Shown here piece by piece: positions 1 through 64,000 of a DNA stretch of 64,000 nucleotides (positions are counted from its first letter, which is position 1; each line of letters begins with the position of its first letter). A program made the translations under genes and the position numbers. The notes beneath the pieces were generated by a model that saw only the letters and a list, made by a program, of their open reading frames with translations, was not told the origin of the DNA and ran no database searches. The DNA comes from Bugulina stolonifera (lineage: Eukaryota; Bryozoa; Gymnolaemata; Cheilostomatida; Bugulidae), in the NCBI GenBank assembly GCA_935421135.1, contig OW285189.1, positions 7,585,072-7,649,071 of the forward strand. Direction: 5' to 3'.

Positions 1-491
1 CCAGCAGGTGAGTCATTCAGTGCAGGTAATTTCTATGGGGAAAAACACACAGTTTTTATAAAGTCATGTATTTCCCATAAAAAATAATATGTATTGCAAA
101 TCAAACTACATTTTGCTAGAGTAGAGTTGCACGTATTACTTTTCTTTTTTTAAAATAATTCATCGTTTTAATTTACATGTACATGCTTGGTGTTGTGGTC
201 ACTTGTAGACATGTTACTATGTTCCTGTCGGATGGCTGCATCATATTCCTGTATAGCTGTTAGACTGTCAGCATCTGTACAATCAGAAATCATATACTAT
301 GTGCTAGATCTCAGTCTACACTGACACCAATAAAACATGTAGAGTAACAGAAGACCATGGGAGGGATTCTATAGTTGTAGAATCAAATGCTATTCAACTG
401 AAGCATCTATAACTACATGTATATCTCTATAGTGTTTGGTAGAACTCGAACTAGTCCTATAATGTTAGACTATGTCTGTACACCAACTCAC

Positions 492-1340
492 CCTCTGATT
501 TCTCTCCAGTCTCACTGTTTTCTTTTGTTCCGGCTTTCTCTTCAACCTTACTGTCATTTCTGGTTTCCGGGTTCTCTCCAGGCTTACTGATGGCTTTGGG
601 TTCTGGTTTCTCTTTCTTCTCAGAATAAATGGCTACTGAGCCAGCCTCTAAAATAGCCTTATTGATACCGTTGGTTTCTGTTTTCTCTCCACGGTCACCG
701 TTGCCTTCAATCCCTGATTTCTCTTTCTTCTCAGAATAAATGACTACTGAGCCAGCCTCTAAAATAGTCAAATTTTCAAATCAACTTTTCATCTGCAACT
801 CACCAGTGCACATAAACCTGTATGCCTTCCTGCTGACCAACTTTGGTTTATTTCTAAAACAAAGCGCTATAGAATTGCATGTATATCTCTACATGAACTC
901 ACCATCTGCCTTCTTTTCAGGCTCAAACAAATCTTCAGTTTCTGGATTCACTCTCTCAACGTTCTCAGAATCATCGACCATTGAACCCTTATCTACAGTT
1001 GAATCAGTAGCACATGTAGAATGATAAGTTACCAACAGTGAGTGTACATTATATAATAATATATAAAAATTTGGTAGAACTCATGCACTAATATACTTGT
1101 ACACCTATACATGTATGTGCATGTACAGGCACATCTCAAATTGCTAAAGAGAAAGTAAATACATAACAGTATATTATTACAGTACTCTATGACATCATAG
1201 AGTAAGTCAAACTTACCGAATGATTCAACAGTATCAATATAAACATCCTCATCATCATTATCATTGATGTACTCCACACAGTCAAAGAATACATCTTCTA
1301 TCACACACATCATGTGATAATAGTTATATAACACACTGAT
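492..1340 (-). CDS. Unrecognised acidic low-complexity protein, three exons, partial (continues beyond left edge)
   Basis: Three minus-strand exons join in phase: about 1340 (5' limit unresolved) to 1217, then 992-903, then 758-492. Each ends in a GTGAGT or GTAAGT donor at codon phase 1, and the two downstream acceptors are TGTAG and TTTTAG. The first exon has hydrophobic helices followed by EDVFFDCVEY and an Asp-rich stretch (NDNDDEDVYIDT). The second is acidic. The third is a Lys/Glu-rich low-complexity segment with two copies of a 37-residue unit containing EAGSVVIYSEKKEK or its near-identical version. The gene continues to the left of the window after a donor at 486-491. I do not recognise the family. 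The acidic, disordered composition argues for a linker or tail region rather than a catalytic domain. The open frame of the first exon extends upstream to about 1430, so its start could be higher. Confidence 0.5.
614..765 (-). repeat. 111-bp in-frame duplication that includes a 3' splice site
   Basis: The stretch CTCAGAATAAATG-CTACTGAGCCAGCCTCTAAAATAG appears at about 620-660 and again 111 bp away at about 731-771. On the minus strand each copy carries an acceptor-like TATTTTAG followed by AGGCTGGCTCAGTAG. The copy at 758 is the working acceptor of the exon. The copy at about 647 now lies inside the exon and would give an in-frame alternative 3' splice site. Confidence 0.6.
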
Positions 1341-1436
1341 ACACAACTTTAATAAAAGTTCTAACTCGTCTTCTACTAAAGTTTGCAGTAAACTGGTGAC
1401 GTTGCGTTCAACAAAGGAGACATTACTCCGTATATT

Positions 1437-2850
1437 ATGTTAGAGATATATTCCTTAGTTACAAACTCAACAATGGTCACCATGTTAGAGATACTGAAAA
1501 CCAACCAACAATTAGTATTACATCTGTATGATTGTAAAGGAAATCAATCACATAATGCGTGTCTATATCAGGAATTGTCTGCTCTTAATCAAAATCAATT
1601 TAAACTGATGAATTTCATAGCACAATAGTTAATTACCTCACAATCATGTTCTTTATTGTCTTTTGGTGTCTCTCCATCATTCTGTTGCCACAATACTCTA
1701 CTAATAGCAGTGTCCGTTGTCTTGTTGATTGCGACAAATGAATAAATATCGAAATTATCTTCTCAATCAAACATTATGAAGAAAGAAGACAACTCAAACA
1801 CCACCTTTGCTTGCAACAACACTCAAGCTATGTAGCCCATTCTACTTTTGACAGGAAACTTATCTTGTTTTCTGAACATAACATGTACATGCAGATGCAG
1901 TAATTAGCCCTGCAACTTACTTTAAAATTAATTTGTGTCATAAGCTGAAGTTTACAGTCCAAGTCATTCTAGTCGTATAGCAACAGACTAATTGTAAAGT
2001 TGTAACAGAATAATGGCAGTCATCATTGCTTAGATTTCAACTCTTAGTATGTATTTTTTCTTACTTTGTTTGCCGAGATGTTGTAAATCTCGAAATAAAA
2101 TGGAAACAAGGATTCGTGCATTGACTAAACTACAGTATAGTCAAATAATATTATGTAGTAAGTTAGCTATACTTCTTGTAATAACCCAAGATTCTATTAA
2201 AAATGAACTACTTAAAAAATGAACTTACATGTAAATCAAGTTAAAAAACAGCTTTTAACATTTTTATTGAAAAGCCAAACATGATGCTAACAAATAATGT
2301 TTAGACTACTAATGATTATAACATTTTCAAATAGTTATTGTTACAATCTCTATGACATAATTATTATGCATAAATATCTTATTTTCTTCATATTCATTAT
2401 TACGATTTATATAAGTTACATACATGATTGTATTAAAACATAAACTAGATTTTTTTCAATTTTCTTTAGATGTAGTTAATAAGGAAGTATATGACAATGG
2501 TAGGTCTATATTATATCAGTACATCAGTTCTAGTAGTACAGTGGATACACGTATAATTGTATCATTACAATAATGCACTGTATACATACAAATCCATATA
2601 CACTGTAACATTATAAGCATAAAATCCTTCAAAACACATGCATGAATCTGTTTTCAGATGGTGTTGTTTGAGCTAATTTACACACAATGCATAATGTACA
2701 AGTTCACGCTGTAGGGTCAGAATAATTAAACTAATCTCCTGCAATTTTGATTATTTGATTGCTTATCTACATGTATAAAGTGTCTATTAGATTCCAAACA
2801 TTTTCTTCTTGAGAAAGGTTTGAATTATTATATGAAAAGAAGTAAATAAT
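1437..2850. other. AT-rich intergenic DNA, one weak exon candidate
   Basis: I see no convincing gene. On the minus strand an open frame at about 1637-1755 (reading IYSFVAINKTTDTAISRVL) ends at a GTAATT donor-like site. It could be an upstream exon of the acidic gene, but I could not join it in phase. Confidence 0.3.
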
Positions 2851-2855
2851 TTCCA

Positions 2856-5800
2856 TTAGTAATTAGCGATCTGAGGTTGTTCCTTCTCTCGAGCCTCTCT
2901 CTCAAATCTGTCACCTCTAGTGCAAGCAACGCTCTGCATTATTATAGGTAAAACCGAGACGACTATACCGTAACCTAAGAAGAAACTTGTCATCACATGG
3001 ATTCCCATTCTCTCAACGTAGTAGCCAATAGCTGAGAGGAATGAAAGGTCACTGACCCCTGCAGCAATCGACAAAACTGTAACCCCTGTTGCCGTAATAA
3101 TCATGTAGCGATTAGCCCATGCCAATCCCGAGGGATAGCAAGGCCCAATCAATAGTCCAGATGCACAAATACACACCCATAAGACATACTTATTTTCTCC
3201 AAAGAAAAACAGTACTAGAGCACTTGCCAAATTTCCAAACCCTTCTATGAAAATGATGAATTTCATTGGTATAAAGTTGCCAGCGACAAAGCCTACAAAA
3301 CGGCCGGCAGTAAAGGAGACCCAGTAAGCGGTTAAGATGTCAGCCGCTTCATCTTTACTGAAGCACGCTTGACCTCTGGCATAGGAGTACAGATATTTTG
3401 CTCCAATTCGTTCACCTGCAACAGCAACGTAGATCCAGAAAAAAATTAACACATAGATTAAAAAGGCAAAAAACGGATGTCCAGGGGCACAAGTGTTGAG
3501 GTTGAAGATCTCTTTTAGTGACGTTTTATCTTTCACCGTCTCATCTGCACTCGCGGCACCCTTTGAACTCTTGTCAAAGAAGAAATATAAAAACCAAACT
3601 ATTGCAATGGCTACTATGATCCCTGAAATTATTAGGAAGCCATATTGCACCGTCTGCGATGCCTCGACTGGGGCCGCTGTAGCTAGTACAGTTGTGATAT
3701 TTGTCAGTGTTGTGTTCCCTATAGATGTACCATTTCCCTGAGTGATATTAAGCATAGACGCTGTAGTCATAGCAACGCTTGTCGTTGTCTGGATGCAGTC
3801 AGGATTTGTAATAGCTGTATCCTCATTGGGTAGTTTTCCGCTTATGAAATTCTTGACTATCTGAGGTGCGATGAAGCTACCCGCTCCGTAACCCAAGTGA
3901 ATGACGTGCAATGGACCACTGGCTTTCTCTTTCCAAATATCCATTATGATTACTTGGCCACCTGGAATAGTAATTTATACATTCTATGAGAAGATATGGA
4001 TTAAGTCAGTCATTACTCTTCTGTGATTGAATACTTATGCTATATGCGAACTATGAGATGTACAATATATGCAATTATCTGCTATAATTGTGCATGTATA
4101 TACAGAAACGACTGAAAGGACAACTTTTAGTTATATACAATAGCTCATGACACTCATGCTTTTATGAATGTACAGAGCTGAACGATTTTGTCAAGAATTA
4201 GTTCCACTCTACTAAAAAATTTGTCAAAATTAAATTAATTAAATTAACTCATTTAACACGTTTGCAGACGCCAGGCCAGACAACAACAACCAATACCAAT
4301 GATTAGTGGCCAAATAGTCTCACATATCGTTTGGGGTTTGCCTTCATGGAACCTATGGTACTCTACCATCACAACAGGGGTTTTGGAACTAGCAATAGTT
4401 ATGGTGTTGCAATGTGAAATAATTCAATTCAGCAAACAAGAGAGCACAACTCCTTCAGTAAGAGGAATACTGGATAGAGTCAAAACATACAAATCGCGTA
4501 ATACTATTTGTATATTTGGCACCATCTAAAGTCAGTGGAACTGCCATTAATCACATTTCCTATTGCATTCAACTGCAGTGGGAGAGTGTAAACATGCAGC
4601 TATTTAACTCCATACTGGGTGTTTATTGTTATTGTAAAATATAATAGAAGCTCAGATATCGCATGAGCTACGTCAAATAATCACACATCATTGATCATAT
4701 CACATCCAGGGGCGTATTTTAAGGGGCGGCAGGGAGGCACTGCCGCCCCTGTTGCCAAAATAAAGTGGCCTAAAAACACTACTTTTGAAAATTTGACACT
4801 TTTTCCCTTAATATTTGCTTCATTTCTGGTTTGCGACCGGAGCGTTATCACTCTAGTTATAACTCTATGGCGTTATCACTCTACTTATAACTCTATGGTG
4901 TTGCTTCGTAACAATAACCAGTAATCTTGGATTAATTACTACATTGCAAGTGGCACACAAAGGGGTCCATAAAACTGTGTGCTCTGCTAAAAGACTCTAT
5001 GGCTATGCCAAGGTTAAAAACTTGCGGTCTTGTGAATGAATGAATAAATATTTTTTATGAATAGTTTTTATACCAAGGAAAAAGTAATAAATGCAAAAGT
5101 AAAAGTAGTGAACAGTTGAATCAGGTGAATCAATTTGTAAGTCACTGTTATCCATGAGGTGGTTCCTTCCCTGTCACTGACTACGAGCAGGTGCATGAAA
5201 TTTAATTCTTTTGGCTTCTTTCAAAAATATTTATGATAATGATTCATTCTTTTAATAATTATAATTAAAAGTGTTTGCATTCATTTTAGTTATTCATTCT
5301 AGCCACTCCACTGACAGCTACTACTCTACTGCTACATTCACTACTACCAACTAAATAATGTATTGTAAAAAAAAATACTAATTTAAAAATATAATAATAT
5401 AATATAACAATAATGAAATATTTTAATTTTAAATTTATATATAATATAATTATACTATTAATATTATCTTAGCTTTGATAGGCTGCCACACTTTTCTTGC
5501 AAAGATATTTATTTTAAATGCATTTTATTTAAAATAATTAATTTATAATGACAATAGTTGTTGATCACTTATTAAAATGTGAAAATTTTAATTTATAAAA
5601 TACACTTGCGCCTATGGACTCTGTGTAAAAAGATACAATCATGCAGTATTGGAGTTATTATAAAATTCTACTAGCTAGTAATAGTACTGTAACACTTTCA
5701 CTCTTGTTGCAAGTAGTAGTAACTGTATTAAGCAGAAGTAGTAATGTGTACTTGTTTTAGTGATGCTAGAACTAGCATGCTGCTATGTCTAATTTTTGCA

Positions 5801-7396
5801 CTTCAGAGAGTCAGATTTAAAAATTTTCCGCTGCGCGTGCATTTGCGGGGGGTGCCCGCACCCCCTCCCACCCAACTTTCTGCCTCCCCACTCAATTTTT
5901 CTAACCTACGCCTCTGACATCTCATCACTTATTTAAAATAATTACTGAAATATTATAACACTATGTCTATGTACTAGTTGTGAGCTCCTATCACATATTT
6001 TATTTCAATTTTTTGTTATTATTTAATTAATTCCATCGAAGTTGAATAAATGGTGCGTCACAACTGGTCAGCCACCCTCAGTGAATAAAATGTGCAATCA
6101 AGAAATTCTGTTCAACTCACCTATATTAACCAGAGCTTCTGCCCATCCTTCCAATACGTATATGGCGAAGAGACCCTCTATGTATGGACAGTAGGGTACG
6201 GCTGTATTGAGAGCAGCACACGCTACTAGTGACAGAGCAACAATGAGCTCTACTTTGGTGTGAAACCTGTCCACTATATATCCCCCTCCTAACAAAATAG
6301 CAAGTATTTTCATACACATTATGTCTATTCAAATAAACATGCATGCTAGAAATGTTAAACATATCAAAAAACAATAGGGGGACAACTCTCAAAATTTTTC
6401 ACACATGAACTTTTGTACCCTCTATGTTTATAAACCTGCAAACCTAACCAGGGATAACCTGATAACACTAAATTATTATTAGGAATGGTAATAAATTGAA
6501 TTGGGTGTTAATCTAGTAGATACGATGCATTAATCTACATATTTATATAGTCTTTACATGTATGATCTAGTTGCAAAGAAGTGGAATTTTTATTGCAAAA
6601 CCATAGATCAGTATTCATTTATAGTTAATAGATTCCACAATTGTTTATCTTCCCATTAGGCTGCCATATCAAATAGCCTTGTAAAATAAAAAGATGTTGC
6701 TCGGTGTCTCAAATGGCACTCTAAAGGTCATACAAATTATTTACTAACAGCAACCATATACACTATATGCCATTGACTTGGAGATAGTATTGCAAGGTTA
6801 CATAACAGCTTACCGAGTAGACATCCACACAGACCGCCGGCGCCTCTCATGGATATGGCGCGGGATATGACTTCATAGTTTGAGCTGGTTAAATGCATCA
6901 AGTCTTGGAGAGTAGCCCCATTGACCTCTGCCCATAAACCCTGCAAGTACCTCAAGCATCACAAACAACTCTACACGATTGATTGTGCATACACTTAGAA
7001 GTCAAACTATGAGGTACACTGCTGAGGGTACAGAGATGAAATAGCAAGCTGATTACTGACCAAATGTCTAGCAGTTATATATATTGGCATACTTGATAAC
7101 ATGTGTGCATATACTACAGGGTTGATAGCATTGACAGCAGCATCACAATATTTTGTGGAATCCCAAATATTTTAAAGGAATAGCTATAGTGAAACAAGGG
7201 TATCGATCTTCTATACAGTGATTCTGCTATGCAGAGACACTAGTATATAGTAATGGTTATGTTCACTTACAATGCAAATCCATATTAGAATTATGGCAAA
7301 CGTCTTCAGTATCTTGTAAAAGAGGGAATGTTGTTTGGAGTTATCTCCTCCAATTGCTCCCATGTCCATATCAAATTTCTCCCTTGAGATCGACAT
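2856..7396 (-). CDS. Major facilitator superfamily transporter, MFSD4/NaGLT1-like, four exons, complete
   Basis: Exons on the minus strand are 7396-7271, 6940-6814, 6288-6121 and 3961-2856, 508 codons plus stop. All junctions are GT-AG and the phases agree (0, 1, 1). The start is the first ATG of the open frame, after a short cytosolic N-terminus. Many hydrophobic helices are visible. Residues about 85-140 contain the loop GGYIVDRFHTKVEL, typical of the MFS helix 2-3 loop. At about 150-170, WKEKASGPLHVIHLGYGAGS matches the MFSD4 signature around helix 5. A Thr/Asn-rich extracellular loop (about 190-240) has four N-glycosylation sequons. The tail is charged (ERE-REKEQPQ). Rat NaGLT1, of the MFSD4 family, is a sodium-dependent glucose transporter of about 480 aa, so the length fits. 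The role as a sugar carrier in the plasma membrane is inferred from family only; the substrate is not shown by the sequence. Confidence 0.85.
4707..5916. mobile_element. Candidate non-autonomous hAT-like element inside the transporter's last intron
   Basis: The left end CAGGGGCGTA (4707-4716) and the right end TACGCCTCTG (5907-5916) are inverted with one mismatch. The pentamer ACATC sits immediately outside both ends (4702-4706 and 5917-5921). CAGGGGCGTA-type ends are common in animal hAT-derived repeats, although hAT elements normally make 8-bp duplications. The interior is AT-rich and non-coding. A diverged relative of the left part is seen at about 60630-60790. The family assignment is tentative. 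Confidence 0.4.
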
Positions 7397-7531
7397 GATT
7401 GTGTACTGCTGAACTACAACAGTAAGGCATAGAACATGTAACTATCATCCACGGGAGAGAAAAGCATTATAATAAATACATGTATATAGTTTGGGTGTTT
7501 ATTTTTTTCTACAGCCATTATATTTCGAAAT

Positions 7532-7589
7532 ATACCATCACTTGTTTGTTGGTTAACAGATCTCTTAACCAACAAACAAGTGATGGTAT
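7532..7589. repeat. Perfect 25-bp inverted repeat with 8-nt loop
   Basis: Arms 7532-7556 and 7565-7589 are exact reverse complements (ATACCATCACTTG... and ...CAAGTGATGGTAT) around CAGATCTC. It lies about 140 bp upstream of the transporter start codon. It could be a minimal fold-back element or a transcribed stem-loop. Confidence 0.8.
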
Positions 7590-7970
7590 TCTAACTGCAA
7601 TTAGTTAGGCATTAGCCGGTGTTAAAATGATACCAATTCAAATATTCCAATGGGAAACTACCCGAATACTAGAATACTACGGGAATAATAATAGTATCTT
7701 GCAAATAAAAAAATAGTGTTATTGATACTATAATATTGTACATGTGCGTGTAAATACATAGAGACCTACAGATTTTGTGATTTTTATGTACTTGTAACAT
7801 GTAACACTTAGAGGTGCTGAAGTAAATGTATAATGTAATAGACTAACTCTTTAGAATCTAGAGGAATGCACTATTTATATTTTCATAGATTGACTACAAA
7901 ATTATGCAATACCACAATTGTACCATAAAATTGCAGTCACTAAAAAAACAAGTGAGGTAGATTATTGAGT

Positions 7971-8066
7971 AAGTTACCTGCATACACTATAGTTTGGTGA
8001 ATAAGTTACCTGCATACACGATAGCTTGGTGAAAAAACTATCTGCACGCACGATAGTTTGATGTTT
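7971..8066. repeat. Three copies of a 32-bp tandem repeat
   Basis: The units begin at 7971, 8003 and 8035. They share AAGTTACCTGCATACAC followed by TATAGTTTGGTG, and the third copy is more diverged. No function is visible. Confidence 0.7.
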
Positions 8067-8069
8067 GGA

Positions 8070-11000
8070 AAAGCTTCTCCCTTTGAATAATTGAACTTAT
8101 TAAGTGACAATTTTATCTACTAATGCTAAGTCACTTACTGTGTTATAAGTGATATACTGTGAATTATAAGAATCATTTGTATATCTTATCAGTTGGCAAC
8201 ATACAATGTATGTCAAGAGGTGGCGTTCTAATATGCTGTGGGTATACAGTCATGTAGCCTGTCTGCAGTATATATTCATCATTTCATCCATTGCTGACAG
8301 CTGCCGATCTATGTTATAACATGTCACCCAGCAGTAAATATTGATGTATCTGTGCACAGAATAAGATTATGTAATGGAATTTCCTCCACCTGATGGCATT
8401 TACTAACAGAATCAACATACTTGTACGTATAGTTAGAGCTATCATTTCAAATACAAATACACACAGCACAGCAGTGTTGTAGTATTGTTCTAGTGATCCC
8501 CTTACATACCACAAAGTTCTACTTATTTGACATGCTAATATTCTACTGTATAGGCACACTAATGTGTCTATGAAAGTGGTGCTAATAGTTTACCATAACA
8601 TGCTTACCAGTGGTGACAATGCACAGCACACTTATCTACAGCAAGCTTGTAATATTATCATGTGTATTCACATGTCATATTTTTAATATGCTGCATTTTC
8701 ACCTGCAACCTGCAATACACTGTATACTTACCTACGGCAGGCTAATAATATAATGTGCATTTGCTAGTAACAAGTTATTAATACGCTGCATGTAAATTGT
8801 ATATCTGTATGATTCAATGATAGACCAGAAACTGGGAGCAGCTTGTTAACTCCTGCTGAAGAAAAAAAAGGTGCCAAATCTACTTTAACCAACCAGTTAT
8901 GATACTGAGAGAATGTTATCCAACACTCAGTGTTGCCAACCTAACTATTGGCAAGGTTCACAAGCTGCTGACCTGTAGTTACATGTGAGCAGTGTAAGGT
9001 ATGTAACATAGCATGAGAGGTAATCAACATACTATAGAGGTTGAGTTGTGAAAGTCAGCAGCAATCATAAAAAACTGCCAATTGTGTATTCGAATCTTCA
9101 TTTAACTACAGTATACTGTAGACAGTTGTTGATGCCATATTTATAATCTATTGCAAACAACAACACCATCACATGCAATGACCGCCCCCTCTAATCATTG
9201 CGTATCTATCATTGTATGATCCTACAAATCAACATTGATATCTAATCTATTATATTTTTGTGTAACTATAAGATTAATACTTTCTAATCACCCCTAAGTC
9301 TATATCTCTGTTGATACTATCCCTCCCTCACCACACTAGTGATGTACACCGGGAAAGTGTTTACGTGTCTCAGACTATTATGGTGGCCGTGTTGGCTAGC
9401 AGGGTACTATCGATGTCATACACACAAATGTTAGAGAGAGTTTAAATGCGCTCAAAAGCACAAAGTCAATTTTAATTCAAAAAGAACCAGTAGTCTTGAC
9501 CAATTTTCTTGTCAAATTAAACCAACAAATAGATTTTTCGAGAATTCCTTTAGTTTGTAGTCTGCCTGCCTCTTAAACAAAAATCTGTGAATCTGGGTCT
9601 CTTCCAAGCCTGCTGTTTTATCAGACAGCGACTTTTGTTTCAATGCAGAGAGCTTTAAATACTAAAAACAACAGGCTAATAGTATTTGCCGTACAAAAAT
9701 ATTCTGATGTGCTCTATTACATTGTAATAATTATGTAGTATTAACCCATAATTATGCCATCCTGTATACTTGTGTAATCTGCTTCTTCTAGTGATAATAT
9801 CATACTAAGCATGAACTCCTGAACTGTTTACACTCTAAAGTTCTCAACATGGTAACAGTCTTTCGCTTATTCACACGTCTCTCAGTAAGACTCTATTAGG
9901 ACTAACAGCCACATCCTGCCCTCCTAGTTGGGAGTCAAACCATCCAGCCACTCAGCTACTCAGAAATGACGATGTCTTCCTGCGCATTCAATTTATATAA
10001 AATTGTCCTGTGGTTGTCATATTACCAGAGCTGTCTCTAGTTGATTCAGGAAATACTTAAACGCTTTGTATGATATTGTTTACCATCCACAATTATGAAG
10101 GCGTCCAATTACTGAAGATGAACCTATTAATCATTCCACTTATCCACATCTCATGTGAGACGATTTTTGGTTTAGTTATTATTCAATTCTATAAAAATAA
10201 TTAGTCTATTTCCTACAACAATAAACTATTATCCAAGCCTATTAACCTGGTAAGTAGATAATTAATATTACATGTAATTATGCTCTCCAAGAGACAATGC
10301 ATGTTTTCATATCGAATATACAAGGAGATATACATGTAGGTAATAATAAATTACCTTATCAGTCACTTCGCTGATTAACAGATAAAACACTGTTGATTAG
10401 CCAGATGGCGCATTTACTGAAGAAGTATAACTATAATGCATACACAAATTCTGTACTAGCAATTTATCACAATTCTTGTGTTATTGTTTATATACATGTA
10501 TATGTAACATAGCCTTATATATTTAGCAACCTAGATTTCAGGCATAGGCCAACTTGCAAAAAACTTTTCCGGCACATATCTGTCACAGAGTTGCAAACAC
10601 ACCAGCCTGGGCCGAAAGCAAAATCCTCATTTTTGTGTAAAAAGTCCGGGTGTGTCGATGAGCTAGGAATGGTTTTGTCCAGCCAATAGCTCTTGTGGCC
10701 TAGGCCAGAGGGCCATATACATGTATGCGACCCAGGTTCGTCCAAGAGGTCGCAAAGGCACTAATTTTTGTCACAAATAAATTCTCCAAATGGTTACAAT
10801 ATACGAGTGCGTAACTATTTACTCAGCACTCTGTCATTTCATGAATATTCATTAAGGTACAATTGAATTGAATCAGTGGTGAAACTGTTTGCAGTAAAAG
10901 CATTTGTGGTAAAGATGCCACTGAACCACATCCATCAAAAACGGGGAAATTTGAGACTGTGTGGGTTTGAGCCTTTATACAATGTATATAAGCTAAAAAT

Positions 11001-13940
11001 ATGTCATCTACGGACACAACTAATAATAATAATACCTTACCTTACCTAGATACAGAGCTGTTAGTGCATGCGCACTCTTACCTTACCCACATGTAGTGAT
11101 ACATACATGCGCTTGTAGAGTGTGATCTGTGTAGATTGTCTGTAAACCAGCTGGTTCTGTGTCGAATAGTAAACTGGCACTAGTATACTATGAGTACAGG
11201 ACCTACTTGTGTTAGGTACTATGCTGTATGATATATCATAGATACCTGCTAATAGCTGACTATTCAATAGAATGTTCTTGATGGCACATTTGTAAACCTA
11301 TGGCACATAATATTTACCAGGTGAATGTTGTGACACACGTAATTAGAAACAGATTTCCCTCCTGTGATAAGAGGAGAATACTATGACTGGATAATACAGT
11401 CACTTTGTTACTAATTAGGATGTTATTCACATATTCCTGTACCTGGTCATTTTACAAAGAGCTGCTTGAGTTAAAGAATCTGAAAAAAAAACGCAAATAA
11501 AAATCAAATAGTACTCGGTGTTTGTATTGAGGTTTGATGAAAACTCCATTCTTCTAGCGTACCTGATGATAAGCTATCCCACATTATTTAGCATCGAAAG
11601 CACCAGGTAAAACAGTCCGATGTGTAGCAGATTGAATAACCTTGCTCTATATGGTATGCAAAAAATTGTACATCTAGATGTTACTCTTTTCTTTTTCTCT
11701 AGCCACAGCTATTTATTCACAGTAGCGAGTTCCAACATCTGTTTTGGTACACCGCCCTCTATTTTTCCTCATAAATCTCTATTTTATTCTCTGCCGATGA
11801 ATTGCAACCATCAATCACAAAAATATAAAATACTACAATGTGTTGGTATACAATACTTTTATTTGTTTACATGTAAATGATGTGTAATTATGTATAATTT
11901 AAAAGATCACATAGCTATTTCTAAAGAATACTGTTTCAAACAAGTGTACTATTTTTAATCAACAATATCAGCACTGTTTACTTACATTGTATGTACAGGT
12001 ACATGATTTACAATACAAGTATCTTTATGGGTTTAATATTAAAACTCTCAGCCTCATAAATTGTATTTCTACAACACACTGAAACAAGTACACCATTTCT
12101 TTAACATTGGCATAATCTAAAGAACGGATAACTCCCTGGATATAGCATCATCTTATTTTATCACAATGATGAATATAATAGGAAGTTGTCATCTCCTAAT
12201 TTGGGTGCTAAGAGAGGACAACCAGCGATAACAATGATTATAATAGCAACTATAAACCCATTTTTGACTTGCTATTGTTTAGATACTTACAAAATGGGGT
12301 AACAAATTTACTTGTAATGGCTAGATCACTGATTAAAAAGCTGTAAAAAACTGTTAATTACATTAAATGTATATCTAAATGAGCAGAATTATAATTTACA
12401 AGTTTGACTCAAAAATTAAATTGACCTCACATTGAACATTGTTCACTTTTCAAGGTCTTGATAGTCTGCAAGCTTTTATGGAGAGTGCAATTCCTAGTTG
12501 CATAAAATACAAGATATGATAATTCCTACAATCTCGAATTATAATTTAATGGGACTGTCGTTAAGGAGAAGGGAATTGCTGACAGACTTGTTTGCCCAAA
12601 AATTGCCATAGAAACTTGTTATAGAAAGTTCTAGCACTAGTTACAGATAACTACCAAGCCATTGTACTAGTTACATGATATTACTAGCAACGCCAACTTG
12701 CAAATTCATAGAAAGCTTGTATATATTTATAGCGCCCTCACCCGACCTAGAAAGGAACCTGACACACTTTAGAACTATTCAAGCAGCCTGAAAAACCAAC
12801 AATGCCCACTCATTATCTTCTGCAAATTTATTCAATGGTCTAGAAAGGGGCTTGAGAGTTTGACAGTTCACAGTTCACATTTCAATAACAGTTTTTACCA
12901 AATTCACAGTCATGTTCTTTGATGACTAGGTCTTTAATCTATATTAACAATACAAACCAGAAAATGATGGACATGTAACTTGACGACGATTATTTTGACT
13001 CAATTTTCGCTTTTTCAGAAGTGGAATAATCTGACTGTGGATCTGACAAGTTTCATCAACTTTAGATAGTATGAGTCTAGGGAGCCTTAAGACCCTCCCT
13101 AACTTGACATAGTTGTTACAGCCTTGGTACTGTGGCTACAATTATTGACTCTGCTACCATATTTAGCAGGTTATCGGGCTGAAAGTTGCAGATCTACATG
13201 TACGTGTATTACCAGTAAGAACGTCAATAGCTGGGCGTCATTGGACCACAAGGTATTACATGTCTAGTATAACAATTATACATGTTAATGGAAACAGCTT
13301 TTGCAAATTTAATGAATAATCAAAACTTTAAAATTTAAATAAAGTGTTTCTAAAAACAAGATTCTGGCAAACAGCAATAATTGAGTACATGATTTGATAT
13401 ATAATTACTTTGAAGATGTTCAATGTTGTATTATTTTCACTTTGCTAAGTAGCCTAAGTTATATTAAAGCCATAAATTTGAATACGATTAACTGAATTAG
13501 TGGAATTAGCATATTAAACAAACAGGGTGGAGTGTGATAATGCTTTAGTTTTATGTACACCCTGAGTTAGGTGTCTAAAACTACTACATCGTCTATATTT
13601 GATTATCCAGTCAGGCAGCAAGAGAGGTAGAATTAGTATGCAGTTATTGAGATGTTGGTTCAGATAGATGATGCAAAGTGCTTGCAAGTGCTCCAAAGGG
13701 AGAGAGGCATTGCTCGACAGAATAATATGAGTATTAGATGGTAGCATGCAATGGTGCATACAGTATTGCAGGACAAGGCAGTGTTTTATGTTCAACTTTA
13801 CTTCCTGTTTTGGGGCCAGAGCTATGACTGAATTGGTACAGAGAAAGTACTATGTATTTGTATGGTGTAAAAACCGGCCTCATATGTTTTACTGTAAAAT
13901 TCTGGTCCCATGTTAAAGACGGTACAAATGTTGCATACAA
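8070..13940. other. AT-rich gene-free stretch
   Basis: Open frames here are short (under 90 codons) and have no recognisable domain or exon-like phase pattern on either strand. I see no RNA gene. The region appears to be intergenic DNA with scattered ACATGTA motifs. Confidence 0.5.
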
Positions 13941-13948
13941 TACATGTA

Positions 13949-14136
13949 CATTGGAACTTGCTTAATTCAACCTCGGATAATTCAAAAACTTGGTTAGTTC
14001 AAACTATTAGCCTTGGTTCCTGCTGAGCACTATATGATGACTTCAATGAAGTGAAGTGATCTTACAATTCAAACTCAGACCTAATTCAAACCAATTATGG
14101 CGGTCCCTTAGAGTTTGAATTAAGCAAGTTTCACTG
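13949..14136. mobile_element. Pogo/Tigger-like MITE, 188 bp
   Basis: The right end, read inward, is CAGTGAAACTTGCTTAATTC. The left end is CATTGGAACTTGCTTAATTC, an inverted match with two differences. TA dinucleotides flank both ends (13947-13948 and 14137-14138), as expected for Tc1/mariner-pogo target duplication. CAGTGAAAC is the usual start of pogo/Tigger inverted repeats. The 188-bp interior contains only Lead-like copies of AATTCAAA and no coding frame, so it is non-autonomous. Confidence 0.7.
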
Positions 14137-14139
14137 TAT

Positions 14140-17100
14140 GATATCATACAATGCTGTTCCGATTAAGTTATTAGTTAAAACATAAAACCATGCATTGCCT
14201 AATAGTAATAATAATGTAAGTCCGCCCTTGTAGAAAAATTCGGGCTAGGAGAAAATCCAAATCAGGTTCTAGAGATTCAAGGGTTGAAGGAGTAGCTGTA
14301 AAATATAGTTACCAAATAACATACAATTCTACTGCAATAACTTAATGCTCAGTTCCTAGAAACTATTCTACATGTACATGTGCATAACTTGTATGACGTA
14401 TCTAAGCCATGCTATATTATGTCTATAGTTATTGTATTACTGTTTGTGTGTGATACCATGCCCTTTTCCTAAATTCTCTGGGTGGCGTAATACTATGTCA
14501 TCTGTTTGACTTGGATAACTGGTCCATCATGCACATCCCTTGGAGGGGAGGCTGAGGGTATTTAAGCTCAGTTCCTCCAGAGGTCTGAGTAGCATCTTAC
14601 ACTTCCTTGGAGTTGTCTTGCTAACTACCAGTAGGAGCAGCATACAGACTTTGGAGCCTACTGAGAGCGTGCCACACAGATAACCGCTAATTCAAGGGCT
14701 CGCACATTTTAGTCGCCACAGTTCAACATAGACCAGAAACCCGGCTAACAAGAATATTTACCTGTGTTTGTGATTGCAGGTGCTTGCAGGTGCTGGGTTA
14801 TCAAAACCAATATAGATGAGCGTTATGTTCTGCCATAACACCAATGGCCAAATATACATGTATTATAACCAGGATGAAAGGTAGGCAGATAAAATAGTTG
14901 TGTAACAATATAATATTATGTACATACAATGTACATGTAAATGTTTATATGGAGGCTAGATTGAATTCCTGAGGCAAACTACATTACAACAATGACAAAA
15001 TACTACAGAGTTAGAGACAATGTGTACATGTAGGTTGCTAAATATAGGAGACTATAGCACAATTTGCATAGAACTGCACTGCCACATGCAAAACAACACA
15101 GACATTTTATCTGTTTTGCCCACATGCCAGACATATTATAACAGTCTGCGATTTAAACAAAGCTACCAAACTTGTTTTTTTCTCAAAATGGAACGCTCCC
15201 TTTGGAACATCAAATAGAGTGATGATGAATATGAAAGAGTGTCTAGACTACATTTTGTAACTGTTAGTAACTAGTACTGAGGGAACACACTGACCACAAA
15301 GACCCTATAAATAATATGGTGAACCTCCCCTACTTCTAAGTATAGGATCTCTTATATCTGTCCACCCAGTTGGCTGTGTTGAGAATAAGGAAGGGCATCG
15401 GAAGTAGAGTCTCTCTCGTCATAAGTTGGTGTAATTAATCAACTATATAACATTACCATTAATTAGTTGGATTGACATAGACTATGATAATGGTTAAACA
15501 ATGGGAGCATAATCACCTTGTATATTAGTAGAGACTGGGTAATGTATATAATTATATAATAATTATATTCATTGCTGATGCAAGTACAGGAATAGGATGT
15601 TCCTGTATGTGTAATGCATGTTAGTAGATCTACTCAATGTACTGAATGTGTAACACAGAGTTAGGCACAGATAGCCTTTGTTCTTCACCAAAACTGAAGC
15701 AGGGGAAGTTGTCTTCTCTATATTTTTTGGTAAATTGCTTCTTCCAAATCCCAACCACAAACAAGGAACTAAGGATATCTAAATTTCTTCAGTACTGCAC
15801 CTAACAAGTAACATAGCCACTACAGAGTTTATAATACTTGAAGATCAGCTATTATTGTATATTGTAAGGACTTCACACTATTGTTGTTCTCATGGGGATG
15901 GAAGTGGTCTAGCTTCCTCTTTACTTTACGATACACTGAGTGGAGCCCGAGGGCTGATCTAGCAATGCTGCCTTTATATTTATACTTAGTATGACCAACA
16001 AGTCCGAGCATACTGTCTGTATTTACTTTTGCATAGGTGCGACCTAACTAACCACTCTAGATGTAGTTGCTCTGGCTTCAGCTCCACCCAGGAACTTAGG
16101 CTAAGAGTTTCATAGAGTAGTGTGAAGCAAAAAGAATATGTAAATACATTGTAGATGTGCCTTTATTTCCCTCCAAAGCATGACTAATTTACTACAGAAA
16201 GTCACATGCCGTATACTAAAAAACTTGCGATCGCAGCCGCAGCTGATAAGGGGCGACAGGCCATCAGCATAGAATCGACCCCTTGAAATAGAAGCCCATA
16301 AAATACATGCACATAAAAAATAATTCATAAGATTATTCTAGGTTCAACTGAGTATCGAGAGGAATGACTAGGACATGACAAGAGGCAACTGAGGGCCAAT
16401 ACAAAATAGGTTGGCTCTTTAGGTCTGGCAGAAGAGTATGATGTAGGCATTATAATGAATGTTTATTATAAGTATGCACAAGTCGTCGTCGGCCTCGCAT
16501 AGAAATGCAAACACATCTGGTTACAAAATAGCGAATATTTATGTATTAAATTTCCACATTATACAAATACATTAACTAGGAATATGTATACATGAAAGTA
16601 AATCGCTGAAACGAAAGTATATTTCACTGCTAGCTGGCATGTTTTCGTTGTCATAATATTATTTCATTGTTTTGCGGAAAATATCTTACCACTTTAATTA
16701 TTTATTGAGTTCGACCTGCTTTGGAATACTGCTACGCAGTACGAATCTAATAGAGACTGTTTCCTGTCTCAATAGCAGCACATCAGCGTTACATAGATAG
16801 TCCCTGGGGATGATCCGCTGTCATAGTGTCATTTCATAGGGGGTTGACTGAATCCAAAGCTGATATTAGAACATCCAGACGGTTATGAAATTGTTGCATT
16901 ATTAGATAAGCTATTGAACAGCATAACAAAAACATCAAAACACAATATAATAAAATCATTACAATGTTGGCTCACTGTCATAGCTAAGTTTGTGAGGGAG
17001 ATTAGCTAAAGCTGGACTTTATATTAAACCAAATAAACACTGTGAAATCTCTGCGTTATTGGAGAAGCCAGACCTATATAAAAAGTAAACAGTAATAATA

Positions 17101-19660
17101 CATGTATGATAAAACTGTTATAATGTAATTTTTCTGCAAATTGTAATGTGCAGTGCAACATATAATGTATGTATTATAATAACAATGCATTATTATAATA
17201 CAGTGCACAATGGTGACTAAAATATAATGCAATTATATGTAAAAGATTATATAAAGCAAGCACAACATCTTATAAAAACACACACATTATGACTAAATCT
17301 GTTACAAAAACATGGCACATTCAAAAAAATTAGATTAGCAAAATTTTCTTATGATTAGTAAGAAAAATATGCTGAAATAGAAAATGTGTCATATTGTCTC
17401 AAAGGCGGATCCCTGCCTTGCCTCCAACGGAGTAGCCAGTCAGATAAACGATTTTACTTCTCATCTTCTGAGCCAGTCGATCCAGACCGCGGCTGCTATT
17501 CGTTAGCCAATCTCATAACACAACGACGAGACCTCATAATTGGACAGAGTCAGTAGAACAATTTTTGTCATCTGTCATCTTCCCATTACTATATCTGTTA
17601 GCAAGGAGATCTTCAGTAGAATAGCAGATGAAACCAAATTAATATTTGATTCTGTTAGTCATTCCATGGGTACTAACCAAAAGTATATTTTGGAAAGGAA
17701 ACCATGTCTCTCAACAGCCTGTTTATATATCCACTTAGTAGACTACCAACTTAGAACATTCCTAAAATTTCTCTGCTTAACCAAACAATGTAAGCTTAAA
17801 CCCCATCGACTGGAATACCTAAATCACTTGCAAACATACATGACAACTCTCCCGATGGGACCCTCCCGTTTTTAGAACCTATCTCCTGCAAAACCCCAAG
17901 CTCCTGCAAACCCTCCCGGTTTGGGATTTTAGTCAATAATAACTTTTATTTGCTATTTTGGTGACTATTATGGACATATAAGCTGACTACCAGGCTAGCA
18001 GCGCGTACATTTCATGTTTATATGATACAATTTGCTTTGGAGTAATTTTGTTTATTACTACTATGCAAGCTTAGTCTCTCCAACTATACAAATGAAGAGC
18101 TTTTGTTCGTTTTGCAGTGGATAGTAAATGGATAGAAGATAGTATCTCGTAGTCATACACAGTATTAGATAGTAATTATTGTTCCTTCATAAACCACCTC
18201 AAAACACGACAGTGACCTCCGTGTACTAGTATTTGTAGCGACTTATTACATGTACTTGAAGCAAAGCATTTTTTACCAGCTTAGTTTGTAACCACATGTA
18301 ACTGAGAACTGTGCCCACAGCAGACAGCCCATAAAGTGTGGTGCTCATTGTCGAAAAACATTTAAAGTATTTTAGCAGTCAAAGAGTCGGCGAGGGTTGT
18401 CTCACGCGTGTAACAATCTCCCTCTTTGATGTCAGCCCAACTTGTCATGTATGCTTGCAAACAACCGTAATTTTCAAAACAGCTCTGACAGTAGCTACTT
18501 TCATCTAGAAATCTCCTTTAGCCTCCAAACCAGAATTATATGTCTCTGTGAGCTATGACTTACTTATCTACGTGTACGAGTAATTGCATTGGGTCAATAT
18601 TGTTAGGATGTCAGAAATAGCAGTACAGTAAATTACTGAGACATGAAGCCATCTTGTTGTGGCGTTCTCAGATTATTACCAGAAATATTTCATCTGATTT
18701 CATTTCAAATAATATAGTTAAAAGTCATTAAATGAATTAATTAAATTATTGCAGATACATGACTCAACTTGACATCTGAAAACTCATTGAATGCTCTTCA
18801 CCAATAAGTTGAGAAAATGCATTTTCCTCGATGGGTATTGGCATAGGCACAATAGGTGCATACCGATTTCTAAAGTGGTTTAGTGAGAATGGTTTTGACA
18901 ATCTGGTTTCATAAAATTGGCTCATTAATGGCTTATTCATTTACCATCACAATACTTTATTGCAAAAATTTTATTTGTTTATGGCTAAGGATTTCATTTC
19001 TACAAACGTGAAGATAATCCACGATGACTGAGGCTTTAACTCAAGGCTCTATCCTCCTAATCACCCAGCACAGCATAGTAGAGGCTCAGGTATAAACCCT
19101 CAGTAAGGGATAAGCCATTTTACAGCATTTGAATCAGAATCCAGTCACAGTCATGTACATGTAGCATAAAACGAGACCTGCATGGGTTTACCATGCACTG
19201 TCTTGTACTAGTTTCTACCTCAAACCGATGTTTGTGAAATAATTGGAAACAATATTAATTCAATTGAATATTTCACGGAGTGACACCCCTTAAAATAAAT
19301 AAGGAGAGGGAGGACAGCCTATATACAGAGGCTGTCTGCATTATTTTAATAATTATCTTGCGCATTTCACACCCTAATAATCAGGCGAGAATGCCACTTA
19401 AAAATTTCCTCATATAATTGAACTTAACAGATAATGTTTGCAGCGTGGAGAATATAATATTGTAGTATTGGTGTGAGACTAAGAGAGAAGGAATCCATGC
19501 ATTCTGTAACTACCACGCAGGTAGATTGTAGATACACTGTACTCCATCTATCACACCATTGGTCTACAGGCTATACATTTATTACCTGTGCTAGGCGATA
19601 AGTGTAGCAGAGCCTCAGGTTCAAACTACAGCTATGCAGGGGGAGGGGGGAGTTGATCGT
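14140..19660. other. AT-rich gene-free stretch
   Basis: No open frame shows a known domain. The longest (111 codons at 17540 on the plus strand) has no exon context or family resemblance. No tRNA or other RNA gene was seen. Confidence 0.5.
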
Positions 19661-19666
19661 ACTCAC

Positions 19667-19792
19667 CCATAAATGCCACACACAGAGGCTAAATAACACA
19701 TATGCGAATCCTCTCCTCTTGACCTGAATGTTCATAGCCTTACTGATTACCCCAGCAGTGTCCATTGCACCATACAAGGCATGGTGAAACTA
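19667..19792 (-). CDS. Possible internal exon of an unidentified minus-strand gene
   Basis: An open frame reading FHHALYGAMDTAGVISKAM and continuing with a hydrophobic, membrane-like segment (FAYVLFSLCVW) ends at a good GTGAGTACG donor (19661-19666). A plausible acceptor, TATAG, precedes it at about 19793. No neighbouring exon was found, so this is an isolated candidate. It could be one transmembrane segment of a host gene lying beside the palindromic element. Confidence 0.25.
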
Positions 19793-19948
19793 TACTTTAT
19801 GCAAGAAATATTTAGCACAGAATATAAGCCTATTGTTATACCATCTCATTGTTTTATATGTAAAGATGGAGGTGAAGAAATAATTGTAATTGCACATTAT
19901 TCAACATAATTACATTATCAATGCAAATTATTGCCTGAATACATAAAA

Positions 19949-19954
19949 ACAGGC
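19949..19954. repeat. Target site duplication, left copy (ACAGGC)
   Basis: The hexamer ACAGGC directly precedes the element's first base. The same hexamer directly follows its last base at 28203-28208. Outside the hexamers the flanks are unrelated. Six-bp duplications are characteristic of Polinton/Maverick integration. Confidence 0.8.
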
Positions 19955-20211
19955 AGTAGTATAGTCAGTGCAGATCTACACAGACACCCGGCCCTTTCCG
20001 CGTCGTATTAGCCCTAGATCCAAAAACTCCCCGGGCGGACGACCACCCCACCCGTCCTCTCGCCCCTCCTCTCCCCTAAACCTCACTCTATGTGCAAAGC
20101 CCTAGAACCTACTCCCCCCCATCGCGGGTGGGGTTTCAAAAACCTCATCGGCTGTTCCGTAGAACCCAGTCTAAAGAGCAAACCCCTCGCCCGGTCCCAC
20201 GGCTCGGGCGA

Positions 20212-20239
20212 GGGGGCGCGCGCGTACGCGCGCGCCCCC
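20212..20239. repeat. 28-bp perfect palindrome of alternating CG (left arm)
   Basis: The centre CGCGCGCGTACGCGCGCG flanked by G5 and C5 is self-complementary and alternates purine and pyrimidine, so Z-DNA or a cruciform could form. The mirror copy is at 27918-27945. Confidence 0.7.
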
Positions 20240-20465
20240 CCGCCCCGCGAACCCCACCCGTCCTCCCTCCACCCGTCCCCGCCCCTCCCCACCCCTCCCC
20301 ACCCCAAACCCCTCCGCCTCGCCCTCCGCCTCGCGGCGGTTCTCGTTCGCGAGTCCAGCCGTGGCCCCACGCCGCCCTCCCCCCCGCCCATCCCCCGCCC
20401 CTCCCCCGCTCTCCCGCCCCAACGACCCGTCGCGGCCCTCGCGGGCGGACCGTCGGCTGGAGTAG

Positions 20466-20620
20466 GGTGAAGCGAAGGAAAATACGGGTTAGAGTAATGA
20501 TATCCGGCTATGAAAAACGTGAGCGAGGGTAATGGTACACGAATTTGTTTTAAATTTCAATACGTTTGAGAGTAATAGTACGGTGAAGCGAAGAAAAATA
20601 CGGGTTGGAGTAATGATAGG
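20466..20620. repeat. Subterminal duplicated motif, left arm
   Basis: GGTGAAGCGAAG followed by AAAATACGGGTT and GAGTAATGATA occurs at about 20466 and again at about 20582, 116 bp apart. A weaker relative lies near 21379. Such subterminal repeats are often transposase or replication-protein binding sites; that role is inferred. The mirror copies lie at about 27535-27690. Confidence 0.55.
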
Positions 20621-20685
20621 GTACGCCCGTGCGGAGTGCCCGTGCAGAGTTTACGACGCTGACTATACTACTATAAGAAACTTAC

Positions 20686-21044
20686 CGAGTGGTGGTGGTG
20701 GTGCTTCCGGATGATTTCTTCGCCGGGGACTGTTGAGACTGAACTGGTCGGGGTGACACCGCACTCGCGCGCTCCTCCGTTCGAGCGCCCCCGGACCTCC
20801 GATGAAAGACTCGCGCCTTAACCCTCGTTTCCCCCGGACCCTCCCCTAGGGAAATCGCCCGTCCCCGTGACGAGCGGCGAGGGAAAGTGAAGGCGGTGGC
20901 TCTTTCGCGCTTCAAACCGTAGACCTCGCGAGGTGGTTCGCCGGCGACATCCTCGCTCGGAGGGGTAGAAATAGATAAATGGAATAAATGGATGGCTGTC
21001 TTCTCATCATCATCATCATCATCATCATCAACATCATCATCATC
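20686..21044 (-). pseudogene. Mirror copy (left arm) of the Asp-run/basic candidate exon
   Basis: This is the reverse-complement counterpart of the open segment at 27112-27470, with the same acceptor and donor. One residue differs (Ala here, Thr in the right arm). See that entry. Confidence 0.35.
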
Positions 21045-21559
21045 CTACAAATAGACCCGCCTCCACGATGATGTCGTTGACTCCCCACCAATTTCTTCGA
21101 CCACCGCGTCCACTTTCCCCCGGGTAGCAAACTCCGATAGGGAGAGAGCGCATCGTGCGCGTGCGATGTCACCCCCCACCTACGAATGAAGACGATAGAA
21201 GAAATGTGAACTGATAAGGGGTGAGTATGAGTGGAAGTTGCACTAGTACCGTCTACCCCTTTGGTTTGGCGAGGTAAATGGTTTTTAATGTATTAGCTAG
21301 TGTTTTATTGCTCGGTTTTAAGGTTACAACCGGTAAACCCTCCGTTTTGAGGACGGAGACCCCTTACAATAGAGAGTGAATGTGAAGAAAAATATACGGG
21401 TATATGTACAAGGGTTATGTTGCACTGTTCGTTTACTCTCCAATTTATCGAATGAAGTAGTCTCATCTCCGAGAAATCAGTACTAGCATTCTATAGGACT
21501 CGTACTCACCCCGTCTTCTGCAACCTTCCGCTTACCATAGAGGTAGGTGAGTCCGGTCT

Positions 21560-21707
21560 TTAGCTGGGTGTAGCTATACGTTTGGTTTCCTCTTCTGATA
21601 AATTTTTATCTTTTCGGATGAGCGCATCTATACTACGAGCACTCAGGGCCATGTAAGCGCTATCCGTGTCCATTTCTACGTACTCAAACTCCTCTCTGCT
21701 GACGAAT
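21560..21707 (-). pseudogene. Family-B DNA polymerase fragment, left-arm copy
   Basis: This is the mirror of 26449-26596 with the same acceptor-like junction and the same motif-C core EMDTDSAYMAL. Only about 48 codons of the polymerase remain, ending in a stop. Confidence 0.65.
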
Positions 21708-21812
21708 CTGTGAAAATAAAATGGACGGGTTGGAGGGTGCTGACACCGAAGAATAAATAGAGAAGGATTTGATAAAATCTTTGTGTAGTCTAGTTCTACT
21801 CATCTATCCATA

Positions 21813-23516
21813 TGTGTACACATGTTAAAATACCTTTATATAATAGTTCAAACACAATTGAATGAATAAAAGACACATATCTAAAGGAGTATGTCATAGC
21901 TATTATTAGCAAGAAAAGACTGTGTGCATGTGTTAAGTCAGCATACATAATACATTAAATAAGCTTTTCACAATAGTAGCGATAGAATAAATAAAAGGTT
22001 GTATGCATGTGTTAAGTCAGCATTATGTAATTCATTAAATAAACTTTTCACAATAGTAGCAATAGAATATATAAAAGGTTGTATGCATGTGTTAAGTCAG
22101 CATTATGTAATACATTAAATAAACTTTTTACAATACTAGCAATAGAATGAATAAATGTGTACACATGGTAAAATACCATTATATAATAATTTAAACACAA
22201 TTGAATGAATAAAACGCACATATATGTAAAGGAGTATGGCATACCTATTATTAGCAAGAAAAGGCTGTGTGCATGTGTTAAGTCAGCATATATAATACAT
22301 TAAATAAACTTTTCACAAAGTCAGCATAATATATAATACATTAAATAAACTTTTCACAATAGTAGCAATAGAATAAATAAAAGGTTGTGTGCATGTGTTA
22401 AGTCAGCATTATGTAATTCATTAAATAAACTTTTCACAATAGTAGCAATAGAATAAATAAAAGATTGTGTACACATGTTAAAATACCATTATATAATAAT
22501 TTAAACACAATTGAATGAATAAAAGGCACATATGTAAAGGAGTATGACATACCTATTATTAGCAAGAAAAGGCTGTGTGCATGTGTTAAGTCAGCATATA
22601 TAATACATTAAATAAACTTTTCACAAAGTCAGCATAAGATATAATACATTAAATAAACTTTTCACAATAGTAGCAATAGAATAAATAAAGGGTTGTGTGC
22701 ATGTGTTAAGTCAGCATTATGTAATTCATTAAATAAACTTTTCACAATAGTAGCTATAGAATAAATAAAAGAGTGTGTACACATGTTAAAATACCTTTAT
22801 ATAATAATTTAAACACAATTGAAAGAATAGGCTGTGTGCATGTGTTAAGTCAGCATATATAATGGATTAAATAAGCTTTTCACATAAAATACCTTTATAT
22901 AATAATTTAAACACAGTTGAAAGAATAGGCTGTGTGCATGTGTTAAGTCAGCATATATAATAGATTAAATAAGCTTTTCACATACCTATTATTAGCAAGA
23001 AAAGGCAGTGTGCATGTGTTAAGTCAGCATATATAATAGATTAAATAAGCTTTTCACAATAGTAGCAATAGAATAAATAAAAGGTTGTGTGCATGTGTTA
23101 AGTCAGCATTATGTAATTCATTAAATAAACTTTTCACAATAGTAGCAATAGAATAAATAAAAGATTGTGTACACATGTTGAAATACCTTTATATAATAGA
23201 TTAAATAAGCTTTTCACATACCTATTATTAGCAAGAAAAGGCTGTGTGCATGTGTTAAGTCAGCATATATAATAGATTAAATAAGCTTTTCACAATAGTA
23301 GCAATAGAATAAATAAAAGGTTGTGTGCATGTGTTAAGTCAGCATTATGTAATTCATTAAATAAACTTTTCACAATAGTAGCAATAGAATAAATAAAAGA
23401 TTGTGTACACATGTTAAAATACCTTTATATAATAATTTAAACACAATTGAAAGAATAGGCTGTGTGCATGTGTTAAGTCAGCATATATAATAGATTAAAT
23501 AAGCTTTTCAATAGTA
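21813..23516. repeat. AT-rich minisatellite array, left arm
   Basis: Units of roughly 60-80 bp containing GTGTGCATGTGTTAAGTCAGC, ATTAAATAAACTTTTCAC and AATAGTAGCAATAGAATAAA are repeated about twenty times in mixed order, with higher-order repeats of about 190 bp. The right-arm counterpart (24800-26345) is about 156 bp shorter overall, so the arms have diverged here in copy number. Confidence 0.75.
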
Positions 23517-23829
23517 GGTAGGTGTCACTGTTTTAGTCTCCCTATAATAAATATAAAGTAGCAGGGTGTAAGTAATTTTTTAGCTTGATAGCATTATATA
23601 CAATAAACACTTCACAATTGCTGCCAATTACCCTATTTAGCACTAACCTTATGTTCTACTTGTTGAAATCTCTGATCAGGTGCTGACTAGTAGGTAGCTG
23701 TCTCTGTTTTAGTCTCACTCTGTTGACTAGAGGCTGATTGTACATACTGCTAGAGTGAGAAACTCATACCTTAAATAGTAGTATTCAGTAGGCGGAGTCT
23801 AACCATTTCCCCACCCTTTGCAATACCAC

Positions 23830-24168
23830 CCCGATGCGTCCCGATGTGAATCCGAAGCCTCCCGATGCACCCCGATGCGAATCCGAAGCCTCCCGATGCA
23901 CCCCGATGCGAATCCGAAGCCTCCCGATGCACCCCGATGTGAATCCGAAGCATCCCGATGCACCCCGATGCGAATCCGAAGCCTCCCGATGCACCCCGAT
24001 GTGAATCCGAAGCCTCCCGATGCACCCCGATGTGAATCCGAAGCCTCCCGATGCGAATCCGAAGCCTCCCGATGCACCCCGATGTGAATCCGAAGCTTCC
24101 CGATGCACCCCGATGCGAATCCGAAGCCTCCCGATGCATCCCGATGCACCCCGATGTGCCCCGATGTG
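23830..24168. repeat. 31-bp satellite array, left half of palindrome centre
   Basis: About ten units of 31 bp built on CCCGATGCACCCCGATG and AATCCGAAGCCT. Units differ at two places (GCG or GTG before AATCC; CCT, CAT or CTT after GAAG). The pattern is all-frame open, which explains the long overlapping reading frames seen here; none is a gene. Confidence 0.85.
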
Positions 24169-24174
24169 TCAAAT
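24169..24174. other. Palindrome spacer TCAAAT
   Basis: GATGTG (24163-24168) and CACATC (24175-24180) are complementary across these six bases. A transcript or single strand could therefore fold with a minimal loop. Confidence 0.7.
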
Positions 24175-24485
24175 CACATCGGGGTGCATCGGGTTACATC
24201 GGGATGCATCGGGAAGCTTCGGATTCACATCGGGAGGCTTCGGATTCGCATCGGGGTGCATCGGGAGGCTTCGGATTCACATCGGGGTGCATCGGGATGC
24301 TTCGGATTCACATCGGGGTGCATCGGGAGGCTTCGGATTCGCATCGGGGTGCATCGGGAGGCTTCGGATTCACATCGGGGTGCATCGGGAGGCTTCGGAT
24401 TCGCATCGGGGTGCATCGGGAGGCTTCGGATTCGCATCGGGGTGCATCGGGAGGCTTCGGATTCACATCGGGACGCATCGGGGTG
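24175..24485. repeat. 31-bp satellite array, right half of palindrome centre
   Basis: This is the reverse-complement counterpart of the left array. The order of variant units is similar but not identical: the CAT variant is fourth from the outer side on the left and sixth on the right. This suggests unit gain, loss or exchange since the arms formed. Confidence 0.85.
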
Positions 24486-24799
24486 GTATTGCAAAGGGTG
24501 GGGAAATGGTTAGACTCCGCCTACTGAATACTACTATTTAAGGTATGAGTTTCTCACTCTAGCAGTATGTACAATCAGCCTCTAGTCAACAGAGTGAGAC
24601 TAAAACAGAGACAGCTACCTACTAGTCAGCACCTGATCAGAGATTTCAACAAGTAGAACATAAGGTTAGTGCTAAATAGGGTAATTGGCAGCAATTGTGA
24701 AGTGTTTATTGTATATAATGCTATCAAGCTAAAAAATTACTTACACCCTGCTACTTTATATTTATTATAGGGAGACTAAAACAGTGACACCTACCTACT

Positions 24800-26345
24800 A
24801 TTGAAAAGCTTATTTAATCTATTATATATGCTGACTTAACACATGCACACAGCCTATTCTTTCAATTGTGTTTAAATTATTATATAAAGGTATTTTAACA
24901 TGTGTACACAATCTTTTATTTATTCTATTGCTACTATTGTGAAAAGTTTATTTAATCTATTATATATGCTGACTTAACACATGCACACAGCCTTTTCTTG
25001 CTAATAATAGGTATGTGAAAAGCTTATTTAATCTATTATATAAAGGTATTTCAACATGTGTACACAATCTTTTATTTATTCTATTGCTACTATTGTGAAA
25101 AGTTTATTTAATGAATTACATAATGCTGACTTAACACATGCACACAACCTTTTATTTATTCAATTGCTACTATTGTGAAAAGCTTATTTAATCTATTATA
25201 TATGCTGACTTAACACATGCACACAGCCTATTCTTTCAACTGTGTTTAAATTATTATATAAAGGTATTTTATGTGAAAAGCTTATTTAATCTATTATATA
25301 TGCTGACTTAACACATGCACACAGCCTATTCTTTCAATTGTGTTTAAATTATTATATAAAGGTATTTTAACATGTGTACACACTCTTTTATTTATTCTAT
25401 AGCTACTATTGTGAAAAGTTTATTTAATGAATTACATAATGCTGACTTAACACATGCACACAACCCTTTATTTATTCTATTGCTACTATTGTGAAAAGTT
25501 TATTTAATGTATTATATCTTATGCTGACTTTGTGAAAAGTTTATTTAATGTATTATATATGCTGACTTAACACATGCACACAGCCTTTTCTTGCTAATAA
25601 TAGGTATGTCATACTCCTTTACATATGTGCCTTTTATTCATTCAATTGTGTTTAAATTATTATATAATGGTATTTTAACATGTGTACACAATCTTTTATT
25701 TATTCTATTGCTACTATTGTGAAAAGTTTATTTAATGAATTACATAATGCTGACTTAACACATGCACACAACCTTTTATTTATTCTATTGCTACTATTGT
25801 GAAAAGTTTATTTAATGTATTATATATTATGCTGACTTTGTGAAAAGTTTATTTAATGTATTATATATGCTGACTTAACACATGCACACAGCCTTTTCTT
25901 GCTAATAATAGGTATGCCATACTCCTTTACATATATGTGCGTTTTATTCATTCAATTGTGTTTAAATTATTATATAATGGTATTTTACCATGTGTACACA
26001 TTTATTCATTCTATTGCTAGTATTGTAAAAAGTTTATTTAATGTATTACATAATGCTGACTTAACACATGCATACAACCTTTTATATATTCTATTGCTAC
26101 TATTGTGAAAAGTTTATTTAATGAATTACATAATGCTGACTTAACACATGCATACAACCTTTTATTTATTCTATCGCTACTATTGTGAAAAGCTTATTTA
26201 ATGTATTATGTATGCTGACTTAACACATGCACACAGTCTTTTCTTGCTAATAATAGCTATGACATACTCCTTTAGATATGTGTCTTTTATTCATTCAATT
26301 GTGTTTGAACTATTATATAAAGGTATTTTAACATGTGTACACATA
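24800..26345. repeat. AT-rich minisatellite array, right arm
   Basis: Mirror of the array at 21813-23516, with the same unit motifs on the opposite strand and fewer units. Confidence 0.75.
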
Positions 26346-26448
26346 TGGATAGATGAGTAGAACTAGACTACACAAAGATTTTATCAAATCCTTCTCTATT
26401 TATTCTTCGGTGTCAGCACCCTCCAACCCGTCCATTTTATTTTCACAG

Positions 26449-26596
26449 ATTCGTCAGCAGAGAGGAGTTTGAGTACGTAGAAATGGACACGGATAGCGCT
26501 TACATGGCCCTGAGTGCTCGTAGTATAGATGCGCTCATCCGAAAAGATAAAAATTTATCAGAAGAGGAAACCAAACGTATAGCTACACCCAGCTAA
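26449..26596 (+). pseudogene. Family-B (protein-primed type) DNA polymerase fragment, right-arm copy
   Basis: A good acceptor (TTTTATTTTCACAG, ending 26448) precedes an open segment of about 49 codons containing EYVEMDTDSAYMAL, then a charged stretch and a TAA stop. YxDTDS/MDTDS is motif C of family-B polymerases, where the two aspartates bind catalytic metal. The Ala-Tyr-Met-Ala context is like the polymerases of Polintons and related elements. The exonuclease domain, the TPR regions, and motifs A and B are absent, so it cannot be an active polymerase. Further open codons in another frame (TGLTYLYGKRKVAEDG) follow up to a GTGAGT at about 26648. The identical mirrored copy at 21560-21707 shows that the fragment was present before or when the palindrome formed. 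Confidence 0.7.
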
Positions 26597-27111
26597 AGAC
26601 CGGACTCACCTACCTCTATGGTAAGCGGAAGGTTGCAGAAGACGGGGTGAGTACGAGTCCTATAGAATGCTAGTACTGATTTCTCGGAGATGAGACTACT
26701 TCATTCGATAAATTGGAGAGTAAACGAACAGTGCAACATAACCCTTGTACATATACCCGTATATTTTTCTTCACATTCACTCTCTATTGTAAGGGGTCTC
26801 CGTCCTCAAAACGGAGGGTTTACCGGTTGTAACCTTAAAACCGAGCAATAAAACACTAGCTAATACATTAAAAACCATTTACCTCGCCAAACCAAAGGGG
26901 TAGACGGTACTAGTGCAACTTCCACTCATACTCACCCCTTATCAGTTCACATTTCTTCTATCGTCTTCATTCGTAGGTGGGGGGTGACATCGCACGCGCA
27001 CGATGCGCTCTCTCCCTATCGGAGTTTGCTACCCGGGGGAAAGTGGACGCGGTGGTCGAAGAAATTGGTGGGGAGTCAACGGCATCATCGTGGAGGCGGG
27101 TCTATTTGTAG

Positions 27112-27470
27112 GATGATGATGATGTTGATGATGATGATGATGATGATGATGAGAAGACAGCCATCCATTTATTCCATTTATCTATTTCTACCCCTCCGAG
27201 CGAGGATGTCGCCGGCGAACCACCTCGCGAGGTCTACGGTTTGAAGCGCGAAAGAGCCACCGCCTTCACTTTCCCTCGCCGCTCGTCACGGGGACGGGCG
27301 ATTTCCCTAGGGGAGGGTCCGGGGGAAACGAGGGTTAAGGCGCGAGTCTTTCATCGGAGGTCCGGGGGCGCTCGAACGGAGGAGCGCACGAGTGCGGTGT
27401 CACCCCGACCAGTTCAGTCTCAACAGTCCCCGGCGAAGAAATCATCCGGAAGCACCACCACCACCACTCG
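27112..27470 (+). pseudogene. Candidate exon: Asp-run plus basic Ser/Pro-rich segment (right arm)
   Basis: An acceptor TTTGTAG (ending 27111) opens a frame that starts with an Asp run encoded by a GAT microsatellite, continues STPPSEDVAGEPPREVYGL, and then becomes Arg/Ser/Lys-rich (FPRRSSRGRA, KKSSGSTTTTT) up to a GTAAGT donor at 27471. About 119 codons are open. The family is not recognised. Basic tails of this sort occur in nucleic-acid-binding or packaging proteins, but nothing specific can be claimed. It could equally be a chance frame in GC-rich DNA. Confidence 0.35.
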
Positions 27471-27483
27471 GTAAGTTTCTTAT

Positions 27484-28202
27484 AGTAGTATAGTCAGCGT
27501 CGTAAACTCTGCACGGGCACTCCGCACGGGCGTACCCTATCATTACTCCAACCCGTATTTTTCTTCGCTTCACCGTACTATTACTCTCAAACGTATTGAA
27601 ATTTAAAACAAATTCGTGTACCATTACCCTCGCTCACGTTTTTCATAGCCGGATATCATTACTCTAACCCGTATTTTCCTTCGCTTCACCCTACTCCAGC
27701 CGACGGTCCGCCCGCGAGGGCCGCGACGGGTCGTTGGGGCGGGAGAGCGGGGGAGGGGCGGGGGATGGGCGGGGGGGAGGGCGGCGTGGGGCCACGGCTG
27801 GACTCGCGAACGAGAACCGCCGCGAGGCGGAGGGCGAGGCGGAGGGGTTTGGGGTGGGGAGGGGTGGGGAGGGGCGGGGACGGGTGGAGGGAGGACGGGT
27901 GGGGTTCGCGGGGCGGGGGGGGCGCGCGCGTACGCGCGCGCCCCCTCGCCCGAGCCGTGGGACCGGGCGAGGGGTTTGCTCTTTAGACTGGGTTCTACGG
28001 AACAGCCGATGAGGTTTTTGAAACCCCACCCGCGATGGGGGGGAGTAGGTTCTAGGGCTTTGCACATAGAGTGAGGTTTAGGGGAGAGGAGGGGCGAGAG
28101 GACGGGTGGGGTGGTCGTCCACCCGGGGAGTTTTTGGATCTAGGGCTAATACGACGCGGAAAGGGCCGGGTGTCTGTGTAGATCTGCACTGACTATACTA
28201 CT
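27484..28202. repeat. Outer block of right arm bounded by inverted copies of the terminal motif
   Basis: Mirror of 19955-20672. AGTAGTATAGTCAG at 27484-27497 faces the terminal copy at 28189-28202. The block includes the GC-rich segment and the CG palindrome at 27918-27945. Confidence 0.7.
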
Positions 28203-28208
28203 ACAGGC
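28203..28208. repeat. Target site duplication, right copy (ACAGGC)
   Basis: Immediately follows the element's last base (…TACTACT) and matches 19949-19954 exactly. Confidence 0.8.
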
Positions 28209-28656
28209 TTACACTAATAAAACGTATTAATTCAAGTGGTGCAATCTAGTCGAGCAAGCATTTGGAACAAAAGTTAAAAATGGGGTCGGGTCATCGGTTC
28301 TGAGGTTCATTAGATCTGATGAGTGCTAGTCTTTTGAAAGTAGATTAAAAAGTGAAACTTCAGTTTCAGTTTCCACCCAAAGGAATAATTAAACATAATA
28401 TGGACAACTGGATTACAACTTAATTGTTGAGAGATGAATTAAGATTGTTGGTAATTTTACTATCTGGTACACCCAGCAGAACTATTAAGGCACTTACAGT
28501 ACTTGTGCGTGTCTATGTAGACTGTAGAGGTAGTGAAATATAACTTTATAAGTTTTATATCAACCAGGTAGCATGGTTTTTATATTGTGCCACAGCTCTG
28601 ATGTGAGCGGTTAGCTTCGGTTAAACCTTGTTGGTTGGACTATCTTATCTGATAGA

Positions 28657-28910
28657 TTGTAGGTACATCTACATGTACATATACCGTGTGCTATTCAACT
28701 AATAGACTGTATATCTACATGTACATATACTGTGTGCTATTCAACTAATAGACTGTATATCTACATGTACATATACCGTGTGCTATTCAACTAATAGACT
28801 GTATATCTACATGTACATATACCGTGTGCTATTCAACTAATAGACTGTATATCTACATGTACATGTACTATGTGCTATTCAACTAATAGACTGTATATGC
28901 ACCTATGCAC
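28657..28910. repeat. 46-bp minisatellite, about five copies
   Basis: Units start at 28686, 28732, 28778, 28824 and 28870 with GTGTGCTATTCAACTAATAG followed by ACTGTATATCTACATGTACA. The array is nearly homogeneous except for the last unit. Confidence 0.85.
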
Positions 28911-29141
28911 CATGTACTGTTTATCCAATACTGATAGTAAAACATTGACTACTTCAATATTTTGCTTACAGTTGTTAGTGCATAATAACAACAACCAAAG
29001 AAGATTTATAAGTGACCACTACATGGAATACTTGACAGTTGATGGCTTAATTTATATTATTCATTTCCTAAGTTAGAATTAATGCCACTCTTTGTCAGTC
29101 AATGTCCTTTGCTTTATCACATCTTACTCATCTATCATCAG

Positions 29142-29190
29142 GTACGAGGAAGACGCAGAGAGCTATGTGTACAACGCTCGCCTTGTCTAG
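29142..29190 (+). CDS. Possible terminal exon of an unidentified plus-strand gene
   Basis: A pyrimidine-rich acceptor (CTCATCTATCATCAG, ending 29141) is followed by an open segment reading YEEDAESYVYNARLV and a TAG stop. Composition is coding-like, but it is very short and no upstream exon was found between the palindrome and this point. If real, the rest of the gene would lie further upstream, possibly beyond the palindromic element. Confidence 0.25.
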
Positions 29191-29199
29191 TAATAATGC

Positions 29200-30800
29200 A
29201 CGTCATATCACATGTAAATTACACAAGTCACGTGCGTAAATTATGTAGCTGTTGGTAGGCCTACACTGTACAACGTAGTAGCAACACAGTTCAACTATTA
29301 TGTATAATGTGCATCAGTGTAGACCTGTATTAGGTATTACTGACTTATAGATGCTTGTAGAGGCGTTTATTAAATCTAATTATAACATAACCAGCCCTTT
29401 AGAAACCTAAAATTTTATTTAAACCACATCTATTGGTAACTTGGGGTTGACCATTTCAAGAATAGGCTATTATACCTGATACAGCATTGCATGAATAATA
29501 TATTCACACTGTAACAATGCAGTGTTTACAAACACAGGCCTATATTTATAGGGGTCTAAAATAGGTGCAGAAGTATAATTAAAAAACCGAATGCACTAGA
29601 CATAAAATACATATGGTGTAATAAATACAATCCTCTGTGGTGTAATAAATGCAATCCTCCATGGTATAAGTATAACATATAACTCAATTCAATGCATTAA
29701 ACTTATTAATATAACACATATTGACTTTGACAAATCTCACTTGCTAATATTATAAATGCTAATAAAGAGGAAGAGCTTTCAAGTCCGATTATAGGAATTA
29801 AAAATCTGGCAACTGAAACTCTATTGATCTAGACACGGCTTTTGGTTTTGATGTATTGGTTAGTTACAAGGGTATTAGGTAACTTGAGAGGATGGATGGA
29901 GTGGAGATTAGATAGTTGATTAGATTTATCAGAGTCCACTGATTGGATACTTTTGTCACTGCAAGTTATACTAAAGTTAACTGAAGGTGAAGCAGATTGA
30001 TGGTCAGCCAGTACAGAGTCTAGCTCTGTTGTAGAATGTGTATCTTCATTTCACAGCACTATATTTTATAACCCAGTTCTACTTTTCTTGCCACCCTATC
30101 AATTACCAATATTTTCAATCAATTATTCATTTTGGAGGACTGACTCAATTCAAAATTTTATGAGATAACTTCAAAAATATTAGATTTCCAAGCACCTATC
30201 AGTATGATGTAACATTTTGACACTAGAGTACACAATAACAGCCACTTTAGACTTGGCCCATACACATGTACACGTATATGTAGTCTACTTATAAACCATG
30301 CAGTTGGAACGGTTTCTCTATAAACGTATAGAACTGAAACTCTCAGGTTAGCTAAGAATGTGTTGGCTGAGATTTGAAATTGTTTTTATGGTACAATGTA
30401 TATGTTAGTACATGATTGTACAAGTACATACATGTGTATGTACACTCTGTATAGTACATACATGTATAATTGTACAGGTATATCAACTGAATGATTAGAT
30501 ACGCCCCTGACTGCATGTATATACTAATCAGAGGCTTGTTTGAGAGGTGGAAGCATTTGAATGTATCATCAGCATCTCCGACAACCATAAATATTAATTC
30601 TGGTTATATTAGACAGTAATCTCTATGTGATCCATTAGCATAGTCAGGCTGTTTAAACAGCAAATAAATATTGATCAGTAACTTATCAGATGACTTTTGG
30701 AAAAATATTTTGTGGTGGATGTCTAGTGAGTTGAGGGAGGTAAAGGGAAGAGATGTGGACAAATGGAGAGAGAACAAGCAGAGAATTGAGTTGCAATCTG
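29200..30800. other. AT-rich intergenic DNA
   Basis: No gene, RNA gene or clear repeat was found apart from short ACATGTA-type motifs around 30240-30480. Confidence 0.5.
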
Positions 30801-30814
30801 AGAGAGGCGTCTTA

Positions 30815-30935
30815 GAGGTTTTCCTCGGAGCAGTGCGGTTTTGAACCACCAACCTCTTAACTCCATCTACATGTAGAAGAAGACTGAAGCCACTACCATT
30901 ACGACCACTACACCAACCCCAAAGAGACAAGCATT
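30815..30935 (-). mobile_element. tRNA-derived SINE-like element
   Basis: On the minus strand TGGTGTAGTGG (30914-30904) matches an A box and GGTTCAAAACC (30847-30837) matches a B box, about 57 bp apart. This is the spacing of an internal RNA polymerase III promoter, slightly long because of an inserted ACATGTAGATGG. The sequence does not fold as an intact tRNA by eye, so a SINE head or tRNA pseudogene fits better than a tRNA gene. I could not define the tail or a target duplication. Confidence 0.45.
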
Positions 30936-31345
30936 GATTAAATAATGACAAGACGGTAAGTAGCTGGGAAGGAGATGAAGTGGGAGAGGGGGAGGTAGAA
31001 AGGAAGATGGGGGTGGGAAACAGAAAGGAAATGACAGACACAGTGCAGAGGACATGAATAGAGTGAGAGATGAGGGTAGAAGACAAAAGGTAGTGGTGAA
31101 AGAGTGGTGAAAGAAGTATATGCAGAGGTATAAAATTCTAAATTCAATAACTCGAATGTTGATAGGATATTGGGTGCTGCGTGACTGAAATTGGGCCATG
31201 ATGTCATTGCCAACCGTTTTGTGAGGGTTGGGCCAATTTTGTCCCATAATAACAGAGCTGAATATATTGACGCAATAGTGGTTTAATGTTAGGCCTAACA
31301 TTACTCATTGCTTAGGAAGTTCATATTCCTGAGTCATACGGTTGC

Positions 31346-31410
31346 AGATTTTTGCTGTTGATACTGCTGCAGATTGCTGCTGTTGATACTGCTGCAGATT
31401 GCTGTTGTTA
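31346..31410. repeat. Short tandem repeat (GCTGTTGATACTGCTGCAGATT)n
   Basis: Two full copies and one degenerate copy of a 27-bp unit built on TGTTGATACTGCTGCAGATTG. No function is visible. Confidence 0.6.
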
Positions 31411-32462
31411 ATACTAGTAAATCAAGGCATTGAGGTTTTTACCATATTCGATTATTATTTTGATTAAATTCATCTGGAGCAATAAAGAAAGAAATTTCAC
31501 ATCTCCACTAGAGTTGTTAATGAATGGAGATTAATGAGTAGATTGCACTCTGTCTGGTAACCAGGTATCAAGAATTTATTACTCTTTTATGCTAAATTTG
31601 ATTATTTCACATTGCCGTCTGTCTTTGTGTGAGATCTATGCAGTAACGTAGAGGTAAATAACGTTATAACAGTCAGATATAGATAGATGTTTGAGATCAA
31701 TTTACAGTTTCCCCGGTTGTTAATGGATCACGCTAGCACTGCTACAGAATGCCATATCAGATTCACTGTTCATCTACTAAAAGCCTGATCACTGATTTCA
31801 ATCTGAACCATGGAAATTTTTAGAATCAGCATAAATTGGCATAGAAATTCCAATGCAATATATAATGAGCTTATGTAGGGTTTGTCCATCTGAAATATGA
31901 ACATAATTGCTAGCGTAATTGCTTTTAAGTTCTTGTGAATCCACATAACCTAGTACTGGTCACACACCTATAATTACTGTGTAGATGACACATTATTTCA
32001 CAAGTCTGCAGAGATTCCAAATGACTGAACGGCTACTAAACTTTACATAGTTGATGCTACTGCAATAAAGTCCTACAAGTTTCGAACAAAATTGATTATA
32101 GCACAAAATAATTTCAACAGATGAATTCACAGTAACAATGTGCAGTGTTTGAAAGAGGGATTTGCCATATACATGTACATGTATATCACCCTGTTTTCCA
32201 TTTTACTAGTAATTTAGCTGTGCCATTGTTGTTCTAGAAGCAAAGTGTGCTATGGAGACAGGTTGCTGCCAGGTGCTCCCTTAATTTAAACAGTAATAAT
32301 TCCTTATAGGTAAACGTTAAGCTCTGCTGAGCATGCCGAGTATATCGTTATGCCGAAGGTAAATGACACTGCAGTTAAATCTCATACGTACCTACCTGCG
32401 TGATAAATGTATACACGGTAATTATATGTATCCCCAAGGAGGCGTGTCTGATTAGTAATGGC

Positions 32463-32926
32463 TTAGTAATCACTTAGTATTTCCATATGCATAGCTCTGT
32501 CAATCACTTGGTTTAGTGATCTGCCTCTATTAACATCCATTCTCACCAGCTCTAACCAGGCATTATAGTTCTTCACTAGATCATCGTTAGTCCTAACTTT
32601 ACTCAAACCTATAATATACTTCATCATCTCACCACCAGGGTGTATGTGGCACATGTAGAACTGACTCGACTAGCTGAGTTCCCTAAGTTCTCTCGTAGAG
32701 AATCCATAAGACAAGAACGACACAGGAGCTGGCAACTATGACTGAGAGGCTTACAGAGGAAGTTATTTGGGACACCAGAAAGGTAAAACTCTCGTGGCAT
32801 GCCATACATTTCATAAAATTCCAAGAACTTTGCAATGTTGTTTTCATACAAAGTTCTAAATATAATCACCAAATTATATTGTGCTTGTACATAATATAGA
32901 ATGCCATTGTAGGTACATGTATACAT
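32463..32926 (-). pseudogene. Coding-like segment with a frame break, unidentified
   Basis: Two overlapping minus-strand frames look like protein. The upstream one (32926 to about 32640) includes FRTLYENNIAKFLEFYEMYG and REFYLSGVPNNF. The downstream one (about 32690-32463) includes CHIHPGGEMMKYIIGLSKV and LVKNYNAWLELVRMDVNRG and ends in TAA. They are in different phases with no in-phase GT-AG intron that I could find, so this may be a frameshifted gene fragment, or two exons with a junction I missed. I do not recognise the family. Confidence 0.3.
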
Positions 32927-33535
32927 TTTTGTTCATGCAATCCATGTGCAGATAAAAATTCTATAGCATGATATCTTATATCGTATATGTAAGCTATCGA
33001 ATAGATTGGAACATGCATCTGACTGTATAATAACAAACGCTGGTAGCAATTAACACTGCACCATTCTCTAAACGGAACTATCTCTGATACACTATATATT
33101 ATGCATAGCCTCTAACTCAGACTATTCTTGGCAAGCAAATCTTTGTATTTCCATTCTAGGTTTATTAATAGTTGTAAATATGGTTTATGCTAATAGAACA
33201 ACTAACAAGGTGGACGTGGAATATCTAATTTACACAGTATGACACCTATGTTACAGGTAGAATATATGTGACACTGATATAATATTATTAATTGGTCATT
33301 ACCAGCTGGTAGAGTATAGAATAGGATGTACCAAACAGTAAGACTATGTGTATGCCAACAATTCTCTGGGCGGATACTGATTAATTTCAAAGCCACACAG
33401 AAATAGTATATTTATGTATGTTTGTTATATAATTGTGGTTATGAACAGTAAAAGCATATCAAATTCAGATTAGCATTGATTAACAATCTACCAAAATGTC
33501 ACATTGCAAGTAATTTGATTCCTTCTACATTACAG

Positions 33536-34939
33536 TCATTTTCTCTGAAGAAGCTGGATAATGTCTGCAAGCCCCCCTGTATTATCAAGCTAACTACTAA
33601 TAGCAGAACTCGTGACAATGGGCTTCCGTCCGAACTGACAGCAAGTGAAGGAATATTGATGCATTCAATTGTCAGTCACAAACGAATAATCTGCCAATGT
33701 GCAAAGTCAGCTGACTTAGAGAAGTGTCCTGACAACGAATCAAAAAAGTTCTCGATGCCCATTAATTATGACGGCTTAGTCGAGTTATTATCAGAAAATG
33801 GTGAAGCTTCGCGACCTTTAAACTTTATTTCTCAAGTAGCCGAGATAGCACCAGAAAAGGTTCTAATTAGATCTCGAATTGAAGCATTATTGGAAGTTAC
33901 AGACAAAGGTTCAGTAAGAACTTTAGAGCGAGGGACTGTTCTCACTGTAAAGGGGACGGCAAGAGTCACTTCTCGACAAAACTCACAAACTTACCTGCAC
34001 TGTATTGACAAAGATGGTTTCTATATTTACCTTAACTACAGCACCAAAGGTGTGTTTAGTCCCTTTGCCGGCCCAAAAAACATTTCTGGAGTTCACACTA
34101 TTGAATCGATTGTTAGGCGGTTCCGTCTTCCTTGTACAGTCAGAGTAGTATCTGGAAAGATTCCACGAGAGGCATGTGATGAAGAGCGACCTGGAGTGTT
34201 CAGATTGCTGCAGTTACGTAAAGAAAAGATGGTTATGCTGTCTCCTCTATCTGCAAAGCAGGTGCTAATCCCAGTTTCTCTAAAAGCCGACGTATCGTTC
34301 TATAAGCCCGCCAATATGCAGGAGCTGAGCACACATTTCATATTTCGACAAATCCTGGACTCCTGCACAAATAAAGTGAGAGAGTATCTTAGGACAATAC
34401 ATGTGATAGTGAGTAGAAGCTCGGCAAAGTGCCAACAAGTTGTCGAAGATGAGGAAGAGAATTTATTTAACGACGTTGACGAAATTTATCCGTATATCCG
34501 ACGAGGTGGAATACCACCGAGAATGATGAGGGCAAAATCCTTGGACAATGAGATCCTCACAGCAAATGGTATCAGTGGCATTGTATACAATCGAAGCAGT
34601 TCTCAACCAATAATAAGCACCCGAGAGCGATCAGGTTCGCTAGCCGTTTCGCAACTACTAAAGACACATACCGTGTCATCATCGAAAACTGAAACAACGT
34701 TTCAATTCAGGAGCACATTCGATAGCTTGACTCTTGGCAAAACTGATGTCCTACGTCAATTTATACAGAAGTATACCAGCAAGGAATCTCTGCAGACTCC
34801 CTCTAGTCAAGAGCAATCTGCAGCTGATTTCTCCGATGACGACATTTACTTCACACTTGACAAGAACAGCTCACACAACCCAAACAGCGTTAAGGACATA
34901 TTATCTATACAAAGTGACAGTATGACTAATAGAGGTTAA
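33536..34939 (+). CDS. Tandem CABIT-domain protein (THEMIS/GAREM-like), 3' terminal exon
   Basis: The open frame has no ATG near its 5' end. A strong acceptor (TTCCTTCTACATTACAG, ending 33535) suggests that this is the last exon and that upstream exons carry the start. The exon encodes 467 codons plus stop. Residues about 1-170 form one CABIT module (SLKKLDNVCKPPCIIKL at the start, a conserved Pro-Cys; later VLIRSRIEALLEV and GTVLTVKGTARV). A second begins VHTIESIVRRFRLPCTVRVV at about 180-280. The LPCxV/PPCII cysteines are the hallmark of CABIT. Then come an acidic stretch, DEIYPYIRRGGIPPR with possible phosphotyrosine and proline ligands, and a Ser/Thr-rich disordered tail. In vertebrates THEMIS and GAREM are cytosolic signalling adaptors that bind GRB2 and regulate receptor signalling through SHP phosphatases or ERK. 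A similar adaptor role here is inferred. Confidence 0.75.
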   Translation, partial: SFSLKKLDNVCKPPCIIKLTTNSRTRDNGLPSELTASEGILMHSIVSHKRIICQCAKSADLEKCPDNESKKFSMPINYDGLVELLSENGEASRPLNFISQVAEIAPEKVLIRSRIEALLEVTDKGSVRTLERGTVLTVKGTARVTSRQNSQTYLHCIDKDGFYIYLNYSTKGVFSPFAGPKNISGVHTIESIVRRFRLPCTVRVVSGKIPREACDEERPGVFRLLQLRKEKMVMLSPLSAKQVLIPVSLKADVSFYKPANMQELSTHFIFRQILDSCTNKVREYLRTIHVIVSRSSAKCQQVVEDEEENLFNDVDEIYPYIRRGGIPPRMMRAKSLDNEILTANGISGIVYNRSSSQPIISTRERSGSLAVSQLLKTHTVSSSKTETTFQFRSTFDSLTLGKTDVLRQFIQKYTSKESLQTPSSQEQSAADFSDDDIYFTLDKNSSHNPNSVKDILSIQSDSMTNRG

Positions 34940-34944
34940 GTCAG

Positions 34945-36180
34945 CCGTATTAAACTCATATCTCAGCATCGCATTCAAATTGCGAATGTATTTTTATACT
35001 GGTCAGAGATGATAACTGATCAAAGTGTACGAATCAATTAAGCATGTCTTATTGCACTCACTCTATCTCAGATTACCGAATATGTAAAATGTTATCGCAT
35101 TTTTATATTTCCATTTTTAGCTTCCATATGCTACCATTCATTAGGTGCGTTGACAAGGCCTAATCTGTGCAGTGTTCTTAGGTCCAACATATTGTATTAT
35201 TTATACATGTCTAGTCCAAAGTCATAATTATAACTTAGAGTACTTCTATATATGTTTGTAATATTATTTATGTCACAAGTTTGAAGCGTATAAGCAATCA
35301 TACAGATGTGAAAATATTAAACCATTACCTATATGTATGTCAAGTGCAGTATCTATATTTATATCCCACAATTCAATGTTATTACTCTGAAATACATGTG
35401 CTTGTTTAGTTTGCTAAGAGTCACTCTACCTTTTATTGGTATTTGTTGGCATAACTTACCATGCCTGACTATGAACCACAATGTAAGTATCGTGTAAGTA
35501 CAGCACTAAAGTGAAATAAGAGGCTAGTGAGTTTGACGTTATATATTCTCTCCAAGAGTTAGTAGATTTACAGTGAAGCAATGTGCAAGCGTCTAAAACA
35601 TCTAAGAAGCAAAGCTGTAGTCTAAAGTAATAAGAAAAAAATACAAAATCTGTGCACATTAGTAGGTGAAATAGTTTAGTCTCTTAGGAACTAGTAGAGC
35701 ATGTCTAGCCTCAGAACTAGCACCCATTTGACCAAAACAGTGACTGATTAATGATCTGTGATAAATTGATAAACTAATTTACAAAGTTAATTAATCATGG
35801 ATTAGATGTGAGGAAAGAAAGTTAATTAATCACGGATTAAACGTGAGGAAAGAAAAGTGAAAATAAAGACCACTAACGAGAGATCAAAAAATACATAGCA
35901 CCTTCTTCAGTGATTGATTCTCATGTCCAACTAAGTGTAAAATGAAAAAAAAATATTTAAATTAGCAATATAAAACTAAATCTCTACAAGACTAAAGATA
36001 ATGTTAGACAATATAAAGCAAGATAATGTATATTCGGGTTTGGCGGAGTACATACAGGTGTTTTAAACTAGAGCAGCATTATACTGCGTTGAGCTGTCCC
36101 ACATCCAAGTATAGAATAATAATAATACAATATATTAATTTAGAGGAATACAGGTTTCAACAAAACACTAATTATATGTA
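34945..36180. other. AT-rich DNA between convergent genes
   Basis: This holds the 3' flank of the CABIT exon and of the lectin gene's distal alternative exon. A small direct repeat (GTTAATTAATCA-GGATTA-A-GTGAGGAAAGAAA) lies at about 35785-35858. No gene was seen. Confidence 0.5.
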
Positions 36181-36185
36181 ACATA

Positions 36186-36436
36186 TTACAGGTAGGTAGA
36201 TATCTCGCACACGAATGGTGTAGTATTCCAGCAATAACTATCAGCCCATCCGCCAAAGTTATCCATGTCCCAGGTTTGGAAGGCGAGACATCTACGACCC
36301 ATTCCACGTGGATTACTTGACAGCCAGAATGTATCTCCTAGGTCCAGAGGTGCTCGGTTGCTTATCCATTTGAATACTCCGTCGGCACCATAGTCGAATC
36401 CACCAATGTGGAGGTACTTGTCATCAAATCTGGCTT
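36186..36436 (-). CDS. Alternative 3' terminal exon encoding the second half of a C-type lectin domain
   Basis: After an acceptor (TTTTGTGTCCGCAG) the frame reads EARFDDKYLHIGGF, VFKWISNRAPLDLGDTFW, RRCLAF, GGWADSYCWNTTPFVCEI, then a stop. This is the C-terminal half of a C-type lectin-like domain with its three late cysteines. It needs one base from the preceding exon (phase 1), which is what the exon at 41044-40853 supplies. It is homologous to the start of the exon at 40313-39802 (GDDRYMSTGGY against FDDKYLHIGGF; WKWVG against FKWIS). I therefore read it as a mutually exclusive alternative last exon, giving a 654-aa isoform without the Ala/Lys-rich tail. It could instead belong to a separate lectin gene with unseen 5' exons, but no such exons appear in 36.5-39.8 kb. 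Confidence 0.65.
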
Positions 36437-36473
36437 CTGCGGACACAAAAGTAATGCTTGCTAATACACCAGG

Positions 36474-36511
36474 CAAACAAACAAACAAACAAACAAACAA
36501 ACAAACAAATA
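36474..36511. repeat. (CAAA)n microsatellite
   Basis: About nine tandem CAAA units just upstream of the distal lectin exon, in the intron. Confidence 0.9.
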
Positions 36512-36519
36512 ACAAACTA

Positions 36520-39500
36520 TGAATGCACAAATATACAGGTATTTGCTGTTACCACTGTTAAACCTGAATATGGGTGATGCCAGAATGGGAAATTTGAACT
36601 GCTGCTAATCAATAAACCTATGTTGTTAATGATACTTGGCAATGGCTGCCCGGACTAGTTTACAAAGGAACGTTATGTCAAGGCAGCTAAAAGGTTTTAT
36701 TAGCAGATTAATGTAAGCTAAGATTAGACTTATACAAGAACACAGTGTCATCCAACTTATAGCATAATATGGAAGAAATTTCATAAAGGTTTGGTACAGT
36801 TCCTTTCATATTGGCAGTACATACACTCATATAATATAGCATAGTACATGGTATAGCAGTATAGGCTAAATGCGTACAAATTTATAGAAGGATAAATTCT
36901 ACTGTATTGGCAGCATAATGACAGCTGCCGTCTGTGTGGTATAAGAACTGGACATCATAGTCAACACAGGCAGTAACTTAGCATCATATTAAGTAACGGC
37001 AAGTGACCAAGCGATGACACTTCCTAAATGAAGCTTAGCATATAAAAAATCTATTCTAGACATTATAGTGATCTACATGTACATTGTACATGTACATGTA
37101 TCTAGCCAACTATTTATAACTTTGCCTTAGAATGTGTACTATTAGATAATAATATCTCATTGCATAGCATGCCTGCTTACATGCACGTACATATAGCCTA
37201 CTGTTCATGCATATGTTTATATACATAAACACATGTAAATGCCTGTATATGCAGCACTGTGTATAACTAGCAGTAAACAACTGTAACTACATGTAATTCA
37301 ACTAGTCACTTAATAAAACTTTCTCCTCAGGAATTACCGCTGCCTTAAAACTTCAGATTAAAAGCAAATTACAAAAGAGGAACTATCTGTCAGCTGACAC
37401 CAAGATAAGACATGCTCATGTATTTTAATCTCCAATCCATATCAAACCCTATCAGGGTCCACAAATGATCTCTTTCAAGTCTCTAGAAGGATAACCAATC
37501 TTATATGACACGAATCGACCAACATTTACCTTACTTCACCCCATTGTTTGTCAACTTCAAAGCTCATCAACAAACAAACAAATTTGACACCATCTTAAGG
37601 TGAAACAAATAGATTTATTTTCTTTCACTATCACTACAAATCTTTCAGAGAAGATTTACTGAAGAACTAATACTAGGTCAAGTGGTTAACAAACGTCATA
37701 GGGATGACCAACAACTATAGCTTTCACCCATGTCTATGGTTATTATCCATCAATTCAATCTATCCCAGCACATAATTGAAATCGCTAGTTTACTTTGTAA
37801 CTTCTGAAGTATAACAATTAATTTAATTTTTATTATAATAGGAGTTGAAGAGTAAGAAAAGTATTAATGTAATTAAATATGTGATGTTTGATTGGAGTGT
37901 AGAGTTAGCTCATATCAGCGAAGAGCTGTTACTCTTGGGAATCATATACTCTTTGATTATGCATGTTAGATATATGCTTAGCTCTAGCCTAGCTCACAGT
38001 ATATGCACATACAATTGTATCTGTATCACATGGTAGGAGATCATGGCGTTATTTTAGAGCGGTCAGCAGATATGTTTGGGTGCAGATGGGAGCAGCCAAT
38101 TTAACAGTAGAGTACACTCATCAGATTATTTTTAATATGTTTCACAATAGTTTGTTTGGAAAAGGAGACATCACCCCGTAAGAATACAAAGGTGTAGGCA
38201 CATGAGAGCCGTGCAGTAGCTCATTTTCTGTCAGCCAATTTTGCTTACGATTAAAACTACAACAAAGTCGCAAGAGTTTTCCCAACACCAGTTTTTGCAT
38301 TGCTTTTGTTGTTTTTATAGAGGTCAAAGGCATTTTAGTGCAATGCTCTCATGCTTCAACAACTTTAATCTGCCCCACAGTATGAGTGTTGCAGTGAGTC
38401 ATGGGGCTCATGGTCAGGTGACTTATTTCATAGGCCGTATAAGTGAGGTCGGTCTCTCTTTACACGTACAAGCATTATTGCAGCAAACACTAAACCTTTG
38501 AAATAAATCAACTAGTAATTCTAACTTAATCTTTGGATTTAAATGCTGAATCACATTATTTTCCATTAGTCATAAATTTGAGGAAAAAAGCTAATGAATT
38601 CTATTAACTTTTGGCACATTTCATGATTTTACTGCAATATTGAGAGTGAGTGACTTTGTGTGGGGAACAGTGATGTGGGGGAGGCTAATAAACAGGATAT
38701 CGTAGGTGTACTATCTATCTATTTCCTACAGAAGTCTAATTGAAGTTCTGTGATTAATCATGTCAATTACTCAAGTCCCAGAGTTGTCCTACATTATCAT
38801 AATATTGTCAAATCAATTGGAGGTTAGTTATGCACAATTAAACATCTAGTTTACACGTAAAGAATGTTACTATTTTTATGAGGCAAATTTTGAGTTAAAA
38901 ATAAATTGTTTGATAATTGAGTTTTGAATTAAATGGTTAGAAAATACTATCTGATATCGATATTAGGTAGGTGGAGATGATTCCACCAACCTTATGAGCT
39001 TATAAGACAGTTGGGAAGCAGATAGTTTGTCAGAAATAGATGACCAGACAGAGCTATCTAAGTGTATGCCACATATTACGTATAACCATGCAGTTATATA
39101 AATTGTGTAGAGTTATTTATATAATGATTTGGTTATTATTGAATATTTCCCATATGCTTACATTAAAGTTTTAAAATACAGTTACAATTCTGATTGAAAT
39201 TCGCTGAACAGTAATATGAAGTATACATTTATTATAGGCCACCCTTCGCTTCCCAAACTTGCCTCATTTGTAAACATTTAGACCCGAAACGTTCAATGGT
39301 GGGATAAGTGATTACCAAAGTTTTAAAGTAAGGTAAAGGGAAAGAAAGCTGGGTGTGAGGGAAGTTTGGAAAGCCAAGGGTTCACATTAATTCAATAACT
39401 CTGGGTTCAAGCAACAAAGGCATAACTTATAATATTGGCTTTTAATTCTATTCTACTAGGTAGAGAAAGTTAGAAAAAAGTACAGACAAGTTGAAACATA

Positions 39501-39795
39501 AAGTTAGAGTGATAGTAGAGTATTAAGTAAACAGGTCAAATTATTGTATAATTATATTAGTTGTGATAGAGCATTGAAAGTATAGTTAGGTAAGACTACA
39601 AGCAGTCCGTAAAAAACTCCAGTAGGGCCAATTTATAAACTAGAATTGTTTACTGTTATCTTCCTTATGTTTAAATTTGGAGCAGCAAAAATGAAGAAAA
39701 TTGCAACATTTTTAGATTAATTACTGATTCAGAGCAGTGTAGAGTAATTTAAATTGTAAAATGTACCAGAGCAGAGCTATGTACCTATAGACCGT
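36520..39795. other. Putative long last intron of the lectin gene
   Basis: Between the two alternative terminal exons I see no further lectin-like exon. The DNA is AT-rich with a small TGTACATGTACATGTA run at about 37076-37100. A tttatt (AATAAA on the minus strand) near 39226 could serve the 39.8-kb exon as a polyadenylation signal. Confidence 0.4.
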
Positions 39796-39801
39796 TACGA
39801 T

Positions 39802-42800
39802 TTAGGCCCCCTTGTTAGGGAAGTATGGGGCCATGTTGACTGCCCCTTTAGCATACGCTGAGTAACCCTTAGAGGTAGCAGCAAGAGCTTGACCCTTCAT
39901 CATGGAAGCCATTGCTGCAGCACCTTTGCTTGGTGGAGCAAAGGCTAGAGCCCCTTTACTAGACATTGGTAATGATGCCCGTAGATAGCCTGGGGCCTCT
40001 TGCTGCATCTCTACCATTGCCATGCTCTCGGCAGCAGTGTTGCTAACAGCAGCACCTCCAAAAATCTTATATTCACAAGTATAAGTGGCGGGACTGTAAC
40101 ATGGAATGCCAACCCATTTTCCCATTTGGGACTGGTCACTAAGGTACATAGCTTGGCAATAATAATTTGGTTTGGATTTTGTAGCCTCGTTAAACCAATA
40201 TGTGGGTCCTGTGGCTCCAATATATTGCTCAGTGCTTCCAACCCACTTCCAGTAACCGTGGGCAAGGCTCTTATAACCACCGGTAGACATATATCTATCA
40301 TCACCATCAGCACCTAATCATAGGTAACAAGAGTGGAGGTTAGATGTCTCCTTGTTGTTGAGATGATAGCAGGCATGCATTTAACAAACGGGGAAATATG
40401 AACAGAGCATCCAATTTGTTCTGGTAACATTTCAGATTAGCTAAAAATCTATATCGTGCAATATTGTCGGGGTACATCTTAACAAACGATAGGATAAGGA
40501 GGTTGGGAAAGGGAACTAGGATCACAAACGGAGCAGGCAAATGGTGACGATCATATAGCTGTGTATCCTTGTAACAACTCATGCAGACAGAGTTTGATAA
40601 TGACGTCTGCCAAACTCTAATTAAGTGAGAGATATGTTATTATTGAGACACTATTCCTGATTATTTTCACATAATCTCCACCAACAATACTGGGACTGCT
40701 TACACGGTTCTTTTAGCCCATCTTATTGGATTATAAAGCTGTCACATGCAGGATCTTTGTAAGCTGTCTATGTTCATATCAACGTCAACAAACTTCGATG
40801 GAAATCTCGCCATATTTACGACTAGCGGCACTAAGCACTAGCAAGTACTTACCATATCGTTTGAGAAGGCTAATCAAGAAGATCTGTTCCTGTTTGCTTT
40901 CAATAGAGACGAGGTTACCTCCATCCTTCATACACTGTTCTTGGGCCATCTTCCATTGAGACTTCTCTCTTACATACTTATAGCAACTTCCTCCAAACTT
41001 TTCATATGTTGGTGGGCAGCCGGCAGCTAGAGCCAAGGCTACTTCTACAAGTTAATAGAACATAATATATGTTTCAAATGGGATAATAGTAGAATATTAG
41101 GAGTCTGTCACAAGGTGGTTATTCTACTCAAAGTTTGCCGCCTTTCTCACATTCCAATTGAATACAGCCTCTTATTGGAGCATCATCTTTAGTTACATAC
41201 ATATACACTACACTTGGAACATACTTTTTGAACGATTTAATGAGAGGAGAATTAAGGTAAGCACAACTGCATACTTGTAATTCCTATCTGTGGTAATGAG
41301 AGCTCGCTTAATCTGTTTCATAGAATTCTTAAGCAAACCGCTACAAGATATGTTTCTGGATGAGAGAGCCTAGACTCGGGAAAGGTTGGTTAAACAGAGA
41401 AAGGGTTTGTGCTCATACCTTGTTCAGATTTCAATTTCATCAGCTGTTCTCTAAGGAAAACATTCTCCAGTTGCAGCTTCTCTACTTCCTTTTGCAGCTG
41501 TTAAAAAGACAAATTTGTATGTATAATATACATGTGTATGTACAGTATGTGTTTGAACAGCTATCAACATAATAGTTTTGCAGCTCGATACATCATAAGC
41601 ATTGGCTTTCCCTATTGGCTGTTAGCTAATATTAGTTTTGCTTATTACATACGCCAAGTATGAATCTGCAGAAATTAACCATTTCTATAGTGTACACCTG
41701 TACTTCAACATAGAAACATGGCTACTTACGGATTCAGCGGTGGCCTTGACCTGCATGAGGAGGGCTGTCAGGTCTTCTCTTGCCTTCTTCTCCTGTGCGA
41801 GGAGCTCCATAGCATCTTCCAGCTGCTTGTTGAGCAGAGCTGTCAGGGCTTTCTCTTGTGCAAGGTCAGCGTTACACTGCAGTTTATCTTCGTTGCACTT
41901 AGCCAAGCTAGCGCTGGTGGCATCAAGGGTTACTTGTAGCTAAAACAAAACCAATATAACATCAGACTTAACAACATAATATATACATATACTAGCAGCA
42001 TTTTGTATGCTTCAGCTAGTCTACGTAAGGCCAGTAGTCTCTCGACTTCTTTCTCAACCAAAAAGTATTCTTATTTCCACATAGATTTTTATAGGCCAAC
42101 TCCAGTGTGATGCATACATAAGTAGTGAAGTATGAATTCAAAAGTAGTCTAAATGCTTTTGTTCCAGAAAGTACTGATGATCTTCGTGTTGTACCTGGTC
42201 TCTCTCGGCTGTCATGGCATCCAGTTGGCTCTTGGTCTCTGCGAGTTCATCTTCAAGTTGTTGTTTGGCCTCTTCCAATTGTTTTCTGGCAGCTTCAATG
42301 GCATCACGTTCAACAATTGTTGCTTCCAGCTCTCTCTGTGTTCTCTGGTGATCAAACTGTTCCTTCTCCAGGGCTCTCTGTGTCTCTCTCAAGGTCTCTC
42401 TTGTGTCAGCCAAGTCCTACAGTGTGCAAGATCAATTGAAACATACATAGTGTTACAGCTTATGAAATATAACTAACATCATAACTGTTTACCTACAGCA
42501 CAGTGATTGGATTTGGAACAACAAGAAAAATACAGATCTATACAGATTTATATATCTAATATTAGTATCAAGTCCAGTGCATACATGTATATTCTACTGA
42601 TATGAAATCTAGGATAAAATCAGTACTGAAACCAAAATGGCTATTTTTCTCCTCTTTACATTATACATGTACTTCAGTAAAGCGCCATACCTGAATCAAC
42701 ACTGCCTTCTCAGCCTGGAGTTGAGCCTTATCCTCGTTACATTGTTGCAGAGCAACAGTAAGTGCAGCAGATCTTTCCCTCTCCAAGGCGAGAGCATCTT

Positions 42801-45800
42801 GAGTTGCACTCAGTGTCTGCTCAAGCACAGCCTAAGAACAATCCACATTAAACTATAATAATCTTTTATACACAATACATTATGATGTTTGATATAAATG
42901 TACCGCACAGTGTTAATTTGTAGTATTATAATAATATGATAATATAACATTATCTACATGTATAATGTTGCATTGTGAGTTCAATTTCCAGAGTTATTTT
43001 TTAACTTGGTGCGATTTGGTGGAAACGTTTGGTTTTATTTGCTATTAATAGTGAGATACCAGTATTAACATACCAAAGAGACTGCTTAAAATATGCATAT
43101 TGAATTCCAGTAAGATGAAGCTACTCTGGAGGTAATGTAACCTGGGTTATAATATCTTGTGATAGATTATCTTAATCTCCAACTGCTAAGCCGATAATCT
43201 AGCAACTGATTTAAGCTTACTAAATTGAACCATGACAGTGGAATGTATCCCTACCTTCTGTTGCTTGAGAGCAGAGTTCTCCTGTAGTGCCTGGGCCAAT
43301 TGGAACTCGAGGCTGTCAGCTCTAGCTTTCTGCTCGGCAGCGACCTTGGCATTGAAGGCAGCCTGTTGCTCGGCTTTCATTTTACCCATCTCACAGACCT
43401 ACATGTTAGAAGGGATAAAATGCATAGTGTTTGTATTTTCTTAAACTGTGTGAACTCAGCTATACAGTTTATAGCAGTATATCCTACTTAATTTCATTGG
43501 ATTTTATGTTAATTGAATAAACCAATAGCCCCATTTCACTCGTCTCAGAGCAGACAACTCTGAAGATGACAAGTAATCTATACTTTCAGCAAAATAGGAC
43601 AGACAACTCTGCATATAATCAAAGGCCACTTCAGTGAGGAAAGAACAGATAACTCCCAATGTGTGTACTCACTATTACCTATATATGATTAGCCATCTGC
43701 TGTAAGGGTAAAACAACTCCCAAATAGTAAATATAAAGTGAATAATACTACTTACAGCCTTGGCGTTCTCACAAGCAGACTTCTCTTGCATCAGGATGGA
43801 GCTCCTGACATTGCAGGACTGGAGCTGAGAGTTGGTCTCGGCATAAAGCTTCTGGCTCTTACCGAGCTCATACATCATCATTGGACACATGGCAGCCTCC
43901 ATCTGCATGCTGGCAGCTGAAGCTATAACATACAGTGGTGCATGGTACAGGAAATTATAGAGCAAGAGATCTACCAATCATTTCAAGCGTCTACAAAGAG
44001 CACTGAATAATTTTGGTTGACAACTGTACTTCACTAAAGGCATACATGTAACACTTTTTTAAAAATATTTCATGCAGCAATAAGCAGTAGCTGTAACAAT
44101 ATGGCTGGCTGTTAGATCGCCTGTTGGAAATGGCGAACAAGTGAAAAGAAGAATACTCACATCCTTTCATTGGGGCAGCAGCATATGCACCCTTGCTTGG
44201 TGGCAAAGCAGCAGCGTAGGCCTTAGTTGCTGGTGCAGCTGGGAGTTGTATTCCCTTGGTCATTACAGCGGCATACTGGGCTTTGGTGTCGGAGGCGATT
44301 GAGCTACCTTTGTTGAACATGGAGTTCAGTGCGTTCATTTCTGCGTGCAACTTCTCTAGTCTCTAAAATTATAACAATGCAGCGTTACAAAGTATTGCCA
44401 TTCCATAGTAACACAATACATTACCACTGTTTATTTCTTTTGTACTAAATGATACAATGTACATGAAAACTTAGCCAAAAAACCTTAAACTAGGTTCTAT
44501 AATGTTAACTAGCAAAATTTGAATGTAGGTCTGCATGTGATATAATGTAATGAAAAATAAAATAGCATAACTCGTGCAATTGATAGATGTACACATACAG
44601 AGTATAATGTAGACTGTGATCTTGACCTTCTACAATGCCTATATTGTAATATAACATGACTATAGACTTACAGCCTTCTGCTCTTCTAGTTGTTTCACAG
44701 AATCTAAGACTAAGTCAACTGATGGAGATAGAGCCTTAGACATAGTTGCATCCCCTTTCACTGGGAACAAGCCAACTAAGTTGTCATAATTTAGACCTTT
44801 GGCTTCTCCTACACTCATCAGTCCGCATCCCTGATCACTCACACATGCTCTAACCATAGCGTCATCTACAGAGAAATGATACAAGTCAACAGATGGATGT
44901 GGTAAAAAGTATGTTTTCATTTGCATCATTATCATTGTTTTGATAAATCATCTATTCACTCACTACATGCATGTCCATATGAAACCTTATAGCTATAGTT
45001 GGAAATATGATCAATTTGTAGTAATAAATTGATTATACTTTTATTGGTAAAACTTGATTTGAATTAATTTGTCTTATTGATCAAATTCAATTTAAGCTTT
45101 CCCACAAAGCCTACCCCTATTTCACATGCAAATCTAGGCAATATGGATGAAAGAATGTAGTAATAGACATACAATGTACATGTAGGGCCTATAATATACT
45201 GTACATGAATGTTAGTACCATGTATAACTATAATAAATTAATTCCATTGCTATTGTTTCAATAATCATTTAATTTAATTCCAATAAAGTCAGATAAAGGG
45301 ACCATATAAGTTTGAGAAAAATTTGCAAAAATATTTTTGGAGGGGAAATGTTAAGGATAGTGCTAATTGAATTCATCTTACACAATAGCCAGTTATGTAG
45401 AATAACCATGTGCTATGCATTAACCTCACTCACAGACACAATTGCTCTACTGTATTCAATTTTAACTAATACCCCAAAAAATATGCCAATCTTCAAAGGC
45501 AATAATTCTAACAATACATTTGATAGAACAAGCTGCAAAAACATCTGGCAGCCATATTTAAAGATGGGCAGAGCCCGTTATACAGGCAGATGCTCTGCAC
45601 AGATAACAGTAATTAGTCTGATGAGGGGATGCTGCCAGTGACTTATCGAGTGGACTTGATGCCACCCAGTTTCACCCCCAGGAGGTCCAGTTGAATATTA
45701 TCAAATAGAACTTGTATTTTTAGAATCGATAACCAACTGAATATCACAGATGTGTTTGTACATTTGCTTATAATATACGTACAGGTACATGTAGTTATAG

Positions 45801-47203
45801 GATCAAATTCACAAAAACTCTTTAGGTTTAATTTCTAGTCATTCAATTTACAAATTGAAAAATTAATTCACCAATATTTTATTTTAGCTGTCCTAAATTA
45901 AGTATGGCACTACTAAATTTGTGTAAAATTCAGTTGTCAGTTCATGTAAATTCTCAGTAAAATCGGATGTTGCAAAGCAAAGGGTGCTCCCCCCTCCCCA
46001 CTTCTCTTTGATGGCAGATGCTACAATCTCAACATACCCTACCTATTGTCTTGCTACAATTGGTTATAGCATAGTTCTTCTAAAACTGTCAAATATTACA
46101 TAACTGACTAATAGCACTGCAATAATCCCAAGCAATAAATATTCATGACTGTAGAAAATGCATAAACCTGTGAGGGTACTGACAATCTACCTGTTGATTA
46201 ACATAATGATGAAAAGTACAGTCATGTAAATCATTCCAGGAGAAGATTATTCCCAAAATAAAATGCACTGTTACCTATCAGCTATACTTTAGGATAGAAC
46301 AACACCAGCACAATGCAGTACATGTGAGTACTCACCATCCTGATAGCTATCTAACTGTGCGCCAGCAGCTCCTTTGAGATTAGCGCCAACAGCACTCTAA
46401 AACAAGTTACTCATTAATTAAATTTTCATTCTAATTTTAAATTATCATGTGGTTGAATATAGTGTCTTGGACTATACTTTAATCTGTTTCAAAATTCTAA
46501 TCTAACATTTATCAAGCACAATGCTATGTGGTATTCCATACAAGCACGGGTGTGAATTGTGTATGTATGCTTGCAGAAAGAGAGGCAATAAAATCTGGCC
46601 ATAAATGTTACAACTACAAATTAAATCTTTTTTTGACTCTTGCTGACAGAGTAGTAGGCTATCAACCACTTTTTTGACTCATTTTATAACTTAGTCCTAT
46701 GTATATGTTGGCTGTAATTATAAATATTTTGTCTAGATAGAGCTCCAATAATTGGAAAAATGCCTGTCATTTCAAGAAGGCAAATATTTTCGCGATTACA
46801 GTTGTAACAATTTTGCTCCGACCATAAAATATCATAAATTTACAATTTTTATCCACATAAGAAGTTCGCCCACATGTGTGTGCATACACAGAATACAACA
46901 CAAATGTACATGACTTGTATGTAACACAGGTACAGCAAATAGTTTGCACTGTACAGTAGGCCTAAATACACTGAAAATACACAATCACTGTAGTAGCTAC
47001 ACAGTGAATAGATTATGGCCAAAGTGCACGGTATTATATGTATGCAGTAAGTTAAAGCAAATATACATGTATGTACATTTTAGTCAATAAGAATTACTTA
47101 CTGCAGATTGTTGGGAGCTCTCTACTTGTACGGCATTCTGAGGAAGAGCGAATATAGATAGTATATTTAGCGCTACGAGCGCTACCACTAGATGTCTCTT
47201 CAT
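39802..47203 (-). CDS. Secreted coiled-coil C-type lectin, twelve exons, complete
   Basis: Exons on the minus strand: 47203-47102, 46396-46336, 44865-44672, 44362-44161, 43922-43756, 43398-43255, 42831-42691, 42416-42195, 41939-41730, 41497-41419, 41044-40853, 40313-39802. All are GT-AG, every phase agrees, and the total is 741 aa. Residues 1-20 (MKRHLVVALVALNILSIFAL) are a signal peptide. Residues about 55-186 include two cysteines and an Ala/Lys-rich stretch (PPSKGAYAAAPMKG). Residues about 187-507 are a near-continuous heptad-rich coiled coil (for example REVRE-like RETLRETQRALEKEQ). Residues about 517-655 are the lectin-like fold: CPPTYEKFGGSCYKY, WKMAQEQC, GYWKWVG, YYCQAMY, GKWVGIPCYSPATYTCEY. 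Canonical EPN/QPD and WND calcium-sugar motifs are not seen. The tail repeats SKGA. This architecture (oligomer stalk plus lectin heads) is that of an extracellular recognition or matrix protein; the ligand is unknown. Confidence 0.85.
44161..44362 (-). other. Lectin exon 4: Ala/Lys-rich low-complexity segment
   Basis: This exon encodes a short helix (RLEKLHAEMNALNSMFNKG) and then TKGIQLPAAPATKAYAAALP and PPSKGAYAAAPMKG. The PPSKGA motif recurs in the C-terminal tail (APPSKGAAAMASMMKG, 39802-40040). The two segments flank the coiled coil and lectin domain, and may be interaction or cross-linking modules. Confidence 0.6.
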
Positions 47204-47280
47204 AGCTCTTGTCTAAGGTCAGTGAGTGAGAGAAAGATTTGATGTCCAGCTAAAACTTGACAGATGAGCAGTCAACTGGT

Positions 47281-47318
47281 GCATGAACTGAAATCCTTTC
47301 TCTCAGCTCTTATGTAGA
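47281..47318 (-). promoter_or_regulatory. Possible core promoter of the lectin gene
   Basis: On the minus strand a TATA-like CTACATAAGAG (about 47317-47307) lies roughly 25-30 bp upstream of an initiator-like TTTCAGTTC (about 47294-47286). This would give a 5' leader of about 85 nt to the ATG at 47203. Only consensus resemblance supports it. Confidence 0.3.
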
Positions 47319-47329
47319 GCTGTATGACC

Positions 47330-50300
47330 TTTCAACTCAATCAAGGGGTGGAACCAGAGTACCTAAGTAGGGGGTCAGTGCTAATAGCAAAAAAAGAAAT
47401 AATCATTCATCATACATATATATAGTTAAATGACATCACCAGTCTTGCCAGTTTGGAGTTTCAAGTTATATTCAAATGCTCTCAATGTCTCTTCTAAGTA
47501 TTGATAACACAAGGGTACAAAGAATTCTACATCCACCCCTTACAGGTGCAGTCAATGAGGGTCATATTATAGTTTTTGATCATTAGTAATTACATAATGA
47601 ATGAAAATTAGAACCACACTAGTGCTCATAGGTGAGGGCTTTAAGCTGGCCCTCTGGCCTACAATGTATTATTATAATAATATAACAATAGAACTGATCC
47701 GGTTTCACACAGTTCACTTGGTGACATCAAACAAGATCATCATCAAAGCCCTCATGTAGGATGAAACAATTTATTTCAATCAACTATTTGCTGTAAGGCA
47801 GCATAAGTGTGGGAGAGTCTAGTGTATGCATGAATCGGAACTCCGTAACATGTAACACATAACGCGGCCATATTGTCTGTGGATGCTAAAGAGCAGAAAA
47901 TGTAGACAATTTTAATAATACTCTTCTACTGCATGTGAATTAAACACTATTGTACTTTTACATGTAGCTTATTTTATCGTACAGTTATCCTATAATAAAC
48001 CATGTTACTGTAGGATTATGCTGTAGACCTATTCAATGACCTCTTGTAGTCCACATTACTTTAGGTCTGCACACAACTGGACCTACGTGTACACTGTGCA
48101 GCACACAACACTGGACCTAAGTGTACACTGTGCAGCACATAACTGGACCTACGTGTACACTGTGCAGATAAGTCACAGCAGGTAGTTCTACACCTCAGCT
48201 TTTTGCATTTACCCTCCTTGGGTTAAGAATGCTCAATCCTCTGCAGCATTGTAGAGTCTGCAAGGTAATTCTTCATAATGATTATAATATAATAGTAGGT
48301 CCAATTATAACATAACAGTATTTATATGGGTCTATATTCTTGGAAAATTGTAACTAAAATAGCTAAAACTATTTTCTAGAACAGACATCAAAAACTGGTG
48401 AAAATTTACAATTTAAGGTAACCGAGATATAATATGAGTTCATAGCTGGGTCTGTAGGCATTATTTGTCAAGTCAAAAAAGTGCAACCTACAATTACATA
48501 CATGCACTTGTCTCCTAGCTAGAGCTCAGGCTATGTCTGTCAGCTAGTGTATAGCAGTGTTCACAGCAGTGCTTAGATCATATACTAAATATTTTCAATA
48601 TCACGCTTGTGTGGGATCTAAAAACTTTTTCAAGATTTATAGTTTAGGAAAATTGCTCTTCTTGATTTGATTTGTAATGTAACTTTATACTTAATATTAA
48701 ATAATATAGATGGCCATGTACATGTATTTTATATTATGTATTTTATTCTTTTGCATTTACAATGTACCACTATATACTCGTGTCGGCCTACAGTTATAAT
48801 GTGCCACGAGTTAGGACAGTTGAATTCAGGGAGACATTGCTTCTTCCGCCTGCATAACGAAATGCCTTAAAAACATTGCTTTCAAAATTATGTGCATGAC
48901 TGCCAATTTCTTGTTTCGCACCAATCGTTTTCCACTACACTTGCTCACTTCTCTACTTTCCATCAACCTCTTCTAACCTACATGTAAATCCCTGCTGATG
49001 TACATTCTTTAAACGTAATCTTAATTGTTTATATATAATGTCTGATATTACATGTGCATGTATGTAGCCCGCATCCATCAGTTATTTATTAGGTAAATAG
49101 AAAATATTTAAATCCGGTAGAAAAAAATATTTCATGCCTCGGGGGAAAAAACATAAGCATTCTCATAATAAAATCTATATTTCATCTTATAAAGATGCTG
49201 CATTAACCAAGAAACAATATCTGTACCCATATTACCGTAGACACACCTGTGATACATATTATACCTGCTGTCATATTATATAATAGTAGTAAACTAAGTG
49301 CAGTTCTACTATCTCACAGACCATATGGCTATTATAGATGTTGGAGGAAGTTAACTCGCATACCATGATATTCAACGTTTCCCAAATTTATAATTTTAAT
49401 GAAGACACATTTTTTGCATCAGAAATCTGGCGACCAATTAAGCCTACGTCATTCATGCTATACATTTGTATATATGAAGGAGGTGTGAAGTCGGATGTGA
49501 TGGGGTTACTATTTCATCACTTCGACACAAGGCCTGCCCAGTATCGCCTACGGTGATAATTTAATTGAAATCTCCTACAATTTTAAAGATTAAAATGCCC
49601 GTGTAGACGTAGGCCTATAACAAAGTCATTGTGAAAGTATAAAGCCAGCCATAGTGGATACCTAGCAGACCAAAACTACTGTATACTGTATTTAGATATT
49701 TGATGTAACTTTACTATAGTCTAACTGTAATTATGCAGTCAAAAGGATAACTAGTTGTATCTGAATAGATAGTTTGCAAAGACATGACTTGTGGAATTAA
49801 GCCTTAGTTCATGAATGGTGACCCAAAGCTGTCAGGATCTTGGTTAGCTTAATATGCTTAAAGTCTCGTAATGACTGTAATATACAAGTAATGTCAGCAT
49901 CAACATTTATTAGGTCATAAAATTAGGAGAACTATGGTGAGAGTTAAAACAATGCACATATAACAATTGATGATAATTAGCTATGGAAATGTGAGAGCTA
50001 GCTAGCTTACATATGTATTATAGCTAATAGCTCCCCAGCATGAAGATACTGAACAATTAGGTGGTTATACAACCTAATGTCATTGTTATACAACTTACAT
50101 TCTTAACCAATTATCTTAATCAAAACAATAGGATTACTGGAAGTTGATAAGTGATATCATTTAGGGGGCCCTAAGGACACTGCTCAAACCCTGTTAGGAA
50201 ATAAAGGCTAAACGTGAAGAAGCTATAGCCGTATATATCAGGCATTGATTAGACTCATACCTGAGTAATTGGTCATCAGTAAATTGCAGAATGAGAGATG

Positions 50301-51455
50301 GTAGGTAGCCCATGGCATTGTGAAAAAGTCATGTAGGCCTATAACATTATCTGTCTAAAGTGGGGGCCTAGTTCATGCAATTTTCATGTGTGTTTTAGCA
50401 AACCAAATAATAATAATACACAAGTCATAAATTATATAAAGATCATTCTCAGCCCAGTCGCGTGAATTCAACACCACAGCTGGACTGGTTTTTTGGCAAT
50501 ATAATTGTCTCCAGAAGACTCTATTCACCATAAGTTACCAGGTTTGTTCAAAATACTGGAGGCCTCATGAATGAATTAAAGCGAGCATGTAGACTTTACC
50601 TCTACCTAGTTTGGAAGAGGAGCTAATGACTTGGTGGGACAAGGAAGAGCCTTTGGCAACCTGGTGCCAGTGAATCTAGTGGTAGCTATTACTACCTTTA
50701 TATAGGATGGTTGGTGCAGGCTCAGTGTGACCCACCTCATTTATTCTACATGTACATGTAACACTAGGGTCAAGTTGGCACCCTTATATTAGCAGCATGT
50801 CACTTTCAAAATGGGCCCAACGCATTCAAGTCAGCTTCATATCTGTGCTTCCAAATCCCAGTTTTCATGGAATAACACTAAGCAGAGTTTCCTAAACTCT
50901 ACAACGAGTACTTTACTGAAGCTAATCCAAGTTCAGCACCCCTTGTGGGGGTGGGGGGAATGTACAGTTCCTGTAGAACACATAACTCGGTTGATTTTAG
51001 AAAATCAGATCAGATGGTTAGCAACACACAGTAATAGCAATGAATTAACAGAACTGAGACATAGCAATGAGAATAAAATATTTTATTAGTAATTAATATA
51101 CAATTATTATTACATATATAATATACAATTATTATTACATAATTATTTAGTCTAATAATAATATTAATAATAAACATTGGAACAACCAAACTAGTCGCGA
51201 TCCCGTTTCAATTAAAAAATACATCATATAAAGAAAAAATTAAATATTAATGAAAATTACTTAATAATCTATAAAATATTTGTCAAAAAGTTTAATGACT
51301 GCAAGTCATACTGAATTTACATAAATAATGCATAGCTGAGTTTTTAGTTTTATATTTTTGATGTTGGTAACTGAGAGATGATAAAGGTTGGTGTATTATG
51401 CAGTAGATATAGCTAGAGGCTGCATACAGGTAAAAAGATATGATACAGTGCTGTG
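47330..51455. other. Gene-free stretch between the lectin gene and Capicua
   Basis: No exon with a convincing frame was found on either strand. It contains a three-copy repeat at 48075-48167 and an AT-rich stretch at 51060-51300. A tttatt at about 51082 could be the Capicua polyadenylation signal (AATAAA on the minus strand), some 375 bp beyond the stop. Confidence 0.45.
48075..48167. repeat. Three-copy tandem repeat
   Basis: ACTGGACCTACGTGTACACT followed by GTGCAGCACA is repeated three times with a period of about 33-36 bp. Confidence 0.8.
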
Positions 51456-51458
51456 TAA

Positions 51459-54400
51459 CTATCGAGGTCTCTCTGTATTACAGTCTATGGTAGAGGGCGG
51501 AGCAGCGCGTAGCTTCTGTCTAACTTCACGTATCTTCAGCTGTAGACAAGGTTTACTGGGGAATATATCTAGATGCTTGTCATAGAATGCTTGTGTGGCT
51601 TCATCTACAATAATGAGCCACAGATATAGATAGATAGAAGTACTTCAAATAAATTAATGATAATGATATAATTAAAACTGAATCTCAACACAGGATACTC
51701 AGCGGAAATTTTAAAACCCGCGCATTTTTAATATACTGACAAAAATATGAAAGCCGACTAAACAAACTATTATAAGCCGAGTGTGGTGAGTATAGACTCG
51801 CCTACTCAAGGAATACAGAGAATAGGACGGTGGGGGGGGGCAGGTAGCCCCACACAGCAACAGGAGCAGGGTTGGATTGGTAGACTTACTGGAGGGAAAG
51901 AAGCTGCCATATTCCTCAAACAACTGCAGCACCAAACTCCTCCTCTGGTCCAGAATACGGCGCAGTGAGGAGTAGCCTCCTGGAGACCCAGGCGTCTTGG
52001 GAGTGCGGGGCGAGTCACACCCCACCCCATCTGATGACAGCTCTCCTGACAAGCTCACTACAAATACATAGTAGTACCTGCTAGACCATTTATTGTTAGA
52101 TGAGTGATTCTACATGCTTAGTGAATGTAGATAATGTGTTACCCCATGTGACCTGATGATTACCACAATAGGTTTTCCCATATAAGACTACAATATATTT
52201 GGACACATAAAGTAAACCAACGGATAATACAATCTGGGGGACAGGCCTTATCCATATACATAGCCATGTCTGAGTTAGTATAGACTTATTATGTTATGAT
52301 GTTACTGCAGGACTATATACTATTTTACTGTAATATAGTACATGATCATAGAGAACATGGAATCATGTATACAGATGATAGAAATAGTACATGTATACAG
52401 AGTGCATATCTCTTCACATCTCACATCAAATGAATAAGTCTATATAGATATATCTGCATGTAATTGTTCTCCACCAGTATTCTCTCTGCTCAGTTATTCT
52501 GGGTGTATACTATAACAATGCACAGCACATTCCAGGTATAAAAGTCTTAGCTAATATCCAGTGTGAAGCTGGGTGCAAGAAGGTAAAGAATAGCTTACAC
52601 AATGACTTCTACAAACTGCTTCCAATCATAAGAAATTGAATAATTGGGCTGTAGAATGAAGGAGCTAGTTAACGATGTAATTATTACTAATTACTTTTGG
52701 GCCTCCAATTAGATAATTTCATTATCACATGCAGCCAACACCCAAGTCAGCAGCTACCTGGCATGCATGCATGTACACAGTATATACAAGCTGTGTATAT
52801 GTTGATGCCTAGATACTGCAAGCCTAAGCATTATAGATGCTGCCGATGGAAATCTAATATTAGATTCACAGGAAGACTAAAGGTCCCCTAAGCTATGAAC
52901 GGAATTACCAACTCTACCTCTAATCAGCCTAGTAAATGTCTTCAGTCTAGCAGTAATCAAGTCAAAGGTTAACACACAGTAGTAGCCTACACTTAAAAAT
53001 TTATTTTATAACGATAGTTTAGAACTGTGAGAGTAAGCTGCCTGAATAATGTCGGTCACATAGTTATCACCTGCTTCTTCATAATCTTATACTATATGAA
53101 TTATTATGTTAAAGGGGATTTTTCGGTACCGATTGAAAATAATAATTGTGAAAAAAAAGTTGAATGTTCCGAAGTAGATGCATCCTTCACCTGTCACTCT
53201 GGTAAGCTCACAACCAGAGATCTGAAGTTAGCTGGAAACATCACATCAAGATAAAGATGGGTTTCTGTGGCCAAAACTAGGTTGAAAGTTGGAACTATCT
53301 TATTGGCTGACCAGCCTTATTAGAATAACCTCACATAGTCAACTACAAATGTCATGAAAGTGAAAGTAAATAATTCTGTTAATATTGTAAAAAGCTTTAT
53401 TCTAACCAATTTTGCCCATTTTGAGGTAGGTGAGTTAAATTTAATACATAAATGAGTTAAACTGATGACAGTGCAGATAACTAAGTGAATCAACTATCAA
53501 TTTAAATCAATTAGTCAAGGCTTTATTACCTTTCCAAACTACTACTTTCAACTCCCACTCATTATTGTACTGAATGGGTCCAATTTTGGTCTATATTCAG
53601 TGTAAAATGAATTCAAGTAACCAAAACAGTAAATAATAATTATTCTAAATGATGCAATGAAACAGATATAAGCAAAACTACCTTCAGCAGCAACAGAATC
53701 AGCACGTGCTTTGGTTATCATTGTCGACAGTCTCGCAACTACACATAATTATATGATAATACTTATATTATGTCAACAGTATTCCATCGGCTAAAAAATT
53801 TTGAGACTTGAAATTCCAAAATCATCGGGCAGATAACTGCTTTCACGCCAGCCAACTTTAAAAGATTGTAAATTTCGGCCGATTTTTGCAAAATGTGTAA
53901 AATCCCCTTTCAATCCAACAAGACATACTTTGCTCCTGTCAGTCTATTGTAAAGGGGACTTACTATTGTATTTACCAATAGTGGCTGGGACCATAGCTGC
54001 AGTCTATTAACTTTGAATTATTACAATACACTTTTGTGTGGCAACTCCTTTATCTTACACTTTTCTACATTTAAATGTAGTATGAATGGCACTTCAGAAT
54101 CACACATGTTGTCTAGTAGCTACTTACACCTGTAGTAGATATTTACACTTGTAGTAGTTACTTACTCCTGTAGCAGTTACTTACACTTATGGTGGCTACG
54201 TACATATGTAGTGGTTACTTACACTGGTAGTACTTACATTTGTAGTGGTGAGCAGGGTTCGAGGAGATAGAAGAGTCTGAGAGATTGTCTAGATTGAAGT
54301 CTTGACCAAAGAACTTCCTTCCACAGCCAGGGGTGGCAGCAGATAAGGGTGTGGCAGCGCTGTCAAAGTAAATATCCAGCATAATCAAACAATGACATAA

Positions 54401-57400
54401 TGTACTCACTGGGTACAGCACATGAAGTATACCCATGTATGTACATGTATCAACGTCCTTCCCAATTCTATCCACTTCCACTAAAATGCATCCCTAATTT
54501 GATTGAGGCTATCTGTCTTGTCTTTAATTTGGAGTAAGCAATTTCAAAGACCAGGTAAATACTGTTTGCTTTCATATTAATAGTTCAATTTATACATTTA
54601 TTCAATTATACATTTCGGAGTTGTATTACTTTCAGATCACAGTTGAGACCATACGCAAAAATCCTGCCCCCCAACACCCACCCACCAGCAACTTAATTTT
54701 ATCAGTAACCCTGCTGGTGTGGCTCATGTAGGCCCTAAACTGTTTTAATGACCACAAGACAGCTAAAGGCTACTTCCATGCAAAATTCATATGAGAAAAT
54801 ACATTTTAAATTATGTAGCCTACTCTATGTTGAAGGCAACACAACTCCACGTCAGTGACACATTTTATCTGGAGTGGATATTCCTGGATGAGGTGATGAC
54901 CAAACCCAAAAAGCAAACAATTAATGGCTTACTAAGTAGAAACTATATGGAATTCACGATAAATTATATCACAAAATTGCTTAGACTTGTCTTCCCACTA
55001 AAGCAGAATGTCTTTGGTGAAGAAAGAAGATAACTTCAAGATGAAAATCTTAATGAAATTCATCGTGAGAAGGCAACTTCAAAAGGCATTGAAAGTTCAA
55101 ATGGCAATCTAATTAGGGTTGTAGGGTGTATTATTGTATTGATTCTGCTAGTTGCTTGAATAATTGAAGTCTGGCTCAAACTCACGATTCCCCCTCATTC
55201 CACCCTTAAACCTTAAAACACATGTAGATGTAGATGTACTAGCAGTGCATATACTGTATGTGTATCATAGGTGAGTATGTACAGTATACCAACCCAACAT
55301 TATTACAGTGTGCAACACTATTGAGTGCAGTTAGCAGTGTACCTTGAGCCTCCAGAAATACGAAGAGGGGTGTTAGCTGGACTGTCCCCAAACTCTGCCT
55401 TCTTTTTCCTCATAGAGGCTAATAAGACCCTTGGGCTCTGAGGTATCGGTGTTCTGTTGTCCTTACTTGGGTCAAACTCTGGAAGCTGGTCAAACTTAGC
55501 CTCAAATCCTACGTCCTCCAACACCCTGAAATAATATATTGTTGCTAGAACCTAGGCTTCATGCATTGTGTGTATAATTGAAGAACTGATCAAAGACTAA
55601 GTTAATTAGTGAATAAGCCTAATTATACATGCACATGCAATCTAGTAAACACTTCTTTCCCATATATGAGAGTTATCTTCCCTCAAGAAAAACAATGACA
55701 AGGAAAGACAACTACAAAACCATTACTGTTTTACTACAAATGGGATGCTAGATTACCTGATCCAAACCATAAACATGAACAATATTGACTTTTATAGTGA
55801 AATCTACACTACATTATAGTATAACTTATAGCTGCTATCAGTTAAAACAATGAAAACTCTTGAATGGATTAATACAAGACGCCAATTAACAGATTATGAG
55901 GATTAGCATGCAGTCGGGGAGAGATTAGTCATAATACAGACTTACTTATCTCTCTCAGAGTCAAAATTCTTCTTGAAGAAAGATCCACTGCGTAGGGGAC
56001 TCTTTGTGTTGTGAGGAGAGATGCTAGCTTTCTCGTCTGTGATGTGTGTCGGCAGGGCAAATGGTGGGGGTATCTTTTTCTCCCTCTAAAAGTGTAAAAA
56101 CCTTGACTATAATGCATATTCAAGTCCCATTGCTAAACACTTTACGCAGCAACATTTAGTACAACGACAACCTGTATAATGTTCAACCAGTTTTCATGTA
56201 CACAATGCACTCCCTGTCTTTACCTATTTACAATTAGAGCATGTTATATTCATACACATCAAACTTTGTGAGCGGATCAAGTAGGTCTACTCTATAACTA
56301 GAGAAGATAACTCCATATCTGTGTGAAAAATCTCTGCATAAAATTTCTTTACAAATGAATAAAATAACAACCTCTCACAAAAGACAGAGTAATTTATGAA
56401 TATTGTTTGATGAATGAACAGGTCATGATACATGTATATATACAATACACAGCATCTATGGAAATAACATTATTATTGTTATACTAAACTCTGCCAGCTA
56501 AACATTCCACAGCCCTGAATCATTCCCCAAGAATGTAAAGATACTATTTTAGTGAATATTATGAGTAAAAGGGGGGCACTAGATGTAAAGAGTTTATCTG
56601 TATTTATAATGTTATTAGTCATCACCACTTTACAATTCTGCAGTAATACAATGCATTAAAATTATTATAGTAGTAGCTATTAATGACAGTAAATGATCAA
56701 TACTACTGTGTAGGTGAACTAGATATACAGTAATGTGTCATGTGGTAATATAATCCCTCACAATCTCAAATACTGTGTAATGTCAGCCATATTATTCAGC
56801 GTGAATCACCATATAGTGCTTTATCTATGGCCAATCATGTGGAGGAGACACCAGTTTTAAACTAACAACACAGTTGACAGCACATGACAGTCTACATAAA
56901 TCAATTTTTAGATTCCCTAAGGAAACATAAATATAAGAAAAGACAGCATAATGGATGATCAAAATAGTGAAACAAATACAAACCTACAGTTGAGGAGACA
57001 ACTCCAAACGTAGGATGTAGGTAGACCTTGCTTTTTATATCAAACAAGATAATATGGGATGTTCAAGGAATCTTATAGCTAATTTGAAATACGGTTCACT
57101 GTTTTGCATTCAATAACACTCCACCGCTTTACCGGTCAGTCAAATGTAATGTAATGTGCACACAACTCCTAGTTAGCCATAAAATCCTAAAATCTGCAAC
57201 CAATTACTATACCTATACTAAGGACATCAGTAAACTTGCTGCCTATCGTATTGGTCTGCTGCGTTTTGCATCCATAGTTTTATACTGATTTAACTGCCAT
57301 ATCTTGTATGGTTGTTGAAGCCACACCTACTCTACCAGCTGCCATGAGCCACACCTACCCTACCAGCTATCATAAGCCACACCTACTCTACCAGCTATCA

Positions 57401-60400
57401 TAAGCCACACCTACTCTACCAGCTACCATAAGCCACACCTACCCTACCAGCTATCATAAGCCACACCTACCCTACCAGCTATCATAAGCCACACCTACTC
57501 TACCAGCTACCATAAGCCACACCTACTCTACCAGCTATCATAAGCCACACCTACTCTACCAGCTATCATAAGCCACGCCTACCTTTGCTGGGCTGAGTAG
57601 CTGAGCTGAGTTGGAGTCAGCACTTGGAACTGTCTGTGCAATCTCGATGTGTGGGACTCCTTCCTTTTTAACGGATCTTGTATGGAACTACAATATGAAA
57701 AACAAATATTATTGTAGTTATCTCTCTATACTGTTACACTAAGCACAGATTTACAGTTGACTAGCCTATGTGTTTAGGTGGTTTGGTTATGACATTAAGT
57801 CCATGAGGCTACGCTGACACCTATCAAAAGTGATGACTAGTGCCCCTGGGGACTGGTAGCTGTGTGGACACATCAGAAGTATATGGATCTTAGTTTACAA
57901 TGTGCAAGGAAGGCACCAGGTGTAGACAGATGGCTCTGAAGTCATAGTGTAACAAAATGCAACAAGCACCTTGATGACAGTGTCACTAATTACAGTTTAC
58001 ATATAAATAGAAACCATTCCCCTATTCAATCATCATTTGAGTTTATGTTTTGACATTTCTATTAGCTGAGAGGTTAGTATAGCGGATGAAATGATTGACA
58101 TTTACATAATAAGATACAAAATAGATAAGGAATTGGACAAGACTGGTGATATGTGTATTATACATTGTAGTTGCAGTGTGTAGTATTGGCATACAATCTA
58201 CAATAAGAGTGTTAGCATATACAATCTACAATAAGAGTCTTAGCATATACAATCTACGATAAGAGTGTTAGCACATACAATCTACAATAAGAGTGTTAGC
58301 ATATACAATCTACAATAAGAGTGTTAGCACATACAATCTACAATAAGAGTGTTAGCATATACAATCTACAATAAGAGTGTTAGCATATACAATCTACAAT
58401 AAGAGTGTTAGCATATACAATCTACGATAGGAGTGTTAGCACATACAATCTACGATAAGAGTGTTAGCACATACAATCTACGATAAGAGTGTTAGCACAT
58501 ACAATCTACAATAAGAGTGTTAGCACATACAATCTACAATAAGAGTGTTAGCACATACAATCGACAATAAGAGTGTTAGCACATACTATCTACAATAGGA
58601 GTGTTAGCACATACTATCTACAATAGGAGTGTTAGCACATACAATCTACAATAAGAGTTTTAGCACATAGAATCTACAATAAGAGTGTTAGCACACACAA
58701 TCTACGATAAGAGTGTTAGCACATACAATCTACAATAAGAGTGTTAGCAAATACTATCTACAATAGGAGTGTTAGCACATACAATCTACAATTAGATTGT
58801 CAGCAGGTATTACCTTAACACCTTCAGTTTCTGAGGTAGAACAGTTTTTGTCTCGGACCACATCTGTAACATATAAATAAAACTGTCAATATTGAGGATG
58901 GGCTGGTGCAAACCCAGAACTAGAAAGTTCAGTTTCTGAGCTATCTTTTGATACATTATTCATATCTAGTGGATCATTTGTACAGTAACTAATCATGAAA
59001 ATAGCCTTGTGATGCACCTGACAGTTGAGTTAAGGGCAAATAGCCTGTGGGTAAATAGCCTGTGGGCAAATAGCTTGACCAATGCCTTGAAGCTGCATTT
59101 AACTTTTTCGACTGGGAGAAGGGGGGTGTCACTTTGAAAGGTTTTCAATAAACACTGTACAATATGATGTTAAATACAACAACAAGAGAGTGTTCTTCAC
59201 TTCTGCATGTTGGTGCAGCCATAGCTTTTATTTGGTTTGCACACTCACATTATTGATGTGAAAGTGTATATTACAAGGCACTGATAACTCCAGACTGATC
59301 AGAACCCTGAATTAACATGCATATACATGTAGATACACCTGAATATTTTATTAAGAAATAGGAAATATGGAGTGATTCAATGGAATTGCATGTCAACCGC
59401 AATGAATATTAGAGAAGGAGAGGGGGTATGGTAGACAGTACCGTGTTGTGTAGCAGAGTTAGCCTGAGCACCATCTACTAGTGGTATGCTAGCCGTGGTG
59501 GCCCTCACTTTATTCAAGTAAGGAATCTGTCTATCACTGACATAACCAACCTCTGCCTTCCCGGTTATTTTTTTACTACCACCTCCTGAATATATACAGA
59601 GTAAACATGTTATAAGATTACAAATGTACACACTGCAACAACATAGTAAGTAGTAGTGTAGGAGGGGATAACTACCAGAGGGTATGCTATGTAGGAATGA
59701 CACTGTCCTCAAGGTCACGAATATGTAAAACATAATATAGTGTACGTCTCTCAACTGTCAGCACACTGGTCTAGCTCCTGATAGAGTAACAGTTGCATAA
59801 TATAAACACTCACCCTGATAGAACGATACTGTCTCAGAGATTGGTTTACTACTAACATTGGTTGTGATAGGCTGATTCATCACCTGTACAACCAATGAAA
59901 TAGGGAGTTGAACATACACGTCACTACATGTACACATAGGCCATGTAGGATATAGACTATGTCATTAGCTTAGAAATTGGCAGAGAACAAAAATTCAAAA
60001 TAAAAAACAGTAATTCACTGTTCAGCCCCGTTCTACATGTAAATAGTACAAAGGTCAGCCACTGCTGAACTAACATACACGTAGCACGTACGGACTGCGG
60101 TATCAGCTGCTAGTCTCGTGCTGAGAAATATCAATGTATCTAAATATAGGTGCAGCATTACATTAGCTCCAACAGAGTTACCAAACTCTTTGAGGTAACT
60201 GCTTTCCGTGGAGTATGAGTAAGGACAACTCCAAATATACCACAGCATACAACATGTAAATGTAAATATATGTATGGGCTGCCAAGCCTCAGAGTACGGT
60301 GACATATTATATGCATGTACATACATGTATATATAAGATATAAATAGCTCTGCCTAACCTGTTCAGAAGAACTGAGGTTTACATCAGGTGCTCCTACATT

Positions 60401-63400
60401 CCCCTTGTCTGTACCAGGGAGGGAAATGTGAGGTTGACCACTCTGTCCAACAACTACCCACGGAGTTATACAATGTACTGGAGTCCTGCCAGCTGTCGGA
60501 GCCCTCTGGTCGGAGTTTGTGCCTACATGAATCACATACAATGGCTTTCCAATTACAGGCTCTTTACAAGAAATGTAAAACATACAGCAAAATCCTATTC
60601 GGGAGTTATACCATCTTATCATGGATGCAAGCCAATTTTTCCTATGAGGAAACACAGCCATAGTCAAAGGGTGGACAGGGGGCACTAACCCAACCCTCCC
60701 CCTCCCCTCCTCCTCTATGATCAAAGTAAAGTGGTCTGAAAACACTGTTTTGAACTTACACACGTTTGCCCTCCCGTGGTCACACACACCCCTTCTTTCC
60801 TCTTACCCTTCAGTGTTTTTTGCCTACCTACCAACACTTTCTAGAGATAGTACCAGAGATGCATGTACATGGAGGTCCCGTATTGGACAACAACGTATAA
60901 GCTAGTTTAACAAACCCAAATAATACTATTTTGCTATCAAAGCATTACACCATTATTATACTATTCTAAAATCCCAGGGAAATCCACTACTAATTGTCAT
61001 GCCTGACTTGCCCGTAGCAAATCATTCACTGCCTTCTATCAAAAAAAGCCTGCAGCTGTACTACAGTCTAAATAGGAGGGGAAAACAAAACCTGCCATTT
61101 ACCAAGGAAACTTCACACAACACAAGACACATGGAGCAGTAAAAAGTAACATAATTACTAGGCAGCATATAGATTTAGATACCTGGGAGGGAAGAGCTGT
61201 CGGGTTTAGAGGAAGGTAAAGGCCTAAGTAGAGAGTACGCTGCACTAGTACTACTACTAGTAACAGTCACAGTACTAGTAGCAGTAGTAGGAGTAGTGTG
61301 AGTATTAACAGGTCCAGCACCTGCAACAAGAGTAGGCTTATACACTGTGTACATGTAATTATGACATCACTAATATACACCAGTGTAATACCATCACTAG
61401 CCAACTACTAGCAACACTACCCTAGAGTAAGTCATATAGTGTTGGTTTCTAACATACCGGATTCTTCAAGTTTGAGGTGGGCCTTGAACACCCCTGCTTT
61501 AGGTTGGAAACCATTGCTAGATGGTCTTGGTGGCTCCTCAATATCCTACATAGATAGAGAATACGATGTGAGACCAGAGGTATAGGATACACAGTATACA
61601 TGGATATGTGTATAGCAGTTGAAATTGAATTGTTGATGCTTTGATAACAGGGCGTGTGCATGGGGGAATTCCATCACAACTGTTTAGGTGTCCTTATACC
61701 AGCATGTGCTTTACAAATGCTGCAATATTTCTTTAATAAAACAATAACATGAGCAACCAAAGAAACATTTCATTCTTTATTCAGTTTTGATTTCTGTCTT
61801 GTGGTTAGCTAGTATGGGTGACAGCAGAAGTTAGCCTGTGAGGGGGAGAGGGGAGGGGGGAGAGGGGAGGCGGTCATCTTATTAGAGAGCAGAGAGTGGG
61901 ACTTAGACTTGTGACCTAAAGGTCTACAGATTGTCTAGTGAATTACTGATAACTGCAGCACTCTGTCACCTTAGAAATCTTCTAGGACTTCCTGAAATGA
62001 TGTGATTACTTTCGAGTCGAGAACCTACTAATGTAGTAGGCCTACATGTAAATTGGTAGCATTTGAAAGTATGACACAAGAACTTGTTGACCTTATCATC
62101 CATCTAAACAGACCACAAACACAGACCACAGACAATACCGATTGGCAGTATCATGACAATACAATCAACAGTCTGATAGTGAGCCCATGTGGTATAGGGC
62201 TATATGATCTTATATAGTGAGAGAATGAGTGATTTGGTGGATTTCTGCCTTTCAAGACTGCTACTTGTTGTGGATGGTGCAAAGGAATCCCCCTCCTCAG
62301 GATATATGTAATTCCTCAGAATCCAGTTGGTATGTGAGAGTGGCATATCGTGACATGTACTCGGTAGTGGTCACTAAATTTAGTCACAGCTGTCAACCTG
62401 TCACGTTATGCAATGGGCTGTGTGTCAGCTAAAGCAAACCCTTGAGAGCTTAGAATGGCGCATATAGAGTGGAATTTTACACATCATCAATTGCTGGATA
62501 AATCTACTTTACATTTACACTGACTACTTACTAGTCTAATTCAAACACTATTTTTGGAATTTTTTATTTTATTGTCTATTGCTTACCGCAGGAGTTCTCC
62601 AAGGGAGAAATTTAACCAGTAGGCCCTACACGACTCTAAACCCGAATACATCCTGCAAGGATTAGTGTCCCAAATTATATCACTGTCAACAACTGGACAT
62701 AACTTCCGAGTTAATTTCACATCGGCGAACTTTACGAAGATGTAACTTCCGTACAATTATGATTGGAAGATGTTGGTGTGGGTTAATAATAGTAATATCA
62801 GACACATTGTATGATTTTAATGATTCCTAATATTTCGACACTAACCTGACACTAACCTGAGCGTCATCATCAGTGTCGAAATATTAGGAATAAAATCATC
62901 AAAATCATACAATGTGTCTAATATAACTTCTTATCAATTATGATTACGTTGCCAACTGCATAATATAGAGATATTCACATTTGTATACCAGTAGACCAGA
63001 GGACATCCCTGCCTTAGACCCTCGCGTACCACTATTATAATGGTGATCCAGCTCAACTCCAGGTCAAAGGGTGACGGACAACCTACTGACCGATGACCAC
63101 CAAAAACAGATTCCGTAAACTAGAATTCTAAAAAACTACAGGACTGGTACCTGTGGAGTGGTACAGGTTGGTACAATCTGATACTGATCTGACATTTACT
63201 AGACTTTCCATTAAAACTCCAGAAAGAGAGTTGTCTTCTCCATTAGGCTATACGTACTCTAATATCACCCTAAACATGATTCAACTGGTAGTGACAGGTT
63301 GCAGCATACGAGTAGAACTATGCGACTGTTCAGAGATACCAGATGAAAAACGGATCTTTGTTAAAAGTACAGTTGGAAAATCACCTCAAATACCCCAAAC

Positions 63401-63749
63401 AAAGTTCTGCTGTGAAACAGGTTATCAAATTGAAACTTGTATTATGTTCCTTTACCAATATTATCAAAAGTACCGCTATAATAGCAAAACTATTGTCATA
63501 GTAGCATAGACTGAGTTCCACTCACCTCATTAGCACCATATTTAATGGGCGTGGGTCGCAATGCAGTGGCTGTAGCATCATCACCTGAACCGTGATTGTT
63601 TGGTTCCACTGAGTTTTGATTGGCTGAGATAGGAGAGAATCGGAGTTTAGAGTTTGTCCGAACGTTAGGAGAATCAACCGAGTTAGTCTGTGCTACTTCC
63701 TCCTTAACTGACACCTCCGGGTGCCTCTTATTACTGGAAGTTGTCTTAC
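51459..63749 (-). CDS. CIC: Capicua (CIC) transcriptional repressor, 3' fourteen exons, N-terminus beyond right edge
   Basis: Exons on the minus strand: 63749-63526, 61545-61458, 61320-61183, 60561-60359, 59883-59814, 59585-59442, 58863-58814, 57687-57583, 56085-55946, 55525-55343, 54359-54238, 53738-53682, 52057-51890, 51604-51459. All junctions are GT-AG with agreeing phases, giving about 612 codons. The first ~350 are disordered, Ser/Thr/Pro-rich linker. Then [14 protein letters not shown] leads into [19 protein letters not shown] and [13 protein letters not shown], which match the conserved CIC block before the C1 motif. The C-terminus [24 protein letters not shown] and [19 protein letters not shown] is the C1 motif. 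In fly and human, CIC binds TGAATGAA-type sites through the HMG box together with C1 and represses receptor-tyrosine-kinase target genes until ERK inactivates it. Here C1 is intact; the HMG box must be encoded to the right of the window. Confidence 0.9.
53682..53738 (-). CDS. CIC: Capicua 57-bp cassette exon
   Basis: Between TGTGTAG and GTAGTTTTGC the frame reads [18 protein letters not shown]. It is 57 bp with phase 1 at both ends, so it can be included or skipped without changing frame between exons 54238 and 52057. It lies between the VLEDVGF block and the C1 motif. Inclusion is plausible but not proved by the sequence. Confidence 0.55.
54110..54240. repeat. ~21-bp tandem repeat of splice-donor-like motifs next to a Capicua exon
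   Basis: On the minus strand the authentic donor (CACTACAAAT/GTAAGTACTACC) is followed by about six degenerate units with GTAAGTAACYACTACA, five of which retain GTAAGT. The exon end itself resembles the unit. Confidence 0.7.
57319..57582. repeat. 28-bp minisatellite abutting a Capicua splice donor
   Basis: About nine and a half units of AGCCACACCTACTCTACCAG followed by CTATCATA, starting at 57319 and every 28 bp. The last partial unit (AGCCACGCCTAC) is itself the first bases of the intron: on the minus strand its GTAGGCGTGGCT is the donor of exon 57687-57583. Confidence 0.9.
58193..58795. repeat. 28-bp minisatellite, about 21 copies, in a Capicua intron
   Basis: The unit is CAATAAGAGTGTTAGCATAT followed by ACAATCTA, with period 28. 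Sporadic variants (CATAT/CACAT, ACAATA/ACGATA) form small runs, as expected from unequal exchange. It ends about 20 bp from the donor of exon 58863-58814. There are no unique spacers. Confidence 0.9.
60630..60790 (+). repeat. Diverged copy of the 4.7-kb repeat family
   Basis: AAAGTAAAGTGGTCTGAAAA followed by CACTGTTTTGAA resembles AAAATAAAGTGGCCTAAAAA followed by CACTACTTTTGAA at 4756-4795, and both follow a C-rich tract. This supports a dispersed repeat. The copy lies in a Capicua intron and its ends are not clear. Confidence 0.4.
62801..62918. mobile_element. Small inverted-repeat element (MITE-like) in a Capicua intron
   Basis: GACACATTGTATGATTTT at the left end is matched inverted at the right end, and the stem of about 45 bp reaches TATTTCGACACT with a short insertion in the right arm. 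The loop carries ACACTAACCTG twice. TAATATCA and TAATATAA flank it, a possible imperfect 8-bp duplication. Confidence 0.55.
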
Positions 63750-64000
63750 CTAAAATTGTAATGATAAAAACATTAGAGCTGAAAAGGAAGATTAACTATA
63801 AAAATATTATAGTAATTATGGAACATGCTGCAGGCTGACTATAGCAAATACTCGCGCCATCTTTTGGGTAAAGAGACACTTTGAAAAAGAGAGTTTGAAA
63901 CTGTGTAGATTACATTTAAAAGAACACAACTCACAGATAATTAACTTTAATTAATTATTTGAATTAATTTAACAAAAAAATAATATTAAAATAAAAATTA

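What the first reader, a model, noticed from the sequence alone, without database searches (positions are those of the whole stretch)
19955..28202. 8.2-kb near-perfect palindrome formed from a Polinton-like element
Most of the element is an inverted duplication meeting across six bases, with AG...CT termini and the coding remnant of a family-B polymerase in both arms. Known Polintons are 15-20 kb with inverted repeats limited to the ends. A fully palindromic, gene-poor version flanked by a single target duplication suggests a fold-back derivative that was mobilised as a unit, perhaps produced by protein-primed replication that switched strands. I do not know of a described family of this kind.
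Basis: partly seen in the sequence, partly recalled or inferred. Interest (0 to 1): 0.9.

Follow-up and report, generated by a model that had tools for sequence, protein, structure and literature searches.

The report
Palindromic transposon family in a bryozoan
An 8.2-kb stretch of a bryozoan genome is a near-perfect mirror-image mobile element, one of about 36 such copies, built once from one half of a 9.6-kb polymerase-carrying transposon and then spread as a finished mirror-image unit.

Summary
Confirmed. Window 19955-28202 is an 8,248-bp palindrome with ~4.1-kb arms meeting at TCAAAT, ending AG...CT, inside a 6-bp target duplication (ACAGGC). It is no assembly accident or one-off. The genome (Bugulina stolonifera, by exact scaffold length) holds 693 matches to the 34-bp terminus and 35 inverted pairs of a palindrome-specific marker. 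All 24 insertions examined have their own 6-bp duplication. One palindrome sits inside another, and its empty site reads through without a gap. In the window copy and two sisters, the two arms of one copy differ at 20-22 places and same-side arms of different copies at 1-4. The palindrome thus formed once and moves as a two-armed unit.

The source is not a full Polinton but a 9.6-kb element with a 544-bp terminal repeat, a Polinton-type PolB and a tandem OB-fold protein; no integrase, capsid or ATPase gene was found. Its central inverted minisatellite has an axis (TCAATT, in some copies TCAAAT) that became the palindrome's axis. Two other copies had one end replaced by an inverted copy of the other. 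How the palindrome formed and what integrates it are inferred. New variant of a known kind.

The parts
19949..19954 (.). 6-bp target site duplication, left copy (ACAGGC)
19955..28202 (.). palindromic non-autonomous element, 8,248 bp
19955..20499 (+). left terminal repeat, 98.9% identical to the 544-bp terminal repeat of the 9.6-kb parent L021
20577..21602 (+). left arm, segment matching parent element coordinates 506-1549
21579..21607 (-). deletion-junction marker of the palindrome lineage, left arm (parent 1549 joined to 1893)
21603..21812 (-). remnant of PolB exon 2 (motif C, DTDS), left arm
21914..23417 (+). AT-rich tandem array (80-bp and 308-bp periods), left arm; no match to parent L021 at the blastn settings used
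23830..24168 (+). CCCGATG minisatellite (31-bp period), left half of the centre; matches the parent's central minisatellite
24169..24174 (+). axis of the palindrome, TCAAAT
24175..24482 (-). minisatellite, right half of the centre
24871..26242 (-). AT-rich tandem array, right arm (extent of the repeat-finder rows)
26344..26553 (+). remnant of PolB exon 2 (motif C), right arm
26549..26577 (+). deletion-junction marker, right arm
26554..27579 (-). right arm, segment matching parent 506-1549
27657..28202 (-). right terminal repeat
28203..28208 (.). 6-bp target site duplication, right copy (ACAGGC)

Best explanation
The window element is one copy of a young, non-autonomous, fully palindromic transposon lineage of about 36 copies in Bugulina stolonifera. 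[quoted passage not shown] Shown: the right half of a parent was replaced by an inverted copy of a (deleted and rearranged) left half, with the axis at the parent's own minisatellite axis; a shared deletion junction points to one founder; the two-armed product then inserted repeatedly as a unit, making 6-bp target duplications. Inferred: because both termini of a parent carry the same 544-bp repeat, any molecule with two left ends keeps the signals the parent's machinery recognises, so such rearrangements are viable parasites. The founding event most likely happened while the parent was replicating as linear DNA, when a displaced or broken strand folded on the inverted minisatellite (or two copies recombined through it) and was copied back to the same end. 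The polymerase and OB-fold protein of intact relatives would replicate the palindrome in trans. The integrating enzyme is unknown.
Against: The arms are not a plain mirror of the parent's left half: 83 bp from the right subterminal region, deletions, and an AT-rich array of about 1.4-1.5 kb per arm not matched in the parent. No replication intermediate, extrachromosomal form or expression was observed. Integrase source not found: no rve hit in 14 frames of L021 scanned, and the best 150 of 986 rve candidates in the genome include none within 100 kb of the full Polintons, which is inconclusive. L029 and L031 joins look like end joining rather than hairpin priming. In some copies (L033, L036, L040) arm lengths and axis orientation are not linked as in the window lineage, so some arm conversion or axis inversion has occurred. 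8 of 35 marker pairs have no exact axis match, and 11 of the 42 axis matches lie neither in a palindrome nor beside a listed ORF256 match. The OB-fold model is of middling confidence (pLDDT 69.8, whole-chain TM-scores 0.15-0.2).
Confidence: 0.82

Rival explanations
1. The founding palindrome arose in the chromosome, not during replication of linear element DNA: two oppositely oriented copies recombined through the inverted minisatellite, or a gap left by excision was repaired wrongly, and the product was then mobilised by the parent's machinery.
For: The parent's inverted-minisatellite axis is present in hundreds of chromosomal copies and is a ready recombination site. L029 and L031 joins have no microhomology, as in end joining. 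No extrachromosomal form was observed.
Against: None that excludes it. The Polinton-type polymerase and OB-fold protein make a replicative linear stage likely, but that is inference.
Confidence: 0.35
2. The palindrome is remade at each transposition: a one-armed hairpin intermediate is copied, so the arms are always fresh copies of each other.
For: Arms within a copy can be very similar (for example L030: 1 substitution and 1 gap event over 1,857 outer bases).
Against: Across the whole arm only 1 of 22 arms has its own partner as (tied) nearest; in the window lineage same-side arms in different copies differ at 1-4 places and the two arms of one copy at 20-22.
Confidence: 0.04
3. Assembly artefact: one arm mis-joined to its own reverse complement or a collapsed repeat.
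For: Near-perfect inverted repeats are a known failure mode of assemblers (recalled).
Against: 35 marker pairs, 11 of 11 palindromes with intact, different 6-bp duplications, a nested copy with a clean empty site, arm-specific differences shared between loci. The assembly is from 52-fold HiFi reads, contig N50 12.6 Mb (PMC10213821, passages). I had no reads to map.
Confidence: 0.02
4. It is a classical foldback DNA transposon (FB or Galileo type) that merely captured a polymerase fragment.
For: Very long inverted repeats with internal tandem arrays resemble foldback elements (recalled).
Against: Termini, terminal repeats, subterminal segments and the centre all match the 9.6-kb PolB element, so the fragment is ancestral rather than captured; duplications are 6 bp.
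Confidence: 0.05

Closest known systems
Polintons/Mavericks, group I (Vsr-insertion PolB)
   Same: Family-B polymerase with a Vsr-like segment between motifs A and B (group I is defined by such an insertion in PMC10328495, passages); Cys/His pair around DNLCFFRCLA that would fit the vOTU domain described in PMC11071308 (section 9; the motif match is my inference); AG...CT ends, terminal repeats, 6-bp duplications.
   Different: Parent 9.6 kb, with three gene-like frames (PolB, ORF191, ORF256); no integrase, capsid, protease-gene or ATPase hit found; the window element has no intact gene and is palindromic over its whole length.
Symmetrical defective adenovirus genomes and adenovirus-vector minigenomes formed through inverted repeats (recalled; two searches found no paper on them)
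   Same: Replacement of one end of a protein-primed linear genome by an inverted copy of the other, centred on an internal inverted repeat.
   Different: Those are DNA of infected cells; here the product inserted into chromosomes dozens of times and is inherited.
Foldback elements (FB, Galileo) and other palindromic non-autonomous DNA transposons (recalled)
   Same: Non-autonomous, long inverted arms with tandem repeats.
   Different: Termini and internal segments are those of a PolB element; only 6 bp between 4-kb arms; relationship to a DDE transposase was not searched.
Bidnaviruses and cytoplasmic linear plasmids (Polinton-related pPolB without the Polinton gene set; PMC11071308, passages)
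   Same: A Polinton-type pPolB kept without the rest of the Polinton genes; top viral model hits carry densovirus/parvovirus names, which I take to be bidnavirus-like.
   Different: The parent is a chromosomal multi-copy element with 6-bp duplications; no capsid gene found.

Membership tests
Polinton/Maverick | protein-primed-type family-B polymerase, group I with Vsr-like insertion (parent element) | tested here: met
   PF03175 2.4e-6, above its cut-off; motifs A, B (KLVGNSAYG) and C read in L021; Vsr-like segment weak: Pfam 0.0041 and below cut-off, PHROG endonuclease 1.2e-4, TIGR00632 3.8e-4 in homologue P0002, below cut-off; model nearest phi29 polymerase, tied with ASFV polymerase. TPR subdomains were not tested on their own.
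Polinton/Maverick | retroviral-type (rve) integrase gene in the element | tested here: not met
   14 frames of L021 scanned against Pfam, no rve hit at E up to 1; terminal-repeat and minisatellite frames and frames under 110 aa were not scanned
Polinton/Maverick | major and minor capsid proteins, packaging ATPase, protease genes | tested here: not met
   Same 14 frames, no such hit; no frame beyond PolB exceeds 256 residues in L021. ATPase hits lie at other places, six of them about 4-5 kb from strong PolB hits
Polinton/Maverick | 6-bp target site duplication and AG...CT ends with terminal inverted repeats | tested here: met
   24 of 24 examined copies; terminal repeat 544 bp, 100% identical in L021
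Polinton/Maverick | length 15-20 kb | tested here: not met
   35 parent-type pairs: 9.1-9.9 kb except one of 11.1 and one of 6.5 kb; 11 palindromes 7.3-8.4 kb
Non-autonomous derivative of the 9.6-kb parent | shared terminal repeats and internal segments, no intact gene | tested here: met
   Terminal repeat 0.92% and internal segment 3.8% substitutions from L021; PolB body, ORF191 and ORF256 absent
Foldback elements (FB, Galileo) | mobilised by a DDE transposase, with other duplication lengths (recalled) | not tested
   No transposase search with these termini was made; 6-bp duplications and PolB-element termini speak against it
Protein-primed replicon | terminal protein bound to 5' ends, linear replicating DNA | not testable with these tools
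   Only the polymerase type and an OB-fold protein support it

The most novel reading that the evidence does not exclude
The palindrome is the chromosomal counterpart of a copy-back defective genome: born by strand switching at an inverted minisatellite while an integrase-less, protein-primed PolB replicon was copying itself as linear DNA, and surviving because two identical ends are all the machinery needs. It is then a self-sustaining parasite of its parent, and the parent a minimal self-synthesising replicon (polymerase plus ssDNA-binding protein) that borrows or does without a retroviral-type integrase.
Probability: 0.45. Interest if true: 0.85.

Novelty: new variant of a known kind. Interest (0 to 1): 0.72.

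Why it matters
To my knowledge (recalled), whether Polinton-type elements replicate as protein-primed linear DNA rests mainly on gene content. A family whose anatomy looks like a defective genome of such a replicon, with a known parent and graded relatives (0.54-kb, 1.1-kb and full-length inverted ends), makes that testable in a living animal. It also shows that 4-kb-arm palindromes with a 6-bp spacer can persist at dozens of chromosomal loci, where such structures are usually thought unstable (recalled), and it exposes an abundant 9.6-kb PolB element in which no integrase gene was found, so that its integration route is an open question.

Tried and rejected
IMG/VR scan with the parent PolB: one pattern match, no relative confirmed. 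rve search: 986 candidates, best 150 scored and listed, none within 100 kb of the six full Polintons; no conclusion. PHROGs and NCBIfam on the parent's proteins gave only weak hits. Pfam on ten further frames of L021 gave only two weak matches to families of unknown function (E 0.017 and 0.016, below cut-off). The 39-kb pair on C11 first looked like a large autonomous element; it is a palindrome (99.95% identical to the window element) cut by a ~31-kb foreign insert. A locus at about C4:17194250-17204350 was taken as a possible second palindrome because exact PolB-exon matches lie at both ends; its middle is ordinary PolB sequence, so it is at most an end-replaced variant, and most of it was not read. 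Hairpin re-copying at each move was rejected.

Paper searches for palindromic, non-autonomous, integrase-less or foldback Polintons and for symmetrical adenovirus genomes showed nothing describing such a family in the rows listed (at most 20 per search, of up to 173 papers found). Only open-licence PubMed Central papers are held, so this is weak evidence of absence.

Limits of counts: listings show only the first 100 places, all exact matches; the totals are whole. The 48-pair census rests on exact rows (96 of 100 rows formed pairs; the 4 unpaired rows were dropped) on C1, C2 and part of C3. Copies read in full were chosen for having both exact termini, so broken copies are under-represented.
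Full report
Observation. The stretch 19955-28202 is an inverted duplication. The longest aligned piece of the arms is 2,748 nt (20235-22982 with 25174-27921, 100% after rounding); further pieces of 709 and 292 nt are 99% complementary. Aligned half against half, 3,963 of 3,970 paired bases agree. With the split placed at the axis, the arms are 4,214 and 4,028 bases with 16 mismatches over 4,027 aligned and 5 gap events. The large gaps fall in tandem arrays. The axis is GATGTG-TCAAAT-CACATC. The ends read AGTAGTATAG... and ...CTATACTACT, and ACAGGC flanks both sides.

It is a family, not a single event. A 34-base pattern from the terminus occurs 346 times forward and 347 times reverse in the genome at up to three mismatches, and never in the control. 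Twenty further loci were fetched. All 20, and the window, carry a 6-bp duplication right next to the ends. Three more loci read at both ends do too. That makes 24 of 24, and all 24 duplications differ; the fetched copies had been picked for intact termini. In the first 100 listed exact termini, 96 form 48 pairs: 35 have the polymerase exon and ORF256 (parent type), 11 carry the palindrome marker, and 2 are end-replaced.

The parent. L021, a typical 9.6-kb copy, has a 544-bp terminal repeat identical at both ends. It has a long leftward gene whose 1,237-residue frame matches DNA_pol_B_2 (PF03175, 2.4e-6) and shows C2H2-finger matches. Beyond that frame, motif B and then a second exon with motif C are readable. 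Rightward lie a lysine-rich 191-residue frame without matches and a 256-residue frame. A database protein identical to the latter over 241 residues (P0121, one of only two found) models as two five-stranded units whose best solved matches are RPA and POT1. Between the divergent genes lies a CCCGATG minisatellite that is itself inverted about GATGTG-TCAATT-CACATC. In 14 frames scanned, no integrase, capsid, ATPase or protease family was hit.

Derivation of the palindrome. Each arm of the window element matches the parent at 1-547 (substitutions 0.92%), 506-1549 (3.8%), 1893-2115 (6.2%), 5981-6145 and the central minisatellite. Missing are 1550-1892, most of the polymerase, and what lies right of the minisatellite apart from the terminal repeat and a short piece next to it. 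ORF191 and ORF256 are absent from the 11 palindromes compared. Two features do not fit a plain mirror: an 83-bp piece from the parent's right subterminal region follows the terminal repeat, and an AT-rich tandem array of about 1.4-1.5 kb per arm has no match in the parent.

The axis was inherited. The parent-type axis TCAATT occurs 386 times, the palindrome-type axis TCAAAT 42 times. Of the 42, 27 lie in marker pairs, at 0.42-0.64 of the interval in the 25 uninterrupted ones, and one more lies in palindrome L032, whose marker is present on one side only. Of the 15 outside marker pairs, 9 (L032 among them) fall in the part of the genome covered by the listed exact ORF256 matches, and 3 of these lie 1.2-1.7 kb from such a match. 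So some parents have the TCAAAT axis, and the founder probably came from one of them. Eleven TCAAAT places remain unassigned.

One founder, moved as a unit. The junction of parent 1549 to 1893 is found 36 + 36 times, as 35 inverted pairs and two lone hits. Five copies have exactly the same marker spacing, 4,970. In the window copy, L038 and L039, same-side arms differ at 1-4 places and the two arms of one copy at 20-22. Over all 22 arms only one has its own partner as (tied) nearest. Each side therefore has its own line of descent, and the arms are not recopied from each other at each move. In other copies (L033, L036, L040) arm length and axis orientation are not linked in the same way, so some conversion or inversion has occurred since. 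One palindrome (C11:14081045-14089290) lies inside another. Joining its flanks and removing one ATTACA gives a gapless 594-bp match to other palindromes.

How it arises. Two other copies, L029 and L031, show the same kind of change at a smaller scale. The right end is lost at different points and replaced by 1,089 or 1,140 bp of inverted left end. The joins have no microhomology and each exists once. The locus at about C4:17194250-17204350 has polymerase-exon matches at both ends and may be a third case. Because both ends of the parent are the same 544 bp, molecules with two left ends should remain competent (inference). A strand switch or recombination at the central inverted minisatellite would give the palindrome's axis. 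I favour a linear replicative stage because of the polymerase type and the OB-fold protein, but a chromosomal origin is not excluded.

Genome. A host exon in the window is nearest, among named proteins, to one of the bryozoan Watersipora subatra. The Bugulina stolonifera assembly has a longest scaffold of 36,811,656 bp (PMC10213821, passages), exactly the length of C1. That assembly used 52-fold HiFi reads, 60 contigs, contig N50 12.6 Mb. The genome also holds six places with Polinton-like polymerase matches (95-101 bits at five; split in two pieces at the sixth) and packaging-ATPase matches 4.2-5.2 kb apart. None of the exact 34-base termini listed for C1 lies within 100 kb of the three of these on C1, so those elements may have different ends; termini with mismatches were not listed.

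Verdict. Observation confirmed. It is a new variant of a known kind, of high interest because parent, product and propagation can all be read from one genome.

Noticed in passing
L041 2423 to L044 3539 (C11:3824022-3855138): About 31 kb of foreign DNA inserted into a palindrome copy, with a 3-base overlap at the junctions and large internal tandem and inverted repeats; few open frames. Possibly another large mobile element.
   Followed up: partly
C1:4280945, C1:12828897, C1:34622916, C2:16262050, C4:2373604, C10:524940 (genome coordinates): Six Polinton-like places with PolB and packaging-ATPase matches 4.2-5.2 kb apart; candidate source of integrase in trans.
   Followed up: partly
C1:34613369-34618197: A palindrome marker pair lies about 5 kb from a full Polinton polymerase match; it is not listed among exact 34-base termini.
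   Followed up: no
C8:1702462-1714353: Palindrome marker pair 11.9 kb apart, perhaps interrupted by another insertion.
   Followed up: no
window 28663-28898: 46-bp minisatellite, 5.1 copies, just right of the element.
   Followed up: no
C6:4539642 (-) and C6:4543410 (+): Two polymerase-exon matches whose left ends, inferred from coordinates, lie about 390 bp apart, head to head; neighbouring insertions or a head-to-head fusion.
   Followed up: no
window 33452-34936 (+): Long frame whose homologues carry a CABIT domain (PF12736); closest named relative in the bryozoan Watersipora subatra.
   Followed up: partly
genome-wide, 11 TCAAAT axis places outside palindromes and listed parents (for example C1:17539722 and C1:17543818, C10:741777): Palindrome-type minisatellite axes not yet assigned to any element class.
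   Followed up: no
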